The position numbers and the translations under genes were made by a program. Below, in pieces: positions 1 through 64,000 of a DNA stretch of 64,000 nucleotides. Every line of letters begins with the position of its first letter. Position 1 is the stretch's first letter. Where the stretch lies: contig BCIV01000015.1 in the NCBI GenBank assembly GCA_001600055.1, forward strand, positions 248,001 to 312,000, read 5' to 3'. The notes under the pieces are model-generated. The model was given only the letters and a program-made list of their open reading frames with translations. It had not been told where the DNA came from and made no database searches. The DNA is from Filobasidium wieringae. Its lineage: Eukaryota > Basidiomycota > Tremellomycetes > Filobasidiales > Filobasidiaceae.

Positions 1-2277
1 CGGTTACTCAGCAACAGTACATATCGGTTCCTTGAGCGGACGTACTTCTCTTCTTAGATGAGGCTTACTAAGAGACCTGTCGAATCCGATTCTGTTGTAT
101 CCATCGATCAAGCCGATACCTAAATCGGATGGAACCAAATATTTGACTGCGCCATTCTGTCTCGCTTCAACGTAGTCCCGTTCGATGATTTTGGAGATAT
201 GTTCAGCAATAGTAGCGTCCGTTCCTGAACAATCCGATCAATAAGACAGCAGACCTCTGGGATGCATGGAGAACACTTACCAATACCATTCTTGTCCATC
301 AACCCCACCAAATCCGCTTCTGTCAGATAAGCAGGGCTAGCCGTTTGACCATCTTTCATTTCACACACCGACGGCATGAACCGTTCTCCTTGCTGAAAGT
401 TGGGCACATGCGAATCTGACCATTTATCATAGGGGTAGACTTCCAGGTAGTTCCGTGCCAGAATTACTAGACCTGATGTGGTAAATCCTTCCCCAGCGAC
501 TTCGATATCGACGTTAGTCGACAGACCTTCTGCATTGGTAGAGCAACAGGCAAGGAACCGTCGAGTTACGAATTCGTAAACCCGCTTCTCGTCTCCAGCA
601 AGGTTTCCAGCGTGAGCTGTGGGGTGGACGGGTGGATGGGCTTTGTCGTTCTTCTGTCCATTTCTGGGTTTTTGGAAGTCTCCTTCTACTAATCTAAGAA
701 CAATCACAATCGTCAGTAATGTTCAAGAGCAATGATCTCCATGACTGACCGTCGTGAGAAGTCGCCCCAATTCGGATCGACGGTTTGTTTTTGTATAAGA
801 CTCATGAAGTCAAAGTCTTTATCGAATTGGTCGGTTTCCGTTCGAGGATAGCTGAGGAAACCCTGTTGATATAATTTCTCCGCCAGCTGTTCAGGAAGAC
901 TGTGGTTAGCTTAGCCGTATCTGTATGTGCTGTACCGCTCTGATGGACTCACATCCAAAACGCGTTTCGGTGCAAGACGTAGTAGCCTTGAACCGGATTT
1001 CTGCAGATCGACCGTAGTCAAAGGTAACGGTTTCCTGAAACGAACGAAGATCCTATTAGCCAGCATAGATCGTACGACTTAACCACTCGACCGACCATTT
1101 CTGCGTAGGTTTCGTCTTCACCTGAGTAACAGTCGCCTCCGGATTCTCCACACAAAGCTCATATAGGACAAAGGTCATCTCGAAATCAAAGATATGACCT
1201 CGGTTCCATTTGAATTGAACGTTATGACCGTCCCTCTCTAGCGCGACGTGGATGTACCAGAATTGTTCCGGTACAAAGTTTTGAACCCTGAAGTATTGGT
1301 CGCAGACAAACCCTAAGGTTGGATACTGACAAGGACCTGAATTATTGGGACTAGATAAGTGGTAGAATTTACAGCTTCGCCTGATTCTACTGCTTACCAT
1401 AACTGATGATCTTGTCCGCCAAAGCCGGCAGCCGAGCTTGCAATGTCATCGTCTGTAACCTCGTAAAAGCAGCTCCCAATCGTAGATCAAGCGAGATCCT
1501 TGCATCCACCGCATCCGCCTGACGTAGGTCCAACTCCACCGGGTTCTTGCAAGCTCTATGTATCTGGCTAAAGCATCACAGTCTCGTCAGGATAACACCT
1601 TGTGGAGGGGGAACGAACATGCTCACGCCGCAATGATCGCACTGAACTTGGCTCTCTTGACTCGTATATTCCGATTCGCCTGGCGACATACACCAACGAT
1701 TTCTTGCCCGATATGTTCACCTTCTCGATCGCAATCGGTCCAGATCATCAAAAGGTCTGCTCCTCTCGCTTCATTCCGTAAGTTCTGAGCGACGGGTTCT
1801 AGTTTCTTTGAGTTCCCAGAAGTCTTGCGAGTCAGAATAGTTACCAGAAGATCAAAACTGTTGATACTGACTTCGTCTACATATGTCCTGATATGAGCCT
1901 CGAACAAGACAAACGGGTCACAAGATCCCCATTTCCTCTTGTCCTGCTCGAAGTCCTGTAAAGATAGGCTCAGCAGCCTCTCCGCAGCAGCACAAGATCT
2001 AGTCATTACTCACATTACTAGTCAAATGTCCTAGAACACTCGTCATCGTGAAATCGGCCCATCCGTTGGCAGGACCCAGAGGCGCCTCCAACCTATAACT
2101 AAAGTCATAGTTCTGGATATACTTTGCTCTCGATTGACGCTGATAGTAGACCTTCAACCAGCTGTATAGGATTCCGTACAGGACCGGTAGACTAACCGAT
2201 GTTCTTTGACCCCCTGCTAAGATCTCTGAGATACTTTTGGCTATACTTGGTTTCTCCGCAACGCATAGTACTTTCAT
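1..2277 (-). CDS. TOP3: DNA topoisomerase III, 5' part (cut by window start)
   Basis: Type IA topoisomerase that passes single DNA strands and works with RecQ helicases in the nucleus to resolve recombination intermediates. The N-terminus begins MKVLCVAEKPSIAKSI, carrying the Toprim glutamate, followed by WTDCDREGEHIG, the acidic metal-binding motif of the family. Further on, GFLSYPRTETDQFD contains the catalytic tyrosine that forms the 5'-phosphotyrosine link. The start at 2277 fits the family N-terminus with no extension. Several short introns break the frame, for example with a donor just below 2007. The 3' end lies outside the window, so the C-terminal zinc fingers, if any, cannot be seen. 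It is divergent from the BZZ1-like gene across a 353 bp intergenic stretch. Identity is seen from motifs; the symbol follows family knowledge. Confidence 0.93.
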
Positions 2278-2630
2278 CTTCCCGTTGCACTATTCTCCTT
2301 ACGCCTCCCTGTTCGCTGAGCAGTGGTGGGAGTGTTGATTTGATCGTCTATCGCTATTCGTACGATCATAGAGCCGCCCTAGGGCGTCCAGTTGAATCCT
2401 TCGACCTGGAGCAAGGGTTCTAACGGATTTTGTTACCTGTCTTGGGACCTATCATCTCGATATCACTTGGTAAATATCCGAGCGTAAGAAGCTGATCGGA
2501 AGTAAATCGGAAGCAAAAACGGGAAAGAGTTCATTCATATTCAACACAGCATCGAATTCATAACCATCTCCTCCGCTTTCAAAGATACTCCCCTTTCATT
2601 CGGTCACAGCACTGGCCACACACCCTCGTC
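2278..2630. promoter_or_regulatory. Divergent intergenic region, TOP3 / BZZ1-like gene
   Basis: 353 bp between the two start codons, so it must hold both promoters. I see no convincing TATA box or long repeat. The stretch before 2631 is CT-rich, which is common in fungal leaders. Confidence 0.5.
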
Positions 2631-5600
2631 ATGGTTAACTCTACTATTGTACCGCAACATCCGTGGCCGACAGCTCTACCAGATCAGCCGCATCCCCTTC
2701 TCTCTTACTACCACCAGCACCTCTCCCTTTACACTGACGTCAAGCTCTTCCAGGAATCCCGAGCTCAATTGGAGAGGGAGTATGGAACGCGGCTGAAAGC
2801 GATGGTGGCGAAGCTTAGGGAGAAGGAGCTTGAAGGTAGGAGAGTTGGAGTACTCTGTGTCGGCGAAGAAAGTAATAAGGCTTGGGAGGATGGGCTGGAG
2901 AGCAAAAAGTCAGTCAGAATGTACACATTCCAGACCATTCATGCTTACTTACAACCCCCTCTGCCCGTCGTACAGCACGCTTCTAACTTCCCTGTCGCAT
3001 CACCTCAACAGTATAGATACGCTAGCATCCGACCATCTAAAACTAGCCGACTCGCTTCAAGCACAAGTCATTGACGAGCTGAAGAAAGGGGCGGAAAAGA
3101 AGGAAGCTGCCCGAAGGAATATCAAAGATTGGGTTGTAGACTTGGTAGAGGAGAGAGAAAAGGGAGAAGCAGCCCGCGAAAAGGTAAGTCCCCCTTCGGT
3201 CGATACATCTACCTCGGTCGCTCATTTCACCTCTCTTGCCCAATATCTAGGCCATGTCGAAATACCACCAGACATGTACAGACCTAGAATCGGCACGGAT
3301 CAAACACTCCCGTGCTCCTAGAGACGACAAGCACTTACCACGCCTCTTGAAGAGCTACCGTAGAGCTCTCATTGACAAGAATAACGCTCGGAACGAGTAC
3401 GTTCTGGCTGTTGAGGTGGCGGGAAAGGGAAGGGACAGGTATTTCGATTGCAACCCAGGAGAGGACGGAGAGGAGAGGGAACAAGAAAGGGAAAGAAAAG
3501 GAGAAGTGTTCATAGGAGGCTATGGACCTGGTATAGCTCGACCACAAGCGGAGCTGCAAGAGCTCTACACCAGTTCCATCAAAAGGTTGAACGACCTCTT
3601 AAGTCATTCAGCTTCCGTTTACTCTCACTTCTACACCGGTCAAGCGCAACATTACGCCCATATCATTACCCACCATGAAATAGTGAACCCCATCAAGGAT
3701 GCAGACTTCTATGCGGAGTGGAATATCAGGCATTTCCAGATCCCTCCAAAAGTCACGTTCCAACCATGTGCCGGGTTCTTGGAGACGCCTACGCTCACTC
3801 TTGGAGGAGGGGATGATTTAGGGTTCGATGAGCCATCGGGGCATCCAGGCTTGGGACCTTCCGGTGCGAAGGGGGAAGAAATGATCGTGCTCCAAAACCG
3901 ACTTGCTCGGAACCGCGCGGCGAAGGAGGCTTTGAGGACGGTTTGCGAAGGGTGGAAAGGAGAGGTCAGGAGGGGAAGAGAGGTAGGGAGGGCTTATGAG
4001 GGGAATAGAGGATTAGGAGATCCGGATGAAATTGTTGAGGTGAGTGTCTAGGAATTCTCTGGCGGGATCGGACGAGGTTAATAGACGTTTGCACGGTATT
4101 AGGTCATGCTTGTCACCCTCAAAGACCTTACTTTGGCTCAAGTCAAAATGGACGCTTTGGATGTGGAGATCGAACTTCTTGAAGAAGCCCTGGGAGGTAT
4201 GTCCAAGCTGAGGTCATCAATTTTTCGTCGAATCGACTGATGCACCTCTGGGGAATAGACGATCAAGGTTCTCAGAAACCTCATGACTATCGGAACGCTT
4301 CGTTCGCTATTCCAACCCCTTGTGATTATTGTAAAGTAAGTCAGCGAGTTTCGGGAGGCGTCAGGTCAGTATGGCTAACGAGGTGGGAAAATAGTCTTCG
4401 ATCTGGGGCATCGGGAAACCAGGGTCCAGTTGCCGTAAATGTGGATCCAACGTGCACGTGAAGTGTGCGAAGAAAGTGAGTCGTTACAACGCGGATCGTC
4501 TGGTTCATTTCTGAAGACTATACTGTGTAGGTTCCAGCAGAATGTACAGGCAGTTCAGCTTCCATAGCGAACAAACGCATGTCTTCCATCTTCCCTCGTA
4601 GAGACTCATCCTCGTCGGCCCCCCAAACCATATCCGACCTTGCCTCCAATGCGTTATCTGGGAAAGAAGAATCCTCTCTCCGCGCTATCAAGCGATCGTT
4701 CACGTCGAGGAACAAATCCTCACCCAACGAATCTCCTGGATTGAGCGCTCTGGCCATTGCTACCCCAGTCTTGCCTCCGCCCCACAGGATGACGGACATG
4801 GATAATCTGGATACTACCGCGATAGTCAATTCAAGCGGGAGGATGAGACCGCAAGCCTTGACCCCCTCTGTTTCTCAACCTAGTCTGACCTCCCCCATTC
4901 AGAGGGAATCGGGGACGGGAAGGAGGATATCCATGTTTGGCTCTCCGAACGGAGGAAATGGGCCTTCTAACGGTAATGGTATACAGAATTTGGGAATGAA
5001 TATGGGAAGAAGGAGGAGTGGCGATGTTTTGAGTGGAATGAGAGGATCCCCTGGTGGATCCCCTGTTATTGAGGAAGAGACCGGAGGATTAGAACCGGCT
5101 TATCCTATACACGAGCGAGCTGCGGAGGTTGGACCTCGGGGGCCGATCGCGAAAGTTCTTTTCGATTTCGAAGCTGCGGATAGCGATGAGATCTCGGTCG
5201 ATAGTGAGTTTGGGGAATTGCTGTTTAATTTGTAAGCACTGGTACTAAACCGATTTCTTAGAGGACACGATTGTTCACATTATAGAACCTGACGATGGTC
5301 AAGGATGGATCAAAGTACGATTCGATACGCAAGGAGATTACATTGAAGGTCTCATCCCAGCGGGCTATGTGGAGATACAAGCATCCCATACGCCAAGTCA
5401 ATCTCGTAGACAATCCGAGACCGCTCAGATGAGGACTTTATCACCTCAAAGGCAACCGACAACGGAACAACCTTCTTTCAGTCCGGGTGCTGTTTCTCCC
5501 GTATCGAGTCCTGCGAGAGGGATTGTTTCGCCACATACGTTCTCGGGTGGGGTACCGGGAATGCCTGGGATGCCTGGTGGCTATATCTCACAGGAAACCA

Positions 5601-5918
5601 TTCCGCCCCCACCTATACCTAGCAACCGGCCTGACATTGGTGCGCCGATCTCTGATAGGGGAAAATATGGGCAAGGTCAGTAAACCTTTCTCGTCCGTCT
5701 AGTATGTCAAAGTCTCACTTATTGCGGGCTACCCATCTTTAGTCAAAGCCCTGTACAATTATCCCGCAGCAGCGTCGGACGAGTTTACACTTGTAAAGGG
5801 AGAGACTTACGATCTGTCCATGCGAGGAGCATCTTATGATGCAGGTTGGTGGGAGTTGATGGATGCAAGAGGGAAGACGGGGATTTCGCCGGCGAATTAC
5901 CTAAAGAGGATAGAATGA
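2631..5918 (+). CDS. BZZ1: F-BAR, C1 and double SH3 protein (Bzz1-like)
   Basis: Predicted actin-patch and endocytosis adaptor that binds curved membrane and activates WASP/Arp2/3-driven actin assembly. The N-terminus (HPWPTALPDQ, then LSLYTDVKLFQESRAQLERE) is an F-BAR/FCH start and is followed by a long charged helical region. Around 4270-4545 a C1 (phorbol-ester type) zinc domain is split over two introns: HDYRNASF, PTPCDYCK, then CRKCGSNVHVKC and VPAEC. Two SH3 domains follow, one at about 5140-5375 (ALYDF-like AKVLFDFEAADSDEIS) and one at 5745-5915 ending SPANYLKRIE. About 900 residues once some eight introns are removed. The domain order matches fungal Bzz1; a Toca/Syp1-type F-BAR protein is less likely because of the paired C-terminal SH3s. 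Confidence 0.85.
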
Positions 5919-6414
5919 CTGAATCAATGAACGCATGGATGAAGGAGATGTGTAAGACGTACGATATATACCCCTTAGAAATTGTAGAATGGATTGTAGC
6001 AAAATATGAATATACCTTGCCAAATAAGATTGGATCGATTACTGTGACGTGAAAAGACGACTATCATACACGATTTTCTATCTGAGGTTCGCATTTATAA
6101 ACTGGCTGTTATGAGATGTTACACTCCCAACGCCCTCATTCCGTCGCATTCGATTGAACTTCGATTGAATCCCAGGCCGCTCGGAAGTATAAATTGTATA
6201 TATGCTCGCACGGACGTAAATATGCTCCATCTTTTGCTGACTAAGCCAAATTATTCCCTTTCTGGGATAATAAAACTGGAAGAATGCGCGTATTTTATGA
6301 ATCATGCATGATTCCTCGCGCCTCGTCATCAACAATGAAACACCCTCGACCTCGTTTTACTTCTCCTTCCAAAGCTTCCAACCCAAAAAGTGCTGCTCGC
6401 TTCATGGCGTTAAT
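5919..6414. other. Intergenic: BZZ1-like 3' region and promoter of next gene
   Basis: About 500 bp of AT-rich sequence with no coding signal that I trust. The last part before 6415 holds an upstream ATG at 6404 (see the uORF entry). Confidence 0.5.
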
Positions 6415-6418
6415 ATGA
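6404..6418 (+). promoter_or_regulatory. Minimal uORF overlapping the main start codon
   Basis: An ATG at 6404 reads Met-Ala-Leu-Ile-stop. Its TGA (6416-6418) overlaps the proposed main ATG at 6415 in an ATGA arrangement. If the 5' end of the mRNA lies upstream of 6404, ribosomes meet this start first and could terminate and restart at 6415. The transcript start is unknown, so function is inference. Confidence 0.3.
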
Positions 6419-9400
6419 ACCACACCAAGATGCTTGCTAAAGCTCCTCTCCCCCTAGTAGTTCAAGCGACTCTCCGGATCTTGGCACACCTCACTACCCT
6501 TCTTCCCTCCGCTCAACCACACGAATCCCTAAGCCCGCCATTGTTACAGGAACTCCTGGATCTTTTGGCACATGTTCAGTTGACCGATGAGTGGATCAAC
6601 AAGGAGCTGGATCGAGTGGTAGAATTGTTAGGAGGTGATGGAATGGAGGGAATGCGAGGCGTGGAGGATCTGGTCTTGACGGAAGAAAAGAGGAAGACAA
6701 AGAGGAGAGCATACTTCGCTTTAGGCTCTATGCTGAAATGTTCCGTAAGTCCAGCAGATTTGTCTCGCCTTGTGACTTTAACAAATTTACTCGACGTATT
6801 TCATAGTACCTCACTTCATACCTCTCCGACTACACCTCCACTAATAGCCCCTCCTCGACCAAATCGAGGGATACAGAACTCTCCCTCTTCTTGAGCAGTG
6901 TCCAACAATTTCTCGTTTCCCCAGCCCAATCCTCCTCTTCCTCCAACCCCAGCGCTACCATGCAATCGAATTCCACCAATATGGAGGACTTCAGTTTAAG
7001 TATGAGGACTTATAGTTCCAATGAGAGGGAGACGATGCGTGATTGTGCGGAAGAATACTTGTACGTTCTTGAGGATTGGGAAACAACCGGGTGAGTTTCT
7101 CTCTTCTTGCAATTTCTGTGGATTCATGATTCGTCTTTGCTAACAAAACGATCACGATTATCGTTTCCTTTCGGACTGATAGAAGATACGATCCCGAGCC
7201 ATTACCTATAGTCGCGCCTTTAAGGAAGATAGGAATTAGGATCAAAAAGTTTGTTTTGGATGTTAACAAGAGGCAGCAGCTGCTTGAGAAGATCATCAAG
7301 GAGACAGATGGGTTGGAAAAGGTCGATGAGGATTGGAAGGGAAATGGGACCGGTCCACCTGGGCCTATGTCGCTAGAAACGGGGACAAGGGGCTCGACGA
7401 GAACAATAGGAATATCAGAAGAACGTTTCCTTGGACCTTCCAACCTTCCTACCATACAACCCAATTCCAATCGGATCGGACAAGCCCTGAACCCTACCCC
7501 CCCATCTTCCTCCCATCTTCACCAGTCAACTCAAACCAAAAAGGCTCATTCCGTGCGTCCAGCCCCAGCCCAGTCTTTTCAATCCCCCACGCAACCTGAT
7601 CTGAATCGATCTGATCGAACTCAATCCGCTAGTCGTAACGCGCTGTCGGAAAGGGATAGGGAGAGGGCTAGAGTGTTGAGAGATAGTTTAGGGAAGGGCA
7701 GGGAAAGGGGAAGGTTGAGTCAGGGTAGGCAGAGGGAGGAAAGGGATGACATTACCAGGGGAGAGGATAATGAAGTTAGGGAAGAAGGAAATGGTCAGCA
7801 AGACCATCTCGATATCGCAGGGGATAATTACAGGACGAGAAGGAGCGAAGCGAGGGATGAACGGGATGAACGGGAGCCGGATGGCAGAAGAGAAGAGATC
7901 TACGAAAGGTCAGGTGATCGAGGAACAACGGGGAACGGACATTACAGAGCAAGGAGAAGCGAAGGGCGGATCGTCTCCTTTGGTAACGGACAGGAGGAAG
8001 ACGATTTCTTCGCGAATCAAGGTCCGGATATGATGGATATCTCGAGAGATTACGGGTATGAGGAGAGAAGACCTCATAGGGTGTCAGCCGGACCATCAGA
8101 TCGGTTTGAACCACGATACGAGTCATCTTTACCACGCAATAATCAGTACGGGTCGAGGTTGTCATTACCTAATTACCGACCGGCTAGAACTTCGCTTGCT
8201 CCCCGTTCGAGCCTTGCTCCCCGGGCTGCTCTGGTACCTCGGTCTAGTCTTCCTTCGCGTAACAGTATGGCCCCTCGTCACAGCCTCGGACCTCAATCTA
8301 CTCTACCTCATTCGAACCTGCATCCCCGTTCCAGCGTCGGACCTCGATCCAGCGTAGGACCAAGCGAAAGGGAAACTTCTCTTATGCCCCTGTTCGAACC
8401 GGGTACGATCCTGCAGATCAACGATAAAGGGAAAGCAGTTGTTCTTGCGCCCTCTATAGATACTTTACGGGCTCCTGGCGGCGATCAACCCAGAGGAAGC
8501 GGAAGGATGATCGATGATGATCATGACCATTGGAATGATGAGTGGGAAACTGAAACTGGCAGAGATGGCTATCTGGATGATGAGGTCTATTCACCTCCGC
8601 GAAGACGTTACGAGGAGGAACGGCGAAGGTTCGAGGAATATACAAGGAGAGATCCCAGCGGACCCTATCCTGGAGATAGAAGGAACGTGGAAGTCGGGTA
8701 CGACTCTAGACGCACAAAGGGATTTCGACATTCTTTACCGGCGCGTCGGGAAGAAGCTCGGTTTAGACCGTCTTACTCAGCAACCCATGGTCGAGAGGAA
8801 AGTTCGGCTCTTCCAGCTAGACGTCGACACACCGACTTCATTCGACCTGACACGCCTCCTCATCATCGACCTCGTTCCGCACAACCAATGGAAGAAGCAG
8901 AACCTCTTCGAAGGAACGAGAGACAGAACGCTGTAAATCACAGGTCATCAAGGGAGGATACTGTGCTGTCTCCTCCAGAACAATGGTTTGACGGAGCAGA
9001 CGTTTTCCAGGACGACAACTTCGCCATGGAGTTGGATGAGCCGGAACGACTTGAAGCTAAATCCGTTAGGAATAGTGTGCATGAAGCCCATAGAACGCTG
9101 AGTGAACTTCCGGTCCAACCGGAACCACCCTTGGTCACTCAGATGGTTCAGTCTTCTGAAACGGTTGCAGCACCTCAGCGCAGTCCTTCCAAGATCGACA
9201 GAGACGCAAGGAACGCCGACTCTCTAGCCACTGCACACACGTCTATTCAGGAAAGCCGATATCGTCCTTTCTCCAATCACAAAGTACTTCGACCACCTCA
9301 GGAAGCGAAGAGGCAGAAACTTAACCCTGCTCCGAGTCAAACGCAAACCAAGCGAGCACGAGAGAAAGAAACAATTGCGACAGCTTATAAGCGAGCCGGA

Positions 9401-9439
9401 GCTGCGGCTCAGTCGATGTTCATGGAGGATTCAGATTGA
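6415..9439 (+). CDS. Unknown basic, largely disordered protein with Pro-Arg-Ser repeats
   Basis: I do not recognise this protein. The first roughly 250 residues look folded and helical (LPLVVQATLRILAHL, ELLDLLAHVQ, CAEEYLYVLEDWE, IGIRIKKFVLDV). They are followed by some 650 residues of low-complexity, Arg/Ser/Glu-rich sequence. At about 8190-8365 a degenerate repeat with a core like APRSSL or GPRSSV recurs roughly nine times. The C-terminus has basic clusters resembling a bipartite nuclear signal (RPPQEAKRQKL, QTKRAREKE) and ends FMEDSD. Start at 6415 chosen because it gives MNHTKMLAKAPLP in frame; an in-frame ATG at 6304 would add a non-conserved-looking stretch. Introns near 6745-6806 and 7091-7183. 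A nuclear scaffold or RNA-associated role is possible but unsupported. Confidence 0.7.
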
Positions 9440-9554
9440 AATGAGTAAATGTTCTCTTGAAGATTAGATTTATTACATATCCTCTTGAACTATGTTCATG
9501 ACCTTTTGTATATAACGACAACTTAATTATTGTGTGGGCGCAAGCCAGGCTACC

Positions 9555-11674
9555 CTATGTAGCTTTTTCTAGAACTGGAATCGTCTCGTTCGCATTGCTC
9601 GTGGTATCCTTGCCTGCCAATTTGTCTTCGGTCGTTGTCTCCGTCGGTAACGTCACACTCTCTTCGTCAACGCTTCGTTTCCTGCCTTCGACGCTTCCCA
9701 TTCCCCTTAAGAACACCGCAGCGAGCAAGAGGGCTAGATCATCACGACTTCAAAATCAGCTTGATGCATCTTAGAAAAAGACATTGGTGACTAACCTGTT
9801 AAAGCCATAGCGAATCCAGTCCAGAACGCTGACTGTAAGCCAGAAAGAAAAGCGTCCTTTGGGAAGCCACTCTGTCCGATCGTCGTAACAGCCGCGCCAG
9901 CATCGTTGGCTTTGTTCTGTGCAACCGACGTGTATACCAAAGTGGCGATGGTAGTTCCCATAGCCGAACCAAGCTGGATGAAAGTCTGAAAGAGACCCCC
10001 TCCAACACTTTGCTCGGTTGGCAACGCCAAGCGCGATATGAAGATCAGGCCAGTTGCCACACCTGATTTGGGTTACTAGATCAGTACAGATTATAAACGC
10101 TTGACAGAGCCAGACTCACTAAAGTCTGCTCCACCAACACAAAATATCATGGCGAAAAACTCGTAGGTCCAATAGCTGCTTCCTGGCTTTACCAGTGCGA
10201 ATAACAATGGAGCTAAAGCTGTCAACAAAGCACCAGCGCAGAGCAAGATTTGGCCGGATACGTGTTGTACTAGGACGGCTACGATGATGTTGCAAACAAC
10301 GCCTGACACCGAAGTGGGGAGGAAATGCAACTACAAGCATTCTAGTAAGCGGAAGAAAGGAGTTGAGATAAGAAAGAAAAAGGCGCACCATAGTGTGAGC
10401 CGGACTAAGTTCCCGGTATTGCTGGTAAAACAAATCCGTCAAGAGGAAGTACCCGATAAACGCAGCGAAGTTGAAGAACTGTAACGCATGTGTAAGCAAA
10501 GGCTCTCGTATTGATCCGCTCCAGTCTGATACTCACGATAAAAGCATACACCACTGCGAGCCTTCCTTTTCCTCGGGTAAATAATGCCAGCCTCATTAAA
10601 GGTGGACGACGAAGTTTGTTCTCAATGTACCATTGCCAGGAGATGAACGCGCCTAACAGGAAGACGGAAATGACCAGCATGGCAATGATATCTGAACAAT
10701 ACGATGCGAATTAGCTGGGCCTCAATAATTTGTATGACATCAGGCTTACAAGAAGTCTTGAACCCCTGTGGAGCAGTGGATCCCGCTGTCATGGCGTAAA
10801 GCAATATGACGAGTCCACCAGTGACCAGTGCTGCGCCTAGGAAGTCAATCCTCTTATCTGCGTTGGGATCGGGCCGGGTAGAAGGAATGGCCCAGTAAGC
10901 GCCGATACAAGGCACTAGGGCTGCGGCAAACAGGATGTAGAAGACTTTGCGCCAGCCGTTACTATTATTATTTTGCAAGCGGGTCAGATGAAAGGCTGAA
11001 ACATGAACGATGAAGGAGGGCTTACTCGACGTATTCAGCTAGGAGTCCGCCCATGACGACTCCTACAGCTGCTCCGACAGGAGCTCCAGCACCATAGCAA
11101 GCATAACAAATACTTCTCGTCCTCCCCTCCTCAAAGTTCTCCGCGATGAGCCCGATCGCCGAGGGGGTTGCCATACTGGCTCCGACTCCTGCCAAAGCTC
11201 GCAAGACAAAAAGAGCCACCTGACGATCCGAGTTGATGAACCCGCAGCATAGGGTAAAGAGGGCAAAGAGGAAGAGGCCGAGGATGTAGGTGTATTTACG
11301 AGAGATTATGTCTGCTATTCGACCGGATAGGAGGAGGAGACAGCCCTAAGTAGAGTACAGTGACGTTTGATTACTCATTCACGGACCTCAAATCCCTAAC
11401 AACTTACGAATGCGACAGTGTAACTATTCAAAATCCATGTAAGATCCTCCTGTGAGATCTTCAGATCTTCACCCATCATGGGCAAGTTGAGGAGGACCGA
11501 CTGAGAAGCCATAGCAGTGATCAGACTGGTCGAACATGTACATAGCGCTATGACAAAACTCCTGTTTCTGCTTCTTGGCGTAGAGGTGTTTGTTTCGGGT
11601 ATGGCTGAGATAGTCGATGGCGCGTTTTCCGTGATTGCTGCTGATGTTGCAGGAGTCATATCGATCGCCGCCAT
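9555..11674 (-). CDS. MFS drug/solute exporter, DHA2-like
   Basis: Membrane transporter of the major facilitator superfamily, probably a proton-coupled multidrug or toxin exporter of the plasma membrane. Hydrophobic segments recur throughout. TM1 is followed by LTWILNSYTVAF, a hallmark of 14-TM DHA2 transporters, and ALAGVGASMATPSAIGLI matches the motif-C-like helix. Late helices include SVGGGLFQTFIQLGSAMGTTIATL. After a last intron with donor near 9796, the final exon gives a short polar tail ending PVLEKAT and a stop at 9555. Start is uncertain: the frame is open upstream of the ATG at 11674 but lacks another ATG before a stop, so either 11674 is the start or an upstream exon exists. Substrate cannot be told from sequence. 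Confidence 0.85.
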
Positions 11675-12121
11675 CCTGGGTACGTTGGGTATCTTCGGTA
11701 GGCTTTTTTTAAAGATTGCTGTATCACTTCCAGACAAAGTCCCTGCCGGTAATTCAGACTGTATGGATATCGGAGCTGCCTGGTTGAATCAACATCAAAA
11801 TGAAAGTGAACGCTCTCGCAGTCGGAGAGCGGGAGAACTGGATGAAATGTGAGTCCACATTATCAGATTATGACCCGGTAAACCCTATTCGGCCGAAGCC
11901 GATCACGTCAGAATTGCGTGAAAACGTCGAAAATGCATATGAATGCGCAATGAAACGGTTGATTGAAGCTTCCTTTCAAGTGGTCGATCCTAAGGAAGCC
12001 CCGCATTGCTGACGGTTTCAGAGTGGTTTGCTTTTGCCTGGGCGCTTCATATATCTTCATTGAATGACCTGGTGAAAATGTTCGCGCTTGTTGTCGATCA
12101 CCTATGGTTCTGTCAAGGGAA
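11675..12121. promoter_or_regulatory. Divergent intergenic region, MFS / disordered protein
   Basis: About 450 bp, possibly including an extra 5' exon of the MFS gene at its left edge. I see no repeat or clear box. Confidence 0.4.
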
Positions 12122-13201
12122 ATGGCGTACCAGAATAATCCTATACGAACGGTACTAGCGCCTCGAGAACCTCTTAAGCTAGTCACTCAGCCGGCGAATA
12201 AGTCCTCGACTGGCTCTACACGTCCAGCGTTCCGATCAGCTATATCTTCGCTCGACTGCTCGAGCGTCACGCAAACCAATCGCGATATCCAGCGCGACTT
12301 TGGATTGGGTCCGGCGGGCGATCTGCACGAGCCGAATCGAGGCATCAGGCTGTCTACTGCCTCGATCTCGTCTCCTATTTCTCGTGTCTCACCGAGTTCT
12401 CCCTCTCGAATATCTCGAAATGACGGAGTAATCCCTATAGGACCCATAGAATGTACAACCATCTCATCCCCCAACCCTCTTTTTCCTCCATTACACTCTC
12501 GCCCATTTGCGACTCGTTCGCCCACGACACCTCATGACTGGTCGTTGGGCTCGCTACCTCCTCCCAAGAGGTCTCTAGTAACGGTCCCGAAGTTGAATAC
12601 CTCCTCCACTGGAATTCGCCAGAAACCTGTCGAGAGAGAAGCGCAGACTTCGTCCCCTTGGTCGACCCTGAACGACACCGCTATACGCTCCGCGCCCGCC
12701 GAACCCAAATTGTGTCAAGTGGACGTGACTACTAGCTACAACTTTCCTCTTAGCGCTAGAAGTGAAAGCAGGGAACGAACACTACATAGAAAGGCTTCAA
12801 TCCGGCAGGAAGGTCTCAAACTGAAACGACCTGGGCATGTGAGAAGCGGATCGCAACCCGTGATCGTCTCTGAGCCCATCGATATACAGCCTAGACGTAC
12901 GACGCGACACGCGCGGACACACTCGACAAAGTCAAGGAACGCAACCGATCAAGACTCCCGTCCCGGCTTATCTACTGGGGGGAATGACTCTCCCTCCGCA
13001 CCTCGTGCTCGTTCGAACTCTTTCAGCCGCTTCTGGACGCGCGAGCCAAAACCCGATGCTGCACTCTCACGCGCGTTCATGGCTCTTGGCACCAAGGGTA
13101 GTGAGGACGAAGACGAAGATGATGACGAGGGTGAGGAGATGTTCAGTATGGAAGGTGAAGAGATAGGGGAACCGGTCTTTATCGGATTCGATCAGATGTA
13201 G
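12122..13201 (+). CDS. Unknown Ser/Pro/Arg-rich protein with acidic tail
   Basis: Single-exon frame of about 360 residues that I do not recognise. It is almost entirely low complexity: Ser, Pro, Thr and Arg with many SP and RxxS sites, then an acidic run (EDEDEDDDEGEE) and a short ordered end (EPVFIGFDQM). The start at 12122 (MAYQNNPIRTVL) has an AAATGG context; an in-frame ATG lies six codons upstream at 12104. Long uninterrupted frame and non-random composition support coding. The Ser-rich, basic-then-acidic make-up suggests a phosphorylated regulatory protein, but this is inference. Confidence 0.65.
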   Translation: MAYQNNPIRTVLAPREPLKLVTQPANKSSTGSTRPAFRSAISSLDCSSVTQTNRDIQRDFGLGPAGDLHEPNRGIRLSTASISSPISRVSPSSPSRISRNDGVIPIGPIECTTISSPNPLFPPLHSRPFATRSPTTPHDWSLGSLPPPKRSLVTVPKLNTSSTGIRQKPVEREAQTSSPWSTLNDTAIRSAPAEPKLCQVDVTTSYNFPLSARSESRERTLHRKASIRQEGLKLKRPGHVRSGSQPVIVSEPIDIQPRRTTRHARTHSTKSRNATDQDSRPGLSTGGNDSPSAPRARSNSFSRFWTREPKPDAALSRAFMALGTKGSEDEDEDDDEGEEMFSMEGEEIGEPVFIGFDQM

Positions 13202-13560
13202 TACGGTAGCTGGGGCGAGCCTAACGCTCTGAAGTCGAGATCTCGATGTGCTCGTGGCGTACTCGGTTCGCATTGAACCAGACACTCGCTATATTATGTC
13301 AGAGTGCATGGTCTGAAAGATAGATCCTTTGTTGGTGTTACTGTGTCTTCGTCGACTCATAATAAAAGGTAGTTGAACCGATCATAGCTGTCGGAGTTTA
13401 TAGATTGTACATTATACTATGAAGGGTTGTTCAACGACACAATCACGTACGAGGAGTAGAGATGGGGGTTGAGCTTCTCGGCGTGCGTGAGACTGGAAAG
13501 ATGAGAAGAGGATTGCGGTAGTATCAATTATAAGGTAAGAACAAAAGGGTGAGTATCCAA
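13202..13560. other. Intergenic between disordered protein and tRNA
   Basis: About 360 bp with no coding signal. It should contain the 3' end of the upstream gene and the 5' flank of the tRNA. Confidence 0.5.
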
Positions 13561-13643
13561 GCCCGGTTGGCCCAATGGTAAGGCGTGTCTTTCCTATTAA
13601 TGGGTCCAGGACGAGATTGCGGGTTCGAGCCCCGTGCTGGGTT
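13561..13643 (+). tRNA. tRNA-Arg (anticodon CCT) with short intron
   Basis: Reads AGG codons. The 5' acceptor strand GCCCGGT pairs with 3' GCTGGGT, using wobbles at three positions. A D-arm (GGCCCAATGGTAAGGC) and a T-arm with loop TTCGAGC closed by GCGGG/CCCGT are clear and are also the pol III A and B boxes. The anticodon stem TGTCT/GGACG encloses an 18 nt loop. Taking the usual seven-base loop TTCCTA..A leaves an 11 nt intron (TTAATGGGTCC) one base 3' of the anticodon CCT, the canonical position. The layout resembles yeast tRNA-Arg(CCU). A T5 run at 13648-13652 is the likely pol III terminator. Confidence 0.85.
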
Positions 13644-13647
13644 TACC

Positions 13648-13652
13648 TTTTT
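13648..13652 (+). terminator. RNA polymerase III T-run
   Basis: TTTTT five bases after the tRNA end, the usual pol III stop signal. Confidence 0.7.
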
Positions 13653-14120
13653 GCCCTGTTTGTACACCCCCAGGTGCTGTTTCAATCGCTCGTTTCTTGC
13701 GAGACGGAGGAGAGTACGGTCGTGCGATAAAACCCGCCGGTGGCGCGCGTGGTAAATCGCGCGTCCCGCGCTAACAAATTTGTCGCTGGGAAGAACAAAG
13801 ACCGAGGGCAAGCCGGACCATCCGAGGCAGTCGTCTCGCGAGGCAAACCGCACCGGGAAAGACGAGGTAACTCTCCGAGTGCTAAGTGACCAGTGGAACA
13901 GGCAACAGAGTCAACAAGAGAAGTAACGAATGGAGGAATTCGTAGAACAGTCACAGTGTTCGATAACCTGGAACCCGCCTATGCTAATAAAGGGGACGGC
14001 GCTGTACCAGGTCGAGGACTGATATCTTGTACGACGAGAGTTGTTGGTATATTGACTCTTGATACAGTAGACGACTCAGCATATCTCGGCTCATAACGGG
14101 GCCAGCTGCTATCGTCGGAC
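13653..14120. other. Region between tRNA and uncertain locus
   Basis: No gene I can support. Short open stretches (for example 13893-14096) lack a good start and may be 5' leader or exons of the locus that follows. Confidence 0.35.
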
Positions 14121-15164
14121 ATGACTGCGGCGAAGGAAGGGGTTGACTATGTGCACTCAGCATCTACACCCGGGGAGACAGCACAGTATGCGGGCTGGTG
14201 AGAACTTACTGCATCAGTCGATCCACAGGGCGATATGAACGGAAAATTACGTACATACCGTAAATAATTGGTACCAACAGCAAACCGTCGATGTAGTGAC
14301 CAATAACGCAGTCCAGTTGGAAAAGGACATGGTCACGACCATTGCCGATATGGCAACGATGGCAAACGATCTGACATTGATGAAGAACAGGATCGGCGCG
14401 ATCCAGCGCGACGTTGTCACGATAAGAGTCAGCCTTACGAACTTTTAGAAGAGAGAGCATCTCCAAGACCATAACGAGACCGTCATAAACATTCTAGATT
14501 CTGGTAGCTAGCCTTGGACGTTGATAGAGCTGCTGTAGGTGTTGAATTGTTTCCTTTATGAATAGAAGTGATTGTCATTAGCAACGCATATAACCAGAGA
14601 TGCACGACCAGTCAGCACGTATCTCGCATCCTCTTATATCAATCCAGGTTGGAGTCAATTTACAGTGAAGCTGTTGAGACGTCGCAATGTTGCAACGTTG
14701 GTTGACACTGATGACAATACAGTGATATCATGCTCGAAATCATGCAAGTCTAATTGATATCCAGGAGACCATTTCGGTTTCCCAGGCCGTTTCTGATGGT
14801 TTTGCACGTGAATACATTCACTTCCTGACGGGCTAACATTCTTTAATTCTCAGGATATGGTTCGAATACTACTGTTAAAGACTACCCTGAAAGTCACAGC
14901 TCTCTAGCTCCACTGATTGATCCCGTGACAAAGGCCATCTTTGCTGTTTTTGGTAAAGGGCAAGAAGCAGGCAATAATAGCGTGACCTTCAACGTAAATA
15001 TCCCCTCTTCCTACTGGGTTACAGTTCTGAAACTTCGATATACAGGACCCGTTCTTGCCCAACGATATATCACATCGTCGTATCACTACTCAAGTTCTGC
15101 TAGTGCAGGAGATGCTCGATGGGATGAACAAATGATCAGAAGAGGAGGGTATAGGGGCCGTTGA
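14121..15164 (+). CDS. Uncertain multi-exon hypothetical gene or gene relic
   Basis: Coding-like pieces exist but I could not join them all. A start at 14121 opens MTAAKEGVDYVHSASTPGE. A coiled-coil-like piece follows at 14281-14448 (NAVQLEKDMVTTIADM, LMKNRIGAIQRDV); its frame hits a TAG and then continues as KREHLQDHNETVINIL. A credible 46 nt intron lies at 14808-14853 (GTGAAT, CTAAC branch, TTCTCAG) and joins an exon ending SVSQAVSDGFA to YGSNTTVKDYPESHSS...VTFNVNIPSSYWVTVL, stopping at 15164. The in-frame TAG and missing junctions mean this could be a pseudogene. No family is recognised. Confidence 0.35.
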
Positions 15165-15676
15165 GGAACTTCACCATTGCTCATCTGGTCATGTCTCTTT
15201 TGCCCATCCAGTCCAAGTCAATTCAGACGCCTAACGACAGTGTATTAAGATTCTGTACACAAATAGGGTTGATGACGAAGCGTAAAAAGTCACGAATTTC
15301 ATCATGCAAATACAAACGATCTATGGAAGACGATCATAAGGCGAAGGATTGCGTGGATAGGGGTCGGGTATCTCGAACGTATGTAGGGCGAAGACCCACT
15401 ATCAATTACGGACGTTGTCTGAATCCGCCAGTAAGCGCTGGGTTTTAGATTACCTCTGTCCAACCACCGACAGTCTATAAATCGCTCTCAGGACGATCTT
15501 CCCGACCTGACGTACGGAGTCGATAGGAATCACCTGGCCGAGGTTCTCTACCTGTATTACCGCCCTTTCAAACGATCTCATCTATTTTCTTCACCTTCCA
15601 AGCTATATTCGACCCCTCCCATCTTGTTTTGCGACTCGTCGGGGTCTGAGAGTCTATCATCATGACCATCTCGAAG
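15165..15676. other. Intergenic between uncertain locus and minus-strand ORF
   Basis: About 510 bp. A 95-codon open frame (15161-15448) might be a further exon of the upstream locus, but no splice junction convincingly connects it. Otherwise nothing is seen. Confidence 0.35.
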
Positions 15677-16162
15677 CTAATCTCTGATTTTCATCGATTG
15701 ACACAGTCGCATCAGCGCTTCGGTAGACAAGTCCGAGAAAGCAAGGCCAGCTCGATACGGTATTACTGGACCTAGGCTTCTCAAAATTGCCAAACGCATA
15801 GTCAGATCGTCGAATTGGTCAATGACGACGGTCTTCAACAGTCTCTTCAATACGGAATCCCACTCCTTCTGAGAGTCAGTTCCCATACCCGCACCAAGTT
15901 GTTCATTTGCGAGTTTCCTCGCTGGAGAAAGAAGACTACGTCTGAGCTTCTTCTGACAATGAGATGATACGAACACATCATTCTCGACTCTGACCACTTC
16001 TATAGCGCAGAGACAAGGAGTTGCCAAGATCCAGGGAAGCGTCAGATCGTCGTTCATCCATGCGGCCAAACGTTCCTCTCCAAAGAAAGAATGACTTCCA
16101 CTTTCATTTCGAGTGACTTGATGACGAACAAAGAGTGACAAAGATTGATCGTCAAATTCCAT
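15677..16162 (-). CDS. Unknown 161-residue ORF
   Basis: Continuous frame starting MEFDDQSLSLFVRHQ and ending LMRLCQSMKIRD. The composition looks like a folded, partly helical protein (WMNDDLTLPWILATP, KEWDSVLKRLLKTVVIDQF, LTMRLAILRSLG). It lies only about 110 bp downstream of the bL28m stop on the same strand, too little for an ordinary promoter. It could be a separate gene, or a distal part of the bL28m transcript if a further intron removes that stop; a GTGGGT donor-like site sits next to it. No family recognised. Confidence 0.5.
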   Translation of the reverse strand: MEFDDQSLSLFVRHQVTRNESGSHSFFGEERLAAWMNDDLTLPWILATPCLCAIEVVRVENDVFVSSHCQKKLRRSLLSPARKLANEQLGAGMGTDSQKEWDSVLKRLLKTVVIDQFDDLTMRLAILRSLGPVIPYRAGLAFSDLSTEALMRLCQSMKIRD

Positions 16163-16273
16163 CAAGTACTTGTACAACCCCGACTCGGGTCACCCTTCCT
16201 TCCCTGATATTCTTGCCCCACTCCTACTCGATTCGTTTCCTTCGATCTAACATCATCCGAGTAAGCGGCAGCC

Positions 16274-16758
16274 TCATGGTCGACCCACCCCGAGGGAGAA
16301 TGCAGGTGGTTGAGGGGTATTGGGATTCCGTACTTGATGTAATCGATTAAACAAGTCTGCCCGTAGTTGAAGGCCGAATGGAGTGAAGTTGTTAGGAGAC
16401 TGCGTAAGCTGTGAACAAGAGACATGACCATAATCAGTCCCGTATAATGAAGAACTCAGAGGGAGAGGAAACTAACCAAAGTCCCCTCAACTCCACCAGC
16501 TTTGTCGAAACTCCTTAAATCCTTTATCCTCATCTTAACACCCTTCATAACCGATCTGCCGAATCGATCCTTGTGCGCCGATTCCAGTACCATCAGAGGT
16601 TGATCCATTCGGTGAGTGTTGGTCTTCCATACTCGTCGAGTTTTGTGCAGGGACTTGGGGACGTTGTTACCCGTTGAGGTTGCGGGGATGGTTAGGATTG
16701 GTGGGAGAGTTGTTCGCAAAGATTTGAGGGATGCTCGAGGTAGAACTTGAGAAGGCAT
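16274..16758 (-). CDS. MRPL24: Mitochondrial large-subunit ribosomal protein bL28m
   Basis: Component of the mitochondrial 54S ribosomal subunit. The N-terminus MPSQVLPRASLKSLRTTL is basic and Ser/Leu-rich like a mitochondrial presequence. The bL28 core follows: KSLHKTRRVWKTNTHR, then KGVKMRIKDLRSFDKAGGV, matching the family's xLRTxDKxGG signature. I place one intron at 16409-16476 (donor GTTAGT, acceptor TTCACAG); exon 1 is 16477-16758 and exon 2 16274-16408, both in phase 0, giving 138 residues ending FSLGVGRP. Divergent from NUG1, so two ribosome-related genes share a 296 bp promoter region. The symbol is by homology to yeast MRPL24. Confidence 0.75.
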
Positions 16759-17054
16759 GTTGATTGATGCTGGATAGTAATGGATGAATGTGGTTACGAG
16801 CCAGGAGTATAGGACAACCCTGCTCGAGTCGTAATTGCAGTCGACCTCATCTCGGGCTGAAAGTCATGTGGACATGTAACGATCAGCCATGTCCGCTCGT
16901 GTCGATTGTCACGCTAACGTAATCACCTTGCATCCGCGGAAATTTCGACGGTATCGCTCACACTCAACTCGCAAACACCTCGTTTCCTTTTCTCGATACT
17001 TGTCGAAACCTACAACCCTCCTCCTACACTCACAAAGACTAAAAACTTCGGTAC
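16759..17054. promoter_or_regulatory. Bidirectional promoter, bL28m / NUG1
   Basis: 296 bp separate the divergent starts of a mitochondrial and a cytosolic ribosome gene. I see no obvious shared box, but the arrangement suggests possible co-regulation. Confidence 0.5.
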
Positions 17055-19790
17055 AATGGGTGGAATTCGTAAAAGTCAGTCTCCGGAGCGTAGAGTCCAG
17101 CCGCAGACGCGAATCTGACAGGGAAAGCTATTGCCTTTGAATAGAGACCTCCAAGAGGGGTACTACCTTCCAGCGAAGCAAGATCGTGAAGAAGGCCGCT
17201 GAGACGAGAAAGAAGAACAACAGGGATTCAAGGAAGAGTCAGACTTGGAAAGCTAGTAAGCACCTGCGTAGAGTTCTTGTCAGAAAGGATCGTTGTTGAC
17301 CGACTGAATCACATCGTGATCAATAGAAAAGACGACAGATCCCGGTATCCCCAACTCTTTCCCCTTCAAAGCCCAGATCCTTGCGGAATTAGCAGACGCC
17401 AAACAAAATGCGATCGAGGAGAAGGAGCGTCGAAGATTAGCTCAGAAGGCCGCTTCAAAAGAGGCTCGAGCATTGATCACCTCTGCTCAAGGAGCTGATG
17501 GCGAGAATGATGAGGATGAGGAGGAAGAGGAGGACGACGAAGAGGATGCAAAGCTGAGGAAACAGATTGCTAGGGATGTTGACGAGGATGAGTACTTGGA
17601 GAACCCTGGTGTCCTACCTGTCTACGGAAAGCGACCGGTGAACCCCGTAACGGCTTCCACTAAGCAGAAGGGCAAGCAGGTCGAGGTGGAGTCAGAAGAG
17701 GAGGAAGAGATCCCCGATTTAATCGATACCGAACTCCCTACCCTTCAAGCTGCTCTGGATCGCTCGGACGTGGTAGTAGAGGTACTCGACGCTAGGGATC
17801 CTATCGGATTCAGAAGTCAGTTCCTAGAACAGACCATCCTTTTGGGTGAAGAAGGTTCATCATCAAAGGCAAAGAACGTATGGAAAGACAAGCTCGTCAT
17901 CCTGTTGAACAAGATCGATTTGGTTCCCAAGGAAGTCGCAGAGGCGTGGTTGAAATTCCTACGAAACGCTTTCCCCGGTTCCGAGGTTGAGGGAGGAAAG
18001 GGAAACGTCCGAGTCTCGCTCTTCAAAGCCAGTTTCGTTGAGACCCCTATCAAGCCCGGTATGACTGTCTATGGTTTGGCAAAAGGCGAGACCTCGCTTC
18101 CCCCTCGAGCGATCCCCGCGGGTATCCCTGTCGGACGCGAAGGACTTCTCTCTCTCTTTGCCAAATGGAACAAGGAAAAGAAAGGTTCGGAGCCTTTGAA
18201 CGTCGTCTTTGTCGGTCAACCCAACGTAGGGAAATCAGCCGTGATCAACACTCTATTGGGAAAACCTTCCCTCCTTACCGCCCCTACTCTGCCTTCTTCC
18301 AACGGCGTTGGACCCACCACCAAAGTCCCAGCGGAATTGGCTCTCAAGGCTACTGACGGCGAGGTCAGGTTGATCGATACTCCTGGATGGGAATTCAACC
18401 CCCCTGATGTCGAGAACGACGACGAGGATATGGAGGACGAGGCTTCCGATGAAGAGGATGGAAAATGGGCGGTTTTGGAAGAGATGGTAGCGAGGGATAT
18501 GCTGACCAGAAATATGGGGAGGATCGACAAGGTCAAGGATACCTTGCCTTTGGGTACGTTTCGTCTCTTTCGGTTTGGCGGGGGTGGATCATCTGACCGA
18601 CTTGAGCTTCTCTTCGCACGTTTATATGAACAGTCAGGCAGATTGTGAACCGAGCCAACGCTCAGGATCTCATGCTCGCTTACAACATCCCTCATTTCGC
18701 CGCTGGTGACGTAGAGATGTTCTTGACTAGTATCGCTCGTGCTCAAGGCAGGATCAGGAAGGTACGAGTCGCGTTACTTCGTCTTGTATCCCGGTTCGTT
18801 AGCTAATTGTATCTTGCCCTTGCGATTGCTTTAGAGGGGAGACGCTGATCTGGACGCCGCAGCCAAGACTGTCTTGCGAGACTGGTCTCACAACCTTTTC
18901 CCTTACTACACCTTACCTACCAAGTCCGAGATTGAGAAGAGCAAGGTTACCGTAGGAGAAATGGATCAGAAGGCTTTGGCTATGTTGAAGGGAAGGACCG
19001 AGATGAAGAAGGTTGGAAAGGGTTTGATCAGGCTCAAAGTACCTCAGATCGATGAGCGTGAGGTGAGTTGCGGTTTGAAAGTCTGAGGATAGGGGAAGAT
19101 GGAACTGATCTTTGCCTGTTGTCGTAGCTGATACTCGATGAGGAGATGGTCCAGGATTTGAGCGATGAAGAGGAGGGGTTGGAGGAGGATCTTGAGGCCT
19201 TTGGTGTGGACCCTGAGGACGAGCTTGAGGAGGATGACTTGGAGGAATCTGGCGACGAGGTCGAGTTCGAGGACGATGATCAGCCTAGCGATTCCGAGCC
19301 AGAACCAGAGGTTGTCGTCTCCAAGAAGAACGAGAAGAAGAGAAAGCGAAAGTCTTCTATCGGACCATCTACCCCGGCTCCCGTCGTTTCCAAAAAGGCT
19401 CGAAGCGTCATGTTTGCCGCTACCGACGACGTTGCGCCCGTGAAGAAGGCCGAGGTCAAAGTCGGAACTAGCGCTAAGCTCAAGAGGAAGGGTGGAGCCG
19501 ATGAGGATGAGTCCAGGGACGGAAAGAAGGCTCGACGAGGCGCCGAGGCTGTTGAGATCATCGAGGTCGTCGCTGAAGCGGTCCCCGCCAAAAGGGAGAT
19601 CAAGACTTCCAAGAAGTCTGCATTGAAGAAGACTGAGGAGGCACCAGTAGTGACGGTAGCGCCAGTAGCAACCAAGGGCAAGAAAGCACCGGCTCAGAAG
19701 GCGGAGAAAGCAGTGAAAGGAAAGGCTACCGGCAAGAAAGCATCAGCTGCTGTTGTGGAAGACAAGCCTTTCGATTTCAATGCTCTCTAG
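17055..19790 (+). CDS. NUG1: Nucleolar GTPase Nug1/GNL3-like
   Basis: Nucleolar GTPase for 60S subunit maturation and export. The start is MGGIRK; exons 17055-17073 and 17145-17255 (KTSKRGTTFQRSKIVKKAAETRKK, the basic nucleolar domain) lead to a long exon from 17327. GTPase motifs are in circularly permuted order typical of YlqF/YawG GTPases: G4 LLNKIDLV, then G1 FVGQPNVGKSAV, then G3 DTPGWE. The middle is highly acidic. After the GTPase part come introns near 18556-18634 and 18762-18834, then a long C-terminal tail of alternating acidic and lysine-rich tracts ending KPFDFNAL. At about 790 residues it is longer than yeast Nug1, mostly because of this tail. Confidence 0.92.
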
Positions 19791-20192
19791 TTCTCTTCAC
19801 GACCATGATTCGACGTACGGCCACTGCTGTACACGATGTACATTTATTCTAGGTTATGTTTGTTTCGATGCTGTATATATCATGGTTGTTCGGTCACTCA
19901 GGATCAGCAAATACAAGTTGCCGCAGACGGATACCGAAGATCATCATCCAACACGCGGAAGCGAATTTTGAGTAGGTCAGAAGTTGAGCTTCCTCATACC
20001 TGGATTTCGTTCGATGATTCACCTTGTCAACTCATTTCTCCTCCACCGGGATATCCCAAAATTTCATTGACGATCAAAGACCCATCGTCTATTCGCCCTG
20101 GCATCCATCTTTCACAAAAACAATTCTCACGAAATTAGCTTCATACTAAGAGAATGGTCAGATAGGCTGGAGCAGCACGCACCCATCGGGAT
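19791..20192. other. Intergenic NUG1 / ULP2-like
   Basis: About 400 bp, NUG1 3' region followed by the promoter of the protease gene. No gene seen. Confidence 0.5.
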
Positions 20193-23100
20193 ATGTCCCA
20201 GCTTCAAAAAGAATGGAGGACATCGTGAGTAACCCTACCTCATTACAAGACTTACAAGACTTCAACTTCGACATTTTCCAGCTCGACCAAACATACAGTA
20301 GCCAAAATCGCTGGTCATGACATGGAGTCTCGAAAGCCGAGAAGGGTCAATGAAGAGTAAGCAAGAATTTTAGCTCAATCTGATATGAAATTCAAGATTT
20401 CCTCATGATCGAGCAGTAAGCCTGTACCTATAAGGCCTCCATCAGTATGTGACTGTTTGACTACAGTTATATACTTGAACCATCCATTGATTCATATTTG
20501 CTCTTAGGCATGGCCGGACCCTGACGAACCAGCTCGCCCTCTACTTCAACCAAAGAAAGGAAACTCGTCCCCATTCAATATCGGAGGTACTACCAAACCG
20601 ACAGTCAGCCAGAGTCATAGAAATTCTTCTTTACTTTCCGGAGAGAGAACGACTCCGTTATCGGCGGTACCAAGTCAAAACTTCTACGGCAAGCAGGCAA
20701 TAGAAACTAGCAAATATTTCCGTGCTATCGAGGATGCTCCTGCAGACGATTTGAATCTTGGAAGCGCAAAGACTCCTAGTCATGCTACCAACTCGTATCG
20801 GAATGCCCAAGCCGGTCCATCATCATCGCCTCCCATGTCCAAGGCAGTCGCTGCGTCCGGCAGTAACCGCGGCAAGGCCAGGAAGGAGAAACCTCCTCCT
20901 GAGGTGATTGACCTGATTGAGAGCGACGAGGAGACACCGGAAGAAGTCGAAGAACCTCTTTTTGTGACATCGGCAGCTCGGCGAGAGAAGGAGGCTCCCC
21001 GTGGTCAGCAGGAGCGAAGGTGGAAAGCTAGGTCACCTCATGATCCGAATTCATCACCGATCTCGAATAATTCAGGTGACCATCGGAATGGGCAGAATTT
21101 CTTTCGAAAAAGGCCACGGGCAGAATCGGCGGACTCCACAACAGAAGTTATCAATGGCGGAGATGGGGAAGATGACGCAATTGAAGATTTTGGACCCAGC
21201 CAGCTCTCTAAACGATCACCTTCTCCACAGCGACAAAGAAAGAGACTCATGATGCAGGATAAGCGAGGCACAACCGAGGTTGGTACTACGTTCTGTGTAT
21301 CATCCTACCGTGGTCTCAACTCACATCATTGATCATAGGCTTCTGGTCTTACCAGAGCGAAAGGACCAATAGGCTCTCGCGCAATTGGGACTGTTACAGT
21401 ACACCTTGTCAGGGAGCAGATCTTCGGTCATTCTGCTCAAAGTCAAGACGGGCTATTTTGGCATGCAAAGGATGCCAAGTTTCACTATCGCAAATTTGAC
21501 TGGTACCTGAAAGAGATCGTCCATCTGGTGGTAAGCACAATCTTTACTAGAAGATCTCAACGCGATCTGAAATGTTTCTTCGCAGTTGCCATCTCCGAAA
21601 GGAAACGGACCATACTGGTTAGGTTTTGTGGCTCGCAGTAGTGAGTGCTTCTTCGTCCGTACAGAGAGACCTGATTGATGTGGATCGCTCGCTGTACACT
21701 AGATTTCGGAAATCGACAATTGGATTCGCACTCCTTTGAGATACACACCGAAAAATCCCCAGACACATTTCAGAAGATTATCAATTCGATCAAAGCTGCC
21801 AGTAGCACTTGGGATACTGTCTCGGTAGAAATTGTGGCAGGGTAAGCATTTCCTCCTCGGATCTCAGTGCATCGACTAACTACATGGGATTTCAGAGAAA
21901 TCGCTACTAAGAACGCGCTGAGCAGAGCGCTTGCAGAAGCATCTGATCGTGATACAAAGAAGACGGGGTCGGATCCGCAAGCCTTGAGTACAAGCTTAGC
22001 AGGGAACGCGCGACCGAAGCCAAAACGCAGGACTGTCGGGCCAAACCCATCTCCCGGGGACGTAAACGCCTCCGCATCTCCGCCACAACAGCGAAGTTCT
22101 CGACGACTCAGGAACTCTACCACAGAACAGAGCATAGAATCGGAACTACGCGAGGCCCGAACCTTTGTGAAAGATCCTGACAAGGTCATTTGTCGTTGGC
22201 CTCCAGAAGGCCGCGCGGAATTGCAGATCAATGCTGGGGATCTGTCTCGATTGGACGAGGATGAGTTCCTCAATGATACCCTAATCGACTTCGGACTGCG
22301 ATATATCGCGGCTGATCTCGATGCCAACATCGACCCATCACCGCCGACATCCCAACGGCTACGGTCCGACGATATTCACGTGTTTAATCCGTTCTTCTAC
22401 AAGAAGATTTCTAGCAAAGCGAAAGGTGTAGCTCGATCTTCTGCTGGTGACAGCGCTGCTGCGTATCCAGACTGGCCTGCCTATGAATCGGTAAGAAAAT
22501 GGACGAACAAGGTCGACATATTCCAAAAGAAGTTTCTCATTATCCCAATCAACGAAAATCTTCATTGGTACATGGCGGTGATACACAACCCAGGGATCGT
22601 TCTGGAAGACCCTGTTTTTCTAAGAGGAACCACTCCTCCAGAAGAGCCGAACCGTCGCTTTACACGAAGGGCGAACAAGCTGGAGGAGGAAGAGATCAGG
22701 ATACAGATACAGGCGTCTGAGCATGCCAACCAGAACGGAACAGCGTTGCCGATCTTCGATGCCGAGGCGGAGGATGTAGAGATGGCTAATGTTGAGGAGG
22801 CGACAAATCGTCCCAGAGAATTGCCTGTCGAAGACGAACATCAACACGAGCCGATGCAGCTAGACGAGTTAGCTGCAGACGATGTTGGAGACAATGTAGT
22901 ATCTCTTCTCCCTTTAAATGGAGGTACGGACCCGGCTGCGGTTCGAGGTCTAATCATGACTTTTGATTCGCTGAGGGCCAATCATCCTGCCGTAGGGAAT
23001 ACATTGAACAGATGGCTGGCTTATGAGGCCTGGCACAAGCGCAGCACAGAGGTATCGTACAGTAACCGGAAGAAGCCCTTCGAGTATAAAGCGGTTGAAG

Positions 23101-24458
23101 TGCCGATGCAGAAGAATTTCAGCGATTGCGGGATTTACTGCCTCCATTACATGGCTGTTTTACTGTCTAACCCTTACGACATGATGGCTTTCATATATAA
23201 AACCTTCTTGCCGAAACAAGATCTGAACGGTGAAACTCTGGATAAGGCGAAGCAATGGCTGGATGAGAGCGCTCAGCATGGGCGGCGCAAATGGCGCCGG
23301 ATTATACAAAAGCTCGGGGGCCTACCTGAAGAGGTTTCTCCTCCTCCTTCTCCCCGACAGAACAGTGCCGCGAAGCACACAGAGGTTGCACCGACTTCGG
23401 TTGATGGGTCAGTGGAACAACGCACTCTCGTGTTAAGGCCAGAAAAGCCCGTAGAGGTGAAGGCATCGAATCCTTTATCTTTTTTGATGGCTCTAGATAG
23501 TCAACGAATGGATGATCGGGAGGATGAACCCAGCCTGTCGAGCAATGTCAAATCGGTTACAACCGTAGCGAGCGAGGAGAAGAGGGATGGACCGGTTCAA
23601 GAAAAGGTGTTGCCTGAGGAGTCCCTCTTAGTGGCATCAAGTCGAGACTTTTCTGCCGAGAAGAGCAGTTTCAATGGAAGTGTGGGCCATTCACTTTCGG
23701 ACACGAACATTCAGCCAGGAGGATCAGCTCACGATGCAGGTACAGACGGAACGATTAGGTTACCACCCACCTATAGCCCGGAAGTTGACGAACTGCATGA
23801 AGGAATCGAATTGCGGGAGGAAGATCCACCCGAGCCGATCCAAGGGGTTGAGGAGATGCAGGCCAACCTGGAGATGGCGCAAGGCGAGACTAGCGACGGG
23901 ATGAAGGTGGACACTGAGATGCAGCCAGAATCACAGGATATTGTCATCCTTTCTGGTGCAGACGTCTCAGAGGAATTTATGAAGTTACAACGTGCCATGA
24001 AAGACAAGCGAAGAAGCGTCCCCGTAATGGACAAGGAACACGAGCATACTAATGGAGCGACATCGGTCATGCGTACCTCTTCGTACACCAACAAGGACTT
24101 GCGCAATGGCTCTTCATTCTCAACCAGCACAGGCCAGGCGATGGGCAAGACCTTATTATCTATTTCTGAGCCTCGTCAGCTAGAGCAAAATCCGACTCCT
24201 ATTAAAGAGGTCCTCAAAAACATTTACAAGAGGCAGCCTCCGAACTCAGGTACTCCCAGGCCTACTCAAGAAGACGCATTGCCGGACCAACGAGATGCTG
24301 ATGCAAATCTATCACAAGAGAGCTTTATTACAACTGCAGCGGAAAAGGCAGGTCAGATGTTGCCAATCCTTGCGGCAGGACTTAATGATGCCATCAGTAG
24401 CACGACCGAAGAGGGTTGTGTCGATAACGAAATAGTGGTAGTTGAAGATTCTGATTGA
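20193..24458 (+). CDS. ULP2: Ulp2-type SUMO protease
   Basis: C48 cysteine protease predicted to trim poly-SUMO chains in the nucleus. Exon 1 is 20193-20224 (MSQLQKEWRTS), exon 2 20282-20356; later introns are short. The protease core lies at about 22200-23150: LNDTLIDFGLRYI, VFNPFFYKKI, NENLHWYMAVIHNP (catalytic His), TFDSL (Asp) and MQKNFSDCGIYCLHYM (Gln and catalytic Cys). A large acidic insert splits the core between His and Asp, as in Ulp2/SENP6-7. The Ulp2-like N-terminal region includes a folded part (LVREQIFGHSAQSQDGLFW). Three SUMO-interaction-like motifs are visible: EVIDLIESDEE, QDIVILSGAD and EIVVVEDSD at the very end. About 1,270 residues. Confidence 0.9.
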
Positions 24459-24701
24459 CATGTAACTGTAACACCGTAATAATACAACGGACTTGCATTT
24501 ATCCATATGTCCGGGCTGACTCAGACGCACCGATGGTTACCGACTGTGCATGAAAGCTGTATATTTAGGTCAATCAATCACTGAGAACTCAATGATATCC
24601 AGTAGTCCCTCTCAGAGCGACTTGCTACATATACATAACGTTGAAGAAGATCAGAGAAAACGTCGGTAGCTACGAGGCTGGACCTGTATCGATAGCGAAC
24701 G

Positions 24702-25858
24702 ATGTCAGTGACAAACCGCTCCGTTTATCCACGATTACCCTAACATCCCGTCCGTTACTTCCGAGACACAACAGGTCTAATAAGGTGGTAGTGAGTGATG
24801 GACATTGCACATGTAGTGTAATTTTCTCACTGGCTGGACGATCGCACAGCCTCAAGTTTACGCGAGCATAATCGACGACGTGGTGAACCAAATTAGAGAG
24901 AAGTTTGAAGAAGAGGGTTTGGATGAAGATGGTGCATTGGTCCTGAGAAAGGTACGGCTCGCAGCTGGAAAGCCAAGTAGCGATTAAAGTCGAGCTCATT
25001 CTACTACTACTATCACAGCTCTGGGAAGCAAACCTGCGCCTCACTCGTGTGGCTCCCTTTCAGGAAGTAGAAGAAGATGACATCGATCCTGGGCTAGATG
25101 ACGAGGAAGATTATGAAGAAACCGACGAAGGATACAACGTCGCCGCGCAGAATCAAAGATATGGGACCGACGGACAAGGAAATGGCCCTTATTACGGTGG
25201 TTTGAAGGGAGGTGTGATGGAGAACAGTTTGCGTTTAAGGGGTGGTCTCGTACGTCATCTTTTCGCCTCTGACCAATTAAACCATTATCCCGACATCTAC
25301 ACGCCCTTTCCAGGCTTCAGACGACGATGATGAGGAGTTTGATGATGAGGACATAGAGAGTGAGGATGTGAAGCCATTTGAAGCTGGAGGAGCGATGGAC
25401 GGCAAGCTCGGAGCATCTCAAGTGGAAGAATACAAAAAACTGGCGAAATTTGGAGAGGAAGACGGAGCAGCATCGTCTAGTGCACCCACAAGAGATGCTC
25501 GGGGGGCCTTGACTTCGCGAAACCCTGGATTGAAGCCAAACGAGAACGGGATCTACCCTGGGGAAGAGATTATTGGCTCAGATTTGGACGATAGCGATCA
25601 GGAAGATGACATCGGTCTCATGGACGATGAAGATGATGAAGAACAAGACGATCTAGCAAAGGATGTCATGATCTGCGTCTGTGACAAAGTGCAGCGTGTC
25701 AAGAACAAGTGGAAGGTAACTTTCAAAGACGGATTCATTCGTGCGAATGGGAAGGAGTATCTATTCTCTCGATGTACTGGGTGAGTTGGATTGATCTATT
25801 CGGGGGGTTGCGTTAGTTGACACGTGTTGAACACGGATGCAGGGAGTTCGAATGGTAG
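24702..25858 (+). CDS. TOA1: TFIIA large subunit
   Basis: General transcription factor subunit that stabilises TBP on DNA. After splicing, the N-terminus is MSNKVVPQVYASIIDDVV, followed by EKFEEEGLDEDGALVLRKLWEANL, the four-helix-bundle domain. A long acidic linker leads to the C-terminal beta-barrel half: ICVCDKVQRVKNKWKVTFKDG, then GKEYLFSRCTG and EFEW after the last intron. The start codon appears split by an intron: AT at 24702-24703, intron 24704-24774 (GTCAGT donor, CTAAC branch, ACAACAG acceptor), then G at 24775. Exon 2 is only 16 nt (24775-24790), with the next intron at 24791-24849. The result agrees with MSN starts of yeast Toa1 proteins. Confidence 0.9.
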
Positions 25859-26086
25859 AAGAGTTATAACGATTGCGTGTCGACAAATGGCCTTGAACGA
25901 GCTAGTCCTATCTTACGTCGGCTGGAAAAAACCGGTTAAGCATCAAACGAGAAAAATCAAATTATTGTATTCGCTTCGTAAATTATCACAATCGCACTCA
26001 TGAACTTGTATCAGGATCCCGTTACAATCGTCCACCATTCGTTAAGATCCATCTTGTCGTTATGGTATTCGTTACTTCAGCCCATT

Positions 26087-27744
26087 TCAATCCTTCTTCT
26101 GTTCGTCAGCGAACTCTGACCCGGTTCCAAATCTCAAACGCCCATAGTCTCTACTTTCTCTCAAAATTCTCAGGGCCAATTCTCGTTCGCCAAATGGTTG
26201 GCCAGGATGAGCGATGTCCTGCTGTATCAACAAGACAGCCACCTCAATCACAAACACGTTGTCCACCCAGATTTGCTGGTTGAGCGGTTGGAGCCGATCG
26301 GGCGAGGGTAGTATCTTCCCGCTGTGAGTAAACTTCATGATTGCCGTCAGAATCGCCTTGCGTCCTAATTCTCCGAAACTGACAAGGATCGTATTGCGTT
26401 AGCCACTGCGGGTTAGCCGCTGTCAGGCCTGTAAGATGCATATCATTGACTCACTAGCCGGGCTGTAATCTAGCAATACGGTCCGGGTTTAAAGCTGACC
26501 AACTTTGGAGGCCTTGAGCAGCAATTTCTCCTTTGCAAATTGCAAAGAATGGGCTAGAACAAGGTTCATCCATCAATTTCATGAGAGGTTTTACGAATAC
26601 GTCCTCTGCAATTCGCTTCGCCACTTTGCGAAAGTCGAGACGTTCCGGGTAACACGCTTGTAGACCCAAAGGGAAAACATCTGTTTCAGCTCTATGCCTC
26701 TGACAATGTTCAATTGTTTGTTGCCATTTCAGGGGCTGTTGCATTCGATATAATCGTTGTGTCATGTCCTTCAAAGTTTTAGTGGGGTTCTTTGGCATTG
26801 GCGATTGACAGAACTGAGCGTGACGGAGGCCGGTTAGTTTTACGAGAAGTAAGAACGAGAGAAGGCAAGCTACGAAGACGTACTTGACATATGTTCTTGG
26901 GATCTAGGAACCTGTGAAGGCAACTGTCCGCAACCTTGCCCGTCAGCTGTACCCGAGGTTGACGGTTGGAATTCTCGTCGGACACTTCGTCGTCCGATGC
27001 GTCGCGGTCTTCCATGTCGATTCGGCTATTGATAGCTACTTGAGAATATCCCGCCAGTCTTGGAGCACGTTGAAGTGGTATCGGGAACTCAGGGATCTCC
27101 AAAGACGGCTTAGGTACAGGTATCCTTCTCTTGGGTCGAGGCCTTGTAGGACCAGCAGAACCCTCCGTGTCAGATTTTGGACGGAAGTCCGGAATAGAGA
27201 GATTATCGACGAAACCACCTAGTAGCCCATTAATCTGCAGTCCATCTTCCTCTATGTTTTTGGGTTCCAGTTTGGAAGGAGTGGTAGGAGCACTGGAAGA
27301 AGTGGTATGAACGCTGTGCTGCCATATACCAACTGTTTCAAGTAGGTCTCCCTCAACCGTTGCAATCGGATCATCGTCAGAATCGTCCAACTCGATGGGC
27401 TGGTTTGGGTTGACGCCTGGACCTATACGTTTTGCTACCTCTTCATGCGAAGGTTGAAAAGCCCGAGGAGTGTACATTGGACCAGCTTCTTGTCCTCCAT
27501 GTCGAGATGCATCCAACTTCCGTTTCTCAAGACGCTGTTCCGCCTTCGATAAGTCGAAGCCGTTTGTGAAGACAAAAGTTGGTTTCGGATTCGGTTGTAA
27601 CCCGATAGGTCTAGATCTAGCTCTTCTTTTTAGAGAGGTTATACTGTTTGTAACGTCGATGGCTTCTCCGCTGGTCGCAGCTGACTGCGCGAAGACATCG
27701 TTCGCTCTCTGCTTGCCGGCGTGGTGTTGGCGAAGACCCTCCAT
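26087..27744 (-). CDS. Rtc4-domain protein
   Basis: The C-terminal half matches the RTC4-like domain: IEHCQRHRAETDVFPLG, then CYPERLDFRKVAKRI, SSPFFAICKGEI and a late ELALRILRESRDYG. In yeast the domain's namesake was linked genetically to telomere capping; its biochemical role is unclear. The N-terminal 300 residues are disordered and basic, with a SUMO-interaction-like motif PIELDDSDDD and several Pro/Arg patches (RPRPKRRIPVPKPS). Start at 27744 (MEGLRQHHAGKQ) is the first in-frame ATG. Introns fall near 26800-26890 and 26340-26455. The SIM next to an Ulp2-like gene 2 kb away is suggestive only. A plain nuclear function is inferred from composition. Confidence 0.75.
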
Positions 27745-28012
27745 CTAAGAAAAGGATCTAGTGGTCTAGTGCAAATAAACTCAAGCATCGCTTGGCATGA
27801 TGAGATGTAGAGAGCTGGAGCTCCGATTGTTGTATTGATTGCGGTTGCGATGTTCGCTTCTTGAACATCTTGAGATTCTTGCTTCTTGATGATGATATCG
27901 GTAGATATGGTACAAACGCGTTCTCTCGAACACGTCATTTAGGTCACGTTACCCATTATTACAGATGATCAACTACCTACTCTACATATGCCTACAAACC
28001 TGTTTACATTGG

Positions 28013-30810
28013 TCATACGGCTAGATCCATACCCCCTTCTCGTCCCGCTAGCTGTTCCGGAGTAGCCGCGCTTGCTTCCGCCAGAGGCTCGACTCCACCG
28101 TTAGCAGCCAAACCTTTGCCTTCTGCCCAACGCTTCCCTCCTTTTGCTGGCAGTCCAGCAAATTTGTTTCTGAGCGCTTCGTATTTGCGCTTCTGCTCTC
28201 TAGATACACTAGGAAGCGTCTTCTCGGCGGCCTTGCTGAAGTGCTCAACGGTCACCTTGATTTCAGGTGTTTTGACGACGTCTCCTTCAGGTCGCATAGT
28301 GCTCGGGTCAATTGAATCGTCGTCGTTCTCGAAAGCTCCCACAGCCTCCAACGCGCCTCGAAGAGCCAGAGTTGCCGCTTCTCGGACCAAAGATGACATG
28401 TCTGCTCCACTAAATCCTTCACATTTCTCTCCCATAACGATCTTGACAACCTCGTCCCATGCACCTTCTGCCAGAGGAGTCTTGGACAGCTGAGTTTTGA
28501 GGATCTCAACGCGCTCCTGCGGGGTAGGTAGATCTACATAGAGCAGTTTATCGAGTCGACCAGGTCGGACCATAGCAGGATCGATCATGTCTGGCCGATT
28601 GGTAGCACCAACCACATAGACAGCTTTCCTGGCATCTAATCCATCTAGTTCAGTCAGCAAAGTATTCACGACTCGGGCGGATGACTCGGACTGCGAAACG
28701 GAAAGAAGAGTTAGAATGGTCCGTGAGAAGGCATAGGGTGAGACTGACCATGCTATCGTCTCGACGGGGCACAAGAGCATCCAGTTCATCGAAGAAGATG
28801 ACACAAGGAGAAGACGCTCTGGCTCTGACAAACACTTGTCTTACGGCTCTTTCACTTTCACCGACGTACTGGTAGAGTTGAGAAGATGAGAGTCAGCATA
28901 GCATTTGTCGCAAACCAGGATTAGCACGGACCTTGTTCAAGAGCTCAGGTCCCTTGACGCTGATGAAATTTGCTCTACTCTCATTTGCTACAGCTTTCGC
29001 TAGCAATGTTTTACCACAACCAGGTGGTCCCCACAGAAGTACTCCACTAGGCGCAGTGATTCCAACAGCTTTGAAGATTTCAGGCCGCCTGATAGGCTGG
29101 ACAATAGCCATGTGTAGCTCATCTCGTACTCCATGCAACGCTCCTATATCAGCCCAAGTGATATCCGGCACCGTCGCAAATCCTTCTCGTTTAGCAGAGG
29201 GTTGAACCGTCTTCAGAGCCTGGGTGAAATCGGATGGGATGAGATGGAGTGGTGATAATTGCGATGTCGTAAGAGGTTTGGGGTGGTTAATAAGGAAATG
29301 AGCGATGGGAGTGCTTTGAATGATTGCAGGTAAAGTTTGTAGCGGTCCGTCGGATCTTGAAACGACGAGCTCTCGAGTGGCCACTATCTCAGCTTGCGAT
29401 GGTGTGACTGATGCATCTGCCTCCTTGTCCACGTCGATAACCATCATATCTTCTACCCCCTCAGTCACTTTGCCCAACCGTCCATCTTCTCCCTCCGTGA
29501 ATTCCATAAAGTCTGAGGTGTTTGCCTCTTTCACATCGTCTTCGGGCAACTCAAGTTTCCCTTCTCCCATAGCCTGGAATATCCGTTTGACAGCAACGAC
29601 TCCAGCAGCCCCAGTCAAAGCGGTCAAATCCGCTCCAACGTAACCCGGAGTAGCGTGTGCAAGAGCCTTGAAATCGATATCTCCTGCTAGCTTGAGCGAG
29701 GCACAAAGTACTTTGAGGATCTCTTCGCGTCCCTCAGCACTGGGAACTCCCATCTCTATCTCATGATCGAACCTTCCTGCTCGACGTAAGGCAGGGTCTA
29801 AACTGTCTGGTCGATTCGTTGCGGCCAATACGATCACGGGCTCCGTGTGACTGGACAGGTCTGTATGACGTTAAAGTATTTAGCTACATCTTGTTGAGCC
29901 GACTTGATAGTTTTGCCTTACCGTCAAGACAGGTTAGCAATTGTCCGACTATCCGCTTCTCCATCTCTCTCTGCGCATTCTCTCGCTTCGGCGTGATGGC
30001 ATCCACCTCGTCCAGGAACAAAATGCACGGAGCGATAGATTTCGCTTCGTCAAAGGTCTGCCTCAATAGTTTCTCAGTGTCCCCTGATAAGCTGGAGACC
30101 AAGGAGGGTGCTGATATCGAAATGAAAGGTACTTGAAGTTCTCCTGCTAGACAAGTGACTAGCCGGGTTTTGCCTCCTCCTGGAACACCGTGCAGCAACA
30201 CACCTCTAGGTGCCCGGACTCCAGTATGTCGGTAGATTTCTGGGTGCAGCAGCGGAAGAGCCACCATTTCCAGCAATTGAGTGATCTGATCTTGTAATCC
30301 TCCTAGGAGAGAAAGTTTGAGGTCAGGGGGAGGGTATTTGATCAGGAGGGATTCGCGGGATTGTATTCCAGAAGATTGCGATGGACCGGGAGCGGAGCGG
30401 GAGTGAGAAGCGTCGGTCGCTCGTGAAGATCTTGTTCTTTTTGTTGATGGCTGCGTTGGCGTGAGGGTGGATGATCCATAGGCTCTTTTTCCTCCAGATG
30501 ACGAAGTCGTAGGCACCATCTCGACGTTCACACCGTCTCCTGCCTCTTCTACTACAGCGACTTCCTTTCCATTTCTGACATCTTGCTGTACAATGACGAT
30601 ATCATCCTCCACTATCGCAGGAGAGCCCCCTCTTGAGACACCTTTCCTCAGAGGAGAACTCGTTCCCGACCCAGATGCTGCAGGAGCAGCGGTAGAAGCG
30701 GCATTGAGAGGAATCTTTGCTCTGTTCCTACTTGCGGGTCGTTTGGTCGGTTGCTGCCATTGCGATATGATCGAACTATTCAATGACGCTCCTGGAGCAG
30801 GAAAATCCAT
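28013..30810 (-). CDS. RIX7: Tandem AAA ATPase Rix7/NVL-like
   Basis: Nuclear AAA ATPase that strips assembly factors from pre-60S ribosomes. Two ATPase modules are present. D1: [16 protein letters not shown], Walker [10 protein letters not shown], Walker [10 protein letters not shown], and [14 protein letters not shown] with arginine fingers. D2: [17 protein letters not shown], Walker A GPPGCGKT, Walker [33 protein letters not shown]. These D2 features match Rix7/NVL rather than Cdc48 or Pex1/6. The N-terminus ([13 protein letters not shown]) is Ser/Pro-rich and lacks a clear folded domain, so an upstream exon cannot be excluded. D1 Walker A has Val-Pro-Gly-Gly-Gly in place of the usual Pro-Pro-Gly-Cys/Thr-Gly. 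About 860 residues with three or four introns. Confidence 0.9.
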
Positions 30811-31196
30811 CCTTATCGATTTATGATAAGTAGTCTATCGGATCTATGGTTCCATTCAGGTGAGGACAGAAGCTAAAGAGCATGGTCGACCGGCAAGTGC
30901 ATGATCGACTTTGAATTATAAATTTGCATCCGCGATGATTGTCACGCGGACATGTCATCGTTTTATCAGGCAAGGCACTTCGAGCGCTCGTGGATGATGG
31001 AAGGTGTGAGAGTTCGTTATCATATTTCATCACCAAGCATCATAAGATTGCACAATCCAGGGAACACAGTTCCTTCTTCAATTTCAAAGAGATCCAAGCT
31101 CTTTCTCTCTTCCTCAAGGGAAGAAATACAGGGTATTCAGCGAAAGATCGATCGACGTTCTCTCTTGCTCTTTCATACGGTCGAGTCTAGTTTGAT
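30811..31196. other. Intergenic RIX7 promoter / LysM gene 3' region
   Basis: 386 bp with RIX7 start at one end and the LysM gene stop at the other. Short open frames here lack coding character. Confidence 0.5.
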
Positions 31197-32255
31197 TTAG
31201 ATCTCGTCACAGTAGGGCAGAGAGTCCTCGTCAACGCATTCCGGGGATTCATCGCCATCCTCGCAATACTCCAACTATGATTGATAAGAATTCATCAGTA
31301 ATTTATTCACTTCCGTAATGCAAATCGATGAAGGCTCACCCCGGTAGAATCACTGGTCGCCTCAGGCTGAGTACTGCTGGAAGTGACAGTAGCCCAAACA
31401 TCCTGGTACACAGTCTCCTCCGCCGCCGCCGCGCTCTCGGTGACCGAAGCGGTAGCCTCGGGTACAGCGGATTCCGAGTCGGTCTCGGCCTCAGGTTCGG
31501 TCTCGGGTTCGACAGATTCGGTAGAAACGGAAGGATCGTCTGATACAAGGGCAGGGTAGGGGTAGGATTTGGTATCGATACACAGGACTTGACCGATGTA
31601 GATGTTGGTGCAATCCTGGTTGATCTGTTGGTATTCGAGAGCCTCGGTCAGCTTTTGGACTGGGGTTGTGAGGGGTATGAGTTAAGAGACTTACGGAAGG
31701 GTTGTTGTTGAACAAGACGGTCTCATCCAATCCGTAGCTAGCCTCGATACCCAAACAAGTACTGCACACATCGAATTAAGCTTCATCAGTTTTCCGCCCA
31801 GCTGTTGGAGACGGGGAGAACTCCCACTCACTCGTCGGCAATCACGGTGTAGATCTTACTACAATCCGATCCCCTCAATCCCAAACAGACGTCCGTACCG
31901 ATCTCAAGGTTGGAACAAGAGGAGTCGATCCAGGGGTTGGAGAGGGTAAGTTGGAAGGTAGATGAAGCGTATTTGGCAGCTGTTGTAGATAAATAGGCCA
32001 AGTCAGTGGCAGAACTCGAGAAGTCTAGCCAAGGGAAGGAGAAAACTGACAGATGGAGTCACAAGTGTCTCCCTCGACGATGGTAGCATTTCTCGTACAA
32101 TCCTGGGCCTTGACTGGGGGAAGAAGGAAATCGTGCGGGAATGAGTAGGAATGATCAGCGGTCTTGATCAACCATTTGATGATCAAACTGAACATACCCA
32201 TCATTCCGACAGTCAAAGCGGTCAAAGTCATAGCTTTCAAAGAGAATCCGAACAT
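31197..32255 (-). CDS. Secreted LysM-domain protein
   Basis: Predicted extracellular or wall-bound protein that binds chitin-like glycans. The first exon, MFGFSLKAMTLTALTVGMM, is a signal peptide; a 5' intron (donor GTATGT near 32198) joins it to VKAQDCTRNATIVEGDTCDSIC. Two LysM-like modules follow. The first runs from that point to SCSNLEIGTDVCLGL, the second from SKIYTVIADDTCLGIEASYGL through NNNPS to CTNIYIGQVLCI. Next is a Glu/Ser/Thr-rich linker, likely O-glycosylated, and a last exon with a small Cys cluster (LEYCEDGDESPEC, YCDEI). Stop at 31197-31199. Roughly 250 residues. Could be a LysM effector that masks chitin or a structural wall protein. Confidence 0.8.
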
Positions 32256-33548
32256 CGTTTCTGAGTTTTTGCAGTGGTAGTTCTTTCGTAGAGGGTGTAG
32301 GTTGTCGGGGGAATTCGTAAGTTTAGGTCTTCAAGACTTGTAGCTGATCTGTTGAAAGGGATAGTGGCGAAATCGATTCTAAAGAGCGTTGTTGTTGCAA
32401 GAGAGCAAGTGAATTCTAGTTTGTGGTTTGTGGGTTTTTTAAAAGTCGGTGAACGAATGTGGATTGGGTGTCGGTGTGTCGAACAACTGTGAGGTGTAAA
32501 GTGGTGGTAGTAGTGGTGATGTAGAGAACGTTGAAGTGATATCGCGAATCGTAAGTCGTCGAAACAAGCAGAGCCTTTAGAGTCGTTGTGAGGAGAAAAG
32601 AAGAACAAGGAGACAATCGATGAACGAAGAGTTTTAGAAATCCGATCAAGGAGCTTTTGTGTATCCCATCAACGCGTTTCAGGTTTCCGTTGTTATTGTT
32701 ATTGTCTTCGCTTTGTTTACTCATCACCTTCCTTGGCGTGACAGTGGCTTCTTCGGTTTCAAGTGCCGTGCGGCCAAGCGTGTGACTTACCGTAATCCCA
32801 GACACACAAAGCTTCCATGCGCGTTCGCTGCGGGCCAGGGGCACAGCAGGGGAATCACGAAGAGTAGCGCGACAAGCGAGAAGTCTGATCAAAACAAAGG
32901 AGACGCGCTCGTTTGGACGGTCCATTCCTGCGACTCGATCAAGTTTGATTGTTACATCTACAGCTGCTCTCTCCCACTTCTTCCCCTTCTCCTCTCCCTC
33001 TCACCCCTTCAGTACGACAAGCTCTCGACAACAACGATAGAACAAGGAAGAACAGAATCGCCGGTTGATTCAGCTTTCTCTAGACATTACGATACATTCC
33101 TTTCTGCATCAATAGCCAGGTGAGTCCCTTTTGATCGGTAAAGGGTTACCCCTTGTTTCAAGTGCTGATTGCCTCGGCCCGTGCACCTTTCGTTGTCCTA
33201 ATTGTCCTTTCGCATCGCGTACGGTTTTCCATCAGTTCATCGCCAATCGCCTGCCTCTCATACAAAAACACAAGCTAAGACCAATTGAATCGGATCGGAA
33301 CCTTGCAATCAACAACCATCAACTTCTTCTCCATCCTCTACAACACACGGACTCGCCTTTTCACGACAACTCTTGCTTTCAGACTAGACGTCGAAAGTAC
33401 CTTGAGCATATACACATAGCTACCTTTCTTTTTCACGGAACCCGACTTCACTTCGTTGGACACGATCGTTATTACTCGACCCGCTAGCTTTTTCACGACT
33501 TCTGATCAACCTACGTCAACCAATCAAATCAACCAAACAACAGCAACA
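32256..33548. promoter_or_regulatory. Long divergent intergenic region of two secreted-protein genes
   Basis: 1,293 bp, by far the longest intergenic stretch outside the array. It separates divergent LysM and acidic secreted-protein genes. A strong CT-rich tract lies at about 32966-33015, and the leader before 33549 is A/C-rich (AACAACAGCAACA), both typical of well-expressed fungal genes. Open frames inside it (for example minus strand 32416-32925) lack coding character. Confidence 0.5.
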
Positions 33549-35266
33549 ATGCCTTCCACTGTTCAACTCCTTTCCGCTCTCTACCTCGTCCTTCCTTCCC
33601 TCACTTCTGCAGCCTCGATCCCTTACACTCAAGGATCTTACACTGCTTCCGAGACTGTCAGCGCGACCGAGTCCGCTAGCAGCGCTCTCCCCACTGATGC
33701 CGCCTTTAACTCGACCGAGATCGCTCTGGACCGATTAGCCAGCGCCAACGGTACCGATCTCCTGAACTCCACTTTGGCAAGCAACGTATCGGTCAGTGAT
33801 ACCAACGTCACCGCTCTCCTCGAGGGGTACGATTTGGCTCTATTGGCCTACGAAAACGGTACCGCGTACATCATCAACGAGTACGCCGAGGTCGAGTGTA
33901 CCGGAGTTGACGAGTGCAAGGTGTTTTTGGAGACCGTTGGAGTAGAGGAGATCGAGTGCGACGGTGACGACGACGACGATGAGGACGATTCGGATGACTG
34001 CGAGTACACGGACGGTCAGGAGATCCCCGAGACTCCTGAAATCCCTGAATCGCCTAACGGTGCCGATGGATCCGACTCTCCCGACTCTCCTGACACCCCT
34101 GACTCTCCTGATGTAAGCTATAACCCTTCATAAAATCGCTTTACAGTGTCAAAAGCTGATTCGATTCACTATCCTTTAGACTCCCGATTCTCCTGATACC
34201 GGTGCTTCTGCCGGATCTGGATCTGGCTCTGCTGCTACCTCGACTTTCGTCGCCAACAACGCAGTAGCCACCGGCGTGCCCGTCGCTTCCGTCGCTGGAT
34301 CTGCCGGTACTGCCACTTCTTACTTGTACTTGACCAGTGGATCTCCCGCTACCGCCACTGGAACTGCTTTCCCTATGGCTTCTGGAGCTGTCGATGCTGA
34401 CTGTGACGTGAGTTTTTGCTAAACGGTACTGAGCTCGAAAAAGACTAGGCACTGACTTGGCAAATCCTTCCTCCTTCTAGGCTGCCAAGACTGTCACTGA
34501 ATACGTCACCATCACCATGTCCCCCATTGATGTTGCTGTCACCGGTGCTGCTGCCGCTACCTCTTCTTCCCGAGCTGGATCCATCCCCGGAAACGCTTTG
34601 GTCGCTACTGGAGGTGCCGGCAAATCTTCTGCCGCTGCTGTTGCCCCTACTGCCGTTAGGGCTTCTGCCGGAGCTGCTCCCCAGGTTACTGGTACTGATG
34701 CCACTGCTGATGAGGTATGTTGCTAAGCGATAATGTGCTTATCATATATCGTCTGATCGTTGTCTCTCAATCAGGACGATGAGGACTGTGAGGAGTGGGA
34801 GGAGGAGGATGGTGAGGACGAGTACGATGAGGAGGATGCCGAGTACGAGGATGACGATGAGGATTGCGAGGACGAGTACGAATACGGCGACGAGACCGCT
34901 CCTATCAACGGAACTATCGCCTACAACGCTACTACTGGATTGAACGAGACCTATGCCGGTTACCTTAACGGAACTGCCAACGCTACCTCTACCGAAATCC
35001 CTTACGAGTCCGCTTCCGCTACCGTCTCTGCTACTGAATCCGCCGCCATCACTGCTGAACCTACCGCCACCGAATCCGCCTCTGCAGATGAGAGCTCCGA
35101 CGATGTGATCACTTCCTTCGTCGAGGTGTACGCTACTTCTTACGTTGAGCCCAGCGCTACCGAGAGCGCGGAGGCTGCCGGTATCACCGTCAGCTCGGAG
35201 GATGGACTTGTCGCTCGAGCTCACCGAGGGCTGCGACGAGTCGTCAGGAGGAAGGCGCACGCATAG
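33549..35266 (+). CDS. Secreted acidic, Ser/Thr-rich protein with Cys in acidic tracts
   Basis: Predicted cell-wall or extracellular protein of about 510 residues; no family recognised. The signal peptide is MPSTVQLLSALYLVLPSLTSAA. Many NxS/T sites and Ser/Thr/Ala-rich segments suggest heavy glycosylation. Three acidic blocks stand out: GDDDDDEDDSDDCEY, a DSPDSPDTPDSPD repeat that spans an intron, and a long block starting DDEDCEEWEEEDGEDEY with Cys spaced within it. Between them is a LTSGSPATATGTAF-like wall-protein linker. The C-terminus ends in basic pairs (GLRRVVRRKAHA), possible Kex2-type sites, instead of a GPI signal. Introns at about 34114-34180, 34408-34481 and 34714-34774. Calcium or metal binding by the acidic-Cys blocks is speculation. 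Confidence 0.75.
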
Positions 35267-35434
35267 AGAGATAGAGTTGGAAACTTAACGAGACGGACAC
35301 CCCCCTTGGCTGATTCTTTTTACGACCCCTGTTTGTGTTTGGAACTATTTAACGAACGCTTTGCTACTGCTTGACACCGTAGTTTAGACTCGGACGTCAC
35401 TGTATTTAGCTTCGTGACCTTATGAATACCCTTG

Positions 35435-37309
35435 ATGGGTGAACTTGAATATCGCATACCTATACGTGAACCGCTTCCTCTTGGCCGCCGATCGATCCTA
35501 CCTGCCGAACTAAGACAAGCTCTAGTAGTGCCCTCGCTCGAAATCAACAACCAGGACTTCCACATGCATGCTGCCATCCTTGCTAGCAATAGCATATCGG
35601 TACTCATGGAAGACAGACCATATGCTTCAGACAGCGACTCGCCTTGGTCATCCGAGCAAGAGGAACCTATCGACGACTATAGTGATTCATCAAGCTCCAG
35701 CTCGGAGACTGTTTGGAACGAGTTGTTGGAGGGTCACTGCGGCATGCGGCTAACCCCTAGTCCTACAAATCTACCGAGAAAGATCGGGGCCCTTCGCCAA
35801 AGACTTTTCGAGCTATACAATGTTCTAGTGGATATCTACTCTCAATTAGAGAGCCCAACTCAGGCGTTGCATCCTTCCTCCGATGGTAGCTGGATAGTAG
35901 CGGTCGAACTTCTTACTTCGCTGGACATTCCCAAGCTGCAAGATCCAACGGAGCGTACTAATTATGAGCCTCCTGCACGTATGACTCTTGGTCAGTCAAT
36001 ACGTGAACGGGACAGAACGACGCATAAAGTCGCTGAGCGGCCTTTTATACGCTAGTCCTCATATTTACCATCATCAATGCGATCATTCAACGTTCCTCAA
36101 TTAAGCGTTCTTACAGGAAGGGTTTGGACTCCTCTGAAGCACGTGCTGAGGTTCAGTTTCGGTCAAGATTGCGCAATCTCAAAGACAGCCCAGTTTGGAT
36201 TTCTATCGAGAAACTATCACAGGTAAGCGAATATTTAGCCCTTGAACTGATTGCATCTTGAATCTTGGTCATGTACAGGAAAACCCTCCTCCCGAAGGGA
36301 TCATACGCCATCCTAGATTGCTTTGCAGGCTCGTCAAACTCGCCGTAAACCCGTACCCTGACACGATTTACAACTCGTTGTTGGATCTATCTAACCTGGA
36401 TGCAATCACTGCGGCGGGAGTCGCCGACTATCTTTGGATGGAAGCGCTCGTATGGCTATCTGGCGACAGATCAGTGTCGGTTGTCTCTACGCAATTACAA
36501 AGTTCTACCGACACTGAAGGGGCATCTCGCGAGATTCAGTTGCGCTTGCGGTGCATCGATATAAGTGGAACTTCTCTACTGGGCAGTAAGTCCACCGCGG
36601 TAGGGGTCTACACTAGAAATTCTGATTGGTCTTTGTAGTACCAAACTCAGTGTTACGGTTGGCTCCTAAATTGACTTGCACGGTGGCTCCTGAGGATTGG
36701 GGCAACTTAGGTTCTCTGGCATATGAACTGTCTAACCTTCATCATCAGCATTACACCATTCCGCACTATTTTCGTCGATGGGGATATACAAATCCAGACC
36801 ACAAATTGAGTGGAGACGATACATCGGTCATTAACCCTTTCAAGGGCATCAGCAATTTCAAGGTGCACAGGGAACACGTGCCTGCCCTCTATAAGGCTTT
36901 GAACAAATCCATCTACCATGAGCCTCTCGAGACGGATGAACACGACGATCTGGGCAAATTGGGAGCTCCTTGTCTCGTAGATATATTACGAGCCGCGATC
37001 GTACAAAGGATCGATCCAGATATCGTCTGGAAGAACGAGCCGTTAGGGATATCACGTATCAAAGAGTATTTCGCCGCGGACTCCAATCGACCATCGTCCG
37101 AAGGTTTCGATCAGCTTGATTCGATGGTTCCGCTTCAAATAATTGATTCACTTGCGTTTACTTGGTTTTGTCCGTGCAAGAGGATGAACGCAAATAGCGA
37201 CAGGAGAGGAAATGAAAAGTTCGTTTATCACTTGCCTGAAAGACTCTACCAAAGCAACGCCGTAGCCCAACTATGTACAGAATGCGAGGCGCGAACGAAC
37301 GCGGACTGA
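35435..37309 (+). CDS. Unknown protein with C-terminal CPC/CxxC cysteines
   Basis: I do not recognise this roughly 550-residue protein. Start at 35435 gives MGELEYRIPIREPLPLGRRS; four exons joined by short introns near 35992-36115, 36222-36279 and 36588-36638. The first part has an acidic/Ser run (DDYSDSSSSSSETVW). The middle looks folded (GVADYLWMEALVWLSGD, RHPRLLCRLVKLAVNPYPD). The last exon contains YTIPHYFRRWGYTNPDH, a phrase reading CLVDILRAAIVQRIDPD, and four cysteines, WFCPCKR then QLCTECEAR, that could bind zinc. No signal peptide or membrane segment. It may be lineage-specific. Confidence 0.65.
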
Positions 37310-37473
37310 TCATGTATGCCAAAGTCCGTGGCTACGCCCATCATCGAGCCTCCACTTGAGCTCAACAAAAGTTGCTGAGATAGCATATCGATCTTTGTTA
37401 ACTCTGTAATTTGAAGAACACTTCAAGTGTGACATCTTTTTCAGATCCAATCCCAGCAGGTAGACTCCCAAAT

Positions 37474-40400
37474 ATGAGAAAGCAACTCGATCCTCGTATC
37501 CCTGCGCTTATATCGAATGGAGTGGCTGCCAACCATCGTTCGTTCTTCATCCTAATCGGCGACCATGCTCGAGACCAAGTCGTCAATCTGCATTTCCTCT
37601 TATCCCAAACAAGGATCTCGGCTCGACCCAACGTTTTGTGGTGTTACAAGAAAGATCTCGGATTTACCAGTCACCGAAAAAAGCGGGAAAAGAAGATCAA
37701 GAATGAAGTCAAGCGAGGAATCAGGGAGGCTAATGAGCAGAGTCCATTCGAACTTTTTGTCGCCGTCACCGACATCCGATACAAGTCAGTGAATGGGAAA
37801 TACGAAGAAAAGTAGCCTGTTCTGACCCTTCTTTTATCGCAGCTACTACAAAGAGTCGCACAAGATTCTCGGTCAGACATTTGGGTTTTTAGTGCTGCAA
37901 GACTATGAGGCGATTACACCAAATCTTCTGGCGAGGACTATCGAGACAGTAGAGGGTGGTGGAGTGGTATGTCTTCTCTTGAAGAACATGTCGAGTTTGA
38001 AGCAGTTGTATACAATGAGCATGGTGAGTTTAGTGCTAGCTCGGAATGCATTTCAAACTTAACGATAGTCATACAGGACGTGCACGCTCGTTACCGAACA
38101 GAAAACCATACTTCCGTTCAACCCCGATTCAACGAAAGGTTCATTCTGTCCCTCGGAGGCAATCCCGCATGTTTAGTCTTGGACGATGAGCTCAACGTAC
38201 TCCCAATCTCGGCAGGAAAAGATATCGTTGCGAACCCTCAAGCCGGGCCTAGTTCGCGGATCACCGCTATGCAGGCCGAATTGACTTCCTTGAAGAACGA
38301 ATTGAAAGAGACCCCCGTGATTGGAGCTTTAACCAAGTTGTGTGCTACTACGGACCAGCTCAAGGCTTTATTGAGCTTCGTTTCCAACGGGATTACTTCA
38401 AAACAGCTGAATGCTACTGTAGCGCTGACCGCCGGAAGAGGTCGAGGAAAATCTGCAGCTCTTGGATTGGCGATCGCCTCTGCAGTGGCACACGATTACT
38501 CGAACATTTTCGTCACTTCGCCTACCCCGGAAAATTTGAAAACACTGTTCGAATTCGTCAAGAAAGGTCTGGACGCTTTGGGATACGAAGAGACGCTGGA
38601 TTATGAGTTCGTAAGAACCGGAAACGAAGAATGGGGTCGTGCAGTTGTCAGAGTCAACATCTTTAAAGGTCACAGGCAGACCATCCAAGTAAGCCTCGCT
38701 CACGTTGAATACTTATCCTAAGTAATACTAACCGACGTGTCTTGGTTGCGTAGTATATTCAACCACAAGATCACCACGTCCTGGGACAGGCGGAATTGGT
38801 CATCATTGATGAGGCTGCTGCCATCCCCCTGCCTCTTGTACGAAAACTACTTGGGCCATACCTCGTCTTCATGGCATCGACCATTAACGGATATGAGGGA
38901 ACCGGACGAAGTCTCTCCATCAAGCTGATCCAACAGTTGCGAGAGCAAACTCGACCCGTTATCAGCAAGGATGGCGCTGCAAACGCCTCTTCTAGCATGA
39001 CCCCGAATGCGTCTGGACAAAAGACGGGTATGGCTAGAACATTATCAGAGATCAAGTTGGAGCAGCCTATTCGATACGGGTCATTCGATCCTGTGGAGAA
39101 GTGGTTGAACGCCTTGTTGTGTTTGGACGCCACGACATTACCGAAACATATCTCTGGATGCCCTCATCCATCGCAGTGTGAACTTTACTACGTCAACCGT
39201 GACACCCTCTTCTCCTATCACCCAGCATCCGAAGTCTTCTTGCAGAGAATGATGGCTCTCTACGTTGCTTCTCACTACAAAAACACACCTAACGATCTGC
39301 AATTGATGTCTGATGCACCGGCCCACCACCTTTTCGTCCTTCTCCCTCCCTTGAAGGAAGACGAGAGCACCCTGCCAGACCCCTTGGTAGTCGTTCAGGT
39401 AGCATTAGAGGGAAATATCTCGAGGGCGAACATCATGAGTCAGCTCGCTAAAGGAAGCAGAAGTGGCGGAGACCTCATTCCTTGGTTGGTCTCGCAACAA
39501 GTGAGTCCCCAATGTCGCGTTTTTACTCTGCATAATGATGATGCTCATGTATAATTTACTAATAGTACCAAGACGATGATTTCGCTATGTTGTCCGGAGC
39601 GAGGGTTGTCAGAATCGCTACGCACCCAGATTATGCTCGAGTAAGCGCTATGGCAATGAATCCTAGATTGCAAATGCTGATTCTGATTCGAGTAGATGGG
39701 ATACGGAGCTAGAGCTCTCGAGACGTTGAACTCGTTCTACTCTGGAGATCTACTCAACCTGGACGAAGTTATGGAAGAGGACACTGCCGAGAGCTTTGCG
39801 GAAGCGGCTGTTAAAGTTGACAAGGTAAGATCACGTGCTTGCTTATGCAATGCTTGGCCTGAACCAACGCTTCCTTGCGATTCAGGATGTGACTCTTCAA
39901 AGCGATAAGATCGGAGTCCGAGATGTGAATAAGATGCCTCCCCTTTTACAAAGGCTCTCGGAACGGCGCCCTGAACAGCTCGACTACCTCGGTGTATCGT
40001 ATGGATTAACTAAGGATCTCCTGCGATTCTGGAAACGATCCGGATACGTACCACTTTATATCAGGCAGACTGCCAACGACTTAACTGGAGAGCATACGTG
40101 TGTGATGTTGAAGACGCTACACAGCGAGGTTGCAGGAAGCGCCGGATGGTTGTCCGCCTTTGCTCAAGGTCAGCAGATCCTCACAAGCTGTTATCCCATC
40201 CAGCTAATCCGCGAGTGTTCTGGTAGACTTCCGACGGAGGTTCTTGTCGCTGCTTTCGTACAAGTTCAGGGAGTTTGAAGCGTCTCTGTCACTGAGTGTG
40301 ATCGAAGCTGCAAGTGCAGCGGAATCGAATGACGCAGTTAGCGGTAAGCAGATTAGAAGTTGTCGATCCTTTTCACTAGAAGCTGATCAAGCTTCATGTC

Positions 40401-41210
40401 GGTAGTACTAGCGCCATCTGAACTCAGCGGCCTTCTGACACCATTTGATCTCAAGCGAATAGATTCCTACTCGAACAACATGCTCGACTATCACGTCATC
40501 CTCGATCTCCTTCCTTCCCTTGCTTCTCTCTTTTTCACTCGACGCCTCGGACCTGATGTTACTCTCGCTGCAGCACAACAAGCGATTCTCCTTGCGCTTG
40601 GATTACAGCGAAAGACTATTGAGGATGTTGAGAAGGAGCTCAGTGTACCTGTCAATCAGGGATTGGCTTTGTTCGTCAAGATCATGCGTAAATTCAGTAA
40701 ACACCTGCACGAGCTTCAAAAGAAGGCTGTCGGAGCTGATGTTCCTGAACAAGAGCCGGTCGTCAAAAGGAACGTGGCCGTCGGAGAGGAGAGTGAGGCG
40801 GCAGGAACGAGTGATTGGAAGCCTATGAAGAATACTGTCGAGGAGGATTTAGAAGAGGTTGTAGATGAGGAGACTAGACGGAAAAAACAGATGCAGAGGG
40901 AGTTGATCGACTCCATGGATCTCTCGCAGTAAGTGTCACTTGACATCAAAGCTGGTCCCTAGATACTGATCAAGAAATCGCAATGCTCAGGTATGCTATT
41001 GATGATGGTACCGACTTCACCGACGCACAAGCCCAAGTGCAGGCTTTGGAAAAGGCTGACCCAGAATCAAGAAAACGTTTATCCACAGTAGTCAGCCTCA
41101 AAGGAACTGTTGCAGCCTCACCTGCGACGAAGGAGAAGTCTGCTGGGAAACGGAAAGCTGATGCAGGTGCTAAAGATGGCAAAAGCAAAAAGTTCAAGAA
41201 GAGGGCTTAG
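37474..41210 (+). CDS. KRE33: RNA cytidine acetyltransferase NAT10/Kre33
   Basis: Nucleolar enzyme that makes N4-acetylcytidine in 18S rRNA and tRNA using acetyl-CoA and ATP, needed for 40S assembly. The start MRKQLDPRIPALISNGV matches the family. Seen in order: LWCYKKDLGFTSHRKKREKKI; NLLARTIETVEGGG; LYTMSMDVHARYRTE; Walker A TAGRGRGKSAALG; helicase motif VIIDEAAAIPLPLV; STINGYEGTGRSLS; GNAT acetyl-CoA loop RIATHPDYARMGYGARALE; SYGLTKDLLRFWKRSGYVPLY; and a lysine-rich tail ending KSKKFKKRA. About 1,080 residues with roughly ten short introns. Motif spacing leaves little doubt. Confidence 0.96.
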
Positions 41211-41911
41211 GTTCCGCGCGCATGCGTGTTTGTAAATTTTACGTGTCGATGCATTGTACTGCTACCGGACCGACCATCGAGAATAGCTACAGTCTGGGGG
41301 TTTAGAGGGGACGGTTGAGTTTAGATATGCCCCGCTCTTGTCCACGACAATTAGATGTCAGGACGCTGTTGTCGTGACAATTGTGTTTGTCGGTGGATTA
41401 TCGGTTTAGCTGAGCGATATTTGCTGGTCGCTGATTTGGTCGCGAAATCGCTCACGGAAGCAAACCCGTTGAAACACAAAGTAAATAACCCTTTTTGGAC
41501 CTTGTACACAGCTCAGCATGTGCTTCCTTAATGAACGGTGAATGATATCTCCCGTTCGCTATTGGGCATTACAGCTAGCTCAAATCCCTCAGCTTGAACG
41601 AGGATCGCTACTAAATCGTTCGCACGGTAGATATGGCTGAATCCACTCAGCCAAAGACCCAATAACCATGCACCATCCCATCAAATTGGTCAATTCAGCG
41701 CATGAGGTCTAGCGGCGGGGCAGTTCTGCTTTCCACCGTCGATGAAAGTTGTACCATTGCAAGACACAGTGATCAGATACCTATATAATCAGTCTCATTC
41801 TTGCGAGTGAAAGAGAAAGATCACACTATCTCGTTGTGCATCAAGCGTTTATATTTACCTTATAGCTTTCCTTTTCGCGCTCAAGCAATAGCTCGTCAAA
41901 CCGTTTGAACA
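41211..41911. promoter_or_regulatory. Promoter region of the type IIC ATPase
   Basis: 701 bp between KRE33 and the ATPase. A TATATAA at about 41782-41788 lies some 125 bp before the ATG. Further upstream, CACGACAA (41343-41350) and TTGTCGTG (41369-41376) form an 8 bp perfect inverted repeat with an 18 nt spacer, a possible protein-binding site. Confidence 0.45.
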
Positions 41912-44900
41912 ATGTCTCACGCTGAATCTTTCGAGGAGGAGAAGGTCGAGCCCGACGTGATCAGTGTCCACACCGCCAAGAGGTCTATCGATATCGAATC
42001 GGGCACTCCGGTTCTTAACAAGACCCGTTTCTCCGATCTAGATCGTAAAGCGCCATATCCTCATCGAGCTCATAACCGCTCTCTTACTATCTATGAGGCC
42101 GCAACTCAAGGAACCATCAAAGACGGTCAAACTATTACCCAGCGGGAACGGGATCTCAGGATTCAGAGGACTAATTCCATCAGTCTTGCGAATGGACCCA
42201 TGAAGGGCGATCGTGAAGCCAGGACGGTCGCGGATTTCAGGACTCTTAGTTTGGGTATCCACGACACTCGTAAGAGCGAAGATCTCGCTAGAGCACAGAG
42301 GCGGGGTAAGAAGGAGGTTAAGGGTTGGTGACTTGATGGGCTCAGATTGCCGTTCTCTTTGTGCTGAACTACTGTATTTCCACAGAGCTCGCCAGCTTGG
42401 ACCACCATACCGTCACCGTCGACGAGATGTTCCAGAGATTCTCTACTAATGAGAAACTCGGTCTTGACACTGAACAAGCGAAAAGAAGGCTGCAAGCCAA
42501 TGGACCTAATTCTCCCACTCCTCCCCCTCGTAACCTGCTTAAGAAGTGAGTGACATGAGTGAATGGAGGTCTACGTTTTGTTTGCGCATGTTGATATATA
42601 TATATTATATACAGATGGTTCGGTTACGTATTCGGAGGGTTTGGATCTTTGCTCTTTGTCGCTTCTGTTCTCTGTTTCATTGCCTGGTCAGTCCCGCGCC
42701 TAATATTGCAAATATTCCTCAGCTGACGTGACTCTACTTCATTCATAGGCGTCCTCTCGGCGATCCTGCTCCTGCAGTAGCCAACTTGGCTCTGGCTATT
42801 GTTCTACTCGTCGTCATTCTGTTGCAGACCGCTTTCAATGCTTGGCAAGGTGAGTCATCGTCCTTTCCATACAATTATTCAACCCGCGCTTACAAGTATT
42901 GGCTCGGTAGACTTCTCTACCGGACGTGTCATGGCTTCTATCAGCGGGATGTTGCCTTCTACCGTTCAAGTTGTCAGAGATGGAGTAGAGAAGGAAGTAC
43001 CTGCGGCAGATCTCGTTGTTGGAGACATCGTAAGCACTCGCTCAATCACTAGCAGACGACAACATCAATTCAGCGCGCGCGTTTTACCAGGTCATGATCC
43101 GACTTGGACAAAAGCTTCCTGCCGATCTTCGTTTCTCCTCCGTTTCTTCGGACTTCAAAGCAGACAGATCTATATTGACTGGAGAAAGTGCTCCTATTGC
43201 CGGAACCATCGATTCCACCGACGAGAACTTCCTAGAGACGAAAAATATTGGGCTGCAAGGAACTCTGTGTGTCAGTGGATCTGCTACTGGAATCGTCATT
43301 CAGACTGGAGACAATACTGTTTTGTGAGTAATACCCCGCTAGAAGTTCACAAAAGAGGCTTGGCTTATCCATTCGGATGCGTTTTCACAGCGGGCGTATC
43401 GCAAAGTTGTCTTCTAGCGCCAAATCGCAAGGCTCTACCACGCTTCAGAAGGAGATCTACCGTTTCGTTTTGATCGTGTGCAGTATAGCTCTGGTCTTGG
43501 TTATTGTCGTCCTTATTACCTGGGGTGCTTGGTTGAACAAGAAGCATAAGGGATACATCACGGTAGCTGTACTCGTCATCGACGTGGTGTCCGTCGCGGT
43601 GGCGATGGTTCCAGGTAAGCGAAAAGCTGAGCTCTTGTGCCAGCCTAGTATTGATCGAATTCTGTTTATCTATATCTAGAGGGCCTACCGGCTAGTATCA
43701 CAATGTCACTGGCTATCATTGCGAATACTCTAGCCAAGAAGAAGGTTCTCTGCAAGACATTAATGACGGTCGAGACTCTGGGTGCATGCGACACTTTATT
43801 GAGCGACAAGACAGGAAGTACGTAGATCCAGCACAGCTGCGGTGCGATAGTCCACTCATACAGGTACCGCTCTTAGCTTTGACTCAAAACAGAATGACGG
43901 TAGTCAATGCTTGTGTTCTGGACGACCAATTCACTGCTTTGGAAGCAAGGGATGCCATGATCTCGGAGAGTTCTCGCTCACAAGCTGTCCGCGAGCTTGC
44001 TGCAATCGCAGGAATCTGCAACGGCGCAACTTTCGATCAGGCCGAAGTGAATGAGCCTTTAGAAGTCCGTAAAATTAACGGAGATGCGACCGATACCGCT
44101 ATTTTGCGATTCGCGGAAATGCTTCGACCAGTTGTGGACAGCAAAAACGACTGGGTGGAGCTGTATGGTACTTCATTTAACTCCAAAAGCAAACACAGTC
44201 AGTTTCACCCGGTTGGATTTTCTGGTCGATAAGGATGCTAAGCTTTTACTCCCCTATTGCAGTGCTTAAGCTTCTGCGACCGGCTACTTCTGATAAGACG
44301 GTTCCCATGATCACGGAGCTCGAGCATGGCGATTACATGCTCTTGGTCAAAGGAGCCCCGGATGTTCTAATGAGCCGGTATGTACTTCTAGCTTCTGCGA
44401 TCAGTACATTGGCTTACGAATCACTCCATAGATGCTCCTCAATCATGACCTCCGGTCAGAGTCAGGCAATCGAATTGGACCAGACAGCGAAAGAACGGCT
44501 CATTCGTGTACAGGAGTCATGGGCCGGTAACGGTCAACGAGTCCTCCTATTGGCTCGCAAGACCGTTAAAGGTAGCGATATCCCCAAGGAAATGTTCGGC
44601 AAGGAGGAACTCGCGGACTTTGTCAACCTAGAAATCAACCAGAATTTGACTATTGTTGGATTGGTCGGACTGGTAGACCCCCCAAAGGCTGACATTCCTG
44701 AAACAATCGCTACCCTGCGCGGAGCTGGGATCCGCGTCTTCATGGTCACCGGTGATTTCGCACTGAGTATGTTGGCCTCTCCACTAAATTCGATTCCCGG
44801 CCGGTGCTGATGCTAGTGACCGATAGCTGCTGTCGCCATAGCGAGGCAATGTGGGATTGTCACTGACGTTGGTCGAATCCATGGTCTTGCCGACCTCCAG

Positions 44901-46507
44901 CGGCACGCAGACATTCCTGAGAAACCTCGGCAGTCCATCGATCTCGAACACACTGTTCGGAGTTTGGCTCTGTCGGGAAGCGATTTGATGACTATGGTGA
45001 GCAGTTGATCTGATGATCCCTTTTGAGCCTGTCCTAATCGTAGCTTGCACAGAGCGATTCTCAATGGGAGCAAGCCCTTACCCTATATAACGAGATCGTG
45101 TTTGCAAGAATGACCCCGGAAATGAAACTTCGAATTGTGAAGGAACTGCAAACGCGGCAGCATATAGTTGCCGTTACTGGCGACGGAGTCAATGACGCCC
45201 CTGGTCAGTCCTATTAAATCTATTCATTGATCGGGAATGGCATTGATGTCAAACCCGCTACCTAGCTTTGAGTCAAGCGGATATTGGTGTGGCCATTGGT
45301 GGAGGCTCGGATGTCGCCCTAGAAAGCGCTGATCTGATTCTGGTAAGTACCATCAAACCAGCCCCGTTCAGACAATTTGATTGACGTACTCTTGCGTTCG
45401 TAGTTGGAGTCGTGAGTGTTGTTGGTCGACCAGGATCGAGGGTAGAAGTCTAACCCCTTGGCTTTCACAGTTTCTCCTCCATTGTGGTTGCCGTCGAGTA
45501 TGGTCGTCTCGTGTTCGACAACCTCAAGAAGACTTGCCTTTATTTACTACCCGCTGGAAGTGCGTGCACCAATGTCTCAATCCGAAAACCCCCACTGATG
45601 TCGGCTTTGCGCTCTTAGGCTTCTCCGAGTTGATGCCAGTCTTACTGAACGTCTTCTTGGGACTCCCTCAAGCGCTGTCTTCCATCCAGATGATGTGAGT
45701 TACAGCACGATATCTCGTCCCGGCGCGATTAACCGACACAGGAAATCCATCAGCCTTATCTGTGTTGTGACAGACGTCTTCGCAGCAGTTGCGTTATGTT
45801 TCGAGAAACCTGAAGAAGGTCTGCTTCTGAGGAAACCTCGGGATGTCAAGAAGGACAGGCTTGTCGATTGGAAGCTCTGCTTCCACGCTTATCTCGTTTT
45901 GGGGGTCTACGAATCGTTGTGCGCGATGAGCATGGCGTTCTGGTATCTCCAGCGAAACGGAGTCCTCTTCAAGGACATCGTTGCTTCATATGGAGGATTC
46001 CGGGGGGGTCTCGATAGCGATTACATTACCGAGCACGTCTACAAAGCGCAGTCGATCTACTACTTCACACTAGTCATCATGCAATTCGGGTAAGCCCGCA
46101 GAACGATGTCACTTACAAAACGTGGTTCACTTACCTCTTATCGGACCGCTAGTAACTTACTTTCCACGAGGACTCGTCGGCTGTCGATCTTCCAACATCC
46201 GTTCATCGGGAAACCATCAACCAGCAATAGATACATCATCCCCGCCATGATTGCTGCAATTGCATTCGCATTCTTCTTCTGCTTCGTTCCCGTCTTCCAC
46301 AACGCGTTCCAGACCAGAAACGTACCGGTCGAATACATCTTCTTGCCGTTTGCCGTGAGTTTTTGCTCCTGGGTTGTCATTTGATCGTTCGGCAAATACT
46401 GATCGCTCAAACAATAGTTCGCCTTCGGAATTCTCTCGTTCGACGAGACTCGAAAGTACTTTGTTCGAAAGTACCCCACCGGCTTTTTGGCCAGAGTCGC
46501 TTGGTAA
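41912..46507 (+). CDS. P-type ATPase, type IIC (Na,K/H,K-ATPase-like)
   Basis: Integral membrane cation pump. The N-terminal part after a polar extension reads [18 protein letters not shown], then [11 protein letters not shown] and [12 protein letters not shown], as in animal Na,K-ATPase alpha chains rather than fungal Pma1 or Ena1. Core motifs: [21 protein letters not shown]; the phosphorylation site SDKTGTLTQNRMT, split by an intron inside the GT codon; [22 protein letters not shown]. The C-terminus [17 protein letters not shown] resembles the family tail. In M5-M6 I read SFSELMPVL and [13 protein letters not shown]: the glutamate matching E779 and the aspartate matching D808 are present, but D804 is replaced by Val. 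Transport may differ from a true Na,K pump. About 1,100 residues, many short introns. Confidence 0.9.
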
Positions 46508-46898
46508 ATTATAGATGGACGGACATGCTTACAACGTAGAAACTTTGTACAAATTATACCCATATACCCTTTTGTAATATCTTGATCGATGATGGTTGTT
46601 GATTGGGACTTGATCCGGTATAGAGACCATAGACATGCAATGGTTCCGATGCGATTTGTACGGTATCGGGTGGGAATGGCAGGGAGCGCGGTCGGTCTTA
46701 TGATTTGTTCCCCTGATGAGCTTGGGTTATACATCGGTCCCTAGCAGGAGCTACTTGGCTATATCGCGTGATCGACTAGATTAGAGGATGGTAAAGCTTC
46801 GTGCTGTATAACGGCTTAAGAGCAAGACAAATCGTAAGCACACGATCATCCCATGATTGTCTTGCTGCTGCTCACGATAACAACCACAGACCCCCCTA
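46508..46898. other. Convergent 3' region, ATPase / RAB4
   Basis: About 390 bp between two converging gene ends. No coding signal seen. Confidence 0.5.
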
Positions 46899-47815
<917 letters not shown>

Positions 47816-47839
47816 CTTGAGGAGGTAGTCTACAGTTGA

Positions 47840-48777
47840 GAATGGACATCAGGACTTGTTGCAGCTCCATCAACCTCATCAAAGATCGTACCATAGCTTT
47901 CTACCAGTTCCGTTCCCTCGTAGTCCATTCTTGAAAAGCGAGAGATTTCTTTGGCTGGTGACGTCAGATGTCAACTGGATACTGATACAACAACAAGAGA
48001 GCGAGCGAGGCGATAAGAAGCCGATGCGAGGAAGAGATCGAGAAGCGAGAAGACGATGTGTTGCAGCTGATTTCTGTTTGACTGTTTCCCGAATAAGCAA
48101 AATGAGCATGAACGGAGTGATCGCCAAGAACCGAGATGCCCTTATCTGTAGCGCGCAGTGGTTACGTAACTACATTTCGCTTCCGCAATCGCGTTGCCAG
48201 AGAGTAGCACAGACCTGCTACACAGGTGAGGTTTGCTTGCAACAATCGCTAGACTAGCGATATAGCTAACATGCAATACTATACAGAGATCTGTTTCGCG
48301 CTTTGTTGTCTCACTTAACCAGCTTTTTTTGCAAAAGGCCCTATTGGGAACGTTCGTGGCCGCAAATTCTTCGCGAATACTTCAGTCGCGTGCTCAAGAT
48401 CTTCTTCTTACTCTCCTTTCATGGCCATGCCTGTGGTCCTGAGGCATGCTGTTGAGCTCTGCTTCTACTACCGCACTATATCCGATCGACATTGCATCAT
48501 CGCTGTCCTGTTGCGAATCAGAGGGTGAGGTCACACGTTTTCGTCGATGGTCACCTATGGCTGAGAATTTCGTTTGGGCCCTCCTATAACAAAGGAGGTC
48601 TTTCTTGGAAGAGAGCTAAAATGTATATATACGCTCGATGGACAACACGATTTCGTCCTCCATTTGGGTCCCTGCATCAACCAATTCTTGCCTAACTGTT
48701 GTCAAGAACCCAAGTGAGCGAGTTTGGCTACATGACTAGTTGTTCCGCCACCATTGACGCTAGGTTTAATCAGTAAT
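47840..48777. other. Intergenic RAB4 / zinc-module array
   Basis: About 940 bp with promoter of RAB4 (minus) at the left and of the first array gene at the right. The open frames (for example 47856-48257 and 48492-48695) do not show the array motifs or good start contexts. Confidence 0.4.
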
Positions 48778-49181
48778 ATGCCTACTTCATCCAGAAAATC
48801 TCGTACTTCGGTTCGCTCGGACGGTCCGACGGAAGTCGGCAGGTCAGTGATCCTTATCAGAACGCTGCGAAGTGTGTGACTGAACGACATAACCTTCATA
48901 TTTATAGCTCAGTGCAGACAAGCAATTCTGACGTAACACCAAATGGGTGCTTCACCTTTTGTGGTTATATCGGAACGGTGGATTTGAACAGACCTAAAAA
49001 CTGGATATATTCCGGACAAGACTGGAGCGCGATTCTGCGCGATCTGTCAATCTGTGAACGGCACTGGCAAAAGATTATGGGGCAGCTCGACGTGCTTGCA
49101 CTCGACAGTAGCCGTACTCGTATACATATAAAACTCCACGGATACGATTATGAACTACACCGTGTATCGAATATAGCCTAA
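48778..49181 (+). CDS. Array gene 1: CxxxC/CxxH module protein
   Basis: First intact member of the tandem family. Exons 48778-48842 and 48908-49181, intron 48843-48907 (GTCAGT, TTTATAG), give 112 residues. The N-terminus MPTSSRKSRTSVRSDG is Ser/Arg-rich. The module reads NGCFTFCGYIG, the Trp strand NWIYSGQDW, SICERHWQKIM and a last strand IHIKLHGYDYE. The knuckle is C-x3-C here, not C-x2-C. Exon 1 is 65 nt, the same length as exon 1 of array gene 5 (53911), whose protein also starts MP with a Ser..LysSerArg pattern. Function unknown; a zinc-binding treble-clef-like fold is inferred. Confidence 0.65.
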
Positions 49182-49312
49182 TGGTCATATCCAATCGTAA
49201 CAGCGCTAGATTCCAGTAAGATTAGATCAATATCGACAATTATTTTAGGCTAAGTTTGTTCGTTTTGAAACCTATGACTAAGTTTCGTTGAAGGAGAAAT
49301 TGAGAAACCTTG

Positions 49313-49558
49313 ACTTATGGTTCAATCCCCTCGTCTGGACAGACAAGTTCCTGTTGTCAAGTTCTTAGAAATTTATACTCGGGCCGTTTGATAAAGATAC
49401 GTGTTCACTGGGCACCGAGTTATAACGGTTACGACCTGTCGCTTATGGATGAATCGATGCCGACCAGTCACTCGCATGCATACAGCCCATCATGAGATTA
49501 CTGTACGTGTAAGACTACTGCCCAGCAAGAGAATTGGACCTTCGAGCTGTATCTATCC
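49313..49558 (+). pseudogene. Decayed array module (copy 2)
   Basis: One frame reads SSGQTSSCCQVLRNLYS, then RLIKIRVHWAPSYNG (a Trp strand in the expected place), then SMPTSHSHAYSPS where CxxH is expected but Cys is replaced, then a TGA, and after it a stretch ending WTFELYLS, resembling the final strand. The loss of the second knuckle Cys and of the CxxH Cys, plus the stop, suggest a relic. Modest support. Confidence 0.35.
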
Positions 49559-50033
49559 TGATCATGATAAATCTTTTGCGTCAGTGATCAAATCTTACGT
49601 TAGCTTCGGTAAGGGCTTCTACACGCGAGGTATCGCCTCCTACACTGGAGTCGGCTGAAACGTTCGCGGTTCTCTGCCGGTCCGCCGCGTACACCTGAAA
49701 CGCGCGCCCACGACAGCCTTCTCTTCAATTCCCCTTCAAGGCTGTATCACTACTGGTTACGAGGTTTGTTCTGTGATACTACCTTAGGAATCCACTATTG
49801 CCTGTCCTCTACCCCATCACGTACATAAAATGCTTCACATCGGTAACTCATATCTAGCCACCCAATGAACACGCGGTTCCGATAAACAACACCTGCTTGT
49901 GCTCGATTGTCGTCCCACCAAATTCGCAAACGTCACATTCGCGTCCTACCGTCCTTGAAGGAAGTATATACACAACAGTAGATGTGGGTGGGACATTGGA
50001 CTGACCACTCCATCGCCTGGGCTCATCACACAG

Positions 50034-50278
50034 ATGTCAAGTTCTCTGCCGATCTTACAAAACACGAATCAAGAGTGTAGGAACTGCGAATCCAAACTCG
50101 GAGTGGAAGTAGCTTGTCAAGATGGAATTGGATTCCCGTGCTAGAGATTTTGTTCTTCCTATGCTGCCAATAATTTCTCGACTCTGTTGCGGAATTTCCT
50201 AGTGGCAGGCTGCTATACAATTTTCTGGCACACGCACACGGCAGGTGTTCTTCGATGAGCCATTATGTCATTGCTAGT
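50034..50278 (+). pseudogene. Decayed array module (copy 3)
   Basis: From an ATG at 50034 the frame reads MSSSLPILQNTNQECRNCESKLG, with an intact CxxC, then a TAG. In the same frame it continues RFCSSYAANNFSTLLRNFL, where CxxY stands in for CxxH, and GCYTIFWHTHT for the last strand. His to Tyr and a Gln to TAG change would each need one C-to-T step. The Trp strand is missing. An undetected intron is an alternative to decay. Confidence 0.4.
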
Positions 50279-51090
50279 ATCATAACCCCGACATGATAAG
50301 GGGCGATCTTTGTGATGATTTTATCCAACCCACGAGGGAACTTTCATATCAGATTTACTCTTCAGTAATCTTTCCCGACAAGATTCCCTCCGCAGTCAGT
50401 AGAGTTATTTCGACATGATCTCAGAGATTGAGCTGCACCAACGCCTACCCCTCAGCGTCCATTGTGAGCTGCTTTACTGTTGGACTAGAAGTCTTCGACG
50501 ACGATCATTCCTGTGATGGCTGATTCGTGATGACACTCGCTTTTGACTTCGCTTCGTTTATTTATGGATTGAGCTTTGAGCTATGACTAATTCTGGGAAA
50601 TTCTCCTCGCACAGGAAATGTCGGCAAATGAATGCTCTTTCAGACCGATTGGGATGCGCGACATCTGAGCTGCCGTTCGGTGTTCGCTTGAAGGAGTAAA
50701 CGGTAAAAGGCTGTGAGCGCAGGATGCACTGGTATGGCAGCCACTAGCTGAGCTGTTACAACCTCTATCCAGCATACGCACGTTCGTACGAGACGCATCA
50801 ATAAGGGCAAATCAAAGGAAATCACCGTATGCAGGTTCGTTCCTCCCAAGCTTCTCGCGCCAGAGAAAACGACGTCATCTGAAAGGAAACAACTTCTTCA
50901 GAAGCCTTACACACCACTTAGCTCATGATCACAAGTCAGCTTCGAGCATTTAAGGATGACGAGGATTGTAAGTCTAAGCAGGCCATTCATTTTTACATGA
51001 ATCGCAGTGCTCAAGTAGTATTTTCGCCTCTCCTTGAGCTTATTGTGTCGTCAGCTATCATTGACTACATCGTCTATCAATAGTTTCAAT

Positions 51091-51653
51091 ATGTCCTTGT
51101 AAGCTCACCTTTTCTGTTCTCCATCGCTTGACTACTATTTGAAGTGTCCTTCTGGATCAACCCGCTTCAGGAATTCAAACGCGTTCTCCACCGTATCTCA
51201 AGATGGGACTGAGTAAGCCTTGTTTCCCGACCGGGCAGTCGATTCATGATTGAAAATGATTCGTGAAGCTCGTTCACAACTATAGCCAGCGTAGTACCCG
51301 AAGATTCTCGAACATTCACCGACAACGCTGGTGTGACAAGGGAGAGGGGCTCGACGTGGATTGGTATGCCCGTCACCAAAACCTTGTGTAATCTTTACGG
51401 TTGCCGAAAGGTTGCGGATGAGTCTCAATACGTTGAAAATTGCATCACCAGGGAGATGCATCGTGACTATTGGATCTGGTATTCGGACAAAAACCTCTGC
51501 CGTGAACATTTCCAAACGTTTTCGTTCCGCTTGCAAGTGCTCGACATAAAAAAGCGAGAGGAGGGGGTCTGGAGTATTCCTATCTTATTGGATGGTTTCC
51601 TTTGGCAACTCTATTCCAGCGAGAGCGACATGATAAAGCACCTGACTACCTGA
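51091..51653 (+). CDS. Array gene 2: CxxH module protein
   Basis: Three exons: 51091-51098 (ATG plus five bases), 51145-51212 and 51286-51653, all phases agreeing, give 147 residues. The N-terminal part (MSFVLLDQPASGIQTRS) is polar. The module reads TLCNLYGCRKVADES, the Trp strand DYWIWYSDK, NLCREHFQTFSFRL and last strand GFLWQLYSSES. The first knuckle is C-x4-C, wider than in most members. No signal peptide or membrane segment. The 8 nt first exon carries little evidence on its own, so the exact start is moderately sure. Function unknown. Confidence 0.6.
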
Positions 51654-51798
51654 TACCTTCGACTGGCGCATGATCTGTTTAGGTATAAATCGCCTCGTGA
51701 TTCGCTAGACATAAAATTTCGACGGATTAGTGATTTTGGATCGGTCATTTTACTTAACATCAAAGCATCACTACAGAAATACATTTCACCCATTTCTT

Positions 51799-52455
51799 AT
51801 GACTGCTGAGTATTGTGATCTCACCAGTTGGGCGTGAAATCTGGTTGGGTTGCGACGAGACCGCGTCTGCGCGTTGAATAGCTAAAGAGCACCAACTGTA
51901 CTGACAATCCATACGCGACTCATATGGCGTGACTGTCTCTTGATCATCATTGGTCGTGAATATTTCTTAGACTTCATTGGTCGTTGCTTCTCTCATCTGG
52001 CAGCTCAATAGGGCCCGGGTTGCATACCCTGTACGATAATGGTTTGCCGGAAATCCCATTTTTGCTGCCTGAAGAAGTGACCTTCTTCAACGCGGGGTGC
52101 AGGTGATCAAGATTAAGTATCTCGACTGTACCCTTCTCTCCTCGATTATAGTGATCTGGGATGCCGAGTGAGGGTGATCTCAAATGAAGCTTTATGTATA
52201 CACTGTAGCTTCCAGTCTAAACATCCATATCGCTATCGATTTCGTCTTCGCCTCAGACTTTATTGCCACCATAATTGGGTTTTACGTCTCTCACATGATT
52301 CGTTATCCTTCCGCTGTATCGAAACTAGGGTTCAGATCCCATGCGTCCTCGAGGCCAAAGGAAGGCGAATGGGGCAACACGACGTCTCGTGTTACATAGC
52401 CTATCTCGAGCGCATTGTCTTCGTCTTTAAAATACAACTCAAATCTGCATCCTGA
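51799..52455 (+). CDS. Array gene 3: module with diverged second ligand pair
   Basis: The 3' exon 52152-52455 and the exon before it, 51971-52102, are joined by a clear 49 nt intron (GTGATC, TTATAG) in phase 2. The start is uncertain; an 11 nt exon at 51799-51809 (ATGACTGCTGA) would fit phase 2 but has a weak donor. The module has NEALCIHCSFQSK (CxxC) and a Trp strand CHHNWVLRLS. The second site reads FRCIETRVQIP, with Thr where His is expected, and the last strand is RIVFVFKIQ. The missing His makes it a diverged or decaying member. Linker upstream is Ser/Gly/Pro-rich (LLLSSGSSIGPG). Confidence 0.5.
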
Positions 52456-52712
52456 GTTCTCCAGAAAACTTTCAGTTAGAGCCGCTCTGTAAAGGTAACC
52501 TTGGGGTGACCATACGACCTTCTTTTTCGCTGCCGTAAGTGACAGGTGGCTTGCAGAGACACTAACCCTGCTTGTTTCAGCCTCCTTTCATCAAGAGAAG
52601 TAAAATTCGCGCATCACGAATGTGATATCACATCTCCTGCGAACGTTATTTAAAGACTAGATAGTCAATAACCTCGTATTGTCGTCTATCCTGACTCTCT
52701 GCCCATACACCA

Positions 52713-53454
52713 ATGGATAATCTCACTATACAGTATGTGTAACCGAATGTACCAAGGCTAGCGGTATCGGTCCTGACATGACATGGCTCCCAGGGGTTCT
52801 AGCGATTGTTCACAATCGGAAGATGACGATAGTTTGGCTGAATGCGACGTTCCATCGTATTTGTGAGTGGGACCATTTCAATGCCAATCATCGCTGACAC
52901 GTTTCGCATGAGGAACCTCTAGCTACGCTATGAAGGGCTACACCATGGTACGCTCGGAAAACGAGTTGACTCCCCAGAACATTGATGCCCTAATCGAGAA
53001 GCTTAGCCGAACTGGCGTATCAATGGCGAAGGATATGTCCAGTGGAACTTCACATGACTTTGATCGGTCCGAAAACTCAGTTGGATCTGGAAGCACTCGC
53101 GAGAATTCGAGTCTCCACGAGAGTCCTTGGGAGATGTACTGGAAGTATAAGCAAAAGGAATGGTGCTGTATGTGTCCTACTCCAAGAACAAGCGGGTCCT
53201 TCTACGCTCTTCGCGTCATTTGGATCGACCAGGCTGGTGACGGGGAAGAAGGTCGGACAATTTCATTCTGCATGAAGCACCATGAACGGTTGAAGCCCAA
53301 TCTTGAGAAGGTCTTACGGGAGAGGACAACTTACATGCATGAGCACAGCGAAGAGTATGGTCAGGATGTCTTCATCTTCCGGGATGAGGAAACGAAGGCT
53401 CGGTTCATCAAGGATAATAGTCGCGCCGATCGAGTGGTATCTGGTGGATTGTAA
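52713..53454 (+). CDS. Array gene 4: CCxC/CxxH module protein
   Basis: Exons 52713-52732, 52794-52862 and 52923-53454, with GTATGT/CCCAG and GTGAGT/CTCTAG introns and a CTGAC branch in the first, give 206 residues in frame. N-terminus MDNLTIQGSSDCSQSEDDD, then a Ser/Gly-rich linker. The module reads KEWCCMCPTPRTSG, a Trp strand RVIWIDQAG, SFCMKHHERLKPNLEKVL and last strand DVFIFRDEETKARF, followed by a 17-residue tail. One of the clearest family members. Upstream, TTATTTAAAGAC at 52648 may serve as a TATA-like element. Function unknown; zinc binding inferred from the Cys/His pattern. Confidence 0.75.
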
Positions 53455-53910
53455 TCGTATTGGCATGCTCTTCCAATCCCTATACATGGGTTACCGATTT
53501 GCACGTGACACAAGATTACAAGCTATATAAGCTATATCGTTGCTTTTGATGTGGGACTGACCAATTACCAAGCTTATCAAGATGCTTCGCCTATGGTAAA
53601 TCAATTCGATAGGATTTTGCACCCGTCAGAATCGATAGTTCTCACCGCATCTCTTGCAACGGTATCAGAGGTGAGACTTCGCGTCCATTCTATCAGACGT
53701 CCTGAAACAATCTGTGGCTTTCCTTTTACATCCGCCTCCTTTGAACTTGCGTCGTCATCCACCTTGCAACCCTCGTTAACGAGAATCCAAGTGACAGTCA
53801 CATATATAGATATATGCAAACTACTACTCCTAATCTCAACATCTGACCCTCCGAGGCTTGGGTCATCTCGACTGAAAGGCATCGGATCGAGCATACGCAG
53901 AGACTACGCA
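53455..53910. promoter_or_regulatory. Promoter region of array gene 5
   Basis: 456 bp that contains the shared upstream element (53671-53740) and a TATATAGATATAT run near 53802. The open frames in it, on either strand, are not supported by family motifs. Confidence 0.5.
53671..53740 (+). repeat. Shared upstream element, copy 1
   Basis: Three blocks in fixed order: GTGAGACTTCGCG (53671-53683), CTGAAACAA (53702-53710) and TTCCTTTTACATCCGCCTCCT minus its ends (53720-53740). The same blocks occur upstream of array gene 6 at 55847-55910 with nearly the same spacing. The distance to the ATG here is 171 bp. Confidence 0.75.
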
Positions 53911-55313
53911 ATGCCTCGGAGGTCGTATTATAAGTCACGCAGGCCTCAGACTCCCGAGGAGGAACCTCTACATAGGTATACCATGCTGGATGCAGGTAAG
54001 CTAATCCCAGTACAAAATTGGCTGATGTTCTGCTCGATTCCCTGGACAGCTATTTCGCCTGGCGTTCTCCTGACGGAAGCTCTTCCATACCGATCACGAG
54101 GCCCTCAAGCACGACAGCCGTGCATTATTTCTCCAGGCCAAGTGGAACTTCTTCGCATGGTTCCAGCTCTTACATCCGTTCTACTCATACTACCGTTTCG
54201 GCCGAGGGCTCGCGGGCGAAGTAGGTCGTCAGGGTCTGCTTGGCTATCTTTCGACGCTGATTACCTTTTGGACACGTAGTACAGATAGCCAGTCTTTGGC
54301 AGCAATAAATAAAACCATGACTGGAAAGTATTGTTGCTTCTGCATGCGTTCAATTAGCGGTATACCTCTCGATACAACTACCTTCAATGCGTACGTCGCT
54401 TGGCTGCAGCACGGGAGTTATTTGCCCTCATTCACAATGATTGGAGGATGCGAGGTTCACAAACCAAGAGTCAGACAGATCATGAAGCAATGTGAGGAAG
54501 GGGACCGTATCGAAAACCCGATTGTCAGATTGTCGGGTTGGAAGGCGGATTTACATCTTTTCAAGCTTGTCAAAGATACTTCTCAGAATACAAGGTATGG
54601 TTTAGTTAGGGTAAAGGGAAAGGCTCAGATCATGCTCCTATTGATCCGCACTCCTCTCTCCACATTAGTATTCGCTCTCAGGGCACAGGTATCAGCCTAT
54701 CTGCCTCAAGGTAAATCTCCTATCCTTCTTTCGTGACATCTTGTCTCTTGGTTTGCGAGCCTGTTCTCTTTAGTGAGCAAACGAGTAGCGAGCGTCTCCA
54801 GTGAGTGTTATCCTTCCGACTCTACCCTCTTAATTGACAACATAGAACAACGCATATATTGTACTTCCGACTAGAAGCCACCGGTCATCGCGTCAACATG
54901 GGAAACGGTCAACAGGATCTCATCGAGCGGTGACGTATCGTGAAATTCCAGAGGCTCCGGCGGACGATTGGTTCAAGAAAAGAGAAGGACTACAAGCCTG
55001 TTGCCTCTGCTTGAAAGACCTGAGTCGAGACGATCAGGCGGTCGCGCTGGCCATAGAGGAGAAAGGTCACTTCAGGTGGCTCTGCTTGACGCGGGACTGG
55101 GGCACTTGGACTCAGCCATGTTGGACTTTAGTGGCTTGTTCCAAACATGAGAAGCCGCTACAAGAATTGACGGCTGAGGGGGAGCTCGGCCGAGCTTCCC
55201 CTAAACCTTTCTTTCTGGATCAGGCTCGGTTGTACCTGATCAACACTAACGAACATTTCAGAGACATCCAACAGGAAGCTTCCAAATGGTTATCTGATTG
55301 TCATCCCAAATAG
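53911..55313 (+). CDS. Array gene 5: two-module CCxC/CxxH protein
   Basis: Five exons keep frame throughout: 53911-53975, 54050-54220, 54280-54594, 54774-54800 and 54875-55313, giving 338 residues. Exon 1 encodes MPRRSYYKSRRPQTPEEE; exon 2 is a Ser/Thr-rich linker. Module 1: GKYCCFCMRSISG, AYVAWLQHG, GGCEVHKPRVRQIM, DLHLFKLVKD. A short linker with the 27 nt exon leads to module 2: QACCLCLKDLSRDD, HFRWLCLTRDW, VACSKHEKPLQEL, ARLYLINTNEH. Three internal exons are symmetric phase 2-2. The halves could instead be two genes, but no start or promoter is evident between them. Function unknown. Confidence 0.7.
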
Positions 55314-56119
55314 AAGTAGAGCAGTCAAAAGGGTCGGGAGGATATAGGGAAAAGAAAAGAGAACAAAACTAAGTGTACAAGGTAGATCTGTAAATTGCAC
55401 ATAAATCGCAAAAACAGCCATCAGCACGAATTGGCTCGGCCAGATGATAGCGACACGCTGACTTTGGTGCGGAAATCATGAGACTACCGTGTTGATCCTC
55501 GCACATTTTTGTGTATATCAGTCTCAGTGAAACGAGATAGCCTTCATCGCGCATGAGCTTCTTCACGCGGGTATAGAGGAAGTATCTTTTTCTGATGGTA
55601 GGTATATCCCAAACTGATCCGTCTCTTCACGAGTGGAAGGGAGCAGTATAAGTGTAGATGCACCCACAAGTCGAGGTTTATCGGACCGATTCAGAGCATC
55701 CGTTTTCTCGGTCATCGCGTTGCTTGAGATATCGGCAATATCAACGATCACCTCAGTGATAAAGATCTGTAAGCGAGACTTAGAGCTTAGGGTTGAAGAT
55801 CTGCCTGGCAAGGACTGACCCGCGCCGGCGTCCTCGCGTGATAGGCGTGAGACTTCGCGCTGGAGAAGCGATCTGAAACAACTGCTGCCTTCCTTTTATA
55901 TCCGCCTCCTCGACGCGTCATCGTTCACCGTTACTCCTTTCAACTTTGACAAGAGGAAGTAGAGGTTGCGTTTATATATGGCAACTTCTCCATGGTGAAT
56001 GATGATCGTCGTGACCTACTCGCCTTGAGGGATATATATTGGCTATCACATTTCAAGCAGCCCTATCTGACTTTACCTGACGTCAAGCACTTTTAAATCA
56101 AATCGATAGGACTCTCGCA
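55314..56119. promoter_or_regulatory. Intergenic between array genes 5 and 6
   Basis: About 800 bp. It contains the second copy of the shared upstream element (55847-55910) and a TTTATATATGG at about 55971. Open frames at 55563-55818 on both strands show no module motifs. Confidence 0.5.
55847..55910 (+). repeat. Shared upstream element, copy 2
   Basis: GTGAGACTTCGCG at 55847-55859, CTGAAACAA at 55873-55881 and the TTCCTTTTA-TATCCGCCTCCT block at 55890-55910. Spacing between blocks differs from copy 1 by only 5 and 1 bp. The array gene 6 ATG follows 210 bp downstream. Confidence 0.75.
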
Positions 56120-57981
56120 ATGGGAAAGCCCAGGTAAGTGCAACCGACGACTCCCTCAGCCCAAACCGAACAACCTTCAAATCGATTTCGGTTTCGCCCT
56201 GTGTCGATCCAAGGAAAGCTATAGTTAAAGACAAAAAACACGGCACCACCTCAGTGCGTGACAGGGGTTCAATTTCAGTTTCGAGAACTGAAAGATCGAA
56301 CTCGTCATTGTACACTCAAGAATCGGAGCCTGGAAGGTGAGCTGATTGAAGTTGAGCACTTGCAAATTCCATCTCCGATCTAGATTGCTCGTCATCATCA
56401 TGCCGCAGTTTCGCATCAAGTTCAAGAGGTGGAGGTGAGATATATCTTCAAGCTTGGAGAACCGTCTCAGTGCAATTCACGTTCAGTCCCCACCCATAGG
56501 TCCCCCGTCGGCTTCGCGTTCTAGCATCTTTACCTCTGGAGTATCGATCGTAGGCGCTAGATCCTATAATAGGTAAGCAATTTAGCCAGAGCTTCCTGAA
56601 TGGTAGTCATACTGATTTTATATCAAAGTCCCTCGGATGAATTTGTCGCGCTACTGAAAAAGAAAGGGGCAAAATGCTGCTTATGTGCCGCCCCTATGAG
56701 AGCCACCACGCACAAAGTGCAGGAACCAGACGTTTTCTATTGGAACGAAAGGGGTCGTGAGGTACATTCGCGTCGAGACATTGCGGTCTGTAAGACGCAT
56801 TCTTGCGTAGTAGAGGCGATGTTGGAGGCCTATAGACAGGGAGAAACTATACGGAGCGAGGACACTGAGGAACCTGGAATCACGTTCCACCTGTATCAAT
56901 CAAGGTATGTTTGCTGTGATTGATGTTGCTGTCTTTAGGAAAGACGATGAACAAATGATACCGTATTCCAGTTCTGCGTCCATTCTCCAGCCCCCTGCTA
57001 AGAGCGATCAAAGACCAAGACCTTATTTCAGACCAAGACCTCGTTCCAGGTACGTCTGACAGTAGTCCCATTGAATAGCCAAGCCATTGGCAACTCTGAG
57101 CCCAGTTTCTACTTCATATTTACTAGCCAGTCATCGCAATCGCCACAGAGTAGTAGACAGCACACGTGAGTAAGAGGTTGGCGATACGCTTACGACCCTA
57201 CTAAGCAGATTGAAACAGGAAACACGCGAGTACTCATCCTGAAGAACCCTCCAGATCTTATAGGGATCTTCCTGAGCCATACGAGCGATCTTACAGCGAG
57301 AGCTCCGCTAGTTCAGACGAGGAGGAAGACCAGCCTTTATGGCCTGCAGATAGTACCGGATATAGGCCTCCGGGCGTTCGGAAACAAAGATATGCCAGAT
57401 CAGGAAGTCCCCCTCAGGACGCTGAGGGAAACCATCTACGTCACTCTTCCCCACCGATTGACATTAGTTCGATCAATTTGAACGATGATGATCAAACCTC
57501 GTCGGGCGACGATCATACTGGATACAGTTACCCTCGCAATCCATTCTCTGGTGCCAGACCGAAGGTTGGCGCATCTGTGAGTTAATCTGAGCGTTCTACG
57601 CCAAGGTATCGTCATTTGTCTCACCCACGATCTGCTGGTCAGACCGAGACTTCGCCAGAAGACGATTTCATTCGTAAGAGGATTCATGAGAAGATCTGCG
57701 CGCTGTGCGATGAAAAGGCTATAAAGTCCTTCTCTGCCAAGGGCCTCTCCCAAGACGATAAAGCTAGATATCATTGGTGGATAGCGCCCAAAAACTCAAG
57801 TAGGGGTTTTAATTCAGAATCGTATGAAAAAGTCTGGGCGTGTAAGTCCCATGCAGAAGGTTTAAAGAATCAACACAAGCACGCCTATGAGACCGATGGA
57901 CAAGTTTTAGGGGCGAAAGGTAGTTACGATCACCACGAGGCCAACCTGTATATCTACCCTTCGGATCGTCATGTCCGATAA
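56120..57981 (+). CDS. Array gene 6: two-module CCxC/CxxH protein
   Basis: Nine exons stay in frame: 56120-56133, 56265-56336, 56409-56434, 56500-56572, 56629-56904, 56972-57049, 57127-57165, 57219-57576 and 57643-57981, giving 424 residues. N-terminus MGKPRGSISVSRTERSN leads into a Ser/Arg/Gly linker. Module 1: AKCCLCAAPMRATTH, DVFYWNERG, AVCKTHSCVVEAML, ITFHLYQS. A long Ser/Pro/Arg/Asp linker follows (YSESSASSDEEEDQ). Module 2: EKICALCDEKAIKS, RYHWWIAPK, WACKSHAEGLKNQ, ANLYIYPSDRH. Module 1 resembles gene 5 module 1 after CxxH (VxxxM...GD/ETI), and module 2 resembles gene 5 module 2. If the 56905-56971 intron is retained, the first module ends at a stop near 56923. Confidence 0.7.
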
Positions 57982-58062
57982 CCAGAGAAAGTTGGATCAG
58001 ACGATGTTAATGGTGTTCACCCGCGTTTGAAAAGCCAAATCGTGTAATATTTTGTGTGGAAT

Positions 58063-58347
58063 TAGTCTGAATGTAACGAAGGGAACGGAAAGGTGTCGAA
58101 GATATCGAAGGCTAGCTATCCAGTCACACGGTCCATCAATGCAAGAACGGACATCAAAAGTTCGTACAAAATGTCGAATGGGACTTTGAGGAGCAATATA
58201 ACACATAATCCGAACTCTGATTCCGAAGTACACAAACTGGGCACGGCTGCTGTATGCAAGGAGCATAGGAATCGGCTGGAAGAGATGACGAAGAAAGTGT
58301 CGGGCGAAACCTGGACCAAGGTATACGAGGCGAATTTTGGTGTGTAG
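58063..58347 (+). pseudogene. Truncated array module (second half only)
   Basis: Open frame 110 bp after array gene 6. It has no CxxC and no Trp strand but keeps TAAVCKEHRNRLEEMTKKV and a last strand WTKVYEANFG before a stop. Near its start CNEG could be a ruined knuckle. No good ATG at the front; an internal ATG at 58171 is possible. Best read as a truncated or decaying copy, though an undetected upstream exon could supply the missing half. Confidence 0.4.
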
Positions 58348-58779
58348 TATCATCAGTGAGGTCGTTGTGGAACTTCGATCGGTCGCTTTAGTTATCATCA
58401 GACAGGACACCACAGTTCATGACACTGAGTTGAGACAGATTGTAGGCACTACAACTTATCTAGCACTGGTTGAGTTTGCAACCTTATAAACGGCTGGCCA
58501 GGCTATCTTTCGTATGCCCTTGATGATTTTACTCCATATATACAATCTGGCTTTGAGCTTTGCACAAACACATAACACGTCACAAGCAGACGTATTCGAC
58601 CTTCCTTCCTTTCACGCGTATTTTTTGCTTCTTGTGACACTATGGGATTTCCTTTCATCCTTTGTCTCTCTAGAATGCTTGTATTTAAGATACTCGAACA
58701 CCTGAGATCCATCAGATAGTCTCTCTTGCCTTGGCCGCTCATATCAGGGTGGTTCATCTGTAGTTACGTGCATTTCCAA
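58348..58779. other. Intergenic before array gene 7
   Basis: 432 bp, presumed promoter of array gene 7. I do not see the shared element of genes 5 and 6. The short open frames lack module motifs. Confidence 0.45.
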
Positions 58780-59906
58780 ATGAACAAAAGACGCCAGAAC
58801 CTAGCTTTTATACATGATCCAGGATCAGGCCGACAGTCCATAGGCCGGCTGAATAGGGCTGGTCGTACATCATCAGACCGCACGAAGGGAACACCTTCCC
58901 GAACATCTCATAGTACTCCTACTAATCACCCGAGCGAGTCTTGCGAATCAAGTTCGACCAAAAGTGGCGCGAACACACAAACAGCTCAAACCATATGCTC
59001 ATCTCAGGTGGGCCACTGTGACACTGGGTCTGATTCCCTATACGGTTAGTTGCGGGTGACTCCAGCAGTCTTTAGTCAATAAGGAATGGATGATAGGGAA
59101 GTGTGTCACTGATCTGACGCTTCTTCATAGCAGCTTACTCAGGGGATGGCCGGAATTCATTGACCTCACCAGCGGGCGGGCAAGGTACTTCTGACTGGCA
59201 AAAGTACCTTGTTACTCCTCAGGTTAAAATACCTCTGAGCAATTTCCCGACGATTCACTACGCAGATTTCAAGACAGGGTTTCCGGCGACCTTACCAGAG
59301 AATGCCCACTATGCGGCGCAGACAGAGCAGCCGACGTAAGCTCCTCATGCGACTTCCTTTGTAATCGACCTGACTTGTCTTTTTCAACGCAGGTCTTCGA
59401 ACCAAGACAGCCCTTGCCAGTCTGAAGATGATTCGGAAGAGGGCTCAGGGTGCGAGTACGATTCAGAGGCGAGCAATCCGGCTGATGAAGCCTGGGCCAG
59501 TGATGCTAGCGGAGATGATGCTGATGACGACGAAGACGACGCCGCGTCGAATTGCTCTCAAACAAAAGCTAATCGTGCGGATAGCACCTGGGAATATTTC
59601 AGGTCGAGAAAACCGGGTAAACTGTGCTGTATATGTGGCAGCATTGGAGCGGGTGAGAAGATAAAGCCAAGGCGCCCAGCAGCTTTCTTCTGTTACATAC
59701 ATAACGGAAAATGGTCAAAGAGATTCAAGACGGTCCGACCGTGCAAGGATCACCGAACTGTAGTTGATACCTTGATCAAGGGCGAAGGTCACGCAAGTTT
59801 GCAGGCCCTAAGGCTCAACGCGACGTTTTGGTTATTCCACGATGAAGAAGATTTTGCTGTGGTTCAAAGTTCCGATATACCTCTGGACCGATTGGGTCCG
59901 ATCTAA
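58780..59906 (+). CDS. Array gene 7: CCxC/CxxH module protein
   Basis: Exons 58780-59044, 59131-59335 and 59393-59906 with GTTAGT/TTCATAG and GTAAGC/ACGCAG introns give 327 residues. The first two exons code a Ser/Thr/Arg-rich disordered region (MNKRRQNLAFIHDPGSGRQ), then an acidic run (DDADDDEDDAAS). The module is at the C-terminus: GKLCCICGSIGAGEK, a strand AFFCYIHNGKW, RPCKDHRTVVDTLI, and last strand ATFWLFHDEEDF, ending RLGPI. It is the best-preserved member at the right edge of the array. Function unknown. Confidence 0.75.
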
Positions 59907-60074
59907 TAAGTCAACTCATTAGGACTCGAGTGAGACCGAATTGTAATCATCGCCTTGTGTCGCCTCGATGAAAACCCTGCCAATCAAGACTTGTCTCTTA
60001 ATTTCATTTCATATCTCCTCTCATCCGTCCAGCCCCAGCTTTAAACAATGCAAAAACAATCCTAAAAGAATGAT

Positions 60075-61137
60075 CTAGTGGTGTCCGTTCTTGTGGTGCT
60101 CTATTAATTCACATCCCGGTCAACTAAATCAGCTCGTGTTCTGAGCTTACGGGCGAGTCCGTCAGGACAACTCACTCAAGTGCACTGATAATAGCAAAAA
60201 TAGCAACAAGCGGATTGAGAAGAACGCAAATGACAGGAAAACGGATCAGTATTCCAATCCCATCAACCGCCCTTACCCGCCATTCCAAATCAATGACTCA
60301 CTCTGGTAGTCGATCTGTCCAAGCAAAAATAAGGTGTCATTCACTATTTCTCTCTATCGACCGATAACAATGAAGCTATACTTACGGTGTAACCGATTCC
60401 GAAGAGAGCGAGGATGGTAGCGAGTACGGGGGCACTGTAGAGACGAAGCAGCGGTGCTCAGTGGCTTTGCTTGTACGAGGATTTTTGATGACGAGGAGGT
60501 AGCGGTCAAGAAGAATAGGTTTGCAGCTTCGTGTCTATCGTTATATCGTTCAACCAAACGAGATGGTCCAAGACATCCAGCCCCCTTCAATTCATACGCC
60601 CTTGTCGCCCATCCTAATCCTCCTTCGACCACTGTCCCACCAAACTCATCGACTCACCCGCTAGCGTTCTTTCCCTCAAAGTACCTTCCCCTCAAACCAG
60701 AAGCCTTGGCGGTGGAAGCACCCTTGGGGAGGGACTTGTAGAAAGCGATGACGTTCTCTGTCCTGGCGGAGGAGGAACCGGAGGACTGTGAGTGAGCAAG
60801 CGAGTGGAAGGGGGGAGGGGAGTGGAGTGGTAATGAGACAAAGGTTGAAGGGAAGCAGGAAGACGATGAAGAGTAGGATGAGGTGGTCGAGGAGCAATTA
60901 TTGTGGAGGATTTGGGGATAGGTTGATAGAACAATGTATAAGAAACAGAAGAACAGATCAGCGTGCATTCCGGCCAATCCTTCTCCAGCTCTTCTTATCC
61001 CATGACACATCCGGTGGAGGAACAAGACGAGCGCTTCTCTCCTTCGTGGAGGCTTGAATACGTACGACAGAAGCAGGAGTAGCGATCTTGGGGGGGATCA
61101 AACCCTGGAGAGAACGAGCGACGGCAGTAACACGCAT
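60075..61137 (-). CDS. ATP17: Mitochondrial F-type ATP synthase subunit f
   Basis: Small membrane subunit of the Fo part of mitochondrial ATP synthase. MRVTAVARSLQGLIPPKIA followed by NVIAFYKSLPKGAST and GRYFEGKNASGAPVL, then LALFGIGYT and DYQMHLKHHKNGHH, parallels yeast Atp17. Six exons are needed; the last four are 60386-60434, 60302-60314 (13 nt), 60176-60184 (9 nt) and 60075-60100. All introns have GT-AG ends and phases agree. The first intron is long (about 290-350 nt) and its exact ends are uncertain, as is the junction residue. About 93 residues. Divergent from the phosphoglycerate mutase gene. Confidence 0.88.
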
Positions 61138-61863
61138 TTTGAATCGAGTGAGGGATCTAGTCTTTTGGAGGAGATTGGTCTAGAGGGGGAAAGGAGAGGG
61201 CAGGTAGGCGAGGGGGGTGAAGATGAACAAGACGAGGGAATGATGTGAGGACGAGGTTGGGTGAGCGTGGACCTCCTGCTGGGCGGAAGGGAGACGGTTG
61301 GTTCGTTTTCCGCGCCAACGGAGGATTTGTTTTGACACGTCACTCGACAATACTAGATTGATAGCGTTGGTGATATCTGTTTCTAATCTATAGATCACCT
61401 CGTCAAAGGGCAAACCAAAATCTAACGCAGACCTGGAAATTCAAGAATGAGAATATCTGATGGGTCAACGAGGGAGGCCCCTGGTCTGACCGGCTTCAGC
61501 ACGATTGGTCGAGCTAAAGCTTCCTAGATAATGCATCATTGATAATCCTCTGTAATGTAGGTGACTTGAAATCTTGCATGCTTGCCGTAATGAGTGGGAT
61601 CGACTTCTTCACTTGAACCATCGAATCCGAATGTCTCTACTTAGCTACTTATCTCATAGCATTGTCGTAGCGAGGCCATCATGACCGTCTAACCAACCAC
61701 TGATCTCTGATCGCGCTTCTAAGTCGATGAGGCCCGAAACGCGCGTTGAGTTGATTCCGTACGTCATTCAGCGACCTCATCCCTCAAATCACACTTGTCG
61801 TATCCCTCTTCCTGAATCGAGCTTCTCACCGCTATCAAGCCTTCACACAAAACTACATACATC
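61138..61863. promoter_or_regulatory. Divergent promoter region, ATP17 / GPMI
   Basis: 726 bp between two energy-metabolism genes. The part next to 61864 is a C/A-rich leader (CTACATACATC). No repeat or clear box seen. Confidence 0.5.
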
Positions 61864-64000
61864 ATGTCTACTGAAGAACGATCCAGACCTTCAATCGATG
61901 AGCCTAGGGAGACCAAGAAGGCCAAGACCACTCAGGTTAAGGGTTAGTAGGAGGATATCTCATGATAAGCTTGTCCGATATTTACGCTCGAACTCTTTCT
62001 TTTCACAGAAAAGGTCTGCCTGATGTAAGTTTCTCCTTGATTCTCACTTTCTTGCCTCAATATTCTAACTGCATGCTATGATCAGCGTTCACGACGGATG
62101 GGGTCTTTCTGACAACCAGGAAGGAAATGCCGTTTACCACGGAACGACCACCAACATGGATTCCATCCGTGATAACCATCAGTTCGCTGAACTCGAGGCT
62201 CACGGATTGGCTGTTGGTTTGAAGGAGGGTTTGATGGGAAACTCCGAAGTTGGGTAAGTTGATGTGGAGTTAAAGAGAGAGAGGAGATTGGGATGGAGAG
62301 CTAAGACGGATGGGTATCGTCTAGGCACTTGAACATTGGAGCTGGACGTATCGTTTGGCAAGACATCGTCAAGATTGATCAGAGTGAGCATTGACGTATC
62401 GATCTATTGCTGCTCGATATGATATTGATTTATGTTCGACTACTTAGCCATCAAGAAGGACGAATTCAAGGATACCAAGAACATCGTAGCTTCCCTCGAA
62501 CACGCCAAGAAGAACAACGGTCGTCTCCATTTGCTCGGTCTCGTTAGTCTCCCCTTACACTCCTCCTCTCTGCCGCATAATTGTTCAATACTGAATAAAC
62601 CACTCGTGACAGGTCTCTGACGGTGGTGTTCACGCTCATATCAACCATCTCTTCGAACTCCTCAAAGCTGCCAAAGCTCACGGAATTCCTCACGTTTACA
62701 TCCACTTCTTCGGTGATGGCCGAGACACCGCTCCCAAATCCGCTCACGGATACCTCTCCCAGGTCCTAGACTTTATCAAGGAAAATGGGGTCGGAGAGGT
62801 TTCTACCATTGTTGGACGATACTACGCTATGGACCGGGATAAGAGGTGGGAGAGGGTCAAGATCGCTGTTGACGGTTTGGTCAGCGGGGAGGGGGAGAAG
62901 ACTGAGGACGCTTTGAAGACTGTTCAGGAGAGGTACGAGAAGGGAGAGACCGATGAGTTTTTGAAACCTATCATCAGTGGAAGTGCCGAGTCCAGGATCC
63001 AATGTAAGTCGAGCACTTGAAATCTGACTGAAAGATATCATTCAGGGGTATTTACTCTCCTTCGTTTCGTAGCTGGTGATACCCTCTTCATGTTCAACTA
63101 CCGATCTGATCGTGTTCGTGAGATCGTCACCGTCCTTGGACTCCCCGATAGGCCTATGGAAGTGACCGTACCCGAGAACCTCCATATTACCACTATGACT
63201 CGTTACAACGCCGAGTTCCCCTTCCCTATCGCTTTCCCTCCTGGAAGCATGGACGATGTTCTTGCTGAATGGTTGGGCAAGCACGGAGTCAAGCAGTGTC
63301 ACGTTGCTGGTCAGTTCCTTGTCATTCATCAGATGAGGAGTAGAGGCTTATGAACGGTGACTGACTATAGAGACCGAGAAGTACGCTCACGTCACTTTCT
63401 TCTTCAACGGTGGTGTCGAGAAACAATTCGAGGGAGAAGAACGTGTCATGGTTCCTTCCCCCAAGGTCGCTACCTACGATCACCAGCCCGAGATGAACGC
63501 TCAGGGTGTGGCCGATAAGGTTGCCGAGATCGTCAAGGGTGGGGAGTACGAGTTTGTCATGTGCAACTTTGCTCCTCCCGATATGGTGCGTTCCCCGAAG
63601 CGAGTATGTCCGTGGTTCTTGCCTGATCGATGGTTCGGTTACAGGTCGGACACACTGGTGTTTTCGATGCCGCTGTCAAGGCTATCACCGCCACCGATGC
63701 TGCCGTCAAGACCATCTACGATGCTTGTCAAGCCGCCGGATACGCCCTCGTCATCACCGCCGATCACGGTAATGCGTAAGCCTTTCCAGTTCATCACCTT
63801 TGCAGGACCTTTTGATGTAACTGATTCCTTTCGATGGACCGATAGCGAGCAGATGATCAACCCCGACACAAAAGCGCCCCACACTGCGCACACCACCAAC
63901 CCCGTGCCCTGTATCAGTACCTCCGCTTCTCCCCTCGTCAAGGGAGAGAAGGGTACTTTGGCTGATGTTGCGCCTACCATCTTGGCTCTTATGGTAAGTT
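61864..64000 (+). CDS. GPMI: Cofactor-independent phosphoglycerate mutase, 5' part
   Basis: Glycolytic and gluconeogenic enzyme interconverting 3- and 2-phosphoglycerate using two metal ions, in the cytosol. Start [16 protein letters not shown], then [16 protein letters not shown], the phosphoserine motif [106 protein letters not shown] and [12 protein letters not shown]. These match the metal and substrate ligands of iPGM. Several short introns. The window ends shortly before the C-terminus (APTILALM). Filamentous fungi and some basidiomycetes use this form, whereas ascomycete yeasts use the cofactor-dependent enzyme. Confidence 0.95.

Follow-up and report, generated by a model that had tools for sequence, protein, structure and literature searches.

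A tandem array of putative zinc-type modules from an unnamed family in Filobasidium wieringae

Introduction

Several described protein families combine paired Cys and His ligands with a small fold, or arrange such domains in gene clusters. The THAP domain (C2CH, PF05485) follows the rule C-x2-4-C-x35-50-C-x2-H, with a Trp between the ligand pairs, and its secondary structure elements run beta-alpha-beta. HNH nucleases carry, beyond their metal ligands, an invariant catalytic His (and Asn/His). The FLZ (FCS-like) domain defines a plant family. In vertebrates, the KRAB-type zinc-finger genes are clustered and lineage-specific, and they encode C2H2 repeats.

The locus described here, in the 19.76 Mb genome (33 contigs) of Filobasidium wieringae, recalls the THAP domain in its ligands and the KRAB-type genes in its arrangement; it appears to be a genuine small, unnamed family of zinc-type modules in tandem. 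The window, i.e., the whole stretch of DNA that was analyzed, is 64,000 nucleotides long, corresponds to bases 248001-312000 of a 632,860 bp contig, and has a G+C content of 46-53% per 2-kb step. As fits a tremellomycete, the IMP dehydrogenase exon of this genome finds its best PDB match in entry 4af0, the enzyme of Cryptococcus neoformans. All positions below are those of the window.

The array, its gene models, and its neighborhood

A first, sequence-only reading had proposed a tandem array on one strand, and this arrangement holds: from the first ATG at 48778 to the last stop at 59906, eight complete modules and one partial module were found by reading in all frames, all of them on the + strand (Table 1). 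Six of ten neighboring ORFs matched Pfam families: a GNL3L/Grn1-type GTPase, a Ulp1-type protease, two AAA ATPase fragments, and a NAT10-like acetyltransferase, with a BPG-independent phosphoglycerate mutase on the right-hand side of the array. By eye, the ORFs at 43-46 kb resemble a P-type ATPase; the single ORF scanned there had no Pfam match. Separately, ORFs at 35426-37309, perhaps one gene, carry a terminal C-x-C ... C-x2-C stretch; the ORF at 36626-37306 within them had no Pfam match, and the interval gave no match above 2 bits with the array profile.

Table 1. Genes (G), modules (M), and upstream blocks of the array.
Feature	Position	Strand	Description
G1	48778-49181	+	Exons 48778-48842, 48908-49181; 112 aa; forced model
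M1 (in G1)	48948-49178	+	C-x3-C, W, CERH; left-out score 12.1 bits, reached by 0/100 shuffles
G2, doubtful member	51366-51653	+	ORF; upstream exons of the forced model uncertain
M2 (in G2)	51381-51647	+	C-x4-C, W, CREH; landmarks by reading
G3	52713-53454	+	Exons 52713-52732, 52794-52862, 52923-53454; 206 aa; relative P0003
M3 (in G3)	53146-53448	+	Module
G4 upstream block	53671-53825	+	Similar to 55847-55989
G4, two modules	53911-55313	+	Exons 53911-53995, 54050-54220, 54285-54594, 54669-54688, 54916-55313
M4 (in G4)	54317-54595	+	Module
M5 (in G4)	54981-55307	+	Module; relative P0002
G5 upstream block	55847-55989	+	Similar to 53671-53825
G5, two modules	56120-57981	+	Exons 56120-56133, 56214-56336, 56384-56434, 56525-56572
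G5, continued	to 57981	+	Exons 56629-56904, 56991-57049, 57106-57169, 57219-57576, 57643-57981
M6 (in G5)	56651-56908	+	Module
M7 (in G5)	57685-57975	+	Module
M8, relic	58159-58347	+	CxxH half only; profile match E 0.0023
G7	58780-59906	+	Exons 58780-59044, 59134-59335, 59393-59906; 326 aa; relative P0001
M9 (in G7)	59610-59900	+	Module after acidic/Ser-rich tail

The genes were modeled with a simple splice-and-frame search that was forced through the modules. Two parts were set separately from these automatic models: the start and first exons of G5, where the automatic model had picked a different start, and the joint between M4 and M5 in G4. The latter was made by hand, in frame and guided by the metagenomic relative P0002; the automatic model joined the two modules differently, and we prefer the joint that agrees with P0002. 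Without forcing, the search returned identical exons for G3, did not recover G1, G2, or G4, and left the modules of G5 and G7 not intact. Introns are of the GT-AG type and, leaving G2 aside, 47-90 nt long, plus one of 227 nt in G4. Codon usage lends the gene models no support: the modules score from -0.082 to 0.027, below most flanking genes (0.006 to 0.143), and the score of each module is reached by at least 4 of 26 out-of-frame windows.

The partial module, M8, matches the family profile with 10.9 bits at positions 34-63. A knuckle-like CNILC lies upstream of its CxxH half in another frame. When stops were read as X, the + strand of the array yielded no other decayed copy that scored above 2 bits, nor did anything above 2 bits appear outside the array in 264 kb; the proposal of about three decayed copies thus comes down to M8, the only one detectable even with stops read through. 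Elsewhere, a CPLC knuckle at about 59304 (59304-59339, ECPLCGADRAAD) was dismissed, because the frame spliced at 59335/59393 in the G7 model differs from that of CPLC; its similarity to the knuckle of M6 is probably due to chance.

Seven modules form one family

In all eight complete modules, C-x(2-4)-C is followed after 30-44 residues by C-x2-H. Between the ligand pairs runs a strand with a central Trp in seven of the eight (a Tyr in M9), the CxxH lies at a helix, and a last strand carries an aromatic or hydrophobic pair. The four landmarks of the initial description therefore keep their order, with a less strict Trp and a last strand not confined to Tyr/Phe. Identity among members is very low, as had been noted (18-33% over 28 module pairs), and only C, C, C, and H are invariant in the alignments, a pattern that favors a scaffold over a conserved catalytic site.

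Family membership was assessed with leave-one-out profiles. They were searched against all six-frame ORFs (30 aa or longer; 5,451 in number) of the window plus 200 kb of flanking DNA (264 kb in total). Among these ORFs, M3, M4, M6, M7, and M9 ranked first, and M1 and M5 ranked second, each behind the relic M8, which had not been used in the profiles; M2 ranked 24th (E 16). As a control, every module was shuffled 100 times with its four ligand positions held fixed. The left-out scores of the eight modules sum to 150 bits, whereas none of the 100 shuffles exceeded 41.4, and M1, M3, M4, M5, M6, M7, and M9 each outscored all 100 of their shuffles, whereas the score of M2 was reached by 7 of 100. 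Given these ranks and shuffle results, seven modules, spread over five genes (M1; M3; M4+M5; M6+M7; M9), form one family at the sequence level, and M2, which has the landmarks and no profile support, may be a member. The original count of seven genes with nine modules is thus upheld for five genes and seven modules; the remainder comprises M2, which is unsupported, and M8, which is a half-module.

That these modules are chance finds, i.e., unrelated ORFs that happen to contain Cys and His, has almost no probability left and is refuted for the seven. M2 alone would fit such an explanation, and codon usage is not distinctive; against it stand the summed score, the result of the shuffles for seven of eight modules, and three close relatives that keep the reading frame.

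Relatives in metagenomes

A database of 5.8 billion sequences, searched at the protein level, contained three matches in total, all from JGI metagenomes. P0001 is identical to G7 (M9) at 159 of 181 residues (88%), with one in-frame 3-residue indel; P0002 to G4 (M5) at 97 of 134 (72%); and P0003 to G3 (M3) at 142 of 174 (82%), free of gaps. P0001 and P0002 were found with all eight modules as query, and P0003 with M3, M6, and M7. No relatives of M1, M2, or M4, nor of M6 or M7, were found among the 5.8 billion sequences; this database is presumably poor in fungal genomes, so few matches are no proof that the family is rare. The three proteins retain all ligands and have only in-frame indels. They are probably orthologues, and their identities of 72-88% suggest that at least three genes of the array have been maintained.

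These pairs also bear on the tempo of change. Module and tail are about equally conserved in the M3 pair (82 vs. 81% identical) and in the M5 pair (74 vs. 76%, with a tail of only 21 residues), and the module is slightly better kept in the M9 pair (91 vs. 86%).

In G4, two copies of TCTCA, 242 bp apart, bracket a stretch (54676-54922) that is apparently missing from the source of P0002: the P0002 protein reads IRSHRAV, and the model of the window reads IRSQGTGSHRAV across an extra intron. This stretch might be an intron gained through insertion; a search of the genome with it returned only itself.

Duplication history

The genes G4 and G5 appear to have a common origin. Their modules pair in order (M4-M6, z 6.8; M5-M7, z 4.8; crossed pairs, z 3.0 and 3.7), as expected if both genes derive from one two-module gene. 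This duplication story is complicated by M6, whose best partner is M9 (z 9.6) and not M4; M4 is equally close to M9 and M6. In addition, similar blocks of about 150 bp precede the two genes, with 102 of 139 aligned bases identical (73%) and a local alignment z of 13.8 against mononucleotide shuffles. No other pair among 12 upstream, intergenic, or control stretches exceeded z 3.5. At up to two mismatches, the core 20-mer of the block has two matches in the genome, those upstream of G4 and G5 (reversed control: one match).

The coding DNA of M4/M6 and of M5/M7 is 39% identical, and third codon positions are at chance (24 and 29%, respectively). Given this saturation, the upstream block may have been selected or later exchanged, and the low identity of the proteins may reflect age, with no special speed needed. 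The fast divergence that had been read as a sign of an arms race thus gains no support: third positions are at chance, and module and tail change about alike in the M3 and M5 pairs. Copy decay is confined to M8, the single detectable relic. An arms race is possible but unsupported.

Predicted structure and protein properties

In Pfam, NCBIfam, and PHROGs, and in the PDB at both the sequence and the fold level, all matches were at chance level. No Pfam family was reached at E <= 5 with eight sequences; with 11 sequences, only RecD_N and zf-FLZ were listed at E <= 10, although the filters of HMMER discard the majority of matches weaker than about E 0.1. The AlphaFold2 model of M3, built from 10 sequences, is of moderate confidence (pLDDT 75.8, pTM 0.63) and contains a CxxC knuckle, a beta-hairpin, and a CxxH at the N-terminus of helix 51-66; the model of M6 is weak (pLDDT 64.4). 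Fold comparisons with the PDB gave no convincing match. The M3 model suggests a treble-clef-like site, in line with the initial suggestion of such a site in an unnamed family, and neither sequence-profile nor fold searches placed any member in an unrelated known family of Pfam, NCBIfam, PHROGs, or the PDB.

Hydropathy profiles of the five predicted models examined (G1, G2, G3, G5, and G7) showed neither a hydrophobic leader nor a membrane segment; the highest 9-residue value near the predicted N-termini is at most 1.42. For these models, the result agrees with the claim that signal peptides are lacking and speaks against a secreted cysteine-rich protein. The Ser/Arg-rich tails announced earlier exist as Ser/Arg/acidic stretches, placed before or between the modules and not only after them. 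N-termini are basic in G4, G5, and G7, and acidic tracts occur in G3 and G7. Net charge of the modules ranges from -2.9 to +6.1, with M9 (+6.1) and M4 (+3.7) basic, M5 and M2 acidic, and M3 neutral; with such a spread no common nucleic-acid surface is evident, and DNA, RNA, and protein partners are indistinguishable.

Possible functions

Four invariant ligands, the lack of a leader or membrane stretch in the five models examined, and charged Ser-rich tails make a metal-held intracellular binding module the simplest reading. We give about an even chance to the proposal that the array encodes lineage-restricted, small fungal intracellular, probably nuclear, binding proteins with a metal module, which arose by tandem duplication. 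In such proteins, a low-complexity tail of Ser, basic, and acidic residues would lead into one or two modules of about 90 residues, each of them binding a metal, presumably zinc, through its C-x(2-4)-C and C-x2-H. The predicted scaffold would be treble-clef-like, with a knuckle, a beta-hairpin, a CxxH-capped helix, and a second hairpin; the modules may act as binding domains whose ligands and core stay constant while their surfaces vary, and the partner would be DNA, RNA, chromatin, or a protein, probably in the nucleus. Tandem duplication would have produced the genes, with G4 and G5 issuing from one two-module gene and keeping a shared upstream control block. A more far-reaching version, which we consider distinctly improbable, is that of an unrecognized tremellomycete zinc-scaffold family with a two-module founder, which would recognize nucleic acids or proteins that themselves change, for example those of mobile elements or mating partners; the four ligands would fix the scaffold, other surfaces would be free to change, and the upstream block would fix regulation.

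The modules could instead be the fingers with which lineage-specific transcription or silencing factors bind particular DNA sequences, comparable to the clustered zinc-finger genes of animals. This is unlikely, yet a serious alternative: basic N-termini, acidic Ser-rich tracts, the C-terminal position of the modules, and the basic M9 and M4 agree with it, while the acidic M5 and M2, the neutral M3, the lack of any match to a DNA-binding family in Pfam, and the presence of just one or two modules per protein do not. Rather improbable is the hypothesis of an arms race, in which the genes would serve recognition or conflict (allorecognition, or defense against transposons or viruses) and diversify rapidly. 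A tandem array with very low identity between paralogues, a relic, and close relatives for M3, M5, and M9 only would suit such genes; but third codon positions between the G4 and G5 modules are saturated, so the low identity can be explained by age. The relatives that exist are 72-88% identical, and they sit on metagenome contigs only a few kb long, which makes absences say little. Domesticated pieces of mobile elements, such as the zinc domain of a transposase or HNH nuclease, are very improbable: no fold comparison reached a Z of 5, the M6 model is weak, the four ligands are the sole invariant residues, and no transposase domain occurs among the 10 neighboring ORFs scanned (four without any match). 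A genome search with 49190-51240 also matched only itself, which is no proof of rarity.

Returning to the intracellular binding modules, if zinc is bound as modeled, they would constitute a C2CH domain new to the family libraries searched, and the compact cluster and its three close relatives offer starting material for studying it. With their upstream block conserved and their coding sequence saturated, G4 and G5 also offer a way to tell which features are retained (perhaps regulation) and which may change (the protein surface).

Comparison with described families

Among the systems introduced above, HNH and other His-Me finger nucleases occupied the top rows of VIA for the weak M6 model, all at Z < 5, and are disfavored since the modules have no invariant residue beyond their four ligands. 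FLZ (PF04570) reached at best E 0.15 in 1 of 11 sequences, which is chance level, and its ligands are C2-C2 according to the Pfam description, whereas those of the array are C2-CH; membership was rejected on both grounds. The THAP domain shares with the modules the ligand set C-x(2-4)-C ... C-x2-H and the intervening Trp. Its first gap (2-4) is matched by all eight modules and its second (35-50) by only four (30-44 in the array), and the hairpin-then-helix order of the M3 model differs from the beta-alpha-beta order of THAP. With its spacing rule followed by only half of the modules and no PF05485 match in the Pfam scans, THAP membership was rejected; a genome profile search for PF05485 was silent, as were its controls. 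Like the KRAB-type clusters, the array is a tandem arrangement of related genes, but it is small, with one or two modules per gene that are not C2H2 repeats. Treble-clef zinc domains have a possible counterpart in the M3 model, with its predicted CxxC knuckle, beta-hairpin, and second ligand pair where a helix begins.
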